Source: Bacteroidota bacterium
GTDB taxonomy: Bacteria; Bacteroidota; Bacteroidia; UKL13-3
NCBI GenBank assembly: GCA_027488905.1
Contig: JAIYAT010000007.1
Coordinates: 248,001-312,000 of the forward strand
Length of the DNA: 64,000 nt
Direction: 5' to 3'
The first letter of the stretch is position 1. Each line of letters opens with the position of its first letter. Both the position numbers and the translations under genes were made by a program. A model generated the notes under the pieces. That model was not told where the DNA came from and did not search any database. It was given only the letters and a program-made list of their open reading frames with translations. This document shows, piece after piece, positions 1-64,000 of the stretch.

Positions 1-1
1 A

Positions 2-2236
2 GATTCTTTAAGTTATGCCTTGGGCGCCATACGAACCGGACCCTCGCAAGGGGTTACCTATAAGCCTCCCTTTAGCCAAACTGTACCCATGCCTTACCTT
101 GGATACCCTGCAGTATTTAATGAAAGTCAGAAACCGCTGGGATTTCACCTGAATCCTATTTCTGGCAACATTTGGTTCAAACCGATTGATACTTTTACCA
201 GTTACCTTTCTATAGATGTTTATGAATGGAGAAAAATTTCTGGCATACCAACGCTCACCGGAATCAGTTCAAGAGAGATTCAGTTTTACAGTAAAAATTG
301 CACAAGTAATACTGCCCCAAACATCTTAATTTATGATAAGAATGGGGTGCCGAAGACGGATAATACCTTTGAAATTTGCGAAGGAAATGAAATCTGTTTT
401 ACTTTTACCGCAAAAGATAGCACCGCCGCTTGGGATACCACCTATTTAAGCTTCCCAAGTCATAGAATAAATCCAATACTTCCTACCCTAAAAAAATATT
501 ATATTGATTCGTTAAGGCAGGGGCAAGGACCTCGACATGACAGCATGCAGTTTTGCTGGACTCCACCTAGAACCATGGCAAGTTTACTACCTCATTACTT
601 TACAATTTCTGCCAAAGATAATAGCTGCCCCTTTCCTTTACAAAGTAGCAAAACCGTTGCCATTTATGTTAGAGATAAACCAAAAGCTTTCATCAATAAG
701 ACTAATCGTAATTATGGAAAATATTCTTTTAGCTATATTCAAACCAATCTTTATCCATTAGATACCAACTTCACCCAATATTATATTGAAACAGCTCCTA
801 AATCTAACACCTATCAATTTTATAGAAACAGCAGGGTAATAAACCATTGCTTTACTCAAGCAGGTTGGCACCGCATTCGTTTAAGTTTAACAGCTATACA
901 TTTTGATTCAAATGAAGCCTGTGCGAGTGAGGTTTGGGACTCAGTATTTATTTTACCGCGAGTAAAAATCAATCAACTTACTAAAATTTGCCAATCAAAT
1001 GGGGTTAGTATAAAGGTGTCGAGCAGTGGCGGCACCCCTTTAGGCAACACTTATCGCTATACTTTTTATACCGGTAAATTTGGGTCGAACCAAGTGATTA
1101 GGAATTTTGGACCTGATTCTAACTTTTTATTACAGTCCTCCCACTTGCAAAACAGCAAAGACTTTTATGTGGTTATACAAGATCTTTTTGGATGCAAGGA
1201 TTCTGTGGCTTTTGAGATAGATAAAGACGATGTAATCAAGCCTGATGCAATGAAGATTTATGATTTTTGTAACAGCGTCATAGATAGTATTTCAATTAAC
1301 CCCATTGATACCAATATTTACATCATCACATGGACCTACCAAAATCAGGTGATAGACTCGGCTGTAAGTAAAATCATGCCTAGAGGAGCTGGGTATTACT
1401 ATATAAATAAAACTAAACAACAAAGTTGTTGGGTGACAGATACCATAAAGGTTATGCATAGTCCACCCTTTACAAACACCTTAGATAAAATCATTAAGGA
1501 TTCATGTGAAGGAAACATTTCGCTTTCGAGCAAAACTGCCTGGGGGTGGAGTCATCAATGGTTTATAGAATTTGAACCTATTGCCTCAGAAAAACTAGCC
1601 GTATTTTATCCTAAACATTCAGGAACCTATCATGTATTGACGACAGATCGCGGTTTGTGCACACGATCCTCCGATACTGTAACTTTAACAGTTTACCCTA
1701 AGCCTAAATTGATGCCAATATTGGGTTCAACCTATAACTTAGATACTTTGAAAACATTTGAATATGGGGTGCCAAACATTCCCAATTTAAAATATACTTG
1801 GTATTTAACGAATGCAACAGCTTTGAGCAGAATAGATACCAATTCAATTCTTGTAAGGTTTAATAATACTGGTTCTGCTTTATTAGTGGCACAGTATAGC
1901 AATGAGTATGGCTGCTTAAACCAAACTGGTTTGCAATTGTATATAGATGAAAAAACAGTTGGTTTGAACCAAGTATTCAAGGATTCTGATATACTTATTT
2001 ATCCAAACCCTGCAACCGAGGCCATCTATATTGACCTAAAAAATCATCCTTCTCATGAAAAATATACAATTAAGGTTTATACTCAGTTAGGTCAGTTGGT
2101 ATATCAGGTAAGCAACCATGAGAAACACCATAAAATTTCATTGGCAGGATGGCCCAAAGGCAAGTTTTATTTTGTGGAGATTAAGCGAGAGAACCAACAG
2201 TTGCTGCATGTGGAAAAGGTTTGGGTAGCAGAGTAA
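2..2236 (+). CDS. T9SS cargo-like surface/secreted protein, 5' end outside window
   Basis: The reading frame is open to the window edge, so the N-terminus and any signal peptide are missing; the TTG at 20 is not a convincing start. About 740 residues are visible. The body is rich in short beta-strand-like segments and paired cysteines, as in PKD/Ig-like adhesin repeats, but I cannot name a catalytic domain. The last ~80 residues look like a type IX secretion C-terminal sorting domain: an IYPNPATE motif, then alternating strands (IYIDL, YTIKVYT, GQLVYQ, GKFYFVEI). By family knowledge this would send the protein across the outer membrane and anchor or release it at the surface. The dispersed GGTTTGAACC word occurs twice in the gene (174 and 1961). 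Binding partner and substrate are unknown. Confidence 0.8.
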   Translation, partial: DSLSYALGAIRTGPSQGVTYKPPFSQTVPMPYLGYPAVFNESQKPLGFHLNPISGNIWFKPIDTFTSYLSIDVYEWRKISGIPTLTGISSREIQFYSKNCTSNTAPNILIYDKNGVPKTDNTFEICEGNEICFTFTAKDSTAAWDTTYLSFPSHRINPILPTLKKYYIDSLRQGQGPRHDSMQFCWTPPRTMASLLPHYFTISAKDNSCPFPLQSSKTVAIYVRDKPKAFINKTNRNYGKYSFSYIQTNLYPLDTNFTQYYIETAPKSNTYQFYRNSRVINHCFTQAGWHRIRLSLTAIHFDSNEACASEVWDSVFILPRVKINQLTKICQSNGVSIKVSSSGGTPLGNTYRYTFYTGKFGSNQVIRNFGPDSNFLLQSSHLQNSKDFYVVIQDLFGCKDSVAFEIDKDDVIKPDAMKIYDFCNSVIDSISINPIDTNIYIITWTYQNQVIDSAVSKIMPRGAGYYYINKTKQQSCWVTDTIKVMHSPPFTNTLDKIIKDSCEGNISLSSKTAWGWSHQWFIEFEPIASEKLAVFYPKHSGTYHVLTTDRGLCTRSSDTVTLTVYPKPKLMPILGSTYNLDTLKTFEYGVPNIPNLKYTWYLTNATALSRIDTNSILVRFNNTGSALLVAQYSNEYGCLNQTGLQLYIDEKTVGLNQVFKDSDILIYPNPATEAIYIDLKNHPSHEKYTIKVYTQLGQLVYQVSNHEKHHKISLAGWPKGKFYFVEIKRENQQLLHVEKVWVAE
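174..183 (-). repeat. GGTTTGAACC dispersed word, copy 1
   Basis: Exact GGTTCAAACC on the plus strand, inside the first T9SS cargo gene, read as Trp-Phe-Lys-Pro. Flanks on the other strand extend to TCGGTTTGAACCAA. Confidence 0.9.
1961..1970 (+). repeat. GGTTTGAACC dispersed word, copy 2
   Basis: Exact copy with TT before and AA after, giving the full 14-bp inverted repeat. It encodes Gly-Leu-Asn-Gln just before the T9SS sorting domain of the first gene. Confidence 0.9.
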
Positions 2237-2283
2237 GTTGATGGTTCGAATTTGATTCAAACTCCGCTGTTAAAAATTCAATT

Positions 2284-2634
2284 CTACTCAACCTTACATA
2301 AACTGTAATAACATAATCCTTTTCTAGATTTCACCTGTTTACCATTCGCAGAAAGAGTCCACACATGATGAAACTTCAACTTTGATTCCGAACTTTTTAA
2401 AATGATTTTGTTTCCTTTTTGAACCCAAGTTCCGCTGGTTTGTATTTTATTATTCGAATATGAAAAATCTTGGTAGGTAAAGGTATTGTCTTCCTTTAGT
2501 GTAAGTTTAATTTGTGAAGGATCTTCTTTCGAAACACCATACACACCTAAGCAACTAGGGTTAGTTTTAAAGGTAAACGCAACACTTAATGTAAAAACAA
2601 AAAGCAGAATAGAAATTTTAATAATAGCTTTCAT
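2284..2634 (-). CDS. Small exported protein of unknown function
   Basis: A 116-residue protein with an N-terminal signal peptide (Lys-rich start, then a hydrophobic run to about residue 21). The mature part has alternating polar strands and short motifs such as GVYGVSKEDPSQIKL and GTWVQKGNKIIL. These resemble small all-beta, lipocalin-like proteins common in Bacteroidota. Two cysteines near the C-terminus (LCYYSLC) and one near the start of the mature protein could form disulfides. No catalytic motif is visible. It converges on the T9SS gene with 47 nt between stops. It stands alone, and the function is not inferable. Confidence 0.7.
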   Translation of the reverse strand: MKAIIKISILLFVFTLSVAFTFKTNPSCLGVYGVSKEDPSQIKLTLKEDNTFTYQDFSYSNNKIQTSGTWVQKGNKIILKSSESKLKFHHVWTLSANGKQVKSRKGLCYYSLCKVE

Positions 2635-2748
2635 AATAGTAATATTTAGAAAATAAAGGTAATATAAACTTTTCTCTATTTGGTAGCGAACTTTATTTAG
2701 TTGTTTGTTAAGGTTGAATTATATAAATTGCCTCAAGCAATAGAGGAT

Positions 2749-3651
2749 ATGGAGCTACAAGAAGGTATTCAACAGTTCATAAATTATGCACGTTTCGAGA
2801 AGAAACAATCTGCACATACCTTGCTTGCACTAGAGAACGATTTAGGCCAATTTCAAACCTATATTTTAGATGTATATCAGCTAACATTGCTCAAAGATAT
2901 TAGTCATTTATACATTCGTTCTTGGTTATCACAAATGATGGAGAATGGCATAGGTGCTAGGAGTGTAGCTCGCAAAGTATCTAGTCTTCGCGCTTTTTAT
3001 AAATTTATGTTAGGTGAAGAATTGGTGACGCAAAACCCAATGACACGCATACAGGCACCTAAAGTAGAAAAGAAGCTTCCTGTATTTATAGAAGAGCGTG
3101 CAATGAAAGAATTGTTTGCATCGGAGTTGGTTCAAACCGAAACCCAAAACAACATAGAAACTTGGCAGGATGAATTGATTTTGCTAACTTATTACACTAC
3201 CGGCATGCGTTTATCTGAGTTAATTGGACTCAAAGAATCTGATGTTGATTTTTATCGCATGCAACTTAAAGTATTAGGTAAAAGAAATAAAGAAAGAATT
3301 ATACCGATTACACATGAGTTAAGCGAGGCATTGCAAGCATTTATTGCAGTAAAAAGAGAAGAAGGATTGGCGGCTACACACTTGTTTTGCTTGGCAAATG
3401 GAGAAGCGCTTTATCCTAAGAAAATTTATAATATGGTAAAGGCAAGATTATCTGAAGTGACTACCTTACAAAAGAGAAGTCCGCATGTTTTGCGTCACAC
3501 CTTTGCAACACACATGTTAAACAATGGTGCAGATTTAAACGCCATCAAAGAATTATTGGGTCATGCCAATTTAAGCGCTACACAAGTGTACACGCACAAC
3601 AGTATAGAAAGATTAAAACAAGTGTATAAAAATAAACATCCAAGAGCTTAA
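2749..3651 (+). CDS. xerC: Tyrosine recombinase, XerC/XerD type
   Basis: A site-specific recombinase of the family that resolves chromosome dimers at dif. From the ATG at 2749 the protein is 300 residues, the usual Xer length; an in-frame TTG at 2701 would add 16 atypical residues, so I prefer the ATG. The N-terminal SAM-like core-binding domain spans about 1-90 and the catalytic domain about 110-300. The catalytic set is complete: Arg154 (TGMRLSEL), Lys178, His246 and Arg249 (HVLRHTFATH), His272 (LGHANL) and Tyr281 (VYTH). Ribosome hibernation factor follows 73 nt downstream, a pairing I recall from other Bacteroidota. XerC versus XerD cannot be decided here. The dispersed word occurs at 3129. 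Confidence 0.9.
   Translation: MELQEGIQQFINYARFEKKQSAHTLLALENDLGQFQTYILDVYQLTLLKDISHLYIRSWLSQMMENGIGARSVARKVSSLRAFYKFMLGEELVTQNPMTRIQAPKVEKKLPVFIEERAMKELFASELVQTETQNNIETWQDELILLTYYTTGMRLSELIGLKESDVDFYRMQLKVLGKRNKERIIPITHELSEALQAFIAVKREEGLAATHLFCLANGEALYPKKIYNMVKARLSEVTTLQKRSPHVLRHTFATHMLNNGADLNAIKELLGHANLSATQVYTHNSIERLKQVYKNKHPRA
3129..3138 (-). repeat. GGTTTGAACC dispersed word, copy 3
   Basis: Exact GGTTCAAACC on the plus strand inside the Xer recombinase gene, read as Val-Gln-Thr; opposite-strand context TTCGGTTTGAACCAA. Confidence 0.9.
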
Positions 3652-3724
3652 CCTGCTATTCAAATAAAACCGGGCGAAAGGTAATTTGGCAGGTATTACT
3701 GATTGCCCAACAAATGAAAAAAAT

Positions 3725-4027
3725 ATGAAGATAGAAATTCAATCCATTCATTTTAAAGCCGACCACAAGTTGCTCGACTTTGTAAAAGCAAAAATTGAAA
3801 AAACAAAAACCTTCTTTGAAGGCGCAAACCAAGCCGATGTTTACCTGAGGCTGGATAAAGATAGTACGGGCGAGAATAAAGTTGTTGAAGTAAAAATGAA
3901 TGTAGGTGGGCATCCTGTATTTGCAAAGGAACACAATAGCACTTTTGAGGCTGCCACCGATATGGTTATGGATAAGTTAGTAGCACAGATTAAAAAGCAC
4001 AAAGAAAAAATGCAGGAAAAGGTTTAA
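3725..4027 (+). CDS. hpf: Ribosome hibernation promoting factor, short HPF/RaiA type
   Basis: A 100-residue protein starting at the ATG at 3725 (MKIEIQSIHF). An upstream in-frame codon at 3686 would add an unlikely 13-residue tail. It matches the short S30EA/HPF family: beta1 strand IEIQSIHF, helix with DFVKAKIEK, strands ADVYLRL and VVEVKMNV, then a Lys-rich C-terminal helix. By family knowledge it binds the 30S decoding region and stabilises idle ribosomes in stationary phase. The long-form dimerisation domain is absent. Its stop codon directly abuts the stop of the convergent peptidase gene (TAATTA at 4025-4030), leaving no room for a conventional terminator. Confidence 0.9.
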   Translation: MKIEIQSIHFKADHKLLDFVKAKIEKTKTFFEGANQADVYLRLDKDSTGENKVVEVKMNVGGHPVFAKEHNSTFEAATDMVMDKLVAQIKKHKEKMQEKV

Positions 4028-5740
4028 TTACTGTGCCTCTAACCTATAAACGGGTACTCTTTTTAATTCGGCTTCTTTGTATGGAGAATGATTGTAAATA
4101 AAATTTAATACTTCTCTTTGATTATTGGCTTTATCTGGGTTTTCTAATTTCCACGTGTTGAACCAAACTGCAAGTTCAGGGAATTTTAAAAGCAAATCCT
4201 TGGCTTCGTCTTCAAAAACGTAATCAGAATAACCTTCCTTTTGGTTTAAGATAGGGTCAAAAAAGTTCCATGCAAAGAAGCCGTCTTCTGTTTCTGGCTC
4301 CAGACATTCCATTACATATTTCCAATTTCCTTGGTTAAGCGGAATCATAATATCTCCAGCTCTCACAAGCGTACGCTCCATAGTTTTTTCGACTTTAATG
4401 TTTTTGTGCGGGAAATGACCTTCATAAGGTTCTTTAGCAAACTCAATGTTTTTAATTCTATAAATGCCTAAATTTAGGAAGGTATCCTCTGGAAATTCAT
4501 TGATTTCTACCCCGGCCAATTGTAGTTTATACCTGGCTAATTGCCATTGCTTTGGAATTACATAGGCAGCAGGAGCTTGAATAATCAATTCAGGTTTGCA
4601 TTTATGAAAATATGGGATTTTTACGGAAACTGGTTTATTTCTGTTGTAAAACATTCTTTGGTAGCTTCCTAATTCGCTAGGTTTTGATTCATAATCATAA
4701 CCTTTAAAGTTTAGTATAATCGAGTCATTTTTATCCACCTTGAAATTACTTTCATAAGGAGCCTCAAACATGCTATTTTGTTTATCATAGATTCGGGCCT
4801 GCCTAATTAAGATGGTATTTGTGGACGTATAGGTATACAAGGATTTTAGTAAAGCATAGCTTGCATTGACCCTATCTGCATAAGGTTTTAGCATATGCGT
4901 TTCGGCAACAAACCCAAGGGTATGGTGTAATGCAGTAAAACCTGTAGAGTATTTTGGCGATTCTACAAAAACTTCGTAGCCATTTGGAATTGGAGAGCGA
5001 CCAAACACGTTAACATAAGGAGCCATTTCCCATCCACGCGTTTTCATATCATTATAAAGAAATCGTGAGGCATCGGCATGAACCAACTCAGCCATTTTTC
5101 CTCCCAATTTTTCTTGTTGGGTGGTAATTAGCGTCATGGTATATTGATAATCTGCCCCATTGGAAGTATGTGTATCAATAAATACATCTGGATTCCAAGT
5201 TTTAAAAAGACTAACAAAGGTAGCAGTAATCCAGCTATCCATTTTTATAAAATCCCGATTAAGGTCGAGGTTCATGCCATCTGCCCTAAAACCTTTCTTT
5301 TCTGGTCCTACTTGCCCACAGCGGGTGTATTGTTTTCGGTTAACCATTCCTTCAATGTTGTAAATTGGAATAATTATGAGTGTAACGTTGGATGCGATTT
5401 TTTCAGGATGCATGAGTAAATCTTGCGCCCAAAGATAACTTGCATCAATGCCATCACTTTCTCCAGGATGGATTCCATTCATAACCATAAGTACTGAGCG
5501 AGATTTATCTTCTGGTGCTGGAGGAGAAAGGTTTTTGTTTTTATCGATGATCAAATAATAGAAATTTGGCGTAGGAGAGAGAAGGGTTGCATATTCGCTA
5601 AGTGCATCTAACTGCCGATAGGCAGAAATAAGTTCTTCATAAGTTGGGCTAGAATTTCCTTTGAAAGGCATTTCTTTTTTTTGCGCATACAAAAAAAATG
5701 AAATTATTTGAAGGGTTATAAACAGAACTAATTTATTCAT
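4028..5740 (-). CDS. Secreted M14-family zinc carboxypeptidase
   Basis: A 570-residue protein with a signal peptide ending near residue 20 (FFLYAQ). The M14 metallopeptidase fold is supported by zinc ligands His91 and Glu94 in GIHPGES, the LDLNRDF motif at 158-164, third ligand His191 in DTHTS, and a candidate catalytic glutamate at about 280 in FVAETH. The remaining ~290 residues are a strand-rich C-terminal region without recognised motifs. The likely role is periplasmic or extracellular peptide trimming; the substrate is unknown. It is monocistronic, convergent with hpf and divergent from the tRNA operon. Confidence 0.85.
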   Translation of the reverse strand: MNKLVLFITLQIISFFLYAQKKEMPFKGNSSPTYEELISAYRQLDALSEYATLLSPTPNFYYLIIDKNKNLSPPAPEDKSRSVLMVMNGIHPGESDGIDASYLWAQDLLMHPEKIASNVTLIIIPIYNIEGMVNRKQYTRCGQVGPEKKGFRADGMNLDLNRDFIKMDSWITATFVSLFKTWNPDVFIDTHTSNGADYQYTMTLITTQQEKLGGKMAELVHADASRFLYNDMKTRGWEMAPYVNVFGRSPIPNGYEVFVESPKYSTGFTALHHTLGFVAETHMLKPYADRVNASYALLKSLYTYTSTNTILIRQARIYDKQNSMFEAPYESNFKVDKNDSIILNFKGYDYESKPSELGSYQRMFYNRNKPVSVKIPYFHKCKPELIIQAPAAYVIPKQWQLARYKLQLAGVEINEFPEDTFLNLGIYRIKNIEFAKEPYEGHFPHKNIKVEKTMERTLVRAGDIMIPLNQGNWKYVMECLEPETEDGFFAWNFFDPILNQKEGYSDYVFEDEAKDLLLKFPELAVWFNTWKLENPDKANNQREVLNFIYNHSPYKEAELKRVPVYRLEAQ

Positions 5741-5816
5741 GGTTCAACAATAAGCAAGGAATTTAAAAATTCAAAGTCCTGAAAAATAGGCTAGACACAA
5801 TCTTTTCTTAATTTTT

Positions 5817-5847
5817 TTTGTATTTGTAAAATGTAAATTTACTTTTG
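5817..5847 (+). promoter_or_regulatory. Bacteroidota-type promoter P1 for the tRNA-tuf operon
   Basis: TTTG at 5817-5820, a 19-bp spacer, and TACTTTTG at 5840-5847. This is an exact match to the phylum consensus TTTG-N19-TANNTTTG read by the housekeeping sigma factor. It would give a leader of about 200 nt before the first tRNA. Confidence 0.6.
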
Positions 5848-5895
5848 CCCCACTGTTACGCTTCAAACTTCTCTTTAAATATTTTTTGCTTCCTA

Positions 5896-5926
5896 CTTGT
5901 AAACTTGCTGCAAAATATTACATTTG
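5896..5926 (+). promoter_or_regulatory. Bacteroidota-type promoter P2 for the tRNA-tuf operon
   Basis: CTTG at 5896-5899, a 19-bp spacer, and TACATTTG at 5919-5926. The -7 element is exact and the -33 element has one mismatch. Tandem promoters would suit a highly expressed stable-RNA/translation operon. Confidence 0.55.
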
Positions 5927-6049
5927 CAGTCCTTTTATCAAAGTAAGGTAAAAGTAAAAAATGTTCTTTGTAGGTTTTCAGTTCAATAAGCATCGCTCCA
6001 GAAGCTTATTAAATGTGATAACAAACGCGATTCATTGTTCAAAGGAATT

Positions 6050-6122
6050 GCCACTTTAGCTCAGCTGGTAGAGCAACTGATTTGTAATCAGTAGGTCGCT
6101 GGTTCGATTCCGGCAAGTGGCT
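6050..6122 (+). tRNA. tRNA-Thr (anticodon TGT)
   Basis: Acceptor GCCACTT pairs with AAGTGGC. D-arm TAGCTCAGCTGGTAGAGCA, anticodon loop TTTGTAA with anticodon TGT, T-arm GGTTCGATTCC. Discriminator T is followed by CCA at 6123-6125, so CCA is encoded. First gene of the tRNA-tuf operon. Confidence 0.95.
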
Positions 6123-6141
6123 CCAAGGCTTATTTGGCCAA

Positions 6142-6222
6142 GGGGAGGTTCCAGAGCGGTCAAATGGGACGGACTGTAAATCCGTTACTTCGGTTTCGAA
6201 GGTTCGAATCCTTCCCTCCCCA
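6142..6222 (+). tRNA. tRNA-Tyr (anticodon GTA)
   Basis: Acceptor GGGGAGG pairs with CCTCCCC. Class II tRNA with a long variable arm (TTACTTCGGTTTCGAA region), anticodon GTA in CTGTAAA, T-arm GGTTCGAATCC, discriminator A. Confidence 0.95.
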
Positions 6223-6248
6223 CTATTGGGACAATGAATCAAAAAAAC

Positions 6249-6321
6249 GCGGGAGTAGCTCAGTTGGTAGAGCGACAGCCTTCCAAGCTGTAGGTCGCGG
6301 GTTCGAGCCTCGTCTCCCGCT
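6249..6321 (+). tRNA. tRNA-Gly (anticodon TCC)
   Basis: Acceptor GCGGGAG pairs with CTCCCGC. D-arm TAGCTCAGTTGGTAGAGC, anticodon TCC in CTTCCAA, T-arm GGGTTCGAGCC, discriminator T. Confidence 0.95.
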
Positions 6322-6438
6322 CGTGAGCGTTTGGTTATTGTAGCGTAAGTAGTAATAGTGAAAACTAAATTACTTTCAACAATTTCCAGCACAAAAGTGT
6401 GAAAACACGACGATAAGGAGTCCAAAAGACTCCTTCTT

Positions 6439-6510
<72 letters not shown>

Positions 6511-6546
6511 CAAAAAGCAATAGGTAATAATCGGAAATAAAATTTC

Positions 6547-6556
6547 GGTTTGAACC
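6547..6556 (+). repeat. GGTTTGAACC dispersed word, copy 4 (tuf leader)
   Basis: Exact copy with flanks TTC and AAA, in the untranslated spacer 44 bp before the tuf start. It is one of only two intergenic copies. It could be a regulatory site or simply another instance of the genome-wide word. Confidence 0.85.
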
Positions 6557-6599
6557 AAAAAAGAAGAAAAAAAAATTAAAACTTAAACTTAAAAATACA

Positions 6600-7787
6600 A
6601 TGGCTAAAGAAAAATTTGACCGCAGTAAACCACACGTAAACATTGGTACAATCGGTCACGTTGACCACGGTAAAACTACTTTGACTGCTGCTATCACAAA
6701 GGTATTAGCTGAAAAAGGTTTATCAGAAGCTCGTTCATTTGATTCAATCGACTCTGCTCCAGAAGAGAAAGAGCGTGGTATCACTATTAACACAGCACAC
6801 GTTGAGTATTCAACTGCAAATCGTCACTATGCACACGTTGACTGTCCAGGTCACGCTGACTATGTTAAAAACATGGTTACAGGAGCTGCACAAATGGACG
6901 GAGCAGTACTTGTAGTTGCTGCAACTGATGGACCAATGCCACAAACTCGTGAGCATATCCTTTTGGCTCGTCAGGTTGGTGTACCTCGTATTGTTGTTTT
7001 CATGAACAAGGTTGACATGGTTGACGATCCAGAATTATTGGAAATCGTTGAAATGGAAATCCGTGAGTTATTAAGCAAATACGAATTCCCTGGTGATGAA
7101 ATTCCAATTATACAAGGTTCTGCTTTGGGTGGTTTGAATGGTGATGCTAAATGGGTAGATAAAATTATGGAATTAATGGATGCTGTAGATAGCTACATTC
7201 CAGTTCCTCCTCGTGCAGTTGAACTTCCATTCTTGATGCCAATTGAAGACGTATTCTCGATCACTGGTCGTGGTACTGTTGCAACTGGTCGTATCGAGCG
7301 TGGCGTAATTAACTCAAATGATCCTGTTGAAATCATCGGTTTAGGTGCAGAAAAATTAACTTCAGTTGTAACTGGTGTTGAAATGTTCCGTAAGTTGTTA
7401 GATCGTGGTGAAGCTGGTGATAACGTAGGTTTGTTATTACGTGGTGTAGACAAAAATCAAATCCGTCGTGGTATGGTTATTTGTAAGCCTGCATCTGTAA
7501 TGCCACATACAAAATTCAAAGCTGAAATTTATGTATTGAGCAAAGAAGAAGGTGGACGTCATACACCATTTTTTAACAAATACCGTCCTCAGTTCTATTT
7601 CCGTACAACAGACGTAACTGGCGAATGTTCGTTACCTGATGGAGTAGAAATGGTAATGCCTGGTGATAACATCACTATTACAGTAGAATTGATCGCTCCA
7701 ATCGCAATGGAGAAAAACCTTCGTTTTGCGATCCGTGAAGGTGGCAGAACAGTAGGTGCTGGACAGGTTACTGAAATTATAGCATAA
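6600..7787 (+). CDS. tuf: Translation elongation factor Tu
   Basis: A 395-residue GTPase that delivers aminoacyl-tRNA to the ribosomal A site. GTPase motifs are intact: P-loop GHVDHGKT at 19-26, switch [25 protein letters not shown] and the SAL motif. Beta-barrel domains 2 and 3 follow at about 210-395, ending in the usual VTEIIA. ATG at 6600 gives the family's normal N-terminus ([20 protein letters not shown]). It is cotranscribed with four upstream tRNAs and followed by a strong hairpin, tRNA-Trp and secE. Codon use is biased toward GGT/CGT compared with neighbours, fitting high expression. Confidence 0.98.
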
Positions 7788-7804
7788 TTAAAATAACAAT
7801 ATAT

Positions 7805-7840
7805 AATGAGTGTTGGTAGGGCAACCTACCAACATTCATT
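7805..7840 (+). terminator. Long hairpin between tuf and tRNA-Trp (attenuator, processing site or partial terminator)
   Basis: A 16-bp stem (AATGAGTGTTGGTAGG against CCTACCAACATTCATT, one G-U pair) closed by a GCAA tetraloop. There is no T-tract downstream, so it is not a classical terminator. It sits 17 nt after the tuf stop and 6 nt before tRNA-Trp. It may separate tuf expression from the secE-rpoC part or mark an RNase cut. Confidence 0.7.
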
Positions 7841-7846
7841 GTCTAT

Positions 7847-7917
7847 ACGGACATAGTTCAATGGTAGAATAGAGGTCTCCAAAACCTTTGATCAGGGTTC
7901 GAATCCTTGTGTCCGTG
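7847..7917 (+). tRNA. tRNA-Trp (anticodon CCA)
   Basis: Acceptor ACGGACA pairs with TGTCCGT. D-arm TAGTTCAATGGTAGAAT, anticodon CCA in CTCCAAA, T-arm GGGTTCGAATCCT, discriminator G. It lies between tuf and secE, a common bacterial arrangement. Confidence 0.95.
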
Positions 7918-7929
7918 CAAACTAAGAGT

Positions 7930-8127
7930 ATGAATAAAGTAAGCGAATACATCAAGCTTTCTTACGAGGAACTGATGAACAAAGTAACTTGGCCTACATG
8001 GGAAGATTTACAGGAAAGCACCATTATTGTAATGATAGCTTCCTTATTTATCGCCCTTTTAATAGGAGTAATTGACTTGGCATCTAGCACTTCCTTGGGA
8101 ATGTTCTATCAGTTGTTCCAGAGCTAA
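7930..8127 (+). CDS. secE: Preprotein translocase subunit SecE
   Basis: A 65-residue single-span SecE, the short bacterial form. The amphipathic helix (YIKLSYEELMNKVTWPTWEDLQES) includes the conserved KVTWPT motif and precedes one transmembrane helix (about 33-58). SecE clamps SecY in the translocon. The start is the ATG at 7930, 12 nt after tRNA-Trp; the longer in-frame reading from 7888 would run through the tRNA and is wrong. The stop is 10 nt before nusG. Confidence 0.95.
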   Translation: MNKVSEYIKLSYEELMNKVTWPTWEDLQESTIIVMIASLFIALLIGVIDLASSTSLGMFYQLFQS

Positions 8128-8137
8128 GAAATCAATC

Positions 8138-8692
8138 ATGACCGAACAAGGAACTGAAACATTTAAGTGGTACGTTGTACGTGCTGTTACTGGCCAAGAA
8201 AAGAAGGTAAAGGCTCAGTTGGAAGTTGAATTGGAGCGTGCTGGCTTAAAACCACAAGTTCCACAGATACTTATACCGACAGAAAAAATTTACCAAGTAA
8301 AGAATGGCAAGAAAACTAGCAAGGAGAAAGCTTACCTTCCGGGCTATATTCTGATTAATGCAGATATAGGTGGTGAAGTAGGTCACATCATTACCTCTAT
8401 TAATGGCGTAGTTGGTTTCTTGGGTGGTAAAGAAAATCCTACAGCTTTAAGACCTTCTGAAGTAAACAGAATTCTTGGAAATGTGGATGAGATTACCGAG
8501 CAAGGTGAAACCATGTTGGAACCATATATTGTTGGAGAGAGTGTTAAAGTAATTGATGGTCCGTTCTCTGGTTTTAGTGGTGTAATTGAAGAAGTTAGTG
8601 AAGATAAGAAAAAGTTGAAAGTGATGGTTAAGATTTTTGGAAGAAGGACACCATTAGAACTCAATTTTGTTCAGGTTGAAAAAGAAAGTTAA
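8138..8692 (+). CDS. nusG: Transcription termination/antitermination protein NusG
   Basis: 184 residues from the ATG at 8138. The NGN domain (KWYVVRAVTGQEKKVKAQLE at the N-terminus, LPGYILI in the middle) binds RNA polymerase. The C-terminal KOW domain (about 128-184, GESVKVIDGPFSGFSGVIEEV) contacts Rho or ribosomal protein uS10. It couples transcription with translation or Rho-dependent termination. It follows secE in the usual secE-nusG-rplK order. An upstream in-frame reading from 8072 overlaps secE and is not the real start. Confidence 0.97.
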   Translation: MTEQGTETFKWYVVRAVTGQEKKVKAQLEVELERAGLKPQVPQILIPTEKIYQVKNGKKTSKEKAYLPGYILINADIGGEVGHIITSINGVVGFLGGKENPTALRPSEVNRILGNVDEITEQGETMLEPYIVGESVKVIDGPFSGFSGVIEEVSEDKKKLKVMVKIFGRRTPLELNFVQVEKES

Positions 8693-8742
8693 AATAATAA
8701 AAATAAGTATATCATCTCTTTTAGAGAAATAAAGTAAGTGTT

Positions 8743-9186
8743 ATGGCAAAAGAACTAACAGGTTTTATTAAACTACAGGTAAAAGGAGGCGCTGCAAATC
8801 CAGCTCCACCAATCGGTCCTGCACTCGGTTCAAAGGGTGTAAATATCATGGAGTTTTGCAAGCAATTTAATGCAAGAACTCAAGACAAAGCAGGAAAAAT
8901 TTTACCAGTTGTAATCAGTGTTTTTAGTGATAAGTCATTTGACTTTGTTATTAAAACACCACCAGTTGCAAATCAGTTAATGGAAGCCTCTAAAACTTCA
9001 AAAGGCTCAGCAGAGTCGAATCGTAAAAAGATTGGAAGCGTAACTTGGGATCAAATTCGTGTTATCGCAGAAGACAAAATTGTAGACATGAACTGTTTCA
9101 AGGTTGAATCTGCAATGAAAATGGTTGCTGGTAGCGCCCGCTCTATGGGATTGAATATTACTGGTGATAGTCCTTTTAATAATTAA
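8743..9186 (+). CDS. rplK: 50S ribosomal protein L11
   Basis: 147 residues, family length about 140-145. The N-terminal domain has the proline-rich segment [17 protein letters not shown], which interacts with the GTPase-associated region and release factors. The C-terminal domain ([25 protein letters not shown]) binds 23S rRNA. The 50-nt gap after nusG shows no terminator. It is followed 11 nt later by rplA, as in most bacteria. Confidence 0.98.
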
Positions 9187-9197
9187 AAAGTAGTAAG

Positions 9198-9896
9198 ATG
9201 GCAAGGATAAGTAAGAAAAGAAAAGAAGCTTTAAAAAAGATAAGTGCAGATAAAATCTACACTTTAACTGAAGCTTCAAAATTAGTGAAGGAGATTTCCT
9301 ACACTAAGTTTGATTCCTCGGTTGACATTGATGTTCGTTTAGGCGTTGACCCTAAGAAGGCTAATCAAATGGTTCGTGGAGTGGTAGCATTGCCTCATGG
9401 AACTGGAAAAGATATCAAAGTTTTGGCCTTGGTTCCAGCAGATAAAGAAGCAGAGGCTAAAGAAGCTGGTGCTGATTTTGTTGGATTAGATGATTATATT
9501 CAAAAAATTGAGCAAGGTTGGACTGATATAGATATTATTATCACTGTTCCAGCTGTTATGGCTAAATTAGGAAGATTGGGTAAAATTTTAGGTCCACGTA
9601 ACTTAATGCCAAATCCTAAAAGTGGAACGGTAACCCAAGAAATTGGCAAAACTGTTAAGGAGATTAAAGCAGGTAAGATTGATTTTAAAGTAGACAAAGA
9701 AGGAATTATCCATACTTCAATTGGAAAATCCTCTTTTGCTCCTGAGAAGTTATTCGAAAATGCTGTAGAATTAATCCAAACTTTAGCAAAAATGAAGCCT
9801 TCATCAGCAAAAGGTACCTATTTTAGAAGTATAAATATCAGCAGTACAATGAGTCCAGGTATTCCTGTTGATACTAAATCAGTTCCTGGCATTTAA
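9198..9896 (+). CDS. rplA: 50S ribosomal protein L1
   Basis: 232 residues, the full family length. The L1 signature is present ([18 protein letters not shown] near the start; [21 protein letters not shown] in the middle). It forms the mobile L1 stalk that moves deacylated tRNA out of the E site, and in many bacteria it represses its own rplKA mRNA. I do not see an obvious L1-binding mimic in the 50-nt leader of rplK. It is followed by rplJ after 12 nt. Confidence 0.98.
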
Positions 9897-9908
9897 TTCT
9901 ATTGTGCA

Positions 9909-10430
9909 ATGAAAAAAGAAGAAAAAGGACATATAATAGATGCTCTAGCTGATAAGTTTAATCAGTACAAGAACGTTTACGTAACCGATATTGCATCATT
10001 GAATGCACAAAAGACTAGCGAGTTAAGAAGATTGTTGTTTAAAAATGACATCACTTTAGAAGTTGCTAAAAACACCCTTGTTAAGAAAGCTATTGAAAAA
10101 TCTGGTAGAGATTTTGGCGCCTTAGTTGATACTTTAAAAGGAAATACTGCTATCATGTTCTGTGAAGATATGAAGGCACCTGCAAAAGCAATTAAGGAGT
10201 TTCGTAAAAAGGATACTATACCTGCCTTAAAAGGCGCATGTATCGACCAAGATGTTTTTATTGGAGATAATCAACTTGAAGCATTAATCACGCTTAAATC
10301 TAAAAACGACCTCATCGGAGAAATCATTGGCTTATTGCAATCTCCTGCTCAAAATGTTATCAGCGCCCTTCAATCAGGTGGAAGCACTATTGCTGGGGTT
10401 GTTAAAACCTTATCTGAGCGTCCTGAATAA
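9909..10430 (+). CDS. rplJ: 50S ribosomal protein L10
   Basis: 173 residues. The N-terminal rRNA-binding domain (YVTDIASLNAQKTSELRRLL, AKNTLVKKAIE) is followed by the C-terminal helix that anchors L7/L12 dimers in the ribosomal stalk. In the usual L10-L7/L12 arrangement, L10 with L12 represses translation of its own operon; the leader here is only 12 nt, so the control site, if present, would overlap the end of rplA. Confidence 0.97.
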   Translation: MKKEEKGHIIDALADKFNQYKNVYVTDIASLNAQKTSELRRLLFKNDITLEVAKNTLVKKAIEKSGRDFGALVDTLKGNTAIMFCEDMKAPAKAIKEFRKKDTIPALKGACIDQDVFIGDNQLEALITLKSKNDLIGEIIGLLQSPAQNVISALQSGGSTIAGVVKTLSERPE

Positions 10431-10475
10431 TTAAAATAAAAATCAAATATCAATAACAATTTAAATTCTAATAAA

Positions 10476-10853
10476 ATGGCAGATTTAAAAGCGTTCGCTG
10501 AACAATTAGTTAACCTTACCGTAAAAGAAGTAAACGAGTTAGCTAAAATCCTGAAAGATGAGTATGGTATCGAGCCTGCAGCTGCTGCTGTGGCTGTTGC
10601 TGCTCCTGCAGCTGGTGGTGCTGCTGAAGCTCCTGCAGAGAAAACCTCTTTCGATGTAATCCTTAAGAGCGCAGGTGCTAACAAACTTAACGTGGTTAAG
10701 TTAGTTAAAGACTTAACAGGTCTAGGTCTTAAAGAAGCAAAAGAACTAGTAGACGGTGCTCCAAAACCTATTAAAGAAGGTGTAGACAAAGCTACTGCTG
10801 AAGACCTAAAAGCTAAGCTTACTGAAGCTGGAGCTGAGGTTGAACTTAAGTAA
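10476..10853 (+). CDS. rplL: 50S ribosomal protein L7/L12
   Basis: 125 residues. The N-terminal dimerisation domain (1-33) is joined by an Ala-rich flexible hinge ([14 protein letters not shown]) to the C-terminal factor-binding domain ([41 protein letters not shown]). It recruits EF-Tu, EF-G and release factors. A hairpin 26 nt downstream probably lowers read-through into rpoB, matching the excess of L12 over polymerase in cells. Confidence 0.98.
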
Positions 10854-10878
10854 TTCAAAATCAGTTGGTTTTGAAAAT

Positions 10879-10905
10879 GTGACCCCGACTCATGTCGAGG
10901 GTCAC
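10879..10905 (+). terminator. rplL-rpoB intercistronic attenuator hairpin
   Basis: GTGACCC-CGAC, loop TCAT, GTCG-A-GGGTCAC: an 11-bp stem with one bulged A, followed by TTCTTTGTTT. It sits between rplL and rpoB, where many bacteria have a partial terminator. The imperfect T-tract suits partial rather than full termination. Confidence 0.7.
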
Positions 10906-10955
10906 TTCTTTGTTTATATATATCCTCAGTCTGATAACCTTTAAAATATTTAACA

Positions 10956-13900
10956 TTGGCTAATACAAATAACAAGACAGCAGAGAGAATTTCATTCGCT
11001 TCTGTCAATCCTGTAATAGACTATCCAGATTTTTTGGATGTTCAATTACAGTCGTTTAGAGAATTCTTTCAGTTAGATACAACATCTGAAAGTAGAACTA
11101 ACGAAGGTCTTTATAAGGTATTTCTAGAAAATTTTCCTATAACGGATACTAGAAATATCTTCGTTCTAGAATTTTTAGATTACTTTGTTGATCCTCCTCG
11201 CTATTCAATTGATGAATGTATTGAGAGAGGTTTAACCTATTCTGTGCCGCTTAAGGCAAAACTTCGTCTTTCTTGTAATGACCCAGAACACGAAGATTTT
11301 AAAACAATTGTACAAGATGTTTATTTGGGTACCATCCCTTATATGACTCCTCGTGGTACTTTTGTTATCAATGGTGCTGAACGTATCATTGTATCACAAT
11401 TACATCGTTCACCTGGTGTGTTCTTTGGACAAAGCTATCATACTAATGGAACCAAACTTTACTCTGCCAGGGTAATTCCATTTAAGGGTAGTTGGATTGA
11501 ATTTGCAACAGACGTTAATAATGTGATGTATGCATACATCGATCGTAAGAAAAAATTCCCTGTAACAACCTTGTTACGCGCAATTGGTTACGAATCTGAT
11601 AAAGACATTCTTAACTTATTTGAACTTGCCGAAGAAATTAAGGTGAGCAAATCTGGTTTAAAGAAAGTTTTAGGCAGAAAATTAGCAGCGCGTGTGCTTC
11701 GTACATGGATTGAGGATTTTGTGGATGAGGATACAGGTGAGGTGGTTTCTATAGAGCGTAATGAAGTGATTATCGAACGCGATACTATCATTGAAGACGC
11801 GCATATTGATTTAATTGTTGAAGCAGAGGTTAAAACCATTTTGCTTCATAAAAATGAATCAAACCACAATGATTTTGCGATTATTCTTAATACTTTACAA
11901 AAGGATACTGCAAATAGTGGAAAAGAGGCTCATGAGCATATCTATCGTCAATTGCGTAATGCAGATCCACCTGATGAAGAAACTGCTAGAGGCGTAATTG
12001 AAAAATTATTTTTCTCTGAAAAGCGTTATGATCTAGGTGATGTAGGTCGCTATAGGATCAACAGAAAATTAAATAAAAATGAGCCATTAAGCAATAGGGT
12101 TCTTAGTAAGGATGATATCGTATCAATCATGAAATACTTGATTGAACTATCTAATTCTAGAGCAGATGTTGATGATATTGACCATTTAAGTAATAGACGT
12201 GTAAGAACGGTTGGTGAACAATTGTATTCACAGTTTGGTGTAGGTTTGGCACGTATGGCGAGAACCATTCGTGAAAGAATGAACATTCGTGATAACGAGG
12301 TTTTCACTCCAACTGACTTAATTAACGCAAAAACTTTATCCTCTGTTATCAACTCTTTCTTTGGAACTAACCAGTTATCTCAGTTTATGGATCAAACCAA
12401 TCCTTTAGCCGAGATTACTCATAAAAGAAGGATGTCTGCCCTTGGACCTGGTGGTTTGAGTCGCGACCGTGCAGGTTTTGAGGTACGTGACGTTCATTAC
12501 ACCCATTATGGTCGTTTATGTACCATTGAAACTCCTGAAGGTCCAAACATCGGTTTGATTTCATCTTTATGTGTACATGCAAAAATCAATGGTATGGGTT
12601 TCATTGAAACTCCTTACCTAAAGGTTGAGAGTGGTGTAGTTAAAAGTGCAGAACCTGTTGTATACCTTAGTGCAGAAGATGAAGAAGGAAAGGTAATTGC
12701 TCAATCTAATGCTAAATTTGATAAAACTGGGCATTTTATTGATACTAAGATTAAGGCAAGATACGAAGGTGATTTTCCAATGGTTGAGCCAGACAAATTG
12801 GAATTCATGGATATCGCACCAAATCAAATTGTATCTATTGCTGCATCTTTAATTCCATTCCTTGAACACAATGATGCTAACCGTGCTTTGATGGGTTCAA
12901 ACATGCAACGTCAAGCAGTTCCATTGTTAAATCCTGAGGCGCCAGTAGTGGGAACAGGATTAGAAGGAAGAGTTGCAAAAGATTCAAGAACTTTGTTAGT
13001 AGCAGAAGGAAATGGTGTTGTTGAATACGTGGATGCAAACGAAATTAGAATTAGGTATGAGCAAACTGAAGTAGATAAATTAATAAGCTTTGGTACTGAT
13101 ACTAAATCATACAATCTAATTAAGTTCCGCAGAACCAACCAAAATACTTGTATCAATTTAAAACCAATTGTAAGAAAAGGTGATAAAGTTGAAAAAGGTA
13201 CTGTATTGTGTGAAGGTTATGCTACTCAAGGCGGAGAACTAGCGTTAGGAAGAAATCTTCAAGTTGCCTTCATGCCTTGGCAAGGATTTAACTTTGAAGA
13301 TGCGATTGTAATATCTGAAAAAGTAACCAAAGAAGATATCTTTACTTCTATCCATATTACAGAATATGAATTGGAAGTTCGTGATACAAAACGTGGTGAA
13401 GAAGAATTAACTAATGATATTCCAAATGTTAGTGAAGAAGCTACCAAAAATTTGGATGAAAATGGTTTGATCCGAATTGGCTGTGAAGTAGGTGAAGGGG
13501 ATATTTTGATTGGTAAAATTACGCCAAAAGGTGAAACTGAACCTTCTCCAGAAGAGAAATTGTTAAGGGCTATTTTTGGGGATAAAGCTGGTGATGTAAA
13601 AGATGCTTCATTAAAAGCTATTCCTTCTTCTAGCGGTGTAGTAATTGATAAAAAATTATTCGCTAGAGCTAAGAAAGAAAAGGCAGCCAAACTTGATGAT
13701 AAATCTAAATTGGCTAAGTTGAAGGATGAGAATGAGAAGAATTTGAAGGATATCAAAGATGTTTTGATAGAAAAATTATTCTCAGTTTTATCTGGAAAGA
13801 CTTCTGCTGGTGTTTACAATGTTTACAATGAAGAGTTAATTGCAAAAGGAACTAAGTTCAGTCAGAAGAATCTGAATGAAATTGATTACTCTAATGTAAT

Positions 13901-14771
13901 GGCTAATAATTGGACAAGCGATACCGAAAAGAATGAGCTTATCAAGACAATTCTTACCAACTACAAGAATCGCATGAATACTGAGGTTGCAGATTACCGT
14001 AGAAAGGAATATGCAATTAGTGTTGGTGATGAGTTACCAACAGGAATTTTAAAATTAGCCAAGGTTTATATCGCTCAAAAACGTAAGTTGAAAGTAGGGG
14101 ATAAGATGGCTGGTAGACATGGAAACAAGGGTATTGTTGCGAGAATTGTTCGTGAAGAAGACCTTCCTTTCATGGATAATGGAAATCCAGTTGATATCGT
14201 TTTGAACCCACTTGGCGTACCTTCTCGTATGAACTTGGGTCAAATCTATGAAACTGTTTTAGGATGGGCTGCAAAAGAACTACAAGTAAAATTTGCAACA
14301 CCAATTTTTGATGGTGCTACAGATGACCAAGTTTTAGAGTATACACGTAAAGCTGGAATTCCAGATTGGGGCAAAACATACTTGAATGATGGTTTATCAG
14401 GCGAACGTTTTGACCAGCCGGTTACAGTAGGTGTGATTTACATGATTAAATTAGGTCACATGGTTGATGATAAGATGCATGCGCGTTCAATCGGACCATA
14501 CTCATTAATTACGCAACAGCCATTGGGTGGTAAAGCTCAATTTGGAGGTCAGCGTTTTGGTGAAATGGAGGTTTGGGCACTTGAAGCTTATGGTGCTGCC
14601 AATATTTTACAGGAGATATTGACACTTAAATCGGATGATATAATAGGTCGTGCAAAAACTTATGAGGCAATCGTTAAAGGGGATAATTTACCTACACCGG
14701 GAATTCCGGAGTCATTTAACGTATTGGCACATGAATTACGTGGCTTAGGATTAGAGCTTACATTGGAGTAA
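10956..14771 (+). CDS. rpoB: DNA-directed RNA polymerase subunit beta
   Basis: 1271 residues, normal for the phylum. Conserved blocks include the rifampicin-pocket segment ([30 protein letters not shown]) with sensitive-type residues, [24 protein letters not shown], and the C-terminal [24 protein letters not shown]. The likely start is TTG at 10956, giving [11 protein letters not shown]; no nearby in-frame ATG precedes conserved sequence, and Shine-Dalgarno is absent as is usual here. It is followed 22 nt later by rpoC. The antisense frames within it are shadows. Confidence 0.97.
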
Positions 14772-14793
14772 TAACTGAATAATAACGCAAAAC

Positions 14794-17700
14794 ATGTCTT
14801 TGAAAAAAGAACAAAAAATAAAATCAAACTTCACCAAAATTCGCATTGGATTAGCCTCTCCAGAGAGTATACTTCAGCGTTCTTTTGGTGAAGTAACCAA
14901 GCCAGAAACAATTAACTACCGCTCTTTCAAACCAGAAATGGGTGGCTTATTTTGTGAGCGCATTTTCGGACCAATAAAAGATTACGAATGCCATTGCGGT
15001 AAATACAAGCGTATACGTTACAAAGGTATTGTTTGTGACCGTTGCGGTGTTGAAGTAACAGAAAAGAAGGTTCGTCGCGAGCGCATGGGTCACATTAACT
15101 TGGTAGTTCCAGTGGCTCATATTTGGTACTTCAGATCTTTACCAAACAAAATAGGTTACTTGTTAGGAGTGCCATCCAAGAAATTGGATATGGTAGTTTA
15201 CTACGAGCGCTATTTGGTATGTCAACCTGGTATTAAAGCAAATGATGGTGTTCAAAACCTAGATCTTTTAACTGAAGAGGAGTATTTGGATATCCTGGAT
15301 ACCCTTCCAAAAGATAACCAACATTTGGATGATAATGATCCAAATAAGTTTATTGCTAAAATGGGAGGCGAGGCATTGTGGTTTATGTTGTCAAAAATAA
15401 ATTTAGACAATTTAAGCTATGATTTACGCATCAAGGCTAGCACTGAAACTTCTCAACAAAGAAAGAATGAAGCCCTTAAGCGTCTTAAAGTAATTGAAGG
15501 CTTTAGAAATTCTCAACGTCATAGTGACAATAGACCTGAGTGGATGGTGGTGAAAATATTGCCAGTTATTCCACCAGAATTAAGACCACTCGTTCCATTA
15601 GAAGGTGGAAGATTTGCTACTTCCGATTTAAATGATCTTTACCGTAGGGTTATTATCCGTAATAACCGTTTGAAAAGATTAATTGAAATCAAAGCACCAG
15701 AGGTGATTTTACGTAACGAGAAGCGTATGCTTCAAGAAGCAGTAGATTCATTGTTTGATAATACGCGTCGTGTAAGTGCTGTGAAAACAGAAGGAAATCG
15801 CCCTTTAAAATCTTTAAGTGATATGCTTAAAGGTAAACAAGGTCGTTTCCGTCAAAACTTATTAGGAAAACGTGTTGATTATTCTGGTCGTTCAGTAATT
15901 GTTGTAGGTCCGAACCTAAAATTACACGAATGTGGTATTCCAAAAAATATGGCTGCTGAATTATTCAAGCCATTTATCATTCGTAAATTATTAGAGCGTG
16001 GTATAGTTAAAACTGTTAAATCTGCTAAGAAATTAGTAGATCGCAAAGAGGCAATTGTGTGGGATATTTTAGAAAATATTCTTAAAGGACACCCAGTTTT
16101 ACTAAATCGTGCCCCAACACTCCATAGATTAGGTATTCAAGCTTTCCAACCAAAATTGGTAGAGGGTAAAGCAATACAATTACATCCATTGGTTTGTACA
16201 GGTTTTAATGCGGATTTTGACGGTGACCAGATGGCGGTGCATGTTCCATTAGGAAATGCAGCAGTTTTAGAAGCCCAATTATTAATGTTGGCACCTCACA
16301 ATATCTTAAATCCTGCGAATGGAGCTCCTATTACCGTTCCATCTCAGGACATGGTTTTGGGTCTTTATTATATTACCAAAGGCCGTAAGCATACAGCAGA
16401 ACATCCTATTAAAGGTGAAAACCTTAGATTTTACTCACCAGAAGAAGCAATTATCGCTTACAATGAAGGAAGAGTGCATTTGCATGCTTGGGTAAAATGT
16501 ATGGTGATGGTAAAGGAAAATGGGGAATTGGTTGAGAAGTTAATTGAAACCACCATGGGACGAATTTTGTTTAACCAAGTAGTTCCAGCTAAACACGGAT
16601 ACATTAATGAACTACTTACCAAGAAGTCTTTAAGAGATATTATCGGTAATATGTTTAAGGTAGTTGGTCAAGATTATTGTGCAAGATTCTTGGATGATAT
16701 CAAAGACCTTGGATTCCGTTATGCTTTTAAAGGAGGTTTATCTTTCAACTTATCTTATGTAAATATTCCTGATGAAAAAGAAATGTTCATTAAGGAAGCT
16801 CAAGCAGAAGTTGATGAGATTTGGGATAATTACAATAATGGATTTATCACAAACAACGAAAGATATAATCAGGTAATTGATATTTGGACCCGTATTAATT
16901 CTCGTTTGGCTGATACTTTGTTGAAGCAGTTAAAAGAAGATCAACAAGGATTTAATCCAGTGTACATGATGTTAGATTCAGGTGCAAGGGGTTCAAAAGA
17001 ACAGATTCGCCAGTTAGGTGGTATGAGGGGATTGATGGCTAAACCACAAAAGAACTTAAGTGGTGGAACTGGAGAAATTATCGAGAATCCAATTCTTTCT
17101 AACTTTAAAGAAGGTTTATCAGTTATCGAGTATTTTATTTCTACTCACGGTGCGCGTAAAGGTTTGGCCGATACCGCTTTGAAGACTGCGGATGCGGGTT
17201 ATTTAACACGTCGTTTACATGATGTAGCGCAGGATGTAGTTGTGAGTGAAGTTGATTGTGGAACTTTACGTGGTATTCCAATTAGCGCATTGAAAGATAA
17301 CGAAGAAGTTGTTGAAACGCTTTATGAGCGTATCTTAGGTAGAACTAGTGTGCATGATATTTATGATCCATTATCTGGTGATTTGATTTGTTACACGGGG
17401 GATGAAATTAATGAAGAAATTGCTTTTAGAATTGAAGAATCACCAATTGAAACCATCGAAATTCGTTCGGTATTAACTTGTGAAACTAGATATGGTGTTT
17501 GTACTAAGTGTTACGGTAGAAGCATGTCTACAGGTAAACAATCAAACATTGGGGATTCTGTGGGTGTAATTGCAGCACAATCTATTGGAGAGCCAGGAAC
17601 ACAGTTAACGCTTCGTACCTTCCACGTGGGTGGTACCGCTTCTAACATTGCAACTGAATCTCAAATGATGGCAAAGTTTGGTGGTATTTTAGAATTTGAA

Positions 17701-19074
17701 GAGATACGTACTACAGAACTTTTAGGTGAAGAAAGCAGCGATACTGTTGTTATTGGTCGCCAAGGTGAAGTTCGTATTTTAGATGAGAAAACTAGAAATC
17801 CAATTGTAACCATCAATATTCCTTATGGCGCTCATTTAAAGGTTAAAGATGGTAAAAAGATTGAAAAGGGTGATTTAGTATTTTCATGGGATCCATACAA
17901 TGCGGTAATTATCTCTGAATTCAATGGTAAAATTGATTTTGAAAATATCATTGAAAATGTAAACTTCAAGGAAGAAAGTGATGAGCAAACTGGCCACAAA
18001 GAAAAAGTAATTGTAGAAAGTCGTGATAAGACTAAAATTCCATCTATTATCATTAAAGGTGATGGAAAAGATAAGCCTGTTAAGGAATACAATTTACCTG
18101 TAGGAGCTCATATCATCGTAGAAGAAGGTCACAAAGTTAAAGCTGGAGAAATCATCGCTAAGATTCCTCGTGTTGTTGGAAAGACCCGCGATATCACAGG
18201 AGGTTTACCGCGTGTAACTGAGTTATTCGAGGCCCGTAACCCTTCTAATCCTGCTATTGTTACAGAAATTGATGGAGTTGTTACTTTTGGTGGTATCAAG
18301 CGTGGTAATCGTGAAATTATGATTACTTCTAAAGATGGCGAACAAAAGAAATATTTGGTTCCTCTTTCTAAGCACATTCTTGTTCAAGAAAGTGACTTCG
18401 TAAAAGCGGGTTCTCCATTATCTGATGGTTCAATTTCTCCTCAAGATATTTTGAGAATTGAAGGTCCTTTGGCAGTTCAACGTTATATCTTAAATGGAAT
18501 CATGGAAGTTTACCGTTTACAAGGGGTAAAAATCAATGATAAACACGTTGAAACCATTATTCGTCAAATGATGAAGCACATCGAGATTGTTGATCCAGGT
18601 GATACAACCTTCTTGGAAGGTGAATTTGTTAGTCGCTGGGATTTAAAACAAGCCAATGACTGGATATTTGATAAAAAGGTGGTAATGGAGGCAGGTGATT
18701 CTGCTAATGTGAAGCCAGGTATGATTATCAGTATTCGTAAATTACGTGATGAAAACTCAATGTTAAAGCGTAAAGATATGCGTTTGATAGAGGTTAGAGA
18801 TGCTCAATCTGCAACTGTAACTCAAATCATTATGGGTATTACAAAAGCCAGTTTAGGTACACATAGCTTTATGAGTGCGGCTTCTTTCCAAGAGACTACT
18901 AAAGTCCTTAATGAAGCAGCCATCTCTGGAAAAGTAGATAGAATGTTAGGGTTAAAAGAAAACGTAATTGTTGGACATTTAATTCCTGCTGGTACTGGTA
19001 TGAGAGATTATGAAAAACTCATAGTAGGTTCTAAAGATGAGTTTGATGCATTAATGGCTTCAAAAGAAGAATAA
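14794..19074 (+). CDS. rpoC: DNA-directed RNA polymerase subunit beta'
   Basis: 1426 residues. Zinc-binding motif near residues 69-87 ([20 protein letters not shown]). The catalytic magnesium loop is NADFDGDQM with Asp474, Asp476 and Asp478. The second zinc site includes [13 protein letters not shown], and the bridge-helix/trigger-loop region ([23 protein letters not shown]) is intact. It forms the active centre with beta. It ends the super-operon and is followed by a strong terminator 23 nt downstream. Confidence 0.98.
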
Positions 19075-19097
19075 TACAGTGTAATTTCTTTAAGTAT

Positions 19098-19129
19098 AAA
19101 GGCCTTCATAGCAATATGAAGGCCTTTTT
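19098..19129 (+). terminator. Rho-independent terminator after rpoC
   Basis: A 13-bp perfect stem (AAAGGCCTTCATA / TATGAAGGCCTTT) with a GCAA loop and a short T-run (TTTTT, then C). It ends the tuf-rpoC operon only 14 nt before the selD start. Confidence 0.85.
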
Positions 19130-19143
19130 CATTAATATTGAAT

Positions 19144-20175
19144 ATGAAATTAACGCAGTATTCGCATGCTTCTGGCTGCGGTTGCAAAATGGCTCCGGCC
19201 GATTTGGAGAAGCTTTTAAGTGGTAAGAAAGTTGAAGGCTTTCAAGCACTTTTAGTCGGTAATCATGCCAATGATGATGCAGCGGTTTGGGATTTAGGCA
19301 ACGGTTCTGCTTTAGTTAGCACGGTGGATTTTTTTATGCCAATAGTAGATGACCCATTTGATTTTGGGCGTATTGCAGCTACAAATGCCATAAGCGATGT
19401 TTATGCAATGGGGGCTAAGCCTATTTTTGCCAATGCAATTCTTGGCTGGCCAATAGATTTACTTCCCATTGAAATGGCTGCAAAAGTAATGGACGGAGCA
19501 AAGCAAATTTGTGCATTAGCTGGTATTCCTTTAGCTGGAGGTCATAGCATTGATAGCAAAGAACCTATTTTCGGCTTGGCTGTAAATGGGTTGGTTCAAA
19601 CCGAAAAAATAAAAAGAAATTGCACCGCTAAAGTGGGTGATTATTTGTTGCTAACGAAACCCCTTGGTACTGGAATTATTGGTACTGCAATTAGAAGAGG
19701 TTTAGATATAGAAAACCATGCAGCACTGGTAATTGAAGAAATGTGTAAGCTAAATGTATTAGGCGCCGAGCTTGCAAATCTTGAGGGAGTAAATGCGTTA
19801 ACAGATGTTACAGGCTTTGGCTTGTTAGGGCATTTAATTGAAATGTGCGGTGAAGATTTGAGCGCAGAACTTTATACGTCTAAAGTGCCATATTTTGATT
19901 TTTTACAAACTTATCTAGAACAGAATATTATTCCAGATAATACCTACAGAAATTGGAATGCTTGGGATAAGAAAGTAGAAGGTTTAACAGATATGAAATG
20001 GTTTCAATTGCTTAATGACCCTCAAACCTCGGGTGGATTGCTTATTTCTGTTTCACAGGAGGCTTATCCTGAGTTAAAAGCATTAATGGTTCAATCTGGC
20101 CTAACTAATTTTGTTGAGCCAATTGGTATTATGATGGAAAGAAAAGCACCCGTTGTTATAGTAAGTGCCAATTAG
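19144..20175 (+). CDS. selD: Selenide, water dikinase
   Basis: 343 residues from the ATG at 19144 (a TTG at 19138 is also in frame). It makes selenophosphate from selenide and ATP. The N-terminal loop SGCGCK has catalytic Cys12 and Lys15 in the same context as the E. coli enzyme, so this is the Cys form, not a selenocysteine form. AIR-synthase-like domains follow, with DDAAVWDLG, PFDFGRIAATNAISD, GGHSID and DPQTSGGLL. Selenophosphate serves selenocysteine synthesis (SelA) or 2-selenouridine tRNA modification (MnmH); neither partner is in this window. It probably needs its own promoter because a terminator precedes it. The dispersed word occurs at 19593. Confidence 0.95.
   Translation: MKLTQYSHASGCGCKMAPADLEKLLSGKKVEGFQALLVGNHANDDAAVWDLGNGSALVSTVDFFMPIVDDPFDFGRIAATNAISDVYAMGAKPIFANAILGWPIDLLPIEMAAKVMDGAKQICALAGIPLAGGHSIDSKEPIFGLAVNGLVQTEKIKRNCTAKVGDYLLLTKPLGTGIIGTAIRRGLDIENHAALVIEEMCKLNVLGAELANLEGVNALTDVTGFGLLGHLIEMCGEDLSAELYTSKVPYFDFLQTYLEQNIIPDNTYRNWNAWDKKVEGLTDMKWFQLLNDPQTSGGLLISVSQEAYPELKALMVQSGLTNFVEPIGIMMERKAPVVIVSAN
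19593..19602 (-). repeat. GGTTTGAACC dispersed word, copy 5
   Basis: Exact GGTTCAAACC on the plus strand inside selD, read as Val-Gln-Thr; opposite-strand context TTCGGTTTGAACCAA. It uses the same reading frame as the copy in the Xer gene. Confidence 0.9.
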
Positions 20176-20261
20176 CACTTTGATTTAATATTGACTAGTC
20201 CTAAATTTGATTAATGCTAAGAAAATCAGTAATGATAATTTTAGCAGTTGTTTTATTGTTC

Positions 20262-20289
20262 AGCTCCGGGAAACCGGGGCTTTTTTTTT
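20262..20289 (+). terminator. Rho-independent terminator after selD
   Basis: Stem AGCTCCGG / CCGGGGCT (one G-U pair) with a GAAA tetraloop, then nine Ts. It overlaps the -33 element of the predicted promoter of the next gene. Confidence 0.9.
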
Positions 20290-20318
20290 GATTATATTTT
20301 TACTAAAATTTACTTTTA
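20287..20318 (+). promoter_or_regulatory. Candidate promoter of the second T9SS cargo gene
   Basis: TTTG at 20287-20290 (end of the terminator T-run), a 20-bp spacer, TACTTTTA at 20311-20318 (one mismatch to TANNTTTG), and ATG 17 nt later. Confidence 0.45.
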
Positions 20319-20335
20319 TTTTATAATTTAGTGAA

Positions 20336-22204
20336 ATGTTTAAAAAGCTATTTTCCATCTCATTATTATTTTTTAGTTTCGGTTTGAACCAAACATTGTT
20401 GTCTCAAAGCACAAATGAAAACGGACTGACCTATAGAACCGTTGACCAGGTTACAGCTAAAGGCGCAACCATTAATTTTATGGATTTGCCAAACTTGCCA
20501 GAAGCTAAGATTATAAGTTTACATCCCCAGGTTGTGAATGACCCTGTAAAGTTGCTTAAGCTGCAATTGGATGCTCAAAGGGCTAAAAAAACATCTTCTA
20601 AAATGTCCAATAAAAAGTCGGGACCGTTGCCTCCAATTGTTAGTAGAAATTACACTGGAAACGTAACACAAGGAACTCCCAATGACAATGATATGGCAGT
20701 TGGAAATAACGGTATGTTGGTGAGTGTTGTAAATCAAAACATGAATGTTTACAATGACACGGGAAGATTTGTTGCAGGCAAAACACTAGCCTCATTAGGT
20801 TCAGCCTTAGGACCCTTGAACAGAACCTATGATCCCAGAGCCATCTATGACCCAGAACAAGATAGATTTATTGTGGTTTTTCTTCAAGGAAGTACGAGTC
20901 TTGATACTAGAATTATCGTAGCGTTTTCTGAAACCAATGACCCCTCTAAAACTTGGAATTTATATGCCATTCCAGGTAATTTTACAGGTGATAGCAGTTG
21001 GAGTGATTATCCAATAGTTTCTTTATCAAAGGATGAGCTTTTTATTACTGTAAATAGGCTTAAGGATAATACTTCCTGGCAAGAAGGTTTCATAGAATCC
21101 TATATTTGGCAAGTAGATAAAATGAAAGGATATGCAGGTGATTCTTTGGTTCAAAAAGTATATCAAAATATAAAGTACAATCAGAAGTCTGTATGGAGCA
21201 TTTGCCCTGTAAAAGGTGGTTCAAGGTTGTATGGTCCGTTTAGTTATTTCTTGTCTCAGAGGCCATCCGACTTGTCTAATGATACTTTGTTTATTCATTC
21301 AATTTCAAATACCATTAAATCTGGAAAGGCAAGTCTTGAGATGAAGATTGCAAAAGCACCAATTGCTTATGGCTTGCAACCTAATGCAATTATGCCTAAT
21401 GCGAAAAAATTGCAAACAAATGATGCCAGGGTTTTGAGTGCGATGTATGAAAATGGTGTAATTTATTATGTAGGAAATACAATTGATAGAAATCTTTTTT
21501 CTCCTGCTGTTTATTTTGGCCGTGTGCATGAGGCTTGGACTGCAAAACCAAGACTTGAAAGTACGATTATTTCCTCTGATACATTAGACTTTGGTTATCC
21601 AAGCATTGCCTATGTGGGTACTGGAGAAAACGGGGATCATAGAAGTATGATAACTTTTTCTCATGTATCACCTAATCATTTTCCTGGTACTTCAGTAGTT
21701 TATGTTGATAGAAGTTTTAATGTTTCGGCACCAATTTTTGTAAAGCGAGGGGAGGGAAACATTCGTGTTATAAATGATAGTGTTGAGCGTTGGGGTGATT
21801 ATACTGGAATCCAACGTAAGCACAATGAACTTGGAGTGGCATGGCTTAATGGTTCTTGGGGAAATGCAAATGGGCAAAACAGAACTTGGATAGGTAGGGT
21901 AAGCGCCAATGATCCTAGTTTAGGTTTGGTTAAAAATGATGCCGCATTTAATCAAAAATTATATCCAAATCCCGCAGAAGAACAAGTGTCTTTTGAATTT
22001 GAAAGTACGCATAAACAATTGCTAACAGTTTCAATTTTGGATATAAAAACAGGTCAAAATACCAATGTTTCAGTAGAACCAGCAAAGTCAGGAAAAAACA
22101 AGCTTGTTATGGATGTAAGTAAATTGAGCAATGGCATATACATTATAATTTTATCAAATGAAGAAGGTCGCGTTAGCAGTCATAAGTTTGTGGTGCAGCA
22201 TTAA
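20336..22204 (+). CDS. Secreted protein with T9SS sorting domain
   Basis: 622 residues. The signal peptide has a long hydrophobic core followed by GLNQTLLSQ, with a likely cut after SQ near residue 24. The central ~450 residues contain strand-turn repeats with aromatic/Asp pairs (DPRAIYDPEQDRFIVVF, SKTWNLYAI, WSDYPIVSLS), suggesting a beta-propeller fold. I cannot assign an enzyme. The last ~80 residues form a type IX sorting domain (KLYPNPAEEQVSFEF ... GIYIIIL ... HKFVV). The dispersed word lies in the signal peptide (20381). The last 47 nt overlap a small lipoprotein gene in another frame. Confidence 0.85.
   Translation: MFKKLFSISLLFFSFGLNQTLLSQSTNENGLTYRTVDQVTAKGATINFMDLPNLPEAKIISLHPQVVNDPVKLLKLQLDAQRAKKTSSKMSNKKSGPLPPIVSRNYTGNVTQGTPNDNDMAVGNNGMLVSVVNQNMNVYNDTGRFVAGKTLASLGSALGPLNRTYDPRAIYDPEQDRFIVVFLQGSTSLDTRIIVAFSETNDPSKTWNLYAIPGNFTGDSSWSDYPIVSLSKDELFITVNRLKDNTSWQEGFIESYIWQVDKMKGYAGDSLVQKVYQNIKYNQKSVWSICPVKGGSRLYGPFSYFLSQRPSDLSNDTLFIHSISNTIKSGKASLEMKIAKAPIAYGLQPNAIMPNAKKLQTNDARVLSAMYENGVIYYVGNTIDRNLFSPAVYFGRVHEAWTAKPRLESTIISSDTLDFGYPSIAYVGTGENGDHRSMITFSHVSPNHFPGTSVVYVDRSFNVSAPIFVKRGEGNIRVINDSVERWGDYTGIQRKHNELGVAWLNGSWGNANGQNRTWIGRVSANDPSLGLVKNDAAFNQKLYPNPAEEQVSFEFESTHKQLLTVSILDIKTGQNTNVSVEPAKSGKNKLVMDVSKLSNGIYIIILSNEEGRVSSHKFVVQH
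20381..20390 (+). repeat. GGTTTGAACC dispersed word, copy 6 (signal-peptide region)
   Basis: Exact copy with TTC before and AAA after, encoding Gly-Leu-Asn-Gln at the end of the signal peptide of the second T9SS cargo protein. Confidence 0.9.
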
Positions 22205-22349
22205 TTTGTTAATGACTGCATGTAGTTCGCCTAAAGAAGCGAAGACCGAGAAGAATGATGTGATTCAAAATCCTTCGCCAATTGCTGAGCCGCAAACAGA
22301 TTCTTTGAAGAATTATTTAGATAAAGAAAGACAGAGGAGAAGACCTTAA
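22158..22349 (+). CDS. Small lipoprotein overlapping the end of the T9SS gene
   Basis: 63 residues. Met-Lys-Lys start, hydrophobic core and lipobox LMTAC with the acyl-accepting Cys at about 22, followed by a short polar, Pro/Lys/Gln-rich tail. The ATG at 22158 lies within the preceding gene in a different frame, a 47-nt overlap. No later start would keep the signal peptide, so the overlap looks real. Its stop is 2 nt from the stop of the convergent waaA gene. The function is unknown; the mature part is about 40 residues and probably disordered. Confidence 0.6.
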   Translation: MKKVALAVISLWCSINLLMTACSSPKEAKTEKNDVIQNPSPIAEPQTDSLKNYLDKERQRRRP

Positions 22350-22351
22350 GA

Positions 22352-23644
22352 TTAGGAACTAAGCAGATGGATCTGAATCCAATTTAAAATGGTTTGAGTG
22401 GCACCTGTTTTGGATTGAATCCATTGTCTGCATTTGAGGCTTTGATTTGCGCTTTCAGCGGTATTGTTTTCATGAAATGTTACCCAAGTTTTAAGGTCAT
22501 TTTCATTATTTATAATACTAGCCAAATTCAAGGAAACCATTTCTTTTGCTTCTGGAAATCTATCTATTTTTGGTCCAAAACATATAGGCATTCCAAAAGT
22601 AGCTGCTTCAAGAATATTATGAAGGCCATTTTGCTTGAAACCGCCTCCAATAAAGGCAACATCAGCATATTGGTACAAGTTGGCTAACCAACCAATTCTG
22701 TCGATTATTAGAACTTTCTTATGCGTATGTAATGCAGGATTTTCAAGTAAATCTTTTAAAGTAACAGCATTTGGTTCAAACCGATTTTTGATTTCTGAAA
22801 CCCGAGTAGCATCTGTAAAATGAGGGGCAATAATAAGTTTTCGGTTTGAACCTAAAATTGCTTCTGAAGTAAATAATAGTTGTTCTTCAATGGTATAAGT
22901 ACTTCCTGCAAGCATAAGGAAATGATGGTTTTTGAAGGATTCAATTTCCTTAATACTAATGGCTTGGGTTAGGTGTTGAGTGACTCTATCATAGCGGGTA
23001 TCTCCGCTAACAAGGAAGTTATGGAAACCAATTTTTTCTAATAATTTTCCAGAGTTTTGGTCTTGACAAAAGATAAAATTAAAGTAGCTCAACAAGTTTC
23101 TTTGAAATAAAGCATTTTTTTTAAAGAATCGTTGATTAGGTCTAAACAATGCAGCAATTAGAATTACTGGGATTTTTCTTGAGTTGAGTGCTTTTAGATA
23201 ATCATACCAAAAGTCGTATTTTACAAAAACCACTAGGATGGGATTAATGATTTTGATTACCTCAGCAGCAATTTTTGGTGATTCAAAAGGAAGATAATAA
23301 GTGGCATCGGCAAGTTCATTGTTGTGGCGTGCGTTATAACCAGAAGGGGAGAAAAAAGTAATTACGAAACGATAATTGGGATACTTTTTTTTAAGCGCTT
23401 CTAGAATTGGTTTTCCTTGCTCGTATTCGCCAAGGGAACTTACATGAAACCAAATAGAGGGTTGAGGTTTTTCAATTGCTTCATTTTTCATGGCAACTAA
23501 AGCATCTTTCTGGCCAAACCATAAGGCTTTAGCTCTACTATGAAAGGGAGAAAGAGCATTAACAATTAGGAAGTAGAAGCGTGTAGAAAACCAATAAAGT
23601 AGAAAACCAAAAGTGTATCGAATTTTATCTAAATTGAAATTCAT
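22352..23644 (-). CDS. waaA: Kdo transferase (3-deoxy-D-manno-octulosonic acid transferase)
   Basis: 430 residues. It transfers Kdo from CMP-Kdo to lipid A precursor at the inner membrane, the first core step of lipopolysaccharide. An N-terminal membrane-anchor helix (about 11-30) is followed by the GT-B fold. The conserved SLGEYEQG motif holds the candidate catalytic base (Glu73). C-terminal family features include GGGFKQNGLHNILEAATFGMPICFGP, the nucleotide-sugar site. It overlaps the upstream gene by 20 nt, suggesting translational coupling. Two copies of the dispersed word (22773, 22843) lie only 60 nt apart and in different frames. Confidence 0.93.
   Translation of the reverse strand: MNFNLDKIRYTFGFLLYWFSTRFYFLIVNALSPFHSRAKALWFGQKDALVAMKNEAIEKPQPSIWFHVSSLGEYEQGKPILEALKKKYPNYRFVITFFSPSGYNARHNNELADATYYLPFESPKIAAEVIKIINPILVVFVKYDFWYDYLKALNSRKIPVILIAALFRPNQRFFKKNALFQRNLLSYFNFIFCQDQNSGKLLEKIGFHNFLVSGDTRYDRVTQHLTQAISIKEIESFKNHHFLMLAGSTYTIEEQLLFTSEAILGSNRKLIIAPHFTDATRVSEIKNRFEPNAVTLKDLLENPALHTHKKVLIIDRIGWLANLYQYADVAFIGGGFKQNGLHNILEAATFGMPICFGPKIDRFPEAKEMVSLNLASIINNENDLKTWVTFHENNTAESANQSLKCRQWIQSKTGATQTILNWIQIHLLSS
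22773..22782 (-). repeat. GGTTTGAACC dispersed word, copy 7
   Basis: Exact GGTTCAAACC on the plus strand; in waaA (minus) it is read as Arg-Phe-Glu-Pro, with TC before and AA after on the minus strand. Confidence 0.9.
22843..22852 (+). repeat. GGTTTGAACC dispersed word, copy 8
   Basis: Exact copy, opposite orientation to copy 7 and 60 nt from it; read in waaA as Gly-Ser-Asn. Confidence 0.9.
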
Positions 23645-24392
23645 TTTGTTCTTTTGTGTTCATGTAAATTGGGATAGTCCAGCCAAACCTGAAAGAAGTG
23701 GTTAAATCTAAATATCTTTCTTTGTCAAATTGCTGTGTATCATAATTAAAACCTCTTCGATTGTAGGTAAATGCTTGCATAAAATCCATTCCAATAAACA
23801 GGTTTACATATCGATTTTGACTATGATAAATGTACCCAACAAATTGATTGAAAGCTATCCCTGAAGAAAAGCGATCATATCCTTTTTTATAATCTGAATC
23901 AATAGAAGGTGCATTACCTTCTTGTGATTGAAAATTTATCCTGTGATTTAATAGTCCAATACCCCCAAGTATTAAAAATCCAGTGTTTTGGTTAAATTTT
24001 TTAACACTAAATAAGCGTCCGCCTCTTACAAAGCTTGAAATACCGCGCATGTTAACAGAATAGTTGGCTGGATAACCATCTGCATTCGCAATGTAATTAC
24101 CACTAGTTACTAATTGATTGAGAATAGTTTCTTCCTTAATATTTTGTCCAAAAAGATAATTTAATTCATAGCCCAAAACCCAATTGTTTTTTGCCTTGAG
24201 CATTGCACCAAACCCTACCGAACTGAAATTTTCATATCTTTTAGCAATTTTACCACCTGGAATATGGTAATTATATAGAAATTGCAAATCAACTATTTTG
24301 TTGCTAAACAAATATTTATCCTGAGCATTGCTTTTTGGTGAAAGCAAAAAAGCGAAAAGGAGGAGGTTGAGATGAAAAATAAAAGCCTTCAT
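23625..24392 (-). CDS. Exported outer-membrane beta-barrel-like protein, unknown
   Basis: 255 residues with a signal peptide ending near NAQ (residue 24). The mature part has many alternating amphipathic strands with aromatic ends (GFGAMLKAKNNWVLGYELNYLFG, RYVNLFIGMDFMQAFTY, YLDLTTSFRFGWTIPIY), typical of an 8-12 strand outer-membrane barrel. I do not recognise a named family. It is upstream of waaA with a 20-nt overlap, so the pair is likely cotranscribed. A link to lipopolysaccharide is only guilt by association. Confidence 0.65.
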   Translation of the reverse strand: MKAFIFHLNLLLFAFLLSPKSNAQDKYLFSNKIVDLQFLYNYHIPGGKIAKRYENFSSVGFGAMLKAKNNWVLGYELNYLFGQNIKEETILNQLVTSGNYIANADGYPANYSVNMRGISSFVRGGRLFSVKKFNQNTGFLILGGIGLLNHRINFQSQEGNAPSIDSDYKKGYDRFSSGIAFNQFVGYIYHSQNRYVNLFIGMDFMQAFTYNRRGFNYDTQQFDKERYLDLTTSFRFGWTIPIYMNTKEQNEFQFR

Positions 24393-24508
24393 GTTTAGGC
24401 AAATATGAGAAAAACTTATTCAAATAATAAAATAAAAGTGTTTAATGACAATATTCATATAAGAATATCAATCGATTTTATATTTTCGCTTCCTATAATA
24501 TTTAACTT

Positions 24509-25834
24509 ATGAAAATAGTGGTAATTGGCACAGGGTATGTCGGTTTAGTAACTGGAACTTGTTTTGCAGAAGTGGGTATTGATGTTATTTGTGTTGACGT
24601 TGATGTCAAAAAAATTGAAAACCTCAAGAATGGTATAATGCCTATTTATGAGCCAGGATTAGAAGAAATGGTTTTGAGGAATTATGAAAAGGGAAGATTA
24701 AGTTTCTCTACAAATTTAGGTGAAAGCATTAAGGAAGCTGATGTAGCTTTCATTGCAGTTGGAACGCCTCCAGGAGAAGATGGTTCTGCTGATTTAAAAT
24801 ATGTAATAGGTGTGGCCAGAGAAATCGGTGCTAACATTGATGACTACATTGTTGTTGTAACTAAGAGTACAGTGCCAGTTGGTACTGCAGCTAAGGTTCG
24901 CGCAGCTGTTCAAAGTGAACTTGAAAAACGCAATTTGGCGCTAGAATTTGATGTAGCATCTAACCCTGAGTTTTTAAAAGAAGGAGCAGCTATTGAGGAT
25001 TTCTTAAAGCCAGACAGGATAGTAGTTGGGGTTGAAACTAAAAAGGCTGAAGACGTAATGCGTAAATTATATAAGCCATTTTTATTGAATGGTCATCCAA
25101 TTATTTTCATGGATGTTCCTAGTTCAGAAATGACCAAATACGCAGCTAATGCAATGCTTGCTACAAAAATCTCTTTCATGAATGACATAGCAAATCTTTG
25201 TGAAATCATGGGTGCAGATGTTAATTTAGTTAGAAAGGGAATTGGAAGCGATCCACGTATTGGAAATAGGTTTATTTATCCTGGAATTGGATATGGTGGA
25301 TCTTGTTTCCCTAAAGATGTTAAAGCTTTAATTCGCACTGCCAGAGAAAATGGCCATGAAATGCGTATTTTACAAGCTGTAGAAGATGTAAATGATGACC
25401 AAAAAAGTGTTTTGTTCGATAAAATTATCAAGCATTTTAAAGGCGATTTGAAAGGGAAGAGTTTTGCCATTTGGGGTTTATCCTTTAAACCAAAAACAGA
25501 TGATATGCGCGAGGCTCCTTCTTTAGTGATAATTGAAAAGTTACTAGGCGCAGGGGCTTCCGTGAAAGCATATGACCCGGTAGCTATGCATGAAGCTAAG
25601 AAGGAACTAGGCGAGCAAATTGAGTATAGCAAAGATCCTAATGATGCATTGATTGATGCAGATGCTTTATTAATTGTAACAGAATGGCCTGAGTTTAGAA
25701 CGCCTAACTTTAAAGTTATGGGTAAATTAATGAAGAGTAAATTAGTTTTTGATGGTAGAAATATCTATGATTTGGAAGAAATGGAAGAGCATGGATTTGA
25801 CTACTATTGCATAGGCATTAACACCTCTAAATAA
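24509..25834 (+). CDS. ugd: UDP-glucose 6-dehydrogenase
   Basis: 441 residues. It oxidises UDP-glucose to UDP-glucuronate with two NAD+. The N-terminal Rossmann motif is IGTGYVGLVTGTCFAE. Catalytic Cys266 sits in GGSCFPKD, and the DPR/GYGG context and the C-terminal UDP-binding domain (GLSFKPKTDDMREAPS) are intact. The next gene, 6 nt downstream, decarboxylates the product, so the pair supplies UDP-xylose (or UDP-glucuronate) for surface glycans, fitting the nearby waaA. Confidence 0.95.
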   Translation: MKIVVIGTGYVGLVTGTCFAEVGIDVICVDVDVKKIENLKNGIMPIYEPGLEEMVLRNYEKGRLSFSTNLGESIKEADVAFIAVGTPPGEDGSADLKYVIGVAREIGANIDDYIVVVTKSTVPVGTAAKVRAAVQSELEKRNLALEFDVASNPEFLKEGAAIEDFLKPDRIVVGVETKKAEDVMRKLYKPFLLNGHPIIFMDVPSSEMTKYAANAMLATKISFMNDIANLCEIMGADVNLVRKGIGSDPRIGNRFIYPGIGYGGSCFPKDVKALIRTARENGHEMRILQAVEDVNDDQKSVLFDKIIKHFKGDLKGKSFAIWGLSFKPKTDDMREAPSLVIIEKLLGAGASVKAYDPVAMHEAKKELGEQIEYSKDPNDALIDADALLIVTEWPEFRTPNFKVMGKLMKSKLVFDGRNIYDLEEMEEHGFDYYCIGINTSK

Positions 25835-25840
25835 TTTTTA

Positions 25841-26818
25841 ATGACTAATAAACGAGTTTTGGTTACCGGTGCAGCCGGCTTTTTAGGGTCTCACCTTTGT
25901 GATAGATTTATTGCAGAAGGATACGATGTAGTGGGAATGGATAATCTTATCACTGGAGATTTAAAGAACATTGAACATCTTTTTAAATTAAAAGAGTTTG
26001 AGTTTTACCATCATGATGTAAGTAAATTCATTCATGTACCAGGTAAGGTTGATTATATCATGCATTTTGCTTCGCCTGCTAGTCCAATTGATTATTTAAA
26101 AATACCAATTCAAACGCTAAAAGTAGGTTCATTAGGGATTCATAATTGTTTGGGTTTAGCTAGGGTTAAAAATGCAAGAGTTTTGATTGCTTCAACAAGT
26201 GAAGTTTATGGTGATCCTATGGTTCATCCGCAAACTGAAGAGTATTGGGGTAATGTAAATCCAGTTGGTCCTCGTGGGGTTTATGATGAGGCAAAACGCT
26301 TTCAGGAGGCAATGACCATGGCCTACCATACTTATCATGGTTTAGAAACACGTATTGTCAGGATTTTTAATACCTATGGCCCAAGAATGCGTCTGAACGA
26401 TGGTAGAGTTTTACCTGCATTTATTGGACAAGCTTTGAGAGGCGAAGACTTAACCATGTTTGGAGATGGAAGCCAAACACGTAGTTTTTGTTATGTGGAT
26501 GATTTGGTAGATGGTATTTTTAAATTGTTACATAGTGATTATGCTGGCCCAGTCAACATTGGAAATCCAGATGAAATTACCATTAAAGATTTTGGAGAAG
26601 AAATCATTAAGCTTACTGGAACTTCTCAAAAACTTATTTCAAAACCGCTTCCAAAGGATGATCCTAAACAAAGAAAGCCAGACATTACTTTGGCTAGAAA
26701 ACTCTTAGGTTGGGAACCTAAAGTTAACAGAGCTGATGGTTTAAAAATAACTTATGAATATTTTAAGACATTAAGTCCTGAAGAATTGCAAAAAACTGCT
26801 TATCATCGTTTCGACTAA
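25841..26818 (+). CDS. uxs: UDP-glucuronate decarboxylase (UDP-xylose synthase), extended SDR
   Basis: 325 residues. NAD-binding motif GAAGFLGSH near the start, active-site Tyr148-x-x-x-Lys152 (YDEAK), catalytic Ser/Thr-rich STSEVYGDP, and the UXS-type [10 protein letters not shown] segment. It converts UDP-glucuronate to UDP-xylose. Its position directly after ugd supports this over a 4-epimerase, whose YxxxK surroundings differ. It forms an operon with ugd and possibly the lipoprotein gene 20 nt downstream. Confidence 0.9.
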
Positions 26819-26838
26819 ATTAACTACATTATAACATT

Positions 26839-27390
26839 ATGAAAAAACTATTATTTTTAGTAACAATTATTGCGTTTTCCTTAATTTCTTCTTGCAGTAA
26901 AGAGGATAGTTCAAGTGACAATAACAACAATAACAATAACGATACTACTAAAGTTCCAACGGTTACCTACTTTCTTAAATGCAAGGTAAATGGTGTTGCT
27001 CAATCCTTTAAGGCCATTAATTTAGCTAAGGATGATACCCTAAACCCTAATTACATAATTTTAGTTGCCTATGCAAATGAAGGAAGTTCATTACCACCGT
27101 ACATGACAATCACTATGGCTAGTAAATCTCCAGGATGGGTAAAGGGATTATCTTATACCTTAAACGAAAACGACCAAGGCAGCACTGCAGAGTTTAAAGA
27201 CCAAGATGGATTTTTATACAAAAGCTTAAATACACCTGGAAACAGCGGATTAAACATCACTTTTACTGAATTTGATGCAAATAAAGGTGGAAAAGTTGGC
27301 GGAATCTTTTATGGTTCATTACAAAAAGAGGAAAATACAAATACAGTAGAAATTACTGAAGGCACTTTCTTGGTAAAAATGTTGAATTAA
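26839..27390 (+). CDS. Lipoprotein of unknown function
   Basis: 183 residues. Lipoprotein signal peptide with lipobox LISSC (Cys near 19), then a low-complexity Ser/Asp/Asn linker (a run of Asn) to about 38. The strand-rich domain (FLKCKVNGVAQSFKA, YLIILVAYANEG-like, PPYMTITMAS, GGKVGGIFYGSL) resembles small Bacteroidota lipoproteins of the DUF6252-like type, though I am not sure of the family. It is followed by a strong terminator that lies inside the convergent channel gene. Confidence 0.75.
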   Translation: MKKLLFLVTIIAFSLISSCSKEDSSSDNNNNNNNDTTKVPTVTYFLKCKVNGVAQSFKAINLAKDDTLNPNYIILVAYANEGSSLPPYMTITMASKSPGWVKGLSYTLNENDQGSTAEFKDQDGFLYKSLNTPGNSGLNITFTEFDANKGGKVGGIFYGSLQKEENTNTVEITEGTFLVKMLN

Positions 27391-27407
27391 TATATTTAAA
27401 ATAGAAG

Positions 27408-28364
27408 TTAATTGGGGAGTTCGGCCATGCTGAACTCCCCAATTTTTTTTAGGTTAAGCACAGTTGCCATCCCATCATTAGAACGATTAAACATCGGATT
27501 AAATTTAGCGCCCCAAACTAACTCTGGTGCCGTATAACTATGACGTGTATGCACCACCTGAGAATAAGTATCATCAAAGGCTTTAAACAGCACTATAACT
27601 TCAGCCTTCATTTCCTCTAAGTCAATTTTGCTTAATCCATTTAAAGGGCTATCCTCATTAATTGGATGTACCACAGTCCAACTAAGTGACAATGCATTTA
27701 CTTTATTATATTCTAATGTTAAATTTATAAAGCGACGCATATTTGATTCCTTATCTAAGTAATTAAATAATAAAGTAGTCTCGCATTCTATAAGTTGGTT
27801 TTTTCTGCCATTTGCTATTCTAAACATTAAGGCTGTTTTATTTTGAAAAGGAGCAATGATGGCATTTTCACTGTATAGCAAACGTGCAAATGGTCTGGAG
27901 AATCGCCCATATAATAAACCTGTGATAAATGCAAAGCTTAATAGGCCAAACAAAGATTCAAATGAAGTTAAAATATCAGAGCCAAGTCCAATCGGATTTA
28001 TTCTGCCGTATCCAACAGTTGTTAAAGTTTGTGCACTAAAAGCATTTACTTCAATAAACTCTGAAACTGGGTCTTTGGATAATATACCTGCTAATTGGTT
28101 CAAACCAACCAAGTAATAAGACATTGAAAATAGCAGATTTACTAGAATGAAAAAAGCAATAATTAACAGTAAAAAATTACCCCAACTCATTCTGATTAGC
28201 TGGTGATAAGGGCTCAATCTTTCAAAAAAAGATTGCCCTTCACGCTTCACATTAAAATTGCCATCTTTGCTCAACAAGCGGTCGCCCTGATTGTTAGCCG
28301 CACTTCCAAACCCTGTGTATTTGTCGAAGCTAAAGTGTTTTTGGAATTCGCTAAATTTTGCCAT
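27408..28364 (-). CDS. KirBac-type inward-rectifier potassium channel
   Basis: 318 residues. Two transmembrane helices (about 62-84 and 132-153) flank a pore loop with the potassium filter TVGYG at 116-120. The C-terminal half is the Kir cytoplasmic immunoglobulin-like domain (PFARLLYSENAIIAPF, LMFRIANGRKNQLIE, LSWTVVHPINEDSPL), which distinguishes Kir from voltage-gated channels. It should carry potassium across the inner membrane, gated by lipids or cytoplasmic ligands. Its final codons form the terminator hairpin of the opposing gene. A copy of the dispersed word encodes GLNQ at 87-90, before the pore loop. Confidence 0.92.
   Translation of the reverse strand: MAKFSEFQKHFSFDKYTGFGSAANNQGDRLLSKDGNFNVKREGQSFFERLSPYHQLIRMSWGNFLLLIIAFFILVNLLFSMSYYLVGLNQLAGILSKDPVSEFIEVNAFSAQTLTTVGYGRINPIGLGSDILTSFESLFGLLSFAFITGLLYGRFSRPFARLLYSENAIIAPFQNKTALMFRIANGRKNQLIECETTLLFNYLDKESNMRRFINLTLEYNKVNALSLSWTVVHPINEDSPLNGLSKIDLEEMKAEVIVLFKAFDDTYSQVVHTRHSYTAPELVWGAKFNPMFNRSNDGMATVLNLKKIGEFSMAELPN
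27410..27450 (+). terminator. Rho-independent terminator embedded in the 3' end of the channel gene
   Basis: A 13-14 bp stem, AATTGGGGAGTTC against TGAACTCCCCAATT, with a short loop and eight Ts. It terminates the plus-strand ugd-uxs-lipoprotein unit. On the minus strand the same bases encode the channel's last residues (KKIGEFSMAELPN plus stop). Confidence 0.9.
28097..28106 (-). repeat. GGTTTGAACC dispersed word, copy 9
   Basis: Exact GGTTCAAACC on plus; full 14-bp TTGGTTTGAACCAA on minus, encoding Gly-Leu-Asn-Gln in the channel gene. Confidence 0.9.
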
Positions 28365-28374
28365 GTAATTTCTA

Positions 28375-29034
28375 TTAATCTATTTTGTTGTAAATGATTT
28401 TTAAAAGGAGCTCACTAATCTCTTTTCCCCTTTCCACTATCATCCAATGACCTCCCTTGTTAATTACATGAACAGGAGTATCAATGTTTTTGATGGGAAA
28501 TATTCTATCTCGGTCTCCATGGATATGTATTATTTGTGGTTCAAATTGAGTACACTTCCATTCTAAAATAGCACCAATGGCCCATGTTAAAAATTCAGGG
28601 TCAGTTTCGTCAATGGTTTTATGCAAGGCCCTTCTAGAAATATCATCTTTAACACTAAAAAAGTAATTAGCTGTAAGGTGATTTAATTTTCTTAATGAGC
28701 CAATTGGAATGATTTTGTACAGCGGTGTTAATCTAGCAAGTTTAATTGCACGACTAAACTGGCTACTTACTTGAATACTCGAAATGATGATGCATTTATT
28801 AACCTTATATGATTTATAAATTTCTTTGGCTATCATTCCACCCATAGAAAGTCCAACTAAGTTTATTTCTTCATTTGGAATAAAATAAGTTTCTGCCAAG
28901 CGTTGGGCATAATTGGCTAAGCTTTCTTTTTTTATCGGTTTGATCCAATCCATGATAACATAGGATTCACCCTTAAGTTGAAGGTTTTTAAACACCTTTG
29001 CATCTGCGCCAAGTCCTGGTATAAGATAAATCAC
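28375..29034 (-). CDS. Alpha/beta hydrolase
   Basis: 219 residues. Alpha/beta-hydrolase fold: oxyanion region LIPGLGADAKVF, nucleophile elbow GLSMGG with the Ser near 63, acid in HGDRDRIFP, and catalytic His in NKGGHWMI. It is a cytoplasmic esterase or lipase-like enzyme; the substrate is unknown. It is 3 nt downstream of uvrB and 10 nt upstream of the channel gene, so it may sit in a cinA-uvrB-hydrolase-channel transcript. Confidence 0.8.
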   Translation of the reverse strand: MIYLIPGLGADAKVFKNLQLKGESYVIMDWIKPIKKESLANYAQRLAETYFIPNEEINLVGLSMGGMIAKEIYKSYKVNKCIIISSIQVSSQFSRAIKLARLTPLYKIIPIGSLRKLNHLTANYFFSVKDDISRRALHKTIDETDPEFLTWAIGAILEWKCTQFEPQIIHIHGDRDRIFPIKNIDTPVHVINKGGHWMIVERGKEISELLLKIIYNKID

Positions 29035-29037
29035 AAG

Positions 29038-31068
29038 CTATTTATTAAATTTTTCTACCTGAGTTTGCAATGCAAACATTTCATCTCTTAGCCTAGCAGC
29101 CTCCATAAACTCTAAATCTTTGGCGGCCCTCATCATTCTTTTTTGAACCTCTGCAATTGCTTTTTCTAACTGAACTTTGGTCATGTTTTGAACAATTGGA
29201 TCAGCCGCAATATTTATCTCTTCATTCTCTATATATGCTGTTTTTGAACCGCCAGAAATCATGTCTGCAACACTTGTTTGATGCATAATTTCATCAATAC
29301 TTTTCTTAACCGTTTTAGGGGTAATTCCATGTTCTAAGTTATAAGCAATTTGCTTGTCTCTTCTTCTGTAATTTTCATCAATCGTTCTTCGCATGCTGTC
29401 TGTAATGTTGTCTGCATACATGATTACTTTGCCATTTTCATTTCTTGCTGCACGTCCAATGGTTTGGGTTAAGCTGCGTTCATTTCTTAAGAAGCCTTCT
29501 TTATCTGCATCCATTATGGCAACCAAACTCACTTCAGGTAGGTCTAAACCTTCTCTTAAAAGGTTTACACCAATTAATACATCAAACTTCCCAAGGCGCA
29601 AGTCCCGCAGAATTTCAACACGGTCAATGGTTTTAACCTCACTATGTATGTACCTACATTTTACATTAACTTTAGTCATGTATTTTGTTAATTCCTCGGC
29701 CATGCGTTTTGTTAAGGTTGTTATTAAAATGCGGTCACCCATTTTAATGCGCTCATCAATTTCATCCAAGAGGTCATCCACTTGGTTCAAACAAGGCCTA
29801 ACCTCAATGGTTGGGTCAAGCAAACCTGTTGGCCTTATTAATTGTTCCACCACAATCCCTTCTGATTCGCGCACCTCATACTCAGCTGGGGTAGCACTCA
29901 CAAAAATGGTTTGAGGAATCATAGTTTCAAATTCATTGAATTTAAGGGGTCTGTTATCCAATGCTGATGGCAATCTAAAACCATATTCAACTAAACTTTC
30001 TTTTCTGCTTCTATCACCACCATACATACCTCTTACTTGTGGCATAGTAGCATGGCTTTCATCTACAAACAATAAGAAATCTTTTGGGAAATAATCTATC
30101 AAACAAAAAGGTCTGTCGCCAGCATTTCTTTGGTCCATGTACCTACTATAGTTTTCAATTCCGCTACAGTATCCTAGTTCCCTAATCATTTCAAGGTCGA
30201 AGTTAGTTCGTTCTTCCAGGCGTTTTGCTTCCAAAAATTTTCCAATCGATTTGAAGTATTCTAATTGTTTAACCAAATCATCTTGAATCTCTCTTATGGC
30301 TCTTTGCAATTGATCTTTTGGCGTAACATAAATGTTGGCAGGGAAAATGGCAATGTATTCTACTGATTCCATTTTCTTACCACTCACTGGGTCGATGATG
30401 GTTAGTTCTTCAATTTCATCGCCAAAGAAATTTATTCTAAAAGCATAATCTGCATAAGCTGGATAAACATCTAAAACATCACCTTTTACCCTAAAATTCC
30501 CTCTTTGAAAATCAGCAGTTGTTCTGCTGTAAAGCGAATCTACCAGCTGATAAAGCACTTTGTTTCTTGGGATAATTTGGCTGCGCTTTAAACGCACGAT
30601 GCTGCTTTCATAATCTTTTGGGTTACCAGCACCATAAATACAACTTACCGATGCAAGTACTATTACATCTCGTCTTCCACTCAAAAGAGAGGAGGTTGTT
30701 TTGAGTCTTAGTTTTTCTATTTCATCATTTATCTGAAGGTCTTTTTCAATATAGGTGTTTGAGCTAGCTATATAGGCTTCTGGTTGGTAATAATCGTAAT
30801 ATGAAACAAAGTACTCAACAGCATTGTCAGGGAAGAATTGTTTAAATTCTCCATATAGTTGAGCTACTAAAGTTTTGTTATGACTAATAATTAGGGTTGG
30901 TTTTTGCACCTGCTCAATTACATTGGCCATGGTAAAAGTTTTACCAGAGCCAGTAACACCTAATAGCACCTGTGCTCTATCACCGCGTTCAATACCTTCC
31001 GTCAAATGCTTGATGGCATGCGGTTGGTCTCCTGTAGGTTTATAGGGTGATACAATTTTAAATTCCAT
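29038..31068 (-). CDS. uvrB: Excinuclease ABC subunit B
   Basis: 676 residues, family length. It is the damage-verifying helicase-like subunit of nucleotide excision repair. Walker A GVTGSGKT at 37-44, the beta-hairpin YYDYYQPEAYI, DEXH-type box FVDESH, helicase motif VI (QTIGRAARN), and the C-terminal UVR motif that binds UvrC. Three nt separate it from cinA upstream. Confidence 0.97.
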   Translation of the reverse strand: MEFKIVSPYKPTGDQPHAIKHLTEGIERGDRAQVLLGVTGSGKTFTMANVIEQVQKPTLIISHNKTLVAQLYGEFKQFFPDNAVEYFVSYYDYYQPEAYIASSNTYIEKDLQINDEIEKLRLKTTSSLLSGRRDVIVLASVSCIYGAGNPKDYESSIVRLKRSQIIPRNKVLYQLVDSLYSRTTADFQRGNFRVKGDVLDVYPAYADYAFRINFFGDEIEELTIIDPVSGKKMESVEYIAIFPANIYVTPKDQLQRAIREIQDDLVKQLEYFKSIGKFLEAKRLEERTNFDLEMIRELGYCSGIENYSRYMDQRNAGDRPFCLIDYFPKDFLLFVDESHATMPQVRGMYGGDRSRKESLVEYGFRLPSALDNRPLKFNEFETMIPQTIFVSATPAEYEVRESEGIVVEQLIRPTGLLDPTIEVRPCLNQVDDLLDEIDERIKMGDRILITTLTKRMAEELTKYMTKVNVKCRYIHSEVKTIDRVEILRDLRLGKFDVLIGVNLLREGLDLPEVSLVAIMDADKEGFLRNERSLTQTIGRAARNENGKVIMYADNITDSMRRTIDENYRRRDKQIAYNLEHGITPKTVKKSIDEIMHQTSVADMISGGSKTAYIENEEINIAADPIVQNMTKVQLEKAIAEVQKRMMRAAKDLEFMEAARLRDEMFALQTQVEKFNK

Positions 31069-31071
31069 GTA

Positions 31072-32319
31072 TTATTCCGTTTCTTCTAATAGTATTTTAC
31101 GCAATGTATCCAAGGCTTGGATGGCTGTTCTTTGTATCGTTCTTTCTCTGTTATCGCCTAAGTTTAGGCGTTTAGCAACAGTTTGATTAGGGGTGCTAAC
31201 AGCAATCCATACCGTTCCAACGGGCTTTTCTGGTGTACCTCCATCTGGTCCAGCAATGCCACTTGCTGCAATTGAATAATCTGTTTTCAAAGTTAATCTT
31301 GCTCCTTCAGCCATTGCTTTTACGCAAGCTTCACTAACAGCTCCATAAGTTTCAATAATTTTTGGGTCAACCCCAAGCTGATTTATTTTAACCTCATTTG
31401 AGTAGCTAATAATTGAACCTTTAAAGTAGGACGAACTTCCAGAATTGAGTGTAATCATATGTGCCATATAGCCACCTGTGCAACTCTCAGCAGTGCCTAT
31501 TGTTTTTCCTTTACCCTTTAATAACATTCCAACTACTTGGGCTAAGTTATCCTCACCTTCTCCATAAATATAGGTGCCAATTGTTTCATACAAGGCATCA
31601 ATGATGGGTTGTAATTCTAAATTAAGTTGCTCTGTATTTTCACCATAAGCACTAAATCTTAGTCGAACCATCCCCACCGATGGGAGATAGGCAAGCTTGA
31701 TATGTGAAGGCAATGCATCTTCTATATGTGAAATTTTATTTGCTAAAAAGCTTTCACCTATGCTAGAGGTTAAGATAGTTCTATGAACAATGGATGGAAA
31801 GCTAAAGGTTTCTTTTAAAAGCGGAATAACTTCCTCCTCGAAAATTGTTTTCATTTCAAAAGGTACACCAGGCATACTGATGAACACTTTGCCATCTACC
31901 AAAAACCACATACCTGGAGCTGTTCCATTTCTATTCCATAATACCCTGCTATTTTCAGGCAGCATCGCTTGCTGGTTGTTGCTTTCTAACATAGGTAAAT
32001 TACGCATTTTAAAAATTGAAGTTACCCATTCTAAAACTTTTTCGTTTTGAACCAACCGTGTTTCAAAAAAATCACAAAGCGTATTTTTAGTTATATCGTC
32101 TTTGGTTGGACCAAGTCCTCCTGTTATAATAATGATATTACTTCTTTCTTTGGCATGTCTTAACCCTTTAAGTATAGCTTCTTTATCGTCTGGTAATGCT
32201 GATTTATAATGCACCTGAATACCTAGTTGATTAAGTTGTTGGCCTAACCAAGATGAGTTTGTATCTATAACTTGACCTAATAAAAGTTCATCTCCTATGG
32301 TGATTATTTCTGCTTTCAT
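31072..32319 (-). CDS. cinA: CinA: NMN deamidase / molybdopterin-binding-like protein
   Basis: 415 residues. The N-terminal MoCF/COG1058 domain (IITIGDELLLGQVIDTNSSWL ... GGLGPTKDDIT ... PGVPFEM) spans about 1-170. The C-terminal PncC/CinA domain has the TAESCTGG signature and SGIAGPDGGTPEKPVG. By family knowledge it deamidates NMN for NAD salvage. In some bacteria the gene belongs to the competence regulon, a suggestive neighbour if the repeated 10-bp word is an uptake signal. It is the first gene of the cinA-uvrB unit. Confidence 0.93.
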   Translation of the reverse strand: MKAEIITIGDELLLGQVIDTNSSWLGQQLNQLGIQVHYKSALPDDKEAILKGLRHAKERSNIIIITGGLGPTKDDITKNTLCDFFETRLVQNEKVLEWVTSIFKMRNLPMLESNNQQAMLPENSRVLWNRNGTAPGMWFLVDGKVFISMPGVPFEMKTIFEEEVIPLLKETFSFPSIVHRTILTSSIGESFLANKISHIEDALPSHIKLAYLPSVGMVRLRFSAYGENTEQLNLELQPIIDALYETIGTYIYGEGEDNLAQVVGMLLKGKGKTIGTAESCTGGYMAHMITLNSGSSSYFKGSIISYSNEVKINQLGVDPKIIETYGAVSEACVKAMAEGARLTLKTDYSIAASGIAGPDGGTPEKPVGTVWIAVSTPNQTVAKRLNLGDNRERTIQRTAIQALDTLRKILLEETE

Positions 32320-32821
32320 TGTTTGAAAAAATATTGGTTTAAAGGTAATAGCTGTTGAGGTAATATTAAAAGTAAATATAAAAAATATGTATAAAAAAAT
32401 ATACTCAATTAGATATAAGTTTAATTCAACTCAATGTAATTATTGAAAAAATCAATTAAGTATAATTGCTCGCAAAAAGTTGGATTGCAAATGAGCTTAA
32501 CTAGTTCATCCTTGTGAATGCCATATTTTACAAAGCTTTACAGGGATTGTTCTAATCATTGTTTAATTCTTTTAGTTTGGTTTTATAAAAAACTGAATTT
32601 GATTTTTAAAAATTATTACTTTTTTTTTAAAGTAGTTAATCACAATTTTGGTGAAGGTCTTGCAGCTGTTGTTAATAGTAAAATCAATGTGTTACATGAA
32701 TTGCTTGTAGTTATCAACAAGGCTAAGTGGTAATTTTTTTTAATTGATTTACAGTAAGTACTTGAAAATATTATTTGGACATATAACTTTGTTATCGTAA
32801 TCAATCAAATTAAAAATAACA
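32320..32821. other. AT-rich intergenic region between cinA and the histone-like gene
   Basis: About 500 bp between divergent genes, strongly AT-rich. A 71-codon frame at 32518-32733 has poor composition upstream of residue 35 and no recognisable family, so I do not call it. A promoter for the histone-like gene lies at the right edge. One TTATCAACA at about 32710 resembles a DnaA box but is isolated. Confidence 0.5.
32761..32791 (+). promoter_or_regulatory. Promoter of the histone-like gene
   Basis: CTTG at 32761-32764 preceded by TA, 19-bp spacer, TAACTTTG at 32784-32791 (exact TANNTTTG), and ATG 30 nt downstream. The leader ends in AAATTAAAAATAACA, an A-rich stretch typical of translation starts in this phylum. 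Confidence 0.6.
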
Positions 32822-33115
32822 ATGGCAACAATTAAGAAAGCTAAGAAAGCTGCAGCGCCAAAAAAAGCTGTAGCAAAAAAAGCAGCAGCTAAGAAAGCAG
32901 CACCTAAGAAGGCAGCTAAGAAAGCAGCAGTAAAGAAAGCAGCTCCAAAGAAAGCAGCAGCAAAGAAAGCAGCTCCTAAAAAAGCAGCAGCAAAGAAAGC
33001 AGCTCCTAAGAAAGCAGCGGCTAAAAAAGCAGCTCCAAAGAAAGCAGCAGCAAAGAAAGCAGCTCCTAAAAAAGCAGCAGCTAAAAAAGGTGCAGCAAAA
33101 AAAGCTTCAAAGTAA
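32822..33115 (+). CDS. Histone H1-like Lys/Ala-rich DNA-binding protein
   Basis: 97 residues composed almost only of Lys, Ala and Pro. After MATIKKAKK the protein is repeats of AAPKKAAAKK, five perfect 10-residue units at 40-89. This resembles eukaryotic H1 tails and bacterial H1-like proteins (chlamydial Hc type, Bacteroidota KAAPKK proteins). Expected role: nonspecific DNA binding and nucleoid compaction; probably disordered when free. It has its own promoter and a strong terminator, so it is a single-gene unit with high expression potential. The start is the ATG after the AT-rich leader. Confidence 0.85.
   Translation: MATIKKAKKAAAPKKAVAKKAAAKKAAPKKAAKKAAVKKAAPKKAAAKKAAPKKAAAKKAAPKKAAAKKAAPKKAAAKKAAPKKAAAKKGAAKKASK
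32939..33088 (+). repeat. Five tandem 30-bp units in the histone-like gene
   Basis: In-frame tandem copies encoding AAPKKAAAKK. Units differ only at synonymous positions (AAA/AAG, GCA/GCT/GCG), so copy number can change without frameshift. Confidence 0.85.
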
Positions 33116-33133
33116 TTTTAGCTTAGTTAAAGA

Positions 33134-33164
33134 AAAAAAAGACCTCATTGAGGTCTTTTTTTTT
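33134..33164 (+). terminator. Rho-independent terminator after the histone-like gene
   Basis: AAAAAAAGACCTCA, loop TT, TGAGGTCTTTTTTTTT: a symmetric hairpin with A-tract and T-tract, so it can work in both directions. Confidence 0.9.
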
Positions 33165-33178
33165 ATCATACTAAATTT

Positions 33179-33325
33179 ATGAAAAAACTTATTGCCCTAA
33201 TTTTACTATTTACTTTTGTATGCTTAGTAGTACCTTCATGCAAAGTAAAGCGTTGCGCTCAGTTTGATAACACAGATGGTGATTCCAAACTTAAGCGCGA
33301 TAGGCAGGGTAGGGTAAAGCGTTAA
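33179..33325 (+). CDS. Very small lipoprotein (48 residues)
   Basis: Reads Met-Lys-Lys, a hydrophobic core, then lipobox VVPSC (Cys21) and a 27-residue, Lys/Arg-rich tail with one further Cys (VKRCAQFDNTDGDSKLKR). The stop abuts the stop of the convergent mfd gene (TAATTA). The signal peptide and lipobox are convincing; no family is recognised. The ATG lies 15 nt after the terminator of the histone-like gene, so its promoter must overlap that hairpin or transcription must read through. Confidence 0.6.
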   Translation: MKKLIALILLFTFVCLVVPSCKVKRCAQFDNTDGDSKLKRDRQGRVKR

Positions 33326-36300
33326 TTAGCTGCTTACTTCTGCACCCCAACTTAGCATTCTTTCTAAATGATGCATGCCTTGCTTTATAGTGTTTACCTC
33401 AAATACCACTATGGCTAAGGATTGATTTGTTTGTTTTAATCTTCCCCATTTAGGATTACTTTGAACAAAGTTTAAAATTCTACTAAACAATTCCGATTCA
33501 TAATAATGCTTTTTATTTTCTGGTGGAAAATAGGCTATCAATTGGTTTCGCTTTAGGATCATTTTTTCAAATCCAAGTTGCTTTCCAAATTCTCTTAATC
33601 GGATAAGGTTCACTAAATCATGAACCTGTGTTGGCACATTCCCAAACCTGTCTTGGAGCTGTGCTGTAAATTGTTCAAGCTCTTCATTGGTACTTAAGGT
33701 AGCTAAGGCATTATATAAACTTAAACGTTCTCCAATGTTCCTAACATAATCATCAGGTATCAACGCTTCCAAATCTGTCTCTAAATTACAATCTACCGAT
33801 TCAACTTTTTGAACGTTTAATTCATCTTTAAACAACTCTGCAAATTCATCTTCTTTTAATTCGTGAATGGCTTCGTCTAAAATTTTATGGTACATTTCAA
33901 ATCCAATTTCTGCAATAAAGCCGCTTTGCTCTCCTCCAAGTAAATTCCCAGCACCTCTAATATCTAAGTCGCGCATGGCCACGTTAAAACCACTTCCTAA
34001 TTCACTAAATTCTTCAATGGCTTGCAAACGTCTTCTTGCATCATTCGTTAGAGTTGTCATAGAAGGAACCAACAAATAACAAAAAGCTTTTGTGTTGCTT
34101 CTTCCAACCCTACCTCGCATTTGGTGTAAATCACTTAACCCAAACATGTGCGCATTGTTGATGATAATTGTATTAGCATTCGAAATATCTAAACCTGCTT
34201 CTATAATAGTTGTTGCAACCAAAACATCATACTCTCCTTCAATAAACTTAATCATTACATCCTCAAGTTTATCTCCTTCCAATTGCCCATGAGCCACACC
34301 TACCTTTATTCCTTTACAAATCAACTCAAGATGTTTGGCCACTTCATATATGTCTTTCACACGATGATGCACAAAGAACACCTGACCTCCTCTTTCAACT
34401 TCATAATTTATAGCATCAGCAATTGTGGTGTCATTATAATTATGCATTTCAGTGCTCACAGGTTGTCTGTTTGCTGGTGGTGTGTTAATCACTGATAAAT
34501 CCCTTGCACCCATTAAAGAAAAATGCAAGGTTCTTGGTATTGGTGTGGCTGTTAAGGTAAGGGTATCTACATTTGTCTTTATAGCTTTAAGCTTTTCTTT
34601 TGCTGCTACTCCAAATTTTTGTTCCTCATCAATGATTAATAGCCCAAGTTCTTTAAACTTAATTTCTTTACTTAAGATTTTATGTGTTCCAATTACAATG
34701 TCTAAATTTCCTTCTTGTAATTTTTTCATTACCTCTTTTTGCTCAGCATTTGTTTTGAACCTATTGATGTAATCTATATTACAAGGAAAGTCTTTTAGCC
34801 TTTCTTTGAAAGTACGATAATGTTGATTGGCCAAAATTGTTGTTGGAACAAGTATTGCAACTTGTTTACTATCACAAACAGATTTGAAAGCAGCTCTAAT
34901 TGCTATTTCTGTTTTTCCAAAGCCAACATCTCCGCAAATTAATCTGTCCATTGGATGCGGACTTTCCATGTCCTTTTTTACATCAATTGTGGCCTTTATT
35001 TGGTCTGGCGTATCTTCATACATGAAAGAGGCTTCTAATTCTACTTGCATGTAGTTGTCTGGCGCAAAGGCAAAGCCTTTCTGAGATTTTCTTGTGGCGT
35101 ATAGTTTTATTAAATCTCTTGCAATGTCCTTAACTTTTTTCTTGGTATTATTTTTAAGCTTTTCCCAAGCATCACTTCCCAATTTATTCATTTTAGGAAT
35201 TGCACCATCTTTACCTACATATTTAGTTATTTTATGAAGTGAGTTGATGCTCACATAAAGCAAATCATTGTCTCTATAAACCAATCTTACGGCCTCTTGA
35301 ATTTGCCCATTGATTTCTATTTTTTCTAATCCAGCAAATTTACCGATGCCATGGTCTATATGGGTTACAAAATCTCCAGGCCTTAACTCTCTAAGTTCTT
35401 TTAAAGTAATTACCTTGCTTGAAGTATATCCACTTTTGAGTTTGCCTTTGTAAAATCTATCAAAGATTTGATGCTCAGTATAAATTGCTAACTTAGTTTC
35501 TCTATCCATAAAGCCTCCACTAAGGCCATGGTAAACCGGACTAAACTTTACCTCCTTATCTAAATCTTCAAAAATGGTATATAAGCGTTCTATTTGCCTG
35601 CTACTTTCAGAAAAGATTAAATTTACATACCCTTTTTGTTGGTTATCCTTTAGGTTGTCAATTAATAGTTTAAAGTTTTTATGGAAAAGGGGTTGCGGAC
35701 TCATATCAAACTCAAATACCTGTGCAGACCGCTTGCTAAATCTGGTGCCAAAACCAATTTGAGTAAAAGGTTCTAGCGCTTTTTTTAATTGTGTTAACTC
35801 CATCCAAGTTTCTGGCACAGAAGTAAAACTTACTTCATTTGGGCCGTCATATTTCTTTGGATCAAACCCAGCTACACGTTCTAATCCTTTCGAAATTTGG
35901 TCAAAAGATAAACTATCATCTTTCCACCAAATTAATGTTTCCGCAGGGAGGTAATCAAAAAAGCTTTGCTTTTGATTTATCTCCTTTTGAACATTTGGTA
36001 TGATAAAAAATCTATCTACTTTTTTTGTGCTTAATTGGTCAATTGGGTTGAAAATTCTTATGCCATCAATGGTGTCTCCGTTTAGTTCTATGCGATAAGG
36101 AAGGTCATTGCTAAAAGAAAACACATCTATGATTCCACCTCTTATGCTAAACGTTCCTGCTTCATAAACAAAATCACTTCTTTCGAAATGGTGCATTGTT
36201 AGAAATTCAATAAAAAATTCTAAATCAAATGGGTCACCATGTTTAATCTCAAAGGTGTTTTGATTCAAATCTTTTTCACTCATTACCCATTCACAAATGG

Positions 36301-36685
36301 CTTCGGCGGTGGTTATTACCCATTCGTTTTTGCTAAAATGTTGGTTCAAACGATTGAGCACTTCGGCGCGTTCCAAAACTAATTGGTTTTGTATGGTTTC
36401 TGGTTGGAAGCTTCTTTTATAGGATGAAGGAAAAAAATTAATGGTTTTGCCCTCACATAACTGTTCTGCATCTCCTGCAAAATACCGTGCTTCTTCCACA
36501 TCCTGACAAATAACCAACATTGGAAGGTTTAAGGTTTGGTAAATACTTGCACTCAATAATGCAGGTGCAGCGCCTTGTAATCCTTTTATATGAAGATGTT
36601 TTGCAGATTTTTCTTGAAGTGTTTTTAAGATGGCTGCCGGTTGCTCAGAGCTGGTCCAGGTCGACAGAATTTCGGAAAGCTTCAT
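33326..36685 (-). CDS. mfd: Transcription-repair coupling factor Mfd
   Basis: 1119 residues. It removes stalled RNA polymerase and recruits UvrA. An N-terminal UvrB-like region is followed by the polymerase-interaction domain (about 450-530, LRPGDFVTHIDHGIGKFAGLEK). The translocase motor has Walker A GDVGFGKTEIA, DEEQ box (LLIIDEEQKFG), TATPIPRTL and QMRGRVGRS. The C-terminal regulatory domain follows. The window also holds uvrB and mutS2, making a repair-rich stretch. Confidence 0.96.
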   Translation of the reverse strand: MKLSEILSTWTSSEQPAAILKTLQEKSAKHLHIKGLQGAAPALLSASIYQTLNLPMLVICQDVEEARYFAGDAEQLCEGKTINFFPSSYKRSFQPETIQNQLVLERAEVLNRLNQHFSKNEWVITTAEAICEWVMSEKDLNQNTFEIKHGDPFDLEFFIEFLTMHHFERSDFVYEAGTFSIRGGIIDVFSFSNDLPYRIELNGDTIDGIRIFNPIDQLSTKKVDRFFIIPNVQKEINQKQSFFDYLPAETLIWWKDDSLSFDQISKGLERVAGFDPKKYDGPNEVSFTSVPETWMELTQLKKALEPFTQIGFGTRFSKRSAQVFEFDMSPQPLFHKNFKLLIDNLKDNQQKGYVNLIFSESSRQIERLYTIFEDLDKEVKFSPVYHGLSGGFMDRETKLAIYTEHQIFDRFYKGKLKSGYTSSKVITLKELRELRPGDFVTHIDHGIGKFAGLEKIEINGQIQEAVRLVYRDNDLLYVSINSLHKITKYVGKDGAIPKMNKLGSDAWEKLKNNTKKKVKDIARDLIKLYATRKSQKGFAFAPDNYMQVELEASFMYEDTPDQIKATIDVKKDMESPHPMDRLICGDVGFGKTEIAIRAAFKSVCDSKQVAILVPTTILANQHYRTFKERLKDFPCNIDYINRFKTNAEQKEVMKKLQEGNLDIVIGTHKILSKEIKFKELGLLIIDEEQKFGVAAKEKLKAIKTNVDTLTLTATPIPRTLHFSLMGARDLSVINTPPANRQPVSTEMHNYNDTTIADAINYEVERGGQVFFVHHRVKDIYEVAKHLELICKGIKVGVAHGQLEGDKLEDVMIKFIEGEYDVLVATTIIEAGLDISNANTIIINNAHMFGLSDLHQMRGRVGRSNTKAFCYLLVPSMTTLTNDARRRLQAIEEFSELGSGFNVAMRDLDIRGAGNLLGGEQSGFIAEIGFEMYHKILDEAIHELKEDEFAELFKDELNVQKVESVDCNLETDLEALIPDDYVRNIGERLSLYNALATLSTNEELEQFTAQLQDRFGNVPTQVHDLVNLIRLREFGKQLGFEKMILKRNQLIAYFPPENKKHYYESELFSRILNFVQSNPKWGRLKQTNQSLAIVVFEVNTIKQGMHHLERMLSWGAEVSS

Positions 36686-36727
36686 GTATATTCTTTATAT
36701 CGGTTCGCAATATAAAGCCCCCAGCAC

Positions 36728-37093
36728 CTAATTTTGTTCTCCAAACTTGATTACTTTTATTTCATCCCCATTTGGAATTATTCCAAATTCATAACAACAA
36801 ACACAAGTTTCTCCTGTAGTTGTTATTTCATAATGTGTATGGTACTTGAATTGAAATCCCATTTCCTGTAATTTTCTATTTAGTATTTGTGTTGATCCAA
36901 GCTTTTGAGCCTCCAAAATCTTGAATAATATCATTCTGTTTTTTTTAAGAGAAAGATTAATCTCCTTCAACTTTTGGTTCAAACCAACATGTTGAGAATT
37001 ATTGAAACTACTACGGCAATGGTCGTCACAGAACTTTTTGTCAATTCTTCCTAAAACGGTTTCTCCACAAAAAATACAATATTTCTCTGGCAT
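36728..37093 (-). CDS. Small zinc-ribbon protein with coiled-coil
   Basis: 121 residues. The N-terminal zinc ribbon uses Cys6, Cys9, Cys22 and Cys26 (CIFCG ... FCDDHC), similar to DUF2116-type zinc ribbons. A helical Lys/Leu-rich segment (about 38-70) follows, then a C-terminal strand region with CVCC. Probably cytoplasmic and nucleic-acid or protein binding; specific role unknown. It lies between yggS and mfd on the same strand. A full 14-bp copy of the dispersed word encodes GLNQ directly after the ribbon. Confidence 0.75.
   Translation of the reverse strand: MPEKYCIFCGETVLGRIDKKFCDDHCRSSFNNSQHVGLNQKLKEINLSLKKNRMILFKILEAQKLGSTQILNRKLQEMGFQFKYHTHYEITTTGETCVCCYEFGIIPNGDEIKVIKFGEQN
36976..36985 (-). 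repeat. GGTTTGAACC dispersed word, copy 10
   Basis: Exact; minus-strand context TTGGTTTGAACCAA, encoding Gly-Leu-Asn-Gln in the zinc-ribbon gene. Confidence 0.9.
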
Positions 37094-37123
37094 CTCATTT
37101 TCTTTTCATTCAAGTTAAGAAAT

Positions 37124-37783
37124 TTATCTTGAACCAAAAATGGCACTCCCTATTCTAACTAAAGTTGCCCCCTCGTCAATAGCAATTTGGTAATCACCAC
37201 TCATGCCCATTGAAATTTCTGTAAACCTAGCATCCTCTTTAAAGTAAGTTGATTTTAGTTTGTCAAAAAGTGATTTAAGTCCCCTAAACTCTAACTTTAC
37301 TTGTGCAAAGTCTTCTGTATTACTTGCCATACCCATTAAACCATATATAGCAATGTTTTTTAATTCTTTAAAGTTGTTTGAACCTAATAATTCTTCAATC
37401 TCAGAAGCTTCTAAGCCAAATTTAGTTTCTTCCTTTGCGATGTAAACTTGTAGCAAGCAGGGAATAATCCTATTGTTTTTTACACCTTCTTTGTCAATTA
37501 CCTCAAGTAGCTTTAAGCTGTCAACCCCATGAATAAGAGAAACAAATGGGGCAATATACTTTACTTTATTGCTTTGCAAATGGCCTATCATGTGCCATTC
37601 AATGTCTTCTGGCAATTGGGTATGTTTATCAACCATTTCCTGAACCTTATTCTCTCCAAAGATTCTTTGTCCCGCATCGTAGGCTTCCTGCAAGGCGCTT
37701 ACAGGTTTTGTTTTGCTAACAGCAATTAATCTAGTATTTAATCCAATTTGTATCTTAATTTTTTCAATATTTGCAGCAATCAT
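37124..37783 (-). CDS. YggS/PLPBP family pyridoxal-phosphate homeostasis protein
   Basis: 219 residues from the ATG at 37783; the longer frame from 37873 adds 30 residues of atypical sequence overlapping the divergent gene. TIM-barrel PLP-binding fold with Lys24 (AVSKTKP) as the expected Schiff-base lysine. Family motifs GENKVQE, WHMIGHLQSNK, GLMGMA and SMGMSGDY(Q) are intact. It buffers PLP and affects amino-acid pools; no catalytic activity is established for the family. Its start codon shares two bases with the start of the divergent DUF4296 gene. Confidence 0.93.
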   Translation of the reverse strand: MIAANIEKIKIQIGLNTRLIAVSKTKPVSALQEAYDAGQRIFGENKVQEMVDKHTQLPEDIEWHMIGHLQSNKVKYIAPFVSLIHGVDSLKLLEVIDKEGVKNNRIIPCLLQVYIAKEETKFGLEASEIEELLGSNNFKELKNIAIYGLMGMASNTEDFAQVKLEFRGLKSLFDKLKSTYFKEDARFTEISMGMSGDYQIAIDEGATLVRIGSAIFGSR

Positions 37784-38183
37784 GAGTAATAAATTATTTT
37801 TCAAATATCTGTATCTATTTTTGTTTCTGCTAATCACCTCGTGCAGCAACGAGTTTGGTTCAGACCAAAACAAACCTGAACCTTTTTTTGATAGACAAAA
37901 AATGGCTGCTATCCTTGCAGATATTCAAATGGTAGAAACAGGTATTCAGATGAATAACTATACCTTGGATTCTGCCAATAGAGCTTTAGCGGGTTATTAT
38001 GATTATATTTTCACCAAGCATCAAATAGACTCCTCGAGTTTTGCCAATAACTTTGCGTATTACCTAGCCAATCCAGTAGAAATGGATAGTGTTTTCCAAA
38101 CAACCATCACAATTTTAAGCACCTTAGAATCAAAATCAAGGGGAATAATTATTCCAGATACAAACAAGATTACCGTTCAATAA
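37782..38183 (+). CDS. DUF4296 lipoprotein
   Basis: 133 residues from the ATG at 37782. Signal peptide with lipobox LITSC (Cys near 21). The mature part matches DUF4296: MAAILADIQMVETGI, then ALAGYYDYIFTKHQID and the helical tail. Function unknown. A longer upstream reading from 37713 would place a non-signal segment in front of the lipobox and is unlikely. It lies head to head with yggS, sharing CATG; mutS2 follows 12 nt downstream. Confidence 0.85.
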   Translation: MSNKLFFKYLYLFLFLLITSCSNEFGSDQNKPEPFFDRQKMAAILADIQMVETGIQMNNYTLDSANRALAGYYDYIFTKHQIDSSSFANNFAYYLANPVEMDSVFQTTITILSTLESKSRGIIIPDTNKITVQ

Positions 38184-38195
38184 GTTATCATACTA

Positions 38196-40592
38196 TTGCC
38201 TTATCCTAAAAACATAGAAAATAAATTAGCCTTCAACCAAATCACAGATTTGGTGAGTGCTAGATGCCTATCTCCAATGGGCGTGAGTTATGCTCATAAA
38301 GTTAGATTTTTAAATAAATTTGATTTGATTGAACGACTCTTACTTCAGACCAAAGAATTCAAAAGAGTGTTGGAGGAGCGTATGCCATTTCCAGACCAAA
38401 ATTACCTAGACATTGGGCCTTGGCTTTATAAAGCAAGAATTGAAGGAATTTGGTTACTCGAAGAAGAATTACACCAAATAAGATTAACCGTTCAAACCTT
38501 TTTGCATATTGCTAAATTCTTGCGAGAAAGAAATGGCTTGTTCCCAAATTTAGAGGCTTTGATGGAGGGTTTACTCATCAATGATTTGGTTATTCGTAGA
38601 ATTGATAGAATTCTTGAACCTGAAGGCAAACTCAAGGCAAATGCATCGCCAGAACTGTCTAAACTTTCTCAAAAAATTAACGAAAAGGAAACTGAGATTA
38701 GAAGAAAAACGCAAAAACTTTTTGACAAGTTTCAAGACCTTGGGTATTTAGCAGATAATATTGGAGTCAGCATTCGTGAAGGTAGAATGGTATTACCAGT
38801 TTTGGCCGAACACAAACGCCATGTTCCAGGTTTTATGCATGATGAATCTCAAACTGGACAAACTGTTTTTATAGAACCCTCAGAATGTTTTGAACTCAAT
38901 AATTTCTTGAGAGAACTTCAATTGGCTTATAGAAGAGAACGTGAAAGAATCTTGTTGGAAATCACCGACCAATTGCGCCCAGAAATTCCGGAGTTAGAGA
39001 AAAACCTTCAACGATTAGGCTTATTTGATTTTGTGCGTGCCAAAGCACTTTTGGCCTTAGAGATGAAAGCAGACATGCCCTTGCTCTCTCGGCACCCCAG
39101 TATTCATTACATTCAGGCTTATCATCCATTGTTAAAGATGAGCCATGATAAATTGAAATTGAACACCGTACCCTTATCTGTTTCACTCACCAAGGAATCT
39201 CATATCATGGTGATTTCTGGTCCGAATGCTGGTGGAAAATCAGTTTGCCTTAAAACAATTGGGTTGTTGCAATACATGTTGCAGTGCGGTTTTCTTATTC
39301 CATGCGATTCTGCAAGCGAAATTGGAATTTTCAAGGAAATTATGGTCGACATTGGCGATGAGCAAAGTATCGAAAACGACTTAAGTACTTACAGCTCTCA
39401 CTTGCTCAGTATGAAAAATTTTACTGAGTTTGCAGATGCCAAAACCTTGTTTTTAATTGATGAATTTGGAACTGGCACCGACCCACAATTTGGTGGACCT
39501 TTAGCTGAAGCAATTTTGCATCAACTTACCAGAAAGAATGCCTTTGGGGTAGTAACCACTCACTTTAGCAACCTTAAAAACTTTGCCAATCATACACCCG
39601 GTTTGCTAAATGCTTGCATGCTTTTCGACCATGAGGCGCTGCAACCTTTATATGTGTTAGAAACTGGTAAGCCTGGCAGTAGCTACGCTTTTGAGTTGGC
39701 CGTAAAATCAGGTTTGAACCAACACATCATCAACTATGCTAAAAACAAAGTTGGCGATAAGCAACGAAAAGTGGAGGAGTTGTTGGTTGAATTAGAGCGC
39801 GAAAAGCAACATGTAAATGAACTTCGTAAACGCTTTGCCGAAAAGGAGGAGAAAACGGATGTTTTGCTTCAAAAGTACGAAACCTTAACTACGAAGTTTG
39901 AAGCAGAAAAGAAACAAATGCTTAAAAAGGCAAAGGAAGAAGCCTTGGCATTGGTGTCTGAAGCAAATAGTAAGATAGAAGCCACCATTCGTGAGATAAA
40001 ACAGGAACAAGCCAGTAGCGAAGTTCAACGAAAAGCCAGAACCTTGGTTAAAGACGAAATCCAGTTGTTAAGGCAAGAAGTAATTGAAGAGGAACCTGAG
40101 CTAAATGAAAGCAAGTCGGAATTTGTTGCAAGCACAGGGCAAATTCAAGTTGGGGATATGGTTAAAGTGGTTGGTCAAGAAACACCTGTAAAGGTTTTAG
40201 AAATTCAAAAAAACAAGGCTGTAATTGGCATGGGTGATTTGCGCAGTACGGTTGCATTAAGTAAATTAGAAAGACTTGAAAAAGAGCAGCCAGCCAGCAA
40301 AAAGCAGGCACCTAAGGGCATTGACTTCAATGCTAAAATGCAACACTTTTCTTCTGAGCTAAATGTTATTGGCACTAGGGGAGAAGAGGCCTTAAAGCAA
40401 CTAGATGATTATTTGGATGATGCTTTAATGCTTGGCATGAAGCAAGTCCGAATTGTACATGGAAAAGGATATGGTATTCTAAGAAAGCTCATAAGGAATT
40501 CGCTTAAAATGAATAAAATGGTAGAGACTTTTCAGGATGAACACATAGAATTAGGTGGAGATGGCGTAACCATTGTCACCTTAAAAGTATAA
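38196..40592 (+). CDS. mutS2: MutS2 endonuclease / ribosome collision factor
   Basis: 798 residues. Helical lever/clamp region, then an ATPase with Walker A SGPNAGGKS (about 342-349), Walker B TLFLIDEFGTGTDP, and a long coiled-coil (about 515-620). The C-terminal Smr nuclease domain (RGEEALKQLDDYLDDAL ... VRIVHGKGYGILRKL) ends the protein. MutS2 lacks the mismatch-recognition domain; family work links it to recombination suppression and to splitting collided ribosomes. The probable start is the TTG at 38196 (MPYPKNIENKL), matching homologous N-termini. The stop is directly adjacent to the convergent DsbA-like gene. Confidence 0.95.
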   Translation: MPYPKNIENKLAFNQITDLVSARCLSPMGVSYAHKVRFLNKFDLIERLLLQTKEFKRVLEERMPFPDQNYLDIGPWLYKARIEGIWLLEEELHQIRLTVQTFLHIAKFLRERNGLFPNLEALMEGLLINDLVIRRIDRILEPEGKLKANASPELSKLSQKINEKETEIRRKTQKLFDKFQDLGYLADNIGVSIREGRMVLPVLAEHKRHVPGFMHDESQTGQTVFIEPSECFELNNFLRELQLAYRRERERILLEITDQLRPEIPELEKNLQRLGLFDFVRAKALLALEMKADMPLLSRHPSIHYIQAYHPLLKMSHDKLKLNTVPLSVSLTKESHIMVISGPNAGGKSVCLKTIGLLQYMLQCGFLIPCDSASEIGIFKEIMVDIGDEQSIENDLSTYSSHLLSMKNFTEFADAKTLFLIDEFGTGTDPQFGGPLAEAILHQLTRKNAFGVVTTHFSNLKNFANHTPGLLNACMLFDHEALQPLYVLETGKPGSSYAFELAVKSGLNQHIINYAKNKVGDKQRKVEELLVELEREKQHVNELRKRFAEKEEKTDVLLQKYETLTTKFEAEKKQMLKKAKEEALALVSEANSKIEATIREIKQEQASSEVQRKARTLVKDEIQLLRQEVIEEEPELNESKSEFVASTGQIQVGDMVKVVGQETPVKVLEIQKNKAVIGMGDLRSTVALSKLERLEKEQPASKKQAPKGIDFNAKMQHFSSELNVIGTRGEEALKQLDDYLDDALMLGMKQVRIVHGKGYGILRKLIRNSLKMNKMVETFQDEHIELGGDGVTIVTLKV
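39711..39720 (+). repeat. GGTTTGAACC dispersed word, copy 11
   Basis: Exact, with CA before and AA after; encodes Gly-Leu-Asn-Gln in mutS2, just before the coiled-coil. Confidence 0.9.
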
Positions 40593-41276
40593 CTAAAGCT
40601 GCTTTAGTTTTTCTAGCGCTTCTTTCAAAGATTCGTAATCGGTATAACCATTAGATAAGGCATACCATTTCCCATTTTTAATGGCTAAAACTGCTGGAAA
40701 TCCATTTACTCCTAAGGCATTCACATGCTTAAAACTATTGAAAGCGCGTGTCTTCATTTCTTCCGATTTCAATAAAGTTAAAAATTGGTCGGGGTTGAAC
40801 CCAAACTGTTTGGCTAAACTTACATAAACAGTATCCTCTCTTAAATCTAAGCCATCAACATAATATTTAGCTTGCAGAGCGGATGCAAATGGAATAGCTA
40901 GTTTTAAGTTTAGTTCTTTACAGACTTCAATGGCAATTGAAGGAATAACAGAGCTGCTATAGATGGATTTTGTTTTAAGCTGATCCAAATAGGGTTTGCC
41001 AAACTTTACACCAGTTAGTTTTTCTAACCTTGGATATGCTCCTAAAATATAATCTGCAAAGTCGCCAATTGGGCCTTCTCTTTCACCTACAACCATGCCT
41101 CCGCTAAGAATGTCAAAATAAAAAGTTTCATCATTTTCATGAGCAACTTTTTTAATTACTTCAGAAAATCCAAAACACCAACCACACATTGGGTCAAACA
41201 CATAAACTATGGTATCTTTTGCGCTACTTGTCATACAAAATAAAGAAAGAAGTAAACCGAATAAAAGTTTTTTCAT
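40593..41276 (-). CDS. DsbA/FrnE-like thioredoxin-fold protein, exported
   Basis: 227 residues with a signal peptide (about 1-19). Active-site CGWC at Cys31-Cys34 in VFDPMCGWCFG. A helical insert and the cis-Pro region (VNGFPAVLAI) are typical of DsbA-type oxidoreductases. Expected role: forming or exchanging disulfides in the periplasm, or a dehydrogenase-like FrnE role. It is downstream of a small membrane protein and a response regulator on the same strand. Confidence 0.85.
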   Translation of the reverse strand: MKKLLFGLLLSLFCMTSSAKDTIVYVFDPMCGWCFGFSEVIKKVAHENDETFYFDILSGGMVVGEREGPIGDFADYILGAYPRLEKLTGVKFGKPYLDQLKTKSIYSSSVIPSIAIEVCKELNLKLAIPFASALQAKYYVDGLDLREDTVYVSLAKQFGFNPDQFLTLLKSEEMKTRAFNSFKHVNALGVNGFPAVLAIKNGKWYALSNGYTDYESLKEALEKLKQL

Positions 41277-41292
41277 TTAGAAAATAGTGCCC

Positions 41293-41694
41293 TTAGCTTC
41301 TTTGGGTAATATAAAACAAACCAACAAAACCAGCTACAAAATGCATCGGAATAGTAAGTAAGGCAAAATGCTCTGGAGTTGGTGTTCCATCTGGCAATGT
41401 TGCTGCAAATGATGGAAACATGCTTAAAGCAGTAAAAGAAGCGCCAATAAAAATAAACAACCTGTTTGCCTCTTTAAAGTTCTTTTGTAAGAAAAAGTAA
41501 ACAATTGCTCCAATCAAAATTGGTAGAATAGATGAAATAACTACGGCAATTGGAAACCCATTTGGCAATCCAGTTATTTTGAAGGAATATTCTAGAATAA
41601 ACAACCAAGAAATATTAATGCCCGCAGCAATTAAACCACCTTGCGAGGCTGCTTTTAAGACTTTTAAAATGCTTTTAGAATTAATTTGACTCAT
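41293..41694 (-). CDS. Four-helix membrane protein, DUF6069-like
   Basis: 133 residues with four predicted transmembrane segments (about 15-36, 49-68, 78-96, 112-130). Features include SQGGLIAAGINISWLFI and PMHFVAGFVGLFYI. It resembles DUF6069 membrane proteins, but I am not certain. It starts 4 nt inside the response-regulator gene (ATGA overlap), so the two are likely translationally coupled. Function unknown. Confidence 0.7.
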   Translation of the reverse strand: MSQINSKSILKVLKAASQGGLIAAGINISWLFILEYSFKITGLPNGFPIAVVISSILPILIGAIVYFFLQKNFKEANRLFIFIGASFTALSMFPSFAATLPDGTPTPEHFALLTIPMHFVAGFVGLFYITQRS

Positions 41695-42098
41695 ATTTGA
41701 GAAAGGATTTTTTCTATTTTTAAGGAAGTTAATGGCTTAGAAACATAGTCTAACACATAAGGATAGGCTTTTGATTTTTCTTGATCGCGTGCATCGATAG
41801 AAGAACTAAACATAAAAATGTTAAGTTTTATATGATGCTTTTCAATTTCGTTTAAAAAATCCCAGCCGTTATATATAGGCATGTTAATGTCTAACAAAAC
41901 AATCCAATTTTCCTCATAACCATTAAAAATGAAATCTTGTACGGCTTGTTTTCCATCTTTAAATGCAATTATCTCGAAATCTGAGTTATACTGTTTTAAG
42001 ATTCGGGTTGTCAAAAAAATAGTTATATCATCATCGTCAATAATCACGAATTTTTGAGGCTTTTGGTGTGTGAGTTTTTCTTCCAAAATATCTTTCAA
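41691..42098 (-). CDS. Stand-alone response regulator receiver (CheY-like)
   Basis: 135 residues, a single receiver domain. Acidic pocket Asp21-Asp24, phosphoacceptor Asp70 (LLDINMP), switch Ser in MFSSS (98-100) and invariant Lys121 (VSKPL). There is no output domain, so it must act through protein contact. No histidine kinase is adjacent. The 4-nt overlap with the downstream membrane-protein gene is the only context clue. Confidence 0.9.
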   Translation of the reverse strand: MKDILEEKLTHQKPQKFVIIDDDDITIFLTTRILKQYNSDFEIIAFKDGKQAVQDFIFNGYEENWIVLLDINMPIYNGWDFLNEIEKHHIKLNIFMFSSSIDARDQEKSKAYPYVLDYVSKPLTSLKIEKILSQI

Positions 42099-42165
42099 AC
42101 TGATATAGCAATACTAAGCATAGTTTTAACTAATTAAAAGCATAAATATCTATAATTGCTAAAAA

Positions 42166-42900
42166 TTATAGGCTTGATTTCCAAACCAACCTTGTGCCAG
42201 ATTTGCCCCAATCCTTTAATCCTTTGCTAATTTCTTCTCTAAATGCGGCTTGTTTGATTTTTTTTCCTTTAATTTTAGGAACAATAAATGTATTTTCTGG
42301 GAGTGTTTGAGGCTCCACTTTTGTTGCAAAATAAGTGATGTTCATGCGTGGAATTGCTATTCCAAGTATCATCCCTGGAAGTCCATTAAAACTTTCTGGT
42401 CCGCCAGAAATGGGAATTTGTTCAGTATAAAAAGCAATTACATAAACTGAATCGAACAAAATAGTTGCCGCCTTTCTGCAATTGTATCCTGCAATTTCTC
42501 TAAACTCCCCTAAGTATTTCCAATCATAAATTGGCAAACTATCTTGTATGATATAATTGTTTTCGAAGACTTGTTTAACAGCCATTACTTGTGTGTCTTT
42601 ATAATTCTGCCAAACAAGGTTTGTATTTGCAGGTTTGATCCAACCTGGTATAGAAGCTTCTTCTTCGATTGAGATTTTATACGCAGTTTGAGTAAGATTA
42701 AAATGAAGCTCAAACATATCCGTTTTATATTTTGGAAGGGTTTTTAGGAATGCCTCAGTCCAACTGTCTGCTTCAGTAAAATGTTTATGAATGTTTTCTT
42801 TTCTTTCGTAGGTAATTTTACCAGAAAAAATAAGTTGTTGAGCCTTTAAGGTTTGGTTCAAACCAATAACTAAACTAACTACAAAAAATAACCTAATCAT
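42166..42900 (-). CDS. GLPGLI family exported protein
   Basis: 244 residues. Signal peptide containing GLNQTLKAQ, cut after KAQ near 21. The central GPESFNGLPGMILGI motif defines the GLPGLI family, whose members often sit beside TonB-type receptors in Bacteroidota. Other family features are YERKENI near the start of the mature protein and IAGYNCRKA. The role is unknown, probably periplasmic and linked to the adjacent barrel. Overlaps the receptor gene by 8 nt, so they are coexpressed. Confidence 0.88.
   Translation of the reverse strand: MIRLFFVVSLVIGLNQTLKAQQLIFSGKITYERKENIHKHFTEADSWTEAFLKTLPKYKTDMFELHFNLTQTAYKISIEEEASIPGWIKPANTNLVWQNYKDTQVMAVKQVFENNYIIQDSLPIYDWKYLGEFREIAGYNCRKAATILFDSVYVIAFYTEQIPISGGPESFNGLPGMILGIAIPRMNITYFATKVEPQTLPENTFIVPKIKGKKIKQAAFREEISKGLKDWGKSGTRLVWKSSL
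42855..42864 (-). repeat. GGTTTGAACC dispersed word, copy 12 (signal-peptide region)
   Basis: Exact; minus-strand context ATTGGTTTGAACCAAA, encoding Gly-Leu-Asn-Gln in the signal peptide of the GLPGLI protein. Confidence 0.9.
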
Positions 42901-45709
42901 TGTTGTTTCCTCCCTCTCTGTTGCTATTTAGATTCCAAGTTAACCCAAACAATACATATCTTTTTAAGACTAAGTAGTTTTGTTCACTAACATAATTACT
43001 ATTGGCATTTCTTTCAAAACCAATATTTTGATTAAAAATATCTACTACTGTAACATGCGCTTCTAGTTGGTCCCATGGTAAAAATCTTCTGCTAAAATTT
43101 AAGTTAACAATGGTGTTGGTGTTGCCTACAAATGAACCAATGCCTGCGCGCCTATTCCAATCGCAATCTACACCCCATTTAAACTTTTTTGGTAAATGAA
43201 AACTAATACTTGAGTTGATGGTATAATTATAAAATTCAGTAATCACATCTTTTCTAAGGCTAGTGCTAGAGCGGTTGTAGCCGATAGATGGAGATAAATA
43301 GACTTCAAATTTTTCTTCTTTTTCAAAACTTAGGTTCAACCCATAATTTAGATTGGTATTGATATTTATATTACTTAACCCATTTATAAAGTTTGATCTT
43401 TTATAAACGCCTCCATTAAATTGATTCCCCACACCCAGATTAAGCTTTGGTATTTTAAAGAAATAATAGGTATAAAAACTCATTGATTGGTTTCCATCCA
43501 CATTAACTGTTTTAAATACTCTTCTGCCAAGTTCATCTACTTGGTCGAAATTGGCAAAGTCATTTAACGTATTCGAAAGGTTAAAATTAAGCCATAGACT
43601 TTTTCCTGAAATTGGTTTATAGTTGTTATAACTAAGGTTAACACTATTGGTAAAACTTTGTCCTAAATTCTGATTTCCTTGAAACACAACTAGCGGATTA
43701 CTTAGATTTTGAATTGGATTAATTTGCTGTAAGGTTGGTTGTCTGGTAGAACCATTATAATTTAAATTGAGAGACCTAGTTGAACTAATTTTGTAATTTA
43801 AACGAGCTGAGGGGAAAATATTTGTAAAGTTTTGGGTAAGTGTGGTATCTAGCGATTTGTTTTCTTGAGTTAAGGCAGTTTGCGATATTTTTGCCCCTAC
43901 TGAGGTGTTTATTTTCTTGTTCACAAAACGTAACAATAATTCACCCTTTTGAATACCAATTGTATAATCTAAATCATTTGAAAGTGAGTCTACGCGTAAA
44001 TCAAATGCACCATTGCTATTTTTATTGAAGGTATTTATACTGGATTGACTTTTGGTTAAGTGGTAATCATAACTACCTACGATAAAAAGTTTTTTCCCTA
44101 AAGGTTCTGTATAGGTAACACTTGCTCCAAGCGCATTTCCTTTTTCTGTGGCGGGAGTAAGTTGGTCTAGCTGCTGCTCGCTGTTAAGACTAGAATCACC
44201 ATTGTAAAAAAGTGTGGTAGAGAATAAACTACTCGTTTTATTATTATCCGTAAGGCGTTGATCATATTTTAAAGAGATGGTTCTGCCAACAGTTTTGAAC
44301 TTTTTATTTAGTACTAAGGAATAATTGAGTGTGGTATTGCTTCCTTCACTTTTGTTGACCCTATTATTTCTGTTCACTAATCTGTTTTCCTCATTTAAAT
44401 TATCTGCATTAATTTCAGCAACATTATTATAGAAGGACTGTGTGAAATTGGTTTTAATGACAAGACTGCTTAACGAATCTAGTTTAAACTCTGCTTTACC
44501 GTTTAACGTATTATTGGTTCTGTTACGGTTGGTTCTTGAAACTACATCATTGTAATAGGTTGTGTCTGGTAAAATCCATTGAGAGAAATCCCGCTCGGCG
44601 CCAATAACTATTGCGTTTCTATGCGATGCTGTTAGGTTATAAATCTGTTTGTCATTTTTTAGTTTATCACTATAATGTGCACCAACATACCTTGTGGTAG
44701 GAATTCCGTTTCCTTCATAATCTCCTTCAGAACCTTCAAAATAACTAAACATATATCCACTAGCCTCATCATATTCAATATTGTTTCCACCTAAATATTG
44801 TTCCCTTTCATCCCAATCTAAATCAGAATTTTGAGTATTTGAAATGGTTGAAAAAAAGGCTAACTTTCTTTTGCCAGAAAATTTGTTTAGAAGCACTTTA
44901 CTTTCATATCTATTATCCCCACTTCCAGAATTATTTAACTTAGGATCATCCACAGGATTTGGGGTTCCGTAGGCAGCATTTATTTTACCGAAATATCCTT
45001 TTTTTGCATCTTCTTTTAGGGTAAGGTTGATGGTTTTCTCTTTTGTACCATCATCAATTCCTGTAAAAGCTGTTTGCTCGCTCTTTTTATCAAAAACCTG
45101 AACTGTTTCTACATTATCTGCCTTGATGTTTTTAGTAGCAATGGTTGGGTCATTTCCAAAAAACTCTTCGCCATCCACTAGCACTTTCTTTACTTCTTGG
45201 CCTTGGGCAGTAATTTTCCCATCTTTATCTACTTGAATACCTGGAAGTCTTTTAAGTAGGTCTTCCACATTTGAATTTTTGTTTACCAAAAAACTATCCA
45301 CTAAAAACTCCACTGTATCTCCTTTAAGTTTGATAGCTTGTCTATCTTTAATGATAATTTCTTTGAGCAAATTTGTTTTAGAAATCAAACTAATCGAACC
45401 TAAATCTTTTATTTCCTCGGCTTGCAAGGCAACCATTTCTTCATAATCTGCAAATCCTGGGTGGGAAATAAGAACTCTGTAAGTGTCTGGTTTTATTGAT
45501 GTAAAGTTGAAAATCCCGCTGCTATTTGCAAATTGTTTTTTATAAATGCTCGAATCCTTTTTCAATAAAATCACCGCAGAATAGGCCATGGGTTTGTAGT
45601 TGCTGGTATCAGCAATAACTCCTTTTAGCGTTGCAGTTTGGGACAAACCCAAAAAAGGTAAAAATAGAAAAATAAGAAAATGAAATTGTTTAATTGTTTT
45701 CATAGGCAT
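42893..45709 (-). CDS. TonB-dependent receptor-like outer-membrane barrel
   Basis: 938 residues; the start is at 45709 or, two codons later, at 45703 (MKTIKQ). Signal peptide ends at LGLSQ. A CarboxypepD_reg-like domain (about 25-110, TLKGVIADTSNYKPMAYSAVIL) is followed by a plug domain (NVEDLLKRLPGIQVDKDGKITAQGQEV with VDGEEFFGNDP) and a C-terminal large beta-barrel of alternating strands. I see no clear TonB box. Function: outer-membrane uptake or export of an unknown substrate. Translationally coupled to the GLPGLI gene. Confidence 0.85.
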   Translation of the reverse strand: MPMKTIKQFHFLIFLFLPFLGLSQTATLKGVIADTSNYKPMAYSAVILLKKDSSIYKKQFANSSGIFNFTSIKPDTYRVLISHPGFADYEEMVALQAEEIKDLGSISLISKTNLLKEIIIKDRQAIKLKGDTVEFLVDSFLVNKNSNVEDLLKRLPGIQVDKDGKITAQGQEVKKVLVDGEEFFGNDPTIATKNIKADNVETVQVFDKKSEQTAFTGIDDGTKEKTINLTLKEDAKKGYFGKINAAYGTPNPVDDPKLNNSGSGDNRYESKVLLNKFSGKRKLAFFSTISNTQNSDLDWDEREQYLGGNNIEYDEASGYMFSYFEGSEGDYEGNGIPTTRYVGAHYSDKLKNDKQIYNLTASHRNAIVIGAERDFSQWILPDTTYYNDVVSRTNRNRTNNTLNGKAEFKLDSLSSLVIKTNFTQSFYNNVAEINADNLNEENRLVNRNNRVNKSEGSNTTLNYSLVLNKKFKTVGRTISLKYDQRLTDNNKTSSLFSTTLFYNGDSSLNSEQQLDQLTPATEKGNALGASVTYTEPLGKKLFIVGSYDYHLTKSQSSINTFNKNSNGAFDLRVDSLSNDLDYTIGIQKGELLLRFVNKKINTSVGAKISQTALTQENKSLDTTLTQNFTNIFPSARLNYKISSTRSLNLNYNGSTRQPTLQQINPIQNLSNPLVVFQGNQNLGQSFTNSVNLSYNNYKPISGKSLWLNFNLSNTLNDFANFDQVDELGRRVFKTVNVDGNQSMSFYTYYFFKIPKLNLGVGNQFNGGVYKRSNFINGLSNININTNLNYGLNLSFEKEEKFEVYLSPSIGYNRSSTSLRKDVITEFYNYTINSSISFHLPKKFKWGVDCDWNRRAGIGSFVGNTNTIVNLNFSRRFLPWDQLEAHVTVVDIFNQNIGFERNANSNYVSEQNYLVLKRYVLFGLTWNLNSNREGGNNND

Positions 45710-45806
45710 CCAAAAATGACAATCTCTTAACTAAGTTTAAAGAATTTTATTATAAGTGGTTAAAGATTGGTTTGAGCCAAGGCAAAATATTACTTTCGAA
45801 AGTTCA

Positions 45807-46550
45807 ATGGAGAAAAACAAAGAATGGTTTAAAGAGTGGTTTAACTCGCCTTATTATCATATACTTTACGGCGAAAGAGACCGAAAGGAAGCTGAATTTT
45901 TCCTCACAAATTTGGTAAATAGGTATCATCCTAAACCTGATTCAAACTTTTTAGATTTGGCTTGCGGCGCCGGACGTCATAGTGTTTTTCTTAATAATTT
46001 AGGTTTTTCAGTTACTGGTATTGATTTGTCTAGCCATAGTATTTCATTGGCTAAACAATTTGAAAACTCTAAATTGCATTTTGAAGTAGGCGATTTAAGA
46101 ACTTTTACCCTGCCTCAAAAATTTGATTTTGTTTTGAACCTATTTACCAGTTTTGGCTATTTTGATTGCATGAATACCAATAAATTGGTGATTAATCAAG
46201 TAATGCAGGTTTTAAAACCAAATGCCTATTTTATCATAGATTTTCTAAATTCAGCTAAGATTCTAAAAGGCTTAATTCCCCATGAAGTCAAAGAAATTCA
46301 AGGTATTAACTTTGATATTAAAAAAGAAAATGTTGATGGCATAATTGTCAAAGACATAAGGTTTAAAGATCAAGGGCAATCTTTTCATTACCAAGAAAAA
46401 GTGCAGGCCCTAAGCTTGCAAGATTTTGAATTGCTTTTTGAGACTTGTGGGCTAAAACTTATAGAAACTTTTGGCAATTATAGTTTAGGTTCTTTTTTGG
46501 TAAATGAAAGCGATAGATTAATTTTAGTAACCCAACCTAAATATGCTTGA
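45807..46550 (+). CDS. SAM-dependent methyltransferase
   Basis: 247 residues from the ATG at 45807 (a GTG at 45756 is in frame but adds atypical residues). Class I Rossmann fold: motif I LDLACGAGRHS, motif II GIDLS, then FDFVLNLFTSFGYF. The N-terminal WFKEWFNSPYYHILYGERD is a strong family marker of small-molecule or tRNA-type methyltransferases common in this phylum. The substrate is unknown. It overlaps the PAP2 gene by 8 nt, giving a methyltransferase-PAP2-ZIP operon. Confidence 0.82.
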   Translation: MEKNKEWFKEWFNSPYYHILYGERDRKEAEFFLTNLVNRYHPKPDSNFLDLACGAGRHSVFLNNLGFSVTGIDLSSHSISLAKQFENSKLHFEVGDLRTFTLPQKFDFVLNLFTSFGYFDCMNTNKLVINQVMQVLKPNAYFIIDFLNSAKILKGLIPHEVKEIQGINFDIKKENVDGIIVKDIRFKDQGQSFHYQEKVQALSLQDFELLFETCGLKLIETFGNYSLGSFLVNESDRLILVTQPKYA

Positions 46551-47106
46551 TCAACTGCTTAGTTTAGATAGGTCTTTGTTTTTAGGAGTCAATAATGGTC
46601 TTTCAAACCCATTCTTAAATAGTTTATGTTTGATCCTAAGGAACCAGGCTACTTGGTATCCGATGTATGCCATTTTCATCTATTTTTTAATTAAACAATA
46701 CAAAGTAGAATCCTGGAAGATATTGTTGGCAGCGGGTTTAATGGTATTACTATCCGACCAGTTTAGTGCTAATTTGGTTAAAAATACCTTTATGAGATTA
46801 AGACCTTGCGCAGAGCCTTTACTAGCAGGGAAAGTTCTTCATTTAACAGGTTCTTGCAATGGATATAGTTTTATCTCTGCCCATGCTACTAACCATTTTG
46901 CAGTGGCTATATTTTTAGCCTATTGTTTTAGAACTTTGAAATGGCTGTTGCCAATACTGCTATTTTGGGCATTTAGCATTGCCTTTTCGCAGGTTTATGT
47001 TGGGGTACATTACCCTTTAGATGTTACAATTGGGGCGGCATGTGGAATTTTATTTGGGGTAGCATTTTCTAGATATGTTTTTAAATTCGTAAAGATTATA
47101 GAATGA
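46543..47106 (+). CDS. PAP2-family membrane phosphatase
   Basis: 187 residues with about five transmembrane segments. PAP2 signature: KNTFMRLRPC (K-x6-RP), YSFISAHATNHF (the SGH-type motif), and SQVYVGVHYPLDV with the nucleophilic His. Expected to dephosphorylate undecaprenyl pyrophosphate or lipid phosphates at the periplasmic face. Overlaps the next gene by 4 nt. Confidence 0.88.
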   Translation: MLDQLLSLDRSLFLGVNNGLSNPFLNSLCLILRNQATWYPMYAIFIYFLIKQYKVESWKILLAAGLMVLLSDQFSANLVKNTFMRLRPCAEPLLAGKVLHLTGSCNGYSFISAHATNHFAVAIFLAYCFRTLKWLLPILLFWAFSIAFSQVYVGVHYPLDVTIGAACGILFGVAFSRYVFKFVKIIE

Positions 47107-47834
47107 GTTGGTTTTGGTTGTTGTTATTGCCTGTTGGTCCACTGATAGGAACTTATTTAGGGGTTAAAGGCTCTAAGAAAGTGGGAAGTAATTTAGCGTG
47201 GTTTTTATCTTTTGCTGGCGCTTACTTATTAGGAATTACAATTTTAAATTTAATTCCAGAAGTGTTTAGGGTATTTGACCCCTTTAAAGGTGCATTAATG
47301 CTGCTAGGTTTCTTTTTTCAAATATTTTTGGAAAGGTTTTCCGAAGGTGTTGAACATGGGCATGTACATTCTCATAATCATTTAAAGCACAAGGTTTTGC
47401 CAATCGGTGTGGTGTTATCAATGAGCCTTCATTCACTATCAGAAGGCGTGCCTTTAGGCGCTTTGTGGTTGGAAGGCAGTTCACATTTCTTTCCTTTTTT
47501 ATTCGGCATTATGATACATGAAGTACCTGCGGCATTTGCCTTATTAGCTTTATTAAAAGGTTTGAACCTACGTGAGAGTATTCTTGTTCGAACAGGTTTT
47601 GTATATTCTTTAATGTCTTTCGCTGGAGCCTTACTTAGTATATTCTTGGAATCGAGCATTCCAGCCGAGTTTTTCGAATATTTTATGGCCTTTGTAATTG
47701 GAACATTTTTGCATATTTCAACTACCATTTTATTTGAAAACAGCGAACACCATATTTTCAATAAGAAAAAGCTAACAGCAGTTTTTGTTGGAATTTCGCT
47801 TGCCTTATTGATAAGTTTAATGCACGCGCACTAA
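47103..47834 (+). CDS. ZIP-family metal transporter
   Basis: 243 residues with about seven to eight transmembrane segments. The ZIP metal-binding motifs are HSLSEGVPLGAL and HEVPAAFALLALL; the variable loop is His-rich (HGHVHSHNH), as in many zinc/iron ZIPs. It should move zinc or iron into the cytoplasm. The stop overlaps the stop of the convergent DCC gene (CTAA). The dispersed word at 47559 encodes GLNL in a loop near the second motif. Confidence 0.9.
   Translation: MSWFWLLLLPVGPLIGTYLGVKGSKKVGSNLAWFLSFAGAYLLGITILNLIPEVFRVFDPFKGALMLLGFFFQIFLERFSEGVEHGHVHSHNHLKHKVLPIGVVLSMSLHSLSEGVPLGALWLEGSSHFFPFLFGIMIHEVPAAFALLALLKGLNLRESILVRTGFVYSLMSFAGALLSIFLESSIPAEFFEYFMAFVIGTFLHISTTILFENSEHHIFNKKKLTAVFVGISLALLISLMHAH
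47559..47568 (+). repeat. GGTTTGAACC dispersed word, copy 13
   Basis: Exact, in the ZIP transporter gene, encoding Gly-Leu-Asn then Leu. Flanks AA and TA, so the extended flank is not conserved here. Confidence 0.9.
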
Positions 47835-48235
47835 AGAAACTTCCCTTTATATTTTGCTGGCGGGATTGGACAACTTTCATATTTTCCAAACCAACGGTAT
47901 CTATTTGCTGCTACCCAAAGATAGATTTTTCGACGCATTGATTTCGGTAAGATTTTGCCAATCAGGAGTAACCTGGCTGGAAAACCTAATAAATCTGCAA
48001 TTCTAAAAGCAGCGTCATCATAAACGAAAGCTTGATTTTTGTCGATAAAAACAATTGAATCTATTTCAGCATCAATTTGGTTCAAACCGATATAGTATTG
48101 ACCAATTTTAGATTGAAGTGCCGCGAAATGAAATTGATTTTTACGATCTAGTTTTAAAATGATTTTAACAAAGCCATTGCAAAGAGCACAATGTCCATCA
48201 TATAAAACTAAGGATAAGTGACTAGAGGCTTGCAT
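47831..48235 (-). CDS. DCC-family thiol-disulfide oxidoreductase-like protein (DUF393)
   Basis: 134 residues. The DCC signature DGHCALCN near the start and the CPIPP tail place it in DUF393. Family members are proposed redox proteins; substrate unknown. It is last in the cox operon and overlaps the DUF983 gene by 14 nt, so a role in oxidase biogenesis or copper/thiol chemistry is plausible by context. The dispersed word at 48079 encodes GLNQ. Confidence 0.85.
   Translation of the reverse strand: MQASSHLSLVLYDGHCALCNGFVKIILKLDRKNQFHFAALQSKIGQYYIGLNQIDAEIDSIVFIDKNQAFVYDDAAFRIADLLGFPARLLLIGKILPKSMRRKIYLWVAANRYRWFGKYESCPIPPAKYKGKFL
48079..48088 (-). repeat. GGTTTGAACC dispersed word, copy 14
   Basis: Exact; minus-strand context TCGGTTTGAACCAAAT, encoding Gly-Leu-Asn-Gln in the DCC protein gene. 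Confidence 0.9.
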
Positions 48236-48632
48236 TCTTTTTAGCCAAATCTGGGTTGAACCTAATTGGACTAAATAAATAAATCATAATTACTCTGGAA
48301 AAGCGATAGGAGAGGGGTGCAAAAAGAATAAAGCTTGAAATAATTGGGATGATATAAGTCCAGAAATCAGCTTTTCCATTGCTTAACAATAAAATAGCAC
48401 CGCCAATAATTAACATGAGTGCCACTGAAAAAGCATAACTCACATACATTGCTCCCCAAAAAAAGCCGGGTTCTATTTCAAATTTTAGTTTACAAACTGG
48501 GCATATGGCTTCCATATTGGTAAAGTTTTTTAAGTCGTAAAATGGATGAGTAAACATTTTACCACTTTGGCATTGAGGACATTTACACTTCAAAAGGGCC
48601 ATTCCTTTGGAAGGTTCATACAAATCGCACAT
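48222..48632 (-). CDS. DUF983 membrane protein with two CxxC motifs
   Basis: 136 residues. Zinc-ribbon-like CKCPQCQSG near the N-terminus and CPVC at about 44-47, followed by PGFFWGAMYVSYAF and two hydrophobic segments (about 60-82 and 89-113). This is the DUF983 pattern. In this phylum it is often beside cox genes; a copper or heme delivery role is inference only. Five nt after the upstream gene. Confidence 0.82.
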   Translation of the reverse strand: MCDLYEPSKGMALLKCKCPQCQSGKMFTHPFYDLKNFTNMEAICPVCKLKFEIEPGFFWGAMYVSYAFSVALMLIIGGAILLLSNGKADFWTYIIPIISSFILFAPLSYRFSRVIMIYLFSPIRFNPDLAKKNASL

Positions 48633-48637
48633 AGTAA

Positions 48638-48892
48638 TTATTGAGTGGTGAGTGAGTTTTTCTTTTCTTTATATTTTTTGAAATAAACAAAGGCAAAAGC
48701 TCCAGCAATTAAATAGGGGAGTGCAAGCAAATAAAGAATACCATCATTGATTGTATTTCCAACATTGGTACTCCCATTTTGTCTGGCCATTTCTAAATTG
48801 CTTTTACACATAGTACATTGTGCAGCAGCATCTGGAAGCAAGAATATTCCAATTACAAATAGAAGAGTAAGCGTTTTAGTTAATTTATTCAT
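48638..48892 (-). CDS. Small exported membrane protein with CTMC motif
   Basis: 84 residues. Signal peptide to about 24 (DAAAQ), then CTMCKSNLEMARQNG, and one transmembrane helix (about 51-70) with a Lys-rich cytoplasmic tail. The CxxC just outside the membrane could bind copper or do thiol exchange. Family unknown to me. It is 1 nt downstream of the DUF420 gene and within the cox operon, so it is a candidate oxidase assembly factor. Confidence 0.7.
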   Translation of the reverse strand: MNKLTKTLTLLFVIGIFLLPDAAAQCTMCKSNLEMARQNGSTNVGNTINDGILYLLALPYLIAGAFAFVYFKKYKEKKNSLTTQ

Positions 48893-48893
48893 G

Positions 48894-49445
48894 TTATACT
48901 GGGTAATATGGACTAATCATCAGGTATACAATTACGCCTGTAATGGTAACGTACAGCCAAATAGGGTAGGCAAACCTTACAATTTTCTTATGTAATTCAA
49001 CTTGAAGTTGTAAACCTCTATAAAAACTTAGCAATACCAAAGGCAAAACAATAGCCGCGAGTACGATATGAGTAATTAAAATAAAAAAATACAAGTTTGC
49101 ATTAGGAGCGTTTTCTGGATAATGTGTTTGTGGAGCAATCCAATGAAAAACCACATAGCTAATTAAGAATAAACTAGATAATCCAAAGGCAATAAGGTTT
49201 ACTGTTTTGTGAGCTGCAATATTTTTTTGCTTAATAAAGTATAGAGATATTAGCAAAAGAAGACTGCAAGTGCCATTGATAAATGCATTGAGCTTGGGAA
49301 GAAAATAAGTCCACGAAGGCAATTCTTCAGGTGCTGGTAATATTTTTCGATTTAAAATAATAACTGCAATAAAGATGACCACAGAAACGGTCATGATAAT
49401 GTTAAAAACGAGTTTGTCTTTATTTCCCTGGTTGGTGATACTCAT
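48894..49445 (-). CDS. DUF420 (CtaM-like) membrane protein
   Basis: 183 residues with five transmembrane segments. His-containing motifs (LPKLNAFINGTCSLLLL, FIKQKNIAAHKTVNL, SYVVFHWI, ILITHIVLA) match DUF420, the family of CtaM, which is required for heme-copper oxidase activity in Gram-positives. It overlaps the 3' end of the Sco gene by 26 nt. Probable role: oxidase maturation. Confidence 0.85.
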   Translation of the reverse strand: MSITNQGNKDKLVFNIIMTVSVVIFIAVIILNRKILPAPEELPSWTYFLPKLNAFINGTCSLLLLISLYFIKQKNIAAHKTVNLIAFGLSSLFLISYVVFHWIAPQTHYPENAPNANLYFFILITHIVLAAIVLPLVLLSFYRGLQLQVELHKKIVRFAYPIWLYVTITGVIVYLMISPYYPV

Positions 49446-50070
49446 ATAATAGAACTTTTATATCTTCTTCTAAATGTTTGATGTCGATATCGCTTCCGCT
49501 ATCATAGACACCTCTAATATGTTTAGATTTATCTATTAATATTAACTGTTGGCTGTGGTCAATTGTTTTGTCTTCAATAGAAACAGGTAGAAGCATACCT
49601 TGGCCAATATCAAAAACGCCATTTTTTCCTGCGTTTACAAAATGCCAAATCTTTGGATCAGCTTCAAATTTTTTGCTGTAATCAAATAATACTTGAGTAG
49701 AATCATTAGCAGGGTCAACGGTAAAAGACACAAATTTCACTTCTGCAAATTCTTTGAATCTATCATAAACCGTTTTTAGCCTTCTGTTCATTGAAGGACA
49801 AACATCTTTGCAAGAGGCAAAGAAAAAGTTAGCAACAAAAACGTTATTTGATAAGTCATTAGAATGAAGAGTATCTCCGCTTTGATCTATTCCCATAAAG
49901 TCAGGAACAGAATAGTAAATAGTGTCCTTTATTCCAATTCCATCAGGTGCAATTCTTTCACCTAAATAGCCAAGTTTTTTGAAATTTTGGCTACCTGCGT
50001 TTAGCATATAAAAAATAACAACCGGCACTACAAGTAGTCCGGTTGCTATAAAGAATCCTTTTTTCTTCAT
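49420..50070 (-). CDS. SCO1/SenC copper chaperone-like protein
   Basis: 216 residues from the ATG at 50070 (an upstream in-frame ATG at 50082 lies inside the previous gene). N-terminal membrane anchor (about 5-24), thioredoxin fold with copper-site CKDVC in FFFASCKDVCPSMN, and the distal His in DHSQQLI. Sco proteins load copper onto the CuA site of subunit II. It overlaps the subunit IV gene by one base (TAATG), so translation is coupled. Confidence 0.92.
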   Translation of the reverse strand: MKKKGFFIATGLLVVPVVIFYMLNAGSQNFKKLGYLGERIAPDGIGIKDTIYYSVPDFMGIDQSGDTLHSNDLSNNVFVANFFFASCKDVCPSMNRRLKTVYDRFKEFAEVKFVSFTVDPANDSTQVLFDYSKKFEADPKIWHFVNAGKNGVFDIGQGMLLPVSIEDKTIDHSQQLILIDKSKHIRGVYDSGSDIDIKHLEEDIKVLLYEYHQPGK

Positions 50071-50402
50071 TATTTGAGCCATCTCAAAACGTTAGTAAAA
50101 TCACCTTCTATTAACATAAGCGCTACAAAGAAAATGACAAAAACCATTGGCAATACGATTGTATACATAAGGGCTTTTCTTTCAAATTTCATATGCATGA
50201 AAACACCTACAATGTAATAGGCTTTAACTACACCTAAAATTATAAATACCCAATTCTTCCACATTGCATGCGTACTTAGCAAAACGAAATAAAGTACGAT
50301 ATCAACAACAGTAAAGCCTAATAGTATCCAGAAAGTTTTCCAGATTTGACTTTTCATATCCGAAGGTGTTTCGGTGTGTTCTAAATGTTCTGTATGTTCC
50401 AT
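50070..50402 (-). CDS. Cytochrome c oxidase subunit IV-like protein
   Basis: 110 residues. A His/Glu-rich N-terminus is followed by three transmembrane helices with VFMHMKFE after the second, the pattern of the COX4 prokaryotic family (caa3/cyoD type). Structural subunit of the oxidase. 19 nt after coxC. Confidence 0.88.
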   Translation of the reverse strand: MEHTEHLEHTETPSDMKSQIWKTFWILLGFTVVDIVLYFVLLSTHAMWKNWVFIILGVVKAYYIVGVFMHMKFERKALMYTIVLPMVFVIFFVALMLIEGDFTNVLRWLK

Positions 50403-50421
50403 TTTAAATATTGTTTAAAAA

Positions 50422-51174
50422 TTATATTAGATAGAAAAAGGTGAAAACGAACACCCAAACTAGATCTACGAAATGCCAGTATAAACCAACTTTTTCAACC
50501 ATTTCATAGTGACCTCTTTTTTCATAGGTACCTGCAAGTACATTAAAGTAAATGATTACATTAAGCAGTACGCCAGAGAATACGTGGAATCCATGGAAGC
50601 CTGTTACAATAAAAAACAGTGCAGCAAAAGATGTTGGTCCAAATGGATTGCCATGTAAAGTTGCACCTTCACCAATAAAGGTTGTCCACTCCCAAGCTTG
50701 GCAACCCAAGAAAGCTGCTCCCCCAATAATGGTTAGGAACATATATTTTGAAACTTCATCTTTTGCCATTCGGTGACCAGCTTCAACAGCTAATACCATA
50801 GTAACAGAACTAAAGATGAGAATGAAAGTCATTAAACTTACAAAGAATAGTGGCAAATGAACACCATGAATAAATGGAAAGTGGTTAAATACCAATTCTG
50901 GTGAAGGCCAATGTTCTTTTACGAATAAACCTTTTTCTCCCATTTCTCTTACAAACTCATGACTCAAATGGTCAAAAGGTTTTACAATTGTGTTTCTGAT
51001 TGGCTCTAAAAATGAGTATCGGATAAATCCATACGCAATGAGCAGGGATGAAAAAGTAAAGGCATCAGAAAGCAGAAATATCCACATCATGAGCTTTCCA
51101 TAGCTCACACTGAAAGGTGATTTTCCCCCACCCCATGTGAATTTAGTGTTTGTTGTTAAGGTGTTTGTAGCCAT
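50422..51174 (-). CDS. coxC: Cytochrome c oxidase subunit III
   Basis: 250 residues with about six transmembrane helices. Family features: MMWIFLLSDAFTFSSLL, EAGHRMAK, GATLHGNPFGPTSFAALFFIVTGFHGFHVFSGV and YWHFVDLVWVFVF. It stabilises subunit I and proton uptake. It follows a second subunit-III-like gene 26 nt upstream, so the operon has two paralogues. Confidence 0.93.
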   Translation of the reverse strand: MATNTLTTNTKFTWGGGKSPFSVSYGKLMMWIFLLSDAFTFSSLLIAYGFIRYSFLEPIRNTIVKPFDHLSHEFVREMGEKGLFVKEHWPSPELVFNHFPFIHGVHLPLFFVSLMTFILIFSSVTMVLAVEAGHRMAKDEVSKYMFLTIIGGAAFLGCQAWEWTTFIGEGATLHGNPFGPTSFAALFFIVTGFHGFHVFSGVLLNVIIYFNVLAGTYEKRGHYEMVEKVGLYWHFVDLVWVFVFTFFYLI

Positions 51175-51199
51175 TGTTCTATTATGCTTGTTAGGTTAA

Positions 51200-51775
51200 T
51201 TAGCGATATAAGTATAGAAATAAATATAAATAAATCCAAAGAATGCCAATAAAATGCCAATATGTAAGGCACATATTTAAATAAAGCTGAAAGGTATTTG
51301 GTAGCGTTTTCATGAAGGATTGACCCCACATAATAAGAAGAAAAACTAAGCCTCCTATAACGTGTGCAAGATGAAGACCTGAAATTACATAAACAAATGA
51401 ATTGGAAGGATTAGAAAATGCGAAAAATACATTGTTAGCAATTAATTGCTGGTAAGCAAAAAATTGCCCAAGGCAGAAAGCTAAACCTAGGGCTACTGTT
51501 AGTCCAAGAAATATTTTTGTTTTCTCTTTTTGTTCTTTTTTTGCGCTCATGTAGGCCAATTGCATAAACAAAGATGAAAAAACAGCAATGATACTGTTCA
51601 CCATAAATAGTGATGGAAGTTCAAAAACTTCCCAATTACCTTCACCCCTTCTAACGATGTAAGCTGAGGTAAACCCAGCAAATAGCATTATACTGGCCAC
51701 AATTAATAACCATAACACGAATTTCTTCGGGTTAATCACATAATTTTCTTCTTCTTTTTTATATACTGTCTGCAT
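51200..51775 (-). CDS. Cytochrome c oxidase subunit III-like protein (paralogue)
   Basis: 191 residues from the ATG at 51775 (the upstream codon at 51838 overlaps ctaB). Heme-copper oxidase subunit III fold with five transmembrane helices: LWLLIVASIMLFAGFTSAYIVRR, VYVISGLHLAHVIGGLVFLL and LTYWHFIGILWIYLY. The start lies 4 nt after the ctaB stop. Shorter than the following coxC. Confidence 0.9.
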   Translation of the reverse strand: MQTVYKKEEENYVINPKKFVLWLLIVASIMLFAGFTSAYIVRRGEGNWEVFELPSLFMVNSIIAVFSSLFMQLAYMSAKKEQKEKTKIFLGLTVALGLAFCLGQFFAYQQLIANNVFFAFSNPSNSFVYVISGLHLAHVIGGLVFLLIMWGQSFMKTLPNTFQLYLNMCLTYWHFIGILWIYLYLFLYLYR

Positions 51776-51779
51776 GTTT

Positions 51780-52691
51780 TTAAATTTTGTCAAATAAATA
51801 AGCGAGTTGAACAAGCGGAAGGTATACAAAAGATGCAAACATTAGTTTTTTTGCGTCTTTGGTTTCACAGGTTTTCAAAAGTCTATAGGAATAGTAGCTA
51901 AGCATCAAACCTCCTAATATTCCAACAATACCAGAAGTAATTCCAGTAATGCCGTATTGCATGGGTAACATTCCTAATGGAATTAATGCAAGACTAAAAA
52001 TCAAGGTTTGAAGAGCTGTCCCTTTGTCTCTTCCTGGTGTAGAAGGTAACATTTTAAATCCAGCTCTTTTATAATCGTCATCTAGTATCCACGCGATGCT
52101 CCAGAAATGCGGAAATTGCCAGAAAAACTGAACTGCAAACAAAATGATTGCAGGGGTATCAATTCTACCACTGTAGGCAACCCAACCTAACATGGTTGGT
52201 ATTGCTCCCGGGAATGCACCTACAAATACAGAAACAGGGGAAACTCTTTTTAATGGCGTATAAATAAAAGCATAACTAATCAAAGCGAAAAATGCAAGCC
52301 AACCAGAGGCAGCATTTAAGTAAAATGAAATTAAGAAAACACCTGTTAATCCCATTATCATGCTGATAATTGATGCTTCCATTACACTCATTCGATTGGT
52401 AGCAATTGGTCTGTTTGCCGTTCTTACCATGAGTTTGTCATAGTCTTTTTCAATTATTTGGTTGATGGCATTGGAGGCTCCAGTAACTAAAAAACCACCT
52501 AATGTTAACATTGCCACTTCAAACCAATTAATGGCGCCCTGACTAGCAGTTAAGTAAGTAACTACCGATGAGAATACAACAAGAAAAGTAAGTCTAAATT
52601 TAACCAACTGGTTAAAATCGCTCACCTTCGACCTGAAGAAACTCATTTCTCCTTTAAGGTTATTTTCTATAACTGAAGTTTTAACTTCCAC
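51780..52691 (-). CDS. ctaB: Protoheme IX farnesyltransferase (heme O synthase)
   Basis: 303 residues with about nine transmembrane helices. UbiA-family motifs: NAINQIIEKDYDKLMVRTANRP and WQFPHFWSIAWILDDDYKRAGFKMLP. It converts heme B to heme O for the oxidase. Overlaps ctaA by 11 nt. Confidence 0.95.
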   Translation of the reverse strand: MEVKTSVIENNLKGEMSFFRSKVSDFNQLVKFRLTFLVVFSSVVTYLTASQGAINWFEVAMLTLGGFLVTGASNAINQIIEKDYDKLMVRTANRPIATNRMSVMEASIISMIMGLTGVFLISFYLNAASGWLAFFALISYAFIYTPLKRVSPVSVFVGAFPGAIPTMLGWVAYSGRIDTPAIILFAVQFFWQFPHFWSIAWILDDDYKRAGFKMLPSTPGRDKGTALQTLIFSLALIPLGMLPMQYGITGITSGIVGILGGLMLSYYSYRLLKTCETKDAKKLMFASFVYLPLVQLAYLFDKI

Positions 52692-53604
52692 TTTTTATGT
52701 TTTCTTCTTTGAATGTTGTTTTGCTAAAAGCTAGAATGAAAATAAATATTTGCAATCCAGCAGTTAGACTACCCAATGTTAAATGAATGCTTTGTGCATT
52801 CCCGGGAAAGCTAAAGTTAGCTAACACAGCTCCTGTAAATGTTTGGGTGCACATCATTAGGATTACTGCAAGGGATGCTTTATATAGAATGCTTTGACGC
52901 TCAAATGTTTGTTTGAACCTAGAATGAATGAAAATTGCCAATCCAATATTTATTAAACTCCAGCTTCTATGAAAATAAAATATCCAGTCCATTTCATCTA
53001 GCCAAAGGTCTCTGTTGTCAATTCTTTTAGCGATTTCATCAACTTCCTCTCTAACTTGTGTACCTAGTATGATTTGAACAAACATTACAAACATCATAAG
53101 CACAACCAATGGTTTAATCAAAGTATCTGGTTTAGCCATTGGAATTTCGAAATCCTGACTTGCAGTGATGGTGAAAATTAGCAATGCAACAATTACAAGT
53201 GCAATTAACATGTGAATGGTTACCATGTAAACCGCTAAATCACTTGAGACCACTTTAGCTCCTATCCATGCTTGAAATGCAACTAGAATAAATGACAATA
53301 AACATAGCCAGAATATTTTTTTATTGGCAGTTTTCAAGTACGGAAATGAAAAGATAACTGTCAAAAAAATGAAGATTCCAATAAGCACTCCAACAAGGCG
53401 ATTGTAATATTCTGTCCAAGTTTTAAAGGCATCAAAATCTGCTATTTCCTTTCCGGCAACTGCAAATTTGGTCTTGTAATCAGTTGGCAATTCACTGATG
53501 TCGGAAGGGGGAATCCATTGCCCAAAACATTTTGGCCAATCCGGACAGCCCATTCCGCTACCTGTGCTGCGTACTAATCCACCAACGAAAATGAGAAAGA
53601 ACAC
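52681..53604 (-). CDS. ctaA: Heme A synthase CtaA (start uncertain)
   Basis: Seven to eight transmembrane helices. The signature VRSTGSGMGCPDWPKCFGQWIPP with its Cys pair, and the heme-ligand histidines in the paired helices (HMLIALVIVAL, FHRSWSLINIG, SIHLTLGSL), support heme O to heme A oxidation. GTG at 53604 is the first recognised start, but it cuts the first helix short. In-frame codons upstream to 53685 encode NKVIELKKQIRFRRFGILTI, a normal CtaA N-terminus, without ATG, GTG or TTG. The real start may be a rare codon. It follows coxA by about 68 nt or less. Confidence 0.85.
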   Translation of the reverse strand: MFFLIFVGGLVRSTGSGMGCPDWPKCFGQWIPPSDISELPTDYKTKFAVAGKEIADFDAFKTWTEYYNRLVGVLIGIFIFLTVIFSFPYLKTANKKIFWLCLLSFILVAFQAWIGAKVVSSDLAVYMVTIHMLIALVIVALLIFTITASQDFEIPMAKPDTLIKPLVVLMMFVMFVQIILGTQVREEVDEIAKRIDNRDLWLDEMDWIFYFHRSWSLINIGLAIFIHSRFKQTFERQSILYKASLAVILMMCTQTFTGAVLANFSFPGNAQSIHLTLGSLTAGLQIFIFILAFSKTTFKEENIKSGS

Positions 53605-53672
53605 TGCTGCGATGGTAAGAATACCAAAGCGTCTAAATCTTATTTGTTTTTTGAGTTCGATAACTTTGTTAG

Positions 53673-55520
53673 TTAGTGAGCGGCCTCAGCAGCCACTAAT
53701 GGTTCTACTGCCACTTCTGGTAATCCATTAGCTTCTTCCATAGGGTCAATTTGTCCTGCATCTGGTACATTTTGTGGAATGAAATCATCTTCAGCACCAG
53801 GTTTGCTGTAATCATATGCCCAACGGTAAACATGTGGAATTTCTCCAGGCCAGTTGCCATGCAAATGCTCAACAGGAGCAGTCCACTCTAAGGTGTTTGA
53901 ACTCCAAGGATTTTGAACAGCACGTTTACCTTTAAAAATACTATAAAAGAAATTCGCTAAAAAGAGTACTTGAGCCAAACCTCCTAAAAGAGCTGCGATA
54001 GTTATGAATTGGTTCATATCTACGAAGACATTGAATTGGTCGTATGCTGTATTAGCATAATACCTTCTAGGCACCCCGGCTAATCCCATAAAGTGCATTG
54101 GGAAAAATACACAATACGCTGAGATTAGGGTCAACCAAAAATGAATATGGCCAGCAGTTTCGTTCATCATTCTGCCAAACATTCTTGGATACCAATGATA
54201 AACGCCACTCATCATCCCAAAAATTGCTGCACTACCCATTACTAAGTGAAAATGAGCTACCACAAAATAAGTATCATGTAGATTAATGTCTAATGCTGCG
54301 TTTCCTAAGTAAATACCAGTTAAACCTCCAGAAATAAACAAAGAAACTAAACCTATTGCAAACATCATGGCTGGCGTAAGTTTTAAGTTTCCTTGCCAAA
54401 GTGTTGCCAAGTAGTTAAATGTTTTTACTGCAGAAGGAACTGCAATAATTAAGGTTCCCAACATAAATACTGAACCTAAGAATGGATTCATACCAGTTAT
54501 AAACATGTGGTGACCCCAAACGATAAAAGAAAGTATTCCAATAGCCAAGATTGAACCAATCATAGCGCGGTAACCAAAGATTGGCTTTCTAGAATTGGTT
54601 GCAATAACTTCTGAGGTAATACCTAATGCAGGTAATAAGATAATATATACTTCTGGATGTCCTAAGAACCAGAATAAATGTTGGAACAAAATTGGAGAGC
54701 CACCTGTGCGCTCGATGCCACCTGCAAATTCTGCAACAATTTCTGATAAGTAAAATGATGTTCCAAAACTTCTATCGAAAATTAAAAGTAGAGAACCTCC
54801 TAATAACACTGGGAATGATAATAACCCTAAAATAGCAGTAGTTATAAATGCCCAAATGGTTAATGGCATACGAGACATTTTCATTCCTTTTGTGCGCATA
54901 TTTAAAATTGTAGCGATATAATTGATACCACCTAACAAAGAAGAAGCTATAAATAACACCATAGCAACCAACCATAGTGTCATACCTGTTCCAGAACCTG
55001 GAATTGCTTTTGGTAGTGCAGATAATGGCGGATATACTGTCCAACCTGCAGAAGCTGGTCCACCATCTACGAATAATGACCAAAGTAATACTACTGATGA
55101 AGTAAAGAAAAACCAATATGAAAGCATATTCATAAAAGGTGATGCCATATCTCTTGCACCAACTTGTAAAGGAATTAACAAGTTAGAAAAAGTTCCACTT
55201 AATCCTGCAGTCAACACATAAAATACCATAATGGTACCATGGATTGTAATAAGTGCTAGGTAGAAATTAGGGTCAAGTTTACCATCTTTTCCCCAATGAC
55301 CAAGTATTCCTTCAAGGAAAGGGAATGTCATGTCGGGATAAGCCAACTGCAAACGGAAAATCAAAGACATTAACATACCAATGGTACCCATGATAATACC
55401 AGTGATGAGAAATTGCCTTGCAATCATTTTATGGTCCATGCTAAAAACATACTTTGTAATAAAGTTGTCTTCATGGTGCTCATGATCGTCGTGGCTGTGT
55501 GTCATGTTGTGATCGCTCAT
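53673..55520 (-). CDS. coxA: Cytochrome c oxidase subunit I
   Basis: 615 residues with about twelve transmembrane helices and a His-rich N-terminus (HSHDDHEHHED). Catalytic core: the CuB/Tyr motif HPEVYIILLPALG, HHMF, and the heme ligands in VVAHFHLVMGS. The active-site His-Tyr crosslink residues are conserved. It reduces oxygen to water and pumps protons. The long N-terminus and C-terminal extension are typical of the phylum. 36 nt after coxB. Confidence 0.97.
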   Translation of the reverse strand: MSDHNMTHSHDDHEHHEDNFITKYVFSMDHKMIARQFLITGIIMGTIGMLMSLIFRLQLAYPDMTFPFLEGILGHWGKDGKLDPNFYLALITIHGTIMVFYVLTAGLSGTFSNLLIPLQVGARDMASPFMNMLSYWFFFTSSVVLLWSLFVDGGPASAGWTVYPPLSALPKAIPGSGTGMTLWLVAMVLFIASSLLGGINYIATILNMRTKGMKMSRMPLTIWAFITTAILGLLSFPVLLGGSLLLIFDRSFGTSFYLSEIVAEFAGGIERTGGSPILFQHLFWFLGHPEVYIILLPALGITSEVIATNSRKPIFGYRAMIGSILAIGILSFIVWGHHMFITGMNPFLGSVFMLGTLIIAVPSAVKTFNYLATLWQGNLKLTPAMMFAIGLVSLFISGGLTGIYLGNAALDINLHDTYFVVAHFHLVMGSAAIFGMMSGVYHWYPRMFGRMMNETAGHIHFWLTLISAYCVFFPMHFMGLAGVPRRYYANTAYDQFNVFVDMNQFITIAALLGGLAQVLFLANFFYSIFKGKRAVQNPWSSNTLEWTAPVEHLHGNWPGEIPHVYRWAYDYSKPGAEDDFIPQNVPDAGQIDPMEEANGLPEVAVEPLVAAEAAH

Positions 55521-55556
55521 ATAGTGTAGATAGTTATTATTTAGTTGATTTAGTGA

Positions 55557-56984
55557 TTATTTAAGCGCAACTGCTGCTGAATTGCTTTTGCCAGAAACTA
55601 AAACTGGTTGAGATTTTAGCCATTTTTGGAAATCTTCTTTGGTATCTATAACCACTTTCATTTTCATACGGTAATGGGCTCCGCCGCATATTTTGTTACA
55701 TAAAAGGATGTAATCAAAAGTGGCATCTTTCTTTTTCTCTCTCATTTCCGAAGTAGTAACAGTAGGAGTAAAGTGAAAACGAGTTGGCAATCCAGGTACA
55801 ACATTCATTTGAGCCCTAAAATGTGGGAAATAAGCTGAGTGAATAACATCCTTTGCTCTGAAAGCAAATTCTACAGGTTGATTAACTTCTAAGTGTAATT
55901 CATTTACGATGATATCATCAAATGCATTAGCATCTGCTGTATCTACTCCTAAAGCATTAACTTTTCCTACTTGTCTAAAATCATGTTTACCAAGTTTATT
56001 GTCAGCACCAGCGTAGCGAGCGTTCCATCCAAATTGGTAAGCGAATATTTCAACATTTCTGGTGCTTGGTTCTGTTTTGGCGGTCATGTGACTCCAAGTA
56101 ATTAAACCACGAATAACTAATACGGTTAAAACAACTGCTGGAACTGCTGTCCACCATAATTCTAATTTATGGTTATCAGGATAGTAAAGTGCTTTTCTTT
56201 TGCCATCTGATTTATACTTAAATCCGTACCAGAATAATAATACTTGAGTGATGATAAAAACTACACCTGTAATAGCAAGCGTAATCATAAACATATTGTC
56301 ATATTCTACGCCATGCTCAGAAGCTGGGCCTTCATTGAAATAAGTTAGTTTTCCGTGAACCATGAATTCCCAAACAGTAGCACCCAAACCTACTACAAGA
56401 AATACTATCATTAAGATTGAATTGATAGAATTCCAATTTACAGCTGGTTTTCCTTGAATATCACTAATTCTATTAAGAATCAGGAAGACATATCTAATCA
56501 CACCTACTAAAAGAAGGCCGATTACAACTAGCAGCCAATTGATTGCGGATGAAAAATCATTGGAATTTCCTCCTCCTGCAGTAACTGTTGTTGGAATCTC
56601 TGCTATTTTAGCTGGCGCTGCTGTTTCGCTTTCAGCTTTTACATACGCAATGATTGATTTAATTTGATTGTCTGAAAGGTTTTCAAATGCAGTCATTGGA
56701 CTCTCATTGTTTTCTTTGTAAACCTGAACCGCAACGGCGTCGCCACTTGCGATTAGTTTTTGAGAATTTTTAATCCATTTTACCAACCAAGCTTCTTCTC
56801 TTCTTTTATGTACATCCTTTAAGGCTGGGCCAACCACTTTTTCATTGATGGCATGGCAAGAGGTACAATTTGCCTGAAAAAGCGTCTTTCCTTCTTCTGC
56901 TGATTGGGCAAAAAGGTTAGAAATCATAGAAAACGTTAGCGCTATTAATAAGGCAGTTTTCGGTAACAGTTTGAAAATCTTCAT
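55557..56984 (-). CDS. coxB: Cytochrome c oxidase subunit II with N-terminal cytochrome c domain
   Basis: 475 residues. Signal peptide to about 27, then a mono-heme cytochrome c domain: Cys40-Thr-Ser-Cys43-His44 and candidate axial Met97 (ESPMTAF). A linker leads to four transmembrane segments (about 150-170, 188-207, 231-254, 277-296). The CuA domain follows: His382, Cys429, Cys433, His437 and Met440 in CNKICGGAHYRM. Subunit II accepts electrons through CuA. In caa3 oxidases of Bacillus and Thermus the cytochrome c is at the C-terminus; here it is at the front. First gene of the cox operon. Confidence 0.94.
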   Translation of the reverse strand: MKIFKLLPKTALLIALTFSMISNLFAQSAEEGKTLFQANCTSCHAINEKVVGPALKDVHKRREEAWLVKWIKNSQKLIASGDAVAVQVYKENNESPMTAFENLSDNQIKSIIAYVKAESETAAPAKIAEIPTTVTAGGGNSNDFSSAINWLLVVIGLLLVGVIRYVFLILNRISDIQGKPAVNWNSINSILMIVFLVVGLGATVWEFMVHGKLTYFNEGPASEHGVEYDNMFMITLAITGVVFIITQVLLFWYGFKYKSDGKRKALYYPDNHKLELWWTAVPAVVLTVLVIRGLITWSHMTAKTEPSTRNVEIFAYQFGWNARYAGADNKLGKHDFRQVGKVNALGVDTADANAFDDIIVNELHLEVNQPVEFAFRAKDVIHSAYFPHFRAQMNVVPGLPTRFHFTPTVTTSEMREKKKDATFDYILLCNKICGGAHYRMKMKVVIDTKEDFQKWLKSQPVLVSGKSNSAAVALK

Positions 56985-57176
56985 CTTTTTTAGATTATTG
57001 ATAGGATTACAGTTAGGTTAAATTGCGGTGCAATATAGTAAAGTAATTTTTTTGCAATACTTCATTTTTTAAACAAAGCATTTTTTTTTGAAATTAACCT
57101 TAAAAAATCCTGCATATGTATTGAACATGAGAGTTTTTCTAAGGTTTTAATTTTTTTATTTTTTTACAGAACAAGC

Positions 57177-58373
57177 CTACATTGGGGTTTTGTAGATAAC
57201 TGGTTTATCTAAATTCCCGCTTTTAGGTTTGTTTTTTGGTTTAATATCCTCAGGCTTCAAAATTGCCTTGTACTTAATAGAATCTTGCTTAGTGAGTGTC
57301 CTTAAGTTTGCAATACTATCTAATTGCCTTCTCATAGGGTTATTTTCGTTTCCTACGCTAGAGGTAGCTGGTTTAAAAGTTGGTTCTAATCCGCTTAATA
57401 TAATGCGTGCACCAAAATCTTTAGATTCCTTTGATCTTGGGGCTATCAATACATATTGGTTGTTTTTTGAAAAACACAATTCTTTAACCCCTATTTGCTC
57501 ATCATTCCACTTACTGATTAGTTTTCCAGTTTCTGTTTCCCAAACCCTAACCGATCCGTCATTGCAGCCTGTTACGCAGTATTTGCTATCATCTGTAAAG
57601 CCAACAGATGTAACTTTCCAACATTCTGTATTAAGCACAAAAAGTGTTTTCATTGTCTTTAAGTCCCAAATTCTAGCGCTTTTATCATTTGAACCACTTA
57701 TGAGGTACTTATTATTAGCGCTCATAGCTAAACAATTTACAACATCAGTATGTCCGTCTAAAGTTCTTACCAAAGCTCCAGTGGCCAACCCGAAAATTTT
57801 AATTTGTGGGTCGCTGTGTGCGATAAAGATATTTGCAGGAGTAGGACTTAAACAAATGTCTTGTATTGAATTGCCTGTTAAATAGTGTCTTACTGACTTT
57901 TTTCCAATCAAATCCCAAATGATAAGCTTTCCATCTTTGTCTCCGCTAAATAAATATTTTCCTCCTCTGTCAAAAATCACAGAATGTACTGCAGTTTCAT
58001 GTTTATTATTTCCTACTTCATTTAAAGGAACAAAGCGGTATAAGCTATCATATAACCTTACAGTTTGGTCGCTAGAGCCACTTGCAAACATGTTTCCTGC
58101 AAAATTGTAAGCTAAACTATTTACAGGGGCTTGATGTCCAAGTAATTTTTGAACCAAATTAAAAGGACTATCAGCTTGGTAAATTAAAATTTCATTGTCC
58201 CAGCCCGCAACAGCCATGCGTTTATATTTATTTGGGCTCATCGTACAAGTATTAAGATCATTTCTTGCACCCTGCAAAATTATCGAGGTAATTTCTTTCG
58301 AGTCTTGAGCAAACGTAGGGGTTTGGTTCAAGCCGAGAAATAGAAATAGGATTGAATAGAAATAGTTGCGCAT
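57177..58373 (-). CDS. Exported WD40-repeat protein
   Basis: 398 residues. Signal peptide with GLNQTPTFAQ and a likely cut after FAQ. At least five WD40-type blades with GH...SVAF-like and DKTVRLWD-like cores (ASGSSDQTVRLYDS, SGDKDGKLIIWDL, SGSNDKSARIWDL, TGCNDGSVRVWET). A polar Lys/Pro-rich C-terminal tail (about 345-398) may be a linker or anchor. The propeller is likely periplasmic or surface; partners unknown. It stands alone between the cox operon and a small membrane protein, with a promoter directly at its start. Confidence 0.85.
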   Translation of the reverse strand: MRNYFYSILFLFLGLNQTPTFAQDSKEITSIILQGARNDLNTCTMSPNKYKRMAVAGWDNEILIYQADSPFNLVQKLLGHQAPVNSLAYNFAGNMFASGSSDQTVRLYDSLYRFVPLNEVGNNKHETAVHSVIFDRGGKYLFSGDKDGKLIIWDLIGKKSVRHYLTGNSIQDICLSPTPANIFIAHSDPQIKIFGLATGALVRTLDGHTDVVNCLAMSANNKYLISGSNDKSARIWDLKTMKTLFVLNTECWKVTSVGFTDDSKYCVTGCNDGSVRVWETETGKLISKWNDEQIGVKELCFSKNNQYVLIAPRSKESKDFGARIILSGLEPTFKPATSSVGNENNPMRRQLDSIANLRTLTKQDSIKYKAILKPEDIKPKNKPKSGNLDKPVIYKTPM

Positions 58374-58377
58374 GCTG

Positions 58378-58407
58378 CAAAAATACTTAAATCAATCACT
58401 TAACAAA
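58378..58407 (-). promoter_or_regulatory. Promoter abutting the WD40 start codon
   Basis: On the minus strand, TTTG (58407-58404), an 18-bp spacer and TATTTTTG (58385-58378), matching TANNTTTG. The ATG begins at 58373, only 4 nt after the -7 element, so a transcript would be leaderless or nearly so. Confidence 0.45.
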
Positions 58408-58414
58408 CATGCTT

Positions 58415-58711
58415 TTATAGAAAAAACTTTAGCAGCACAATAATAAAACCATATAAAAAGGTGGAAAGAATAACTCCACGACTTGCAAAAAGCTTGTCAA
58501 AATGCAAGAATGAAAAGAAAATTCCTAAGTTTATTACGCAGCAAAGTGCCAAAAGAGGGGAGAGTAATTTTTGTTTAACTGCCAGATTTAGAAATACATC
58601 TATAGAAGAGGTGCTAAAGTTGAAAAGATAGAAAATATAAATTACGATACTTGGTGCAATGACACCGCAAACAAAACCAACAATCATGTTATCTAGCCAT
58701 CCAAACTTCAT
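58415..58711 (-). CDS. Small membrane protein of unknown function
   Basis: 98 residues with three hydrophobic segments (about 9-29, 47-68, 76-96). No motif is recognised. It is 38 nt downstream of surE on the same strand. In the phylum small membrane proteins with a DNMIVGFVCGVIAP-like start are known next to surE, but I cannot name the family. Confidence 0.6.
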   Translation of the reverse strand: MKFGWLDNMIVGFVCGVIAPSIVIYIFYLFNFSTSSIDVFLNLAVKQKLLSPLLALCCVINLGIFFSFLHFDKLFASRGVILSTFLYGFIIVLLKFFL

Positions 58712-58749
58712 AAAAAAACGCTATTTATTAGTGCAAATAACACCAATTC

Positions 58750-59523
58750 TTATGGATTTATTGTCCATTGATGCAAATAGGAAATGGCATTGTGAGCAGT
58801 AAGATCGAATTGAACAGGAACTATTGAAGCAAAACCATTGGCAAGCGCCCATTCATCGGTATCTTCTCCTTTATCAAAATTTACAAATTTGCCAGTGAGC
58901 CAATAATAACTTTTACCTGTTGGGTCTTTTCTTTCATCGAAATCTTCCTCCCATTTTGCCAATGCTTGGCGGCAGATTTTAACACCTTTGAAATCTTCTT
59001 CCCCTATTTTAGGAATATTAACATTAAGCAAAACGCCTTGTGGTAAGCCGTTTTTCAGGATGTTTTCTGCAACATTAACCGCAATTTTGCCCGCCAATGA
59101 AAAGTCGGCATCTATTGAAAAATCACATAGGCTAAAACCAACGGATGGAATGCCTTCAATGGCGCCTTCAACGGCTGCGCTCATGGTGCCGCTATACAAA
59201 ATATTGATGGAACTATTTGAACCATGGTTGATACCTGAAACCAATAAATCTGGTTTTCGATGCAATACCTTGTCAACTGCAATTTTTACGCAATCTGCTG
59301 GTGTGCCGCTGCATTGGTAGGCCAATAAGGGTTCATAAATGGGCGTTCTTTCTAGTCTAAGCGGTTTGGAAATAGTTACTGCATGTCCCATAGCGCTTTG
59401 AGGGCTATCCGGCGCAACAATTACAACATCACCAAGGTGTTTTACAGCTGCAATCAAATTTCTGATTCCAGGAGCACTGATGCCGTCGTCGTTGGTTACT
59501 AAAATTAAGGGTTTGTCTGACAT
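58750..59523 (-). CDS. surE: 5'/3'-nucleotidase SurE
   Basis: 257 residues. Metal-binding motif LVTNDDGISAPG with Asp12 and Asp13, SGTPADCVK, and SGINHGSNSS. It removes phosphate from nucleoside monophosphates and acts in stationary-phase survival. Six nt downstream of dnaB, likely same transcript. Confidence 0.95.
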   Translation of the reverse strand: MSDKPLILVTNDDGISAPGIRNLIAAVKHLGDVVIVAPDSPQSAMGHAVTISKPLRLERTPIYEPLLAYQCSGTPADCVKIAVDKVLHRKPDLLVSGINHGSNSSINILYSGTMSAAVEGAIEGIPSVGFSLCDFSIDADFSLAGKIAVNVAENILKNGLPQGVLLNVNIPKIGEEDFKGVKICRQALAKWEEDFDERKDPTGKSYYWLTGKFVNFDKGEDTDEWALANGFASIVPVQFDLTAHNAISYLHQWTINP

Positions 59524-59528
59524 AATTT

Positions 59529-61076
59529 TTAAAATGGAACTTGACCAGAAAATTCTACAGCATCTTCATCATTGTTAAGCTTAGAGCTTATGGTAATAAA
59601 GCCAGGGTTATCTGGTATTTGGTTTGAACCTATATTGCTGAAAGCATCCTCGTTAAGGTCGGTAAATTTTGTAAAATCATTGATAAATCTAAGTCGAATA
59701 TTTTCCAATGCGCCATGTCTATTTTTGGCTATAATTACTTCTGCTTGGCCATTGGTTGGTTCTCCATCTTCCCATTCAGCCAATTGGTAATACTCTGGGC
59801 GATAGATAAACATTACCATATCTGCATCTTGCTCAATGGAGCCAGATTCACGAAGGTCTGAAAGCATGGGTCTGTTTGAACCACCTGTTCTTCTCTCGGT
59901 CATACGACTCAACTGTGAAAGCGCAATTACAGGTACATCTAGTTCTTTGGCAAGCGCTTTAAGCGACCTTGAAATAAAACTTACTTCTTGTTCACGATTT
60001 CCATTTTTATTGTTACCATCGTCTCCTCGCATAAGCTGCAAGTAATCGATTAGCACCATTTGAATATTATTTTGTTGTTTCAAACGACGGCATTTTGCGC
60101 GTAATTCAAAAACGGAAAGGGCAGGGGTATCGTCAATAAAAATAGGCGCTTCGCTAAGGCGGGAAATTTTTGAATTAAGCTGTGCCCATTCATAATCTTG
60201 TAATTCTCCTGTTCTTAATTTGTGCCCATGAATTTCTGCTTCAGAACTTATCATCCTGCTCACCATTTGTTTGTTACCCATTTCTAAAGAGAAAATGGCA
60301 ATGGCTCTTGGCTTTTCTCCAACATTTAAACTTTCTAAGGAAGCATTTCTAGCCACACTTAAGGCAAATGCTGTTTTACCCATACCAGGACGAGCAGCTA
60401 CAATAATTAAATCTGATTTTTGGAACCCAGCAGTTAGTCTATCCAGTTTTGAAAAACCAGATGGGACACCTGTGAATTTTCCTGTTTTATGTTTAAGGTC
60501 TTCAATATCTTTTAAGGTATCGATGATAACCTTTTTCATGCTCTGCATGGCCTTTTTGATATTGCCTTGCGAGAGTTCAAATAGTTTTCTTTCAGCACTA
60601 TCTAGTAAATCAAAAGCATCTGAGTCATCTTCGTATGCTTCTGTTTGAATTTCCCCAGAGATTCTAATTAACTCTCTTTGGAGGTATTTTTCTGCAACAA
60701 TTCTAGCGTGATATTCAATGTTAGCTGCAGAAGCAATTCTATTGGTAAGTTGTGTTATATAAAAAGCACCTCCAACTAAATCTAATTCGCCTTTTTTGCG
60801 CAAATCAGCTGTTACCGTTAGGATGTCGATTGGTTGGGCATTAATGGCTAAATCCCTAATCGATTTATAAATTATGGCATGGGATTCTTTGTAGAAACTT
60901 TCTGGTAAAAGAATTTCTCCAATTTGCGTGATTGCATGTTTCTCTAACATGAGCGCGCCCAAAACAGCTTCCTCCAATTCTATTGCTTGCGGGGGAATCT
61001 TTGAACCTTCAATAAAATGATTAATTTGCTTGGTAAGGGGTTTCCTTTTCTTCGTATTCGTTCTGTCTTCTGTCAT
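59529..61076 (-). CDS. dnaB: Replicative DNA helicase DnaB
   Basis: 515 residues. N-terminal domain (about 25-130) for primase contact, linker helix, then a RecA-like C-terminal domain: Walker A ARPGMGKTA at 228-236, SLEMGNKQM, Walker B-like VLIDYLQLM, and the DLRESGSIEQDADMV arginine-finger region. It unwinds DNA at the fork. No intein is visible. The dispersed word at 59621 encodes Gly-Ser-Asn-Gln near the C-terminus. The divergent neighbour is holA, another replisome gene. Confidence 0.96.
   Translation of the reverse strand: MTEDRTNTKKRKPLTKQINHFIEGSKIPPQAIELEEAVLGALMLEKHAITQIGEILLPESFYKESHAIIYKSIRDLAINAQPIDILTVTADLRKKGELDLVGGAFYITQLTNRIASAANIEYHARIVAEKYLQRELIRISGEIQTEAYEDDSDAFDLLDSAERKLFELSQGNIKKAMQSMKKVIIDTLKDIEDLKHKTGKFTGVPSGFSKLDRLTAGFQKSDLIIVAARPGMGKTAFALSVARNASLESLNVGEKPRAIAIFSLEMGNKQMVSRMISSEAEIHGHKLRTGELQDYEWAQLNSKISRLSEAPIFIDDTPALSVFELRAKCRRLKQQNNIQMVLIDYLQLMRGDDGNNKNGNREQEVSFISRSLKALAKELDVPVIALSQLSRMTERRTGGSNRPMLSDLRESGSIEQDADMVMFIYRPEYYQLAEWEDGEPTNGQAEVIIAKNRHGALENIRLRFINDFTKFTDLNEDAFSNIGSNQIPDNPGFITISSKLNNDEDAVEFSGQVPF
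59621..59630 (+). repeat. GGTTTGAACC dispersed word, copy 15
   Basis: Exact, with TTT before (TTTGGTTTGAACC); in dnaB (minus) it encodes Gly-Ser-Asn-Gln in the variable C-terminal tail. Confidence 0.9.
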
Positions 61077-61380
61077 ATCTCTTAAACCGTTTCGGAAGAT
61101 AGCTACTTCTAATCTGAAATTTGAAGCTTATTTTTCTTTTCAACAGATGATTTATGAATTAGGAAAACTTGTTGATAAGCTGCTTTAAAATAAATAATCA
61201 TTTGAGCATCAATGAACATTTTTCCACAAGTAATGTTTTGGTTCAAACCTAAACCACTGAATGCCACTTAAGGTATAATGGCATAAGAAAGCAGCAGGAT
61301 TTTTTTTAACAAAGATTGGGAATAATTTGGTTAATTTGTTTTCTATAAAGAATAAATAATAAGTGCCAGCAGATAGTATA
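61077..61380. other. Intergenic region between divergent dnaB and holA
   Basis: 304 bp without a gene. It holds one copy of the dispersed word (61240), an exact DnaA-box-type TTTTCCACA at 61220-61228, and a TTATCAACA variant at 61170-61178 on the other strand. Two sites 40 bp apart are too few to call an origin. A minus-strand frame across it is a shadow. Confidence 0.5.
61240..61249 (-). repeat. GGTTTGAACC dispersed word, copy 16 (intergenic)
   Basis: Exact GGTTCAAACC on plus, context TTTTGGTTCAAACCTAAA, in the dnaB-holA spacer 12 bp from a DnaA-box-like site. Confidence 0.85.
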
Positions 61381-62394
61381 ATGGAATATGAAAGATTGAT
61401 TGGTGATTTAAAGGCCAAAAGGTTCAAACCAATCTATCTATTGCATGGTGATGAGTCTTATTTTATTGATCAAATTGTAGACTTTATTGAAAACAATGCT
61501 TTAAATGACATGGAAAAAGCATTTAATCAAAGTATACTTTATGCAAGGGATATCGAAATAGGGGATGTTATAGAAAGCGCCAGACGCTATCCTATGATGG
61601 CAAGTCATCAGGTGATAATTGTAAAGGAAGCGCAGGTTTATAAAAAATTAGATGATTTTGAGGCCTACTTTGAAAATCCAGTTCCAACTACAATTTTAGT
61701 AATTGCTGTAAAAGGCAAAAAGGTAGATGGTAGGAGTAAGCTATATAAGTTGGCTCAAAAATATGTTTCTTTTGAATCTAAGAAATTATATGAGGATAGT
61801 GAATTGCCAAGATGGATTAAGCATTATTTTAAAGAAAGAAAGAAGGAAATTAGTGAAAGCAATTGCATGTTAATTGCCGACCACGTTGGCAGTGATTTAT
61901 CTAAGTTGGCCAACGAGTTAGATAAATTATTGATAAATGTTGAAAATGAAACTGAGATTTCTGAAGTTTTAATTGAACAACAAATTGGAATTAGCAAAGA
62001 CTTTAATGTTTTTGAATTAATGTCTGCCATTGCGCATAGAAATTCGAAACGTGTTTTTTTTATCAACCATCATTTAAGTAGTAATAAGGATTTTTCGATA
62101 ATTCCCTTGCTGACGCAGTTTAATAGCTTTTTTATGAAGGCTATTATTATGAAACAGCAAAATATTCGTGATCAAAAAGCCATGGCGGCTATGGGTGTTA
62201 GATTCCCGCAATCTAAGGAATATGAAAAATTATTAGCCAATTATGGTGTTTTGGAGTTAGAGAAAATTATCGCCTTGGTGGCTGAATATGATTTAAAAAG
62301 CAAGGGATATAACCAAAACAATGTTGGCGATAGTGAGTTAATGAAGGAGTTTTTGTTTAAAATTCTCTACAGACCACACCTTGAACCATTGTAA
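61381..62394 (+). CDS. holA: DNA polymerase III subunit delta
   Basis: 337 residues from the ATG at 61381; a GTG at 61363 would add six residues. AAA+-like clamp-loader fold: N-terminal IYLLHGDESYFIDQIVDFI, the central helical region, and the C-terminal collar (LLTQFNSFFMKAIIM ... LMKEFLFKILYRP). No Walker ATP site is expected in delta. It opens the beta clamp. The dispersed word at 61421 encodes Arg-Phe-Lys-Pro just before the first strand. Confidence 0.92.
   Translation: MEYERLIGDLKAKRFKPIYLLHGDESYFIDQIVDFIENNALNDMEKAFNQSILYARDIEIGDVIESARRYPMMASHQVIIVKEAQVYKKLDDFEAYFENPVPTTILVIAVKGKKVDGRSKLYKLAQKYVSFESKKLYEDSELPRWIKHYFKERKKEISESNCMLIADHVGSDLSKLANELDKLLINVENETEISEVLIEQQIGISKDFNVFELMSAIAHRNSKRVFFINHHLSSNKDFSIIPLLTQFNSFFMKAIIMKQQNIRDQKAMAAMGVRFPQSKEYEKLLANYGVLELEKIIALVAEYDLKSKGYNQNNVGDSELMKEFLFKILYRPHLEPL
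61421..61430 (-). repeat. GGTTTGAACC dispersed word, copy 17
   Basis: Exact GGTTCAAACC on plus, 172 bp from copy 16 in the same orientation; encodes Phe-Lys-Pro near the holA start. Confidence 0.9.
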
Positions 62395-62409
62395 AGTATT
62401 TGAAAGCGG

Positions 62410-62440
62410 TTTGCATTTTTTACCGAATTCACTACTTTTG
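62410..62440 (+). promoter_or_regulatory. Promoter of the Asp-box secreted protein gene
   Basis: TTTG at 62410-62413, a 19-bp spacer, TACTTTTG at 62433-62440: exact match to TTTG-N19-TANNTTTG. The ATG follows after 35 nt. Confidence 0.7.
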
Positions 62441-62475
62441 ACAAAACAAGCTTAATAACCTTAAATTAATATACA

Positions 62476-64000
62476 ATGAAAAAAATCTACTTAATGGCCC
62501 TTACAGCCCTTTCTGGTATTGCCTTCGCGCAAACCCCAAAGGTACTAAACGGACCAAATGTGGCACGTCAAGCAACTAAAGTAACAGAAGCAGAACAAGC
62601 TGCTCCAACCAAAACTTTTCCTAAATCTGATTTTACATATCGTACTTTAGGTAAAAAATCTGTCTTATATAAAGTAGGTGAAACCCAAAATGACCAACAA
62701 ACTAATGCGTCTATTTACCGTCGCGTTCAGTTATTGCCATCAGGAAAGGTATCTTTAACTTGGACAACAAGTGGCGATCCAGCTCCTTATGCTACGCGTG
62801 GTGCTGGTTATAACCATTTTAATGGAACCACTTGGGGACCAGTTTCTTCAAATCGTATAGACGTAGAAAGAGCTGGTTTTCCTTGTTACGTTTACAATCC
62901 TTCTACCAATGAAGAAATTATTACTTCTCACATTGTTAAGGCTGGAACGGGCAATGCAGGTGGAATATTGATGAACCGTAAAGTTGGCGTTGGTCCTGGA
63001 AATTGGACCTCAACAACAGTTCTTGATACAACTGCAACAATTCCTGGATTGTTATGGGCACAAACAGCTATTTCTGGTGATTACATGATTGTGATAGGTT
63101 CTTATACTGATTCTTCAGAAACTCAACCTAATCGTGTAGTTAAAAATGGTGTACGTACACCTCAAGTTTATTCACGTTACCAATTTAGCACAAACACTTG
63201 GTTGGTTAAAAATGCATGTTTACCTATGTATGATAACTCTCGTTATTATGCTGGTGGTGGTGATAATTACAGCATTGATGCAAATGGTTCTAATGTGGCC
63301 ATTTTAATTGGTGGTTTAACTGATGATTTAGCTTTATACAAATCTTCTGATGCTGGTGCTAATTGGGAAAAAACTATTATTGATTCATTTCCAGTACCTG
63401 CTTATAATTACAAAACTTTGTTTGACACTGCGTTTTCAAATGATGGATCTGTACACGTAACATTAGACAATAGTGGCAAAGCTCATTGCTTTTGGTCTAG
63501 AGCGCGTGTTTTGGACGATAATACTGATGATAATAATGTTACTTATTTCCCTGGACAAAATGCTATTTTGTATTGGAATGAGTCAATGCCAGTAGATTCG
63601 GCTAAGGTTATTGCAGGTATGCCAGATGAAAATAATAACAATGCCTTAGACCTTGCTACTAGCTGGAATGAGACTGGCGCACGTTATGGTAATCACTCTA
63701 TTCCAACCATGCCTTATGCTGCAATCTCAGACAATGGTATTATTTATTTAACCTATTCTTCTTTAACAGAAGAAGATATCAGTTCTGATGGGAAAAATTT
63801 CCGTGATGTATATTGCACTTTCTCAGCTGATGGAGGTAATACTTGGAGCGGAATTACAAACTTAACTGGTTGGATTGGTATCAATTTCGAACAAGTTTTT
63901 CCGTCTGTTTCTAAGAAAATGGATGGCCGTTTACACCTTACTTTCCTTCAAAAGACTTCTATTGGACGTTATGATGCTACCAATAACCCAGGAGCTGCTG
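62476..64000 (+). CDS. Secreted Asp-box (sialidase-like propeller) protein, 3' end outside window
   Basis: The frame from the ATG at 62476 stays open to the window edge (508 codons). Signal peptide with a cut after IAFAQ (residue 19). Two canonical Asp boxes are visible, S290-x-D-x-G-x-N-W297 and S450-x-D-x-G-x-T-W457, typical of sialidase-like or exo-beta-propeller folds. Other blades are likely (WTTSGDPAPYATRGAGYNHF). Glycosidase activity cannot be claimed, because the catalytic Arg triad is not evident. A T9SS sorting domain would be expected at the missing C-terminus, as in the other two cargo proteins. Confidence 0.8.
   Translation, partial: MKKIYLMALTALSGIAFAQTPKVLNGPNVARQATKVTEAEQAAPTKTFPKSDFTYRTLGKKSVLYKVGETQNDQQTNASIYRRVQLLPSGKVSLTWTTSGDPAPYATRGAGYNHFNGTTWGPVSSNRIDVERAGFPCYVYNPSTNEEIITSHIVKAGTGNAGGILMNRKVGVGPGNWTSTTVLDTTATIPGLLWAQTAISGDYMIVIGSYTDSSETQPNRVVKNGVRTPQVYSRYQFSTNTWLVKNACLPMYDNSRYYAGGGDNYSIDANGSNVAILIGGLTDDLALYKSSDAGANWEKTIIDSFPVPAYNYKTLFDTAFSNDGSVHVTLDNSGKAHCFWSRARVLDDNTDDNNVTYFPGQNAILYWNESMPVDSAKVIAGMPDENNNNALDLATSWNETGARYGNHSIPTMPYAAISDNGIIYLTYSSLTEEDISSDGKNFRDVYCTFSADGGNTWSGITNLTGWIGINFEQVFPSVSKKMDGRLHLTFLQKTSIGRYDATNNPGAA

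Follow-up and report, generated by a model that had tools for sequence, protein, structure and literature searches.

One or the other of Cox11 and Caa3_CtaG seems to be required for the assembly of cytochrome oxidase (PMC9145763). In Bacteroidia, Cox11 (PF04442) is found in 0/198 genomes and Caa3_CtaG (PF09678) in 1/198, which raises the question of which protein loads CuB when both are missing. The window analysed here, a stretch of 64,000 nt from a Bacteroidota bacterium, offers a deletable gene with which to address it. The gene encodes the CTMC protein and is one of four downstream of Sco on the minus strand. The most plausible account of this block, as tentative as the whole model given below, is that it closes a caa3 oxidase operon of the Bacteroidota type with its assembly genes. 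The genes of the operon are as follows.

55557..56984, minus strand: CoxB, subunit II (ORF; PDB matches)
53673..55520, minus strand: CoxA, subunit I, long Bacteroidota type (best PF00115 match of the genome, E 2.0e-141)
52681..53604, minus strand: CtaA-like, heme A synthase (ORF; identified by eye, on its sequence and its place in the operon)
51780..52691, minus strand: CtaB, heme O synthase (UbiA family; Pfam PF01040)
51200..51838, minus strand: COX3a, oxidase subunit III, shorter copy (ORF; Pfam PF00510)
50422..51174, minus strand: COX3b, oxidase subunit III, longer copy (Pfam PF00510)
50070..50402, minus strand: oxidase subunit IV (COX4_pro; Pfam PF03626)
49420..50082, minus strand: Sco (SCO1/SenC; Pfam PF02630, E 3.1e-18)
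48894..49445, minus strand: DUF420, a CtaM/YozB-type oxidase assembly protein, 183 aa (Pfam PF04238)
48638..48892, minus strand: CTMC protein, 84 aa (ORF; unnamed family)
48222..48632, minus strand: DUF983 membrane protein, 136 aa (Pfam PF06170)
47831..48235, minus strand: DCC1-like thiol-disulfide oxidoreductase, 134 aa (Pfam PF04134)

All four ORFs that a sequence-only reading had placed after Sco at the end of the cox operon are present there, and the family names DUF420, DUF983, DCC and Sco are borne out by Pfam scores over the cut-offs. The packing by 1-nt gaps or overlaps described in that reading holds for DUF420/CTMC (1-nt gap), Sco/DUF420 (26-nt overlap) and DUF983/DCC (14-nt overlap), but not for CTMC/DUF983, where the gap is 5 nt. 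As proposed, CxxC-type motifs occur in three of the four products (CTMC, DUF983 and DCC), with none in DUF420. The label 'four poorly known genes' has to be given up: DUF420 is CtaM, an experimentally required protein, and DUF983 and DCC fall in curated Pfam families. CTMC is indeed the least known, reaching no Pfam or NCBIfam cut-off. Upstream, CoxB has a cytochrome c domain at its N-terminus, and its CuA ligands (C429, C433, H437 and M440) are kept in 48/54 aligned sequences; in Sco, the CxxxC copper ligands C91 and C95 are kept in 66/71 and H176 in 65/71. The start of COX3a is likelier the ATG at 51781 than the listed TTG, and profiles were built from the ATG version. Promoter-like sites (39 versus 37.0 expected) and terminator-like sites (8 versus 5.9) show no clear excess over chance.

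The identity of DUF420 is firm. It scores 141.3 bits against a cut-off of 30.5 (E 2.8e-41), and all 57 members of its alignment (A2) match PF04238. The model has five helices (mean pLDDT 91.7), and in the same 57 sequences His79, His126 and His152 are invariant and His101 nearly so. A plasmid search gave matches in Listeria only; Listeria DUF420 proteins are 46-47% identical over 72% of the length. CtaM is required for aa3/caa3 oxidase according to mutants in Bacillus and Staphylococcus, as described in the available parts of PMC4958251 and PMC9145763.

The predicted fold of DUF420 aligns to oxidase subunit III chains from many species, and a resemblance of CtaM to subunit III has moderate support. 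The profile scores 43.3 in hhalign against COX3a of its own operon (P 3.1e-6), with controls at ≤26.2; Foldseek gives E 0.05 at best, and VIA-align gives Z up to 11.5, which chance alone can produce between helical bundles. Against solved chains, COX3 included, the A2 profile has no match at E up to 10, and the list of the 25 families most often matched by the 57 members does not include Pfam COX3. Weak resemblances to Frag1 (24/57 members, best E 2.2e-8, the window's protein being below cut-off) and to DUF2306 (12/57 members, best 1.2e-7) compete with the subunit III reading. In the accessible portions of the open-licence literature, the one paper that names both DUF420 and subunit III draws no connection between them. 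A kinship with heme A synthase has been proposed (PMC8239418) and disputed (PMC12808453), going by the parts of both papers that are available. It was set aside here on a weak profile score to CtaA (26.2 over 32 columns); no heme A synthase entry was recognised among the listed fold rows, though a relation may exist.

The CTMC protein is predicted to consist of a signal peptide (∼1-24, by eye and hydropathy), a mature N-terminus reading QC-x-M-C, a short helix, and one membrane helix (∼50-70, from hydropathy peaks) followed by a basic tail. Both cysteines of the CxxC (C26-C29) are kept in 103/103 relatives. The Met preceding the second Cys is found in 85/103 and lacking in 18/103; since it is not invariant, a plain dithiol fits equally well as a Cu(I) site. 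The AlphaFold2 model (mean pLDDT 78) has helices at 3-18, 27-38 and 44-83 and no thioredoxin fold; confidence is low around the cysteines, where pLDDT falls to 57 over residues 21-30 and is 68 over 31-40. In a search of solved chains the best match was an unrelated RING protein (E 0.43). PF04442 (Cox11_CtaG) gave no match to CTMC at E up to 1 and is not in the 25 most-matched families listed for 63 members. A c-type cytochrome is rejected, as there is no CxxCH and the second Cys is followed by K, R, T, A, S or N in 103/103. In a lipobox, G, A or S directly precedes the Cys. The window's protein has Gln at this position, as do 88/103 relatives, and is not taken as a lipoprotein; the 15/103 with Ala or Ser may still be lipoproteins. 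A plasmid search with one relative gave no match, and no paper on the protein was found in the open-licence literature, where there is no name to search by.

Profile searches find CTMC in 175/198 Bacteroidia genomes. This recurrence, and the adjacency of Sco, DUF420 and CTMC, indicate that the ORF is not due to chance. DUF420 is detected slightly more often (181/198), and none of the 17 genomes without a DUF420 match has a CTMC match. Among the 23 CTMC-negative genomes, three were taken as G161, G170 and G172, which are not among the listed positives. In six genomes DUF420 is matched but CTMC is not (G031, G089, G102, G120, G130 and G161); the match in G089 is below cut-off, and in G031 and G102 no CTMC lies next to DUF420. 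The conserved neighbourhood expected from the sequence-only reading is found. DUF420 lies ≤400 nt upstream of CTMC in 68/77 named loci with room, the named loci being the best 80 of 570 confirmed CTMC matches and thus leaning to close relatives. The two genes adjoin in 92/130 Bacteroidia genomes with both positions among the matches listed (150 CTMC and 149 DUF420 rows) and are not adjacent in 38/130; in 31/130 they lie apart, on another contig in 27 (some perhaps contig breaks) or >15 kb away in 4. Fisher tests on these data ignore shared ancestry and were given no weight.

In a sample of the phylum Bacteroidota, scored on the best candidates of each genome only, CTMC is found in 68/247 genomes. 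This count is slightly too high in that some weak matches are unrelated proteins (G377 at L149 and a second match of G293 at L155; G227 and G412 were outside the check), and diverged members are missed by a profile built from Bacteroidia. Outside Bacteroidia, 6/18 CTMC loci have no DUF420. When the cox locus only is considered, CTMC is present without DUF420 in L045, L086, L141-L143 and L163-L165. A genome of 0.49 Mb (L160) retains CTMC, DUF420 and oxidase genes.

In the relatives sampled, CTMC tracks one oxidase type, the long Bacteroidota type. The sequence-only reading would have been undermined by CTMC in lineages devoid of oxidase, and there is none: CTMC occurs in 0/6 Bacteroidia without COX1 (a seventh genome, in which the contig ends inside COX1, was set aside) and in 0/11 COX1-less genomes of the phylum sample. 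It occurs in 0/11 cox regions of canonical type. Diverged CTMC, missed by the first profile, follows Sco or DUF420 in 9/9 non-Bacteroidia genomes with long-type COX1. The expectation that the long type is accompanied by CTMC was formed before these regions were fetched, though it had no earlier written record. Inspection of the cox regions in eight CTMC-negative genomes revealed no CTMC; six of these regions hold CoxB and CoxA without the Sco end and so test little. G018, which counts against the model, has a long-type oxidase and is CTMC-negative, with no CTMC-bearing congener in the sample. The Pfam model for COX2 fails to detect CoxB of the window itself, so it was not used for co-occurrence. 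The link to oxidase assembly drawn from the sequence is supported.

DUF983 and DCC belong to the gene set less tightly. The PF06170 match of DUF983 is marginal (24.1 bits versus a cut-off of 22.6, E 4.5e-5). The family is found in 135/198 Bacteroidia genomes, and the pairs C18-C21 and C44-C47 are kept in 46/46 aligned sequences; this N-terminus would be a zinc-ribbon-like CxxC...CxxC on the cytoplasmic side. DCC matches PF04134 clearly (83.4 versus 27.8 bits, E 3.5e-23), with both cysteines of its CALC motif (C16-C19) in 10/10 aligned sequences, and has relatives in 9/80 named loci (best 80 of 570), some of which are truncated at contig ends. CtaA-like relatives occur in 45 of these 80.

What CTMC does can be read in several ways. 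It is unlikely, though far from fanciful, that the mature oxidase, or the supercomplex it forms with alternative complex III, contains CTMC as a small accessory subunit whose cysteines form a structural disulfide. In favour of such a subunit are the single membrane helix, like that of other oxidase subunits with one helix, the link with one oxidase type, and the position directly after COX4 in L141, L142 and L143. However, the gene usually stands behind Sco and CtaM and not among subunit genes, and it is separated from DUF420 in the 38 genomes mentioned above. That no solved chain matches better than the RING protein also speaks against a subunit; the test is weak, as no Bacteroidota caa3 was recognised among the matches listed for CoxB.

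There is a small chance that CTMC acts instead as a thiol reductant or disulfide relay keeping the cysteines of Sco and CoxB reduced, and is not itself a copper carrier. The invariant CxxC that opens a predicted helix, the adjoining Sco with its CxxxC, and DCC, which the same operon encodes and whose family comprises thiol-disulfide oxidoreductases, are consistent with this, but the CTMC model has no thioredoxin fold and DCC is found in few of the named loci. DCC, moreover, has no signal peptide visible by eye and should therefore lie on the opposite side of the membrane. A role as partner of CtaM only, receiving copper exported by it, is very improbable. DUF420 directly upstream of CTMC in most of the named loci, the absence of CTMC from Bacteroidia without DUF420, and a 2026 proposal that CtaM exports copper to supply Sco (available parts of PMC13344008) point to it; the cox loci that hold CTMC without DUF420 argue against it.

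We tentatively favour a dedicated assembly factor of this caa3 type, which would supply the oxidase with Cu(I), CuB being the most likely destination. CTMC is conserved across the sampled Bacteroidota, and its tie to one oxidase type and two unvarying cysteines make it a good candidate helper in copper delivery, in a class where Cox11 and Caa3_CtaG are absent or almost so. In the proposed sequence of events, Sco would load CuA, as is established for its family, and CtaM would act late, on subunit I or its copper supply, as we infer from the Bacillus and Staphylococcus mutants. CTMC would be exported by means of its signal peptide and anchored by one membrane helix, which would place the Cys-x-Met-Cys pair on the periplasmic face, where the dithiol may bind Cu(I) and pass it to the oxidase. 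It is tempting to go further and see in CTMC a new family of tethered Cu(I) chaperones doing the CuB loading of Cox11, and in CtaM a repurposed copy of subunit III; as an assembly placeholder, CtaM would stop subunit I from closing before its copper is in place and would then give way to true subunit III. This joint proposal has a slim chance of being correct. In any case, a protein outside curated families is kept with one oxidase type and carries an invariant, probably periplasmic dithiol. Flavobacterium johnsoniae is a genetically tractable host that is predicted to have a bd oxidase as back-up (PMC8552683).

Were CTMC a replacement for Caa3_CtaG, CTMC-negative Bacteroidota with an oxidase would be expected to carry CtaG, but it is over cut-off in none of 80 non-Bacteroidia genomes, ∼60 of them without CTMC. 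Having CTMC is thus not coupled to lacking CtaG, and this weak argument was dropped.

Among known systems, CtaM/YozB of B. subtilis and S. aureus is like the window's DUF420 in Pfam score and in placement in an aa3-type operon. DUF420 of the window's type is usually followed by CTMC, whereas the available accounts of Bacillus and Staphylococcus CtaM mention no such partner. Cox17, with its CCxC copper site, and PCuAC are like the proposed role of CTMC in the extracytoplasmic delivery of copper to the oxidase. Unlike CTMC, which is membrane-anchored with a CxxC, PCuAC is a soluble protein that has His/Met sites (PMC9145763). Caa3_CtaG differs in that the B. subtilis protein is predicted to have seven membrane segments (PMC9145763), and it has no match to CTMC. 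It is like the proposed role in being an assembly protein of caa3 oxidase, tentatively for CuB. Cox11 has a folded outer domain and a CxC, whereas CTMC has ∼25 residues outside, a CxxC and no PF04442 match. If the model holds, Cox11_CtaG and CTMC would both be small, single-helix proteins with an outward Cys pair (CxC in Cox11_CtaG), acting at the copper-loading stage (PMC9145763).

The caa3-type cytochrome oxidase operon of the window lies on the minus strand in the order CoxB-CoxA-CtaA-CtaB-COX3a-COX3b-COX4-Sco-DUF420-CTMC-DUF983-DCC. COX3a and COX3b denote the shorter and longer copies of subunit III, and CTMC an unnamed 84-residue membrane protein with a Cys-x-Met-Cys pair (C26/C29). The genes of interest are as follows:

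40593-41276, minus strand, secreted-looking protein with a CGWC motif, by eye probably DsbA-like
47103-47834, plus strand, convergent ZIP-family metal transporter gene (PF02535)
47831-48235, minus strand, DCC
48222-48632, minus strand, DUF983
48638-48892, minus strand, CTMC
48894-49445, minus strand, DUF420
49420-50082, minus strand, Sco
50422-51838, minus strand, two COX3 genes side by side, of differing lengths and clearly related (hhalign score 202)
55557-56984, minus strand, CoxB with an N-terminal cytochrome c domain

The sequence-only reading had described the four genes behind Sco as poorly known. This holds for CTMC, which is the real find, and less so for the other three. DUF420 is CtaM/YozB by Pfam score. 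DUF983 is among the COX-operon proteins named in PMC4013037; its Pfam model also matches Caulobacter (14 control genomes screened). Pfam already lists DCC as a thiol-disulfide oxidoreductase family. CTMC reaches no Pfam or NCBIfam cut-off, and even at E 0.1 each Pfam family matches at most 7 of 63 members. The gaps and overlaps claimed for this end of the operon are as described except for the CTMC/DUF983 spacing, which is 5 nt, and CxxC motifs are indeed present in three of the four proteins. The ZIP gene abuts the operon with a 4-nt tail-to-tail overlap with DCC; relatives occur in 4 of 80 loci (the best 80 of 570 CTMC matches). The best solved match of the cytochrome c domain of CoxB is alternative complex III subunit A (6btm_A, E 1.7e-27), its heme motif is present in 20 of 54 aligned sequences, and no alternative complex III genes were seen by eye just upstream of it in the window.

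Among 198 Bacteroidia genomes, CTMC is matched by tblastn in 175; DUF420 is present in 181 and COX1 (subunit I) in 191. Inside this class CTMC and DUF420 are about equally frequent, DUF420 being slightly commoner, and CTMC is found in none of the 17 genomes lacking DUF420. COX1 is unmatched in seven genomes, only one of which (G190) has CTMC; because its contig begins within COX1 (locus L152), CTMC without COX1 amounts to 0/6 genomes, and the occurrence in oxidase-free lineages that would have spoken against the sequence-only reading is not seen. Eight of the 23 CTMC-negative genomes (G031, G052, G089, G102, G120, G130, G152 and G153) have a CTMC-positive congener, which suggests assembly gaps. 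In the remainder, COX1 is mostly absent or scores unlike the long type; one exception is G018 (84% complete), which encodes a long-type oxidase while CTMC and DUF420 are both missing. The cox regions of eight CTMC-negative genomes contain no CTMC, and six of them hold CoxB and CoxA without the operon's Sco end. In the strongly reduced genome G025 (0.49 Mb), CoxB, CoxA, COX3, COX4, DUF420 and CTMC lie together (L160), and a Sco gene lies ∼8 kb off.

The gene order is conserved: DUF420 lies ≤400 nt upstream of CTMC in 68 of the 77 loci with room (best 80 of 570 matches). Where both places are among the matches listed, the two are adjacent in 92 of 130 Bacteroidia genomes; the remaining pairs lie within 8 kb (7), farther apart on the same contig (4) or on different contigs (27, perhaps partly just assembly breaks). 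Thus, CTMC is often retained after leaving the operon.

In a phylum sample of 247 Bacteroidota genomes, COX1 is present in 236, including all 68 CTMC-positives (a few of which are false). The A1 profile of CTMC finds few relatives outside Bacteroidia and, as it was built solely from Bacteroidia, oxidase type was examined. The COX1 match spans 1413–1485 nt in 9 of 20 chosen genomes (long type) and 1320–1332 nt in 11 (canonical type). All nine long-type regions, negative with A1, encode a CxxC, signal-peptide, single-helix protein behind Sco or DUF420; none of the 11 canonical-type regions holds CTMC or DUF420. A diverged CTMC in the nine was predicted before their regions were retrieved, and the prediction was written down only afterwards; the widened profile held relatives of family f80 (five of the nine test genomes) and none of f78 (the other four). 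Together, 18 non-Bacteroidia CTMC loci are available (L141–L148, L150 and L163–L171), nine chosen for a CTMC match and nine forming the test. Six of these loci (L141–L143 and L163–L165) contain no DUF420. Outside Bacteroidia, the oxidase is tracked more closely by CTMC than by DUF420.

Both CTMC cysteines are invariant across 103 relatives, Met precedes the second in 85 and Pro59 is kept in 99. Hydropathy gives one signal-peptide-like segment and one membrane segment; the AlphaFold2 model has helices at 3–18, 27–38 and 44–83, with low confidence around the cysteines. From these, the Cys pair is most likely placed at the mature N-terminus, on the periplasmic side.

The model of DUF420 is confident (mean pLDDT 91.7), and the first 25 Foldseek rows are all oxidase entries, at E 0.05 or worse. 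Judged by chain letters, lengths and the aligned range of 2yev_A, the chains are presumably subunit III; their VIA-align Z values are 8.8–11.5, designed helical bundles reaching 11.8. Against the operon's COX3a profile, DUF420 scores 35.4 with a 57-sequence alignment and 43.3 (P 3.1e-6, 142 columns) with 129 sequences. Controls stay lower: eight other operon families score ≤26.2, including COX3b (22.4) although it is a clear COX3a relative, nine reversed profiles ≤21.9, and 12 comparisons with six other membrane families ≤21.5. However, weak Pfam resemblance suggests Frag1 and DUF2306 instead, and a PDB search with the DUF420 profile yields no COX3 chain. Common descent of CtaM and COX3 is possible, though somewhat less likely than not.

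CTMC is tied to the oxidase by its phylogenetic distribution and carries the conserved motif. Its main rival role is that of a small structural subunit of the oxidase. The best reading of the sequences is that CTMC may be an oxidase assembly factor with a membrane-held dithiol, which would be offered to the oxidase, most likely bearing Cu(I) for CuB; copper binding, the CuB target and the transfer are what we infer. According to a review (PMC9145763), one of Cox11 or CtaG seems required for CuB. Cox11 is found in 0/198 Bacteroidia genomes and Caa3_CtaG in one (G110), so that some other factor, or none, must serve CuB in the class. The single Caa3_CtaG accompanies an additional cox locus, canonical in span (C1:189584-193167), and the two look to have been acquired together. 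The argument from a missing CuB factor is limited for CTMC, because CtaG is absent also from CTMC-negative Bacteroidota (none over cut-off in 80 other Bacteroidota genomes, ∼60 of them CTMC-negative). The operon's candidates for a CuB factor are CTMC and CtaM. The latter is required, as mutants described in PMC4958251 and PMC9145763 show, for aa3 (Staphylococcus) or for both aa3 and caa3 (Bacillus), and its export of copper to Sco was proposed in 2026, as stated in PMC13344008.
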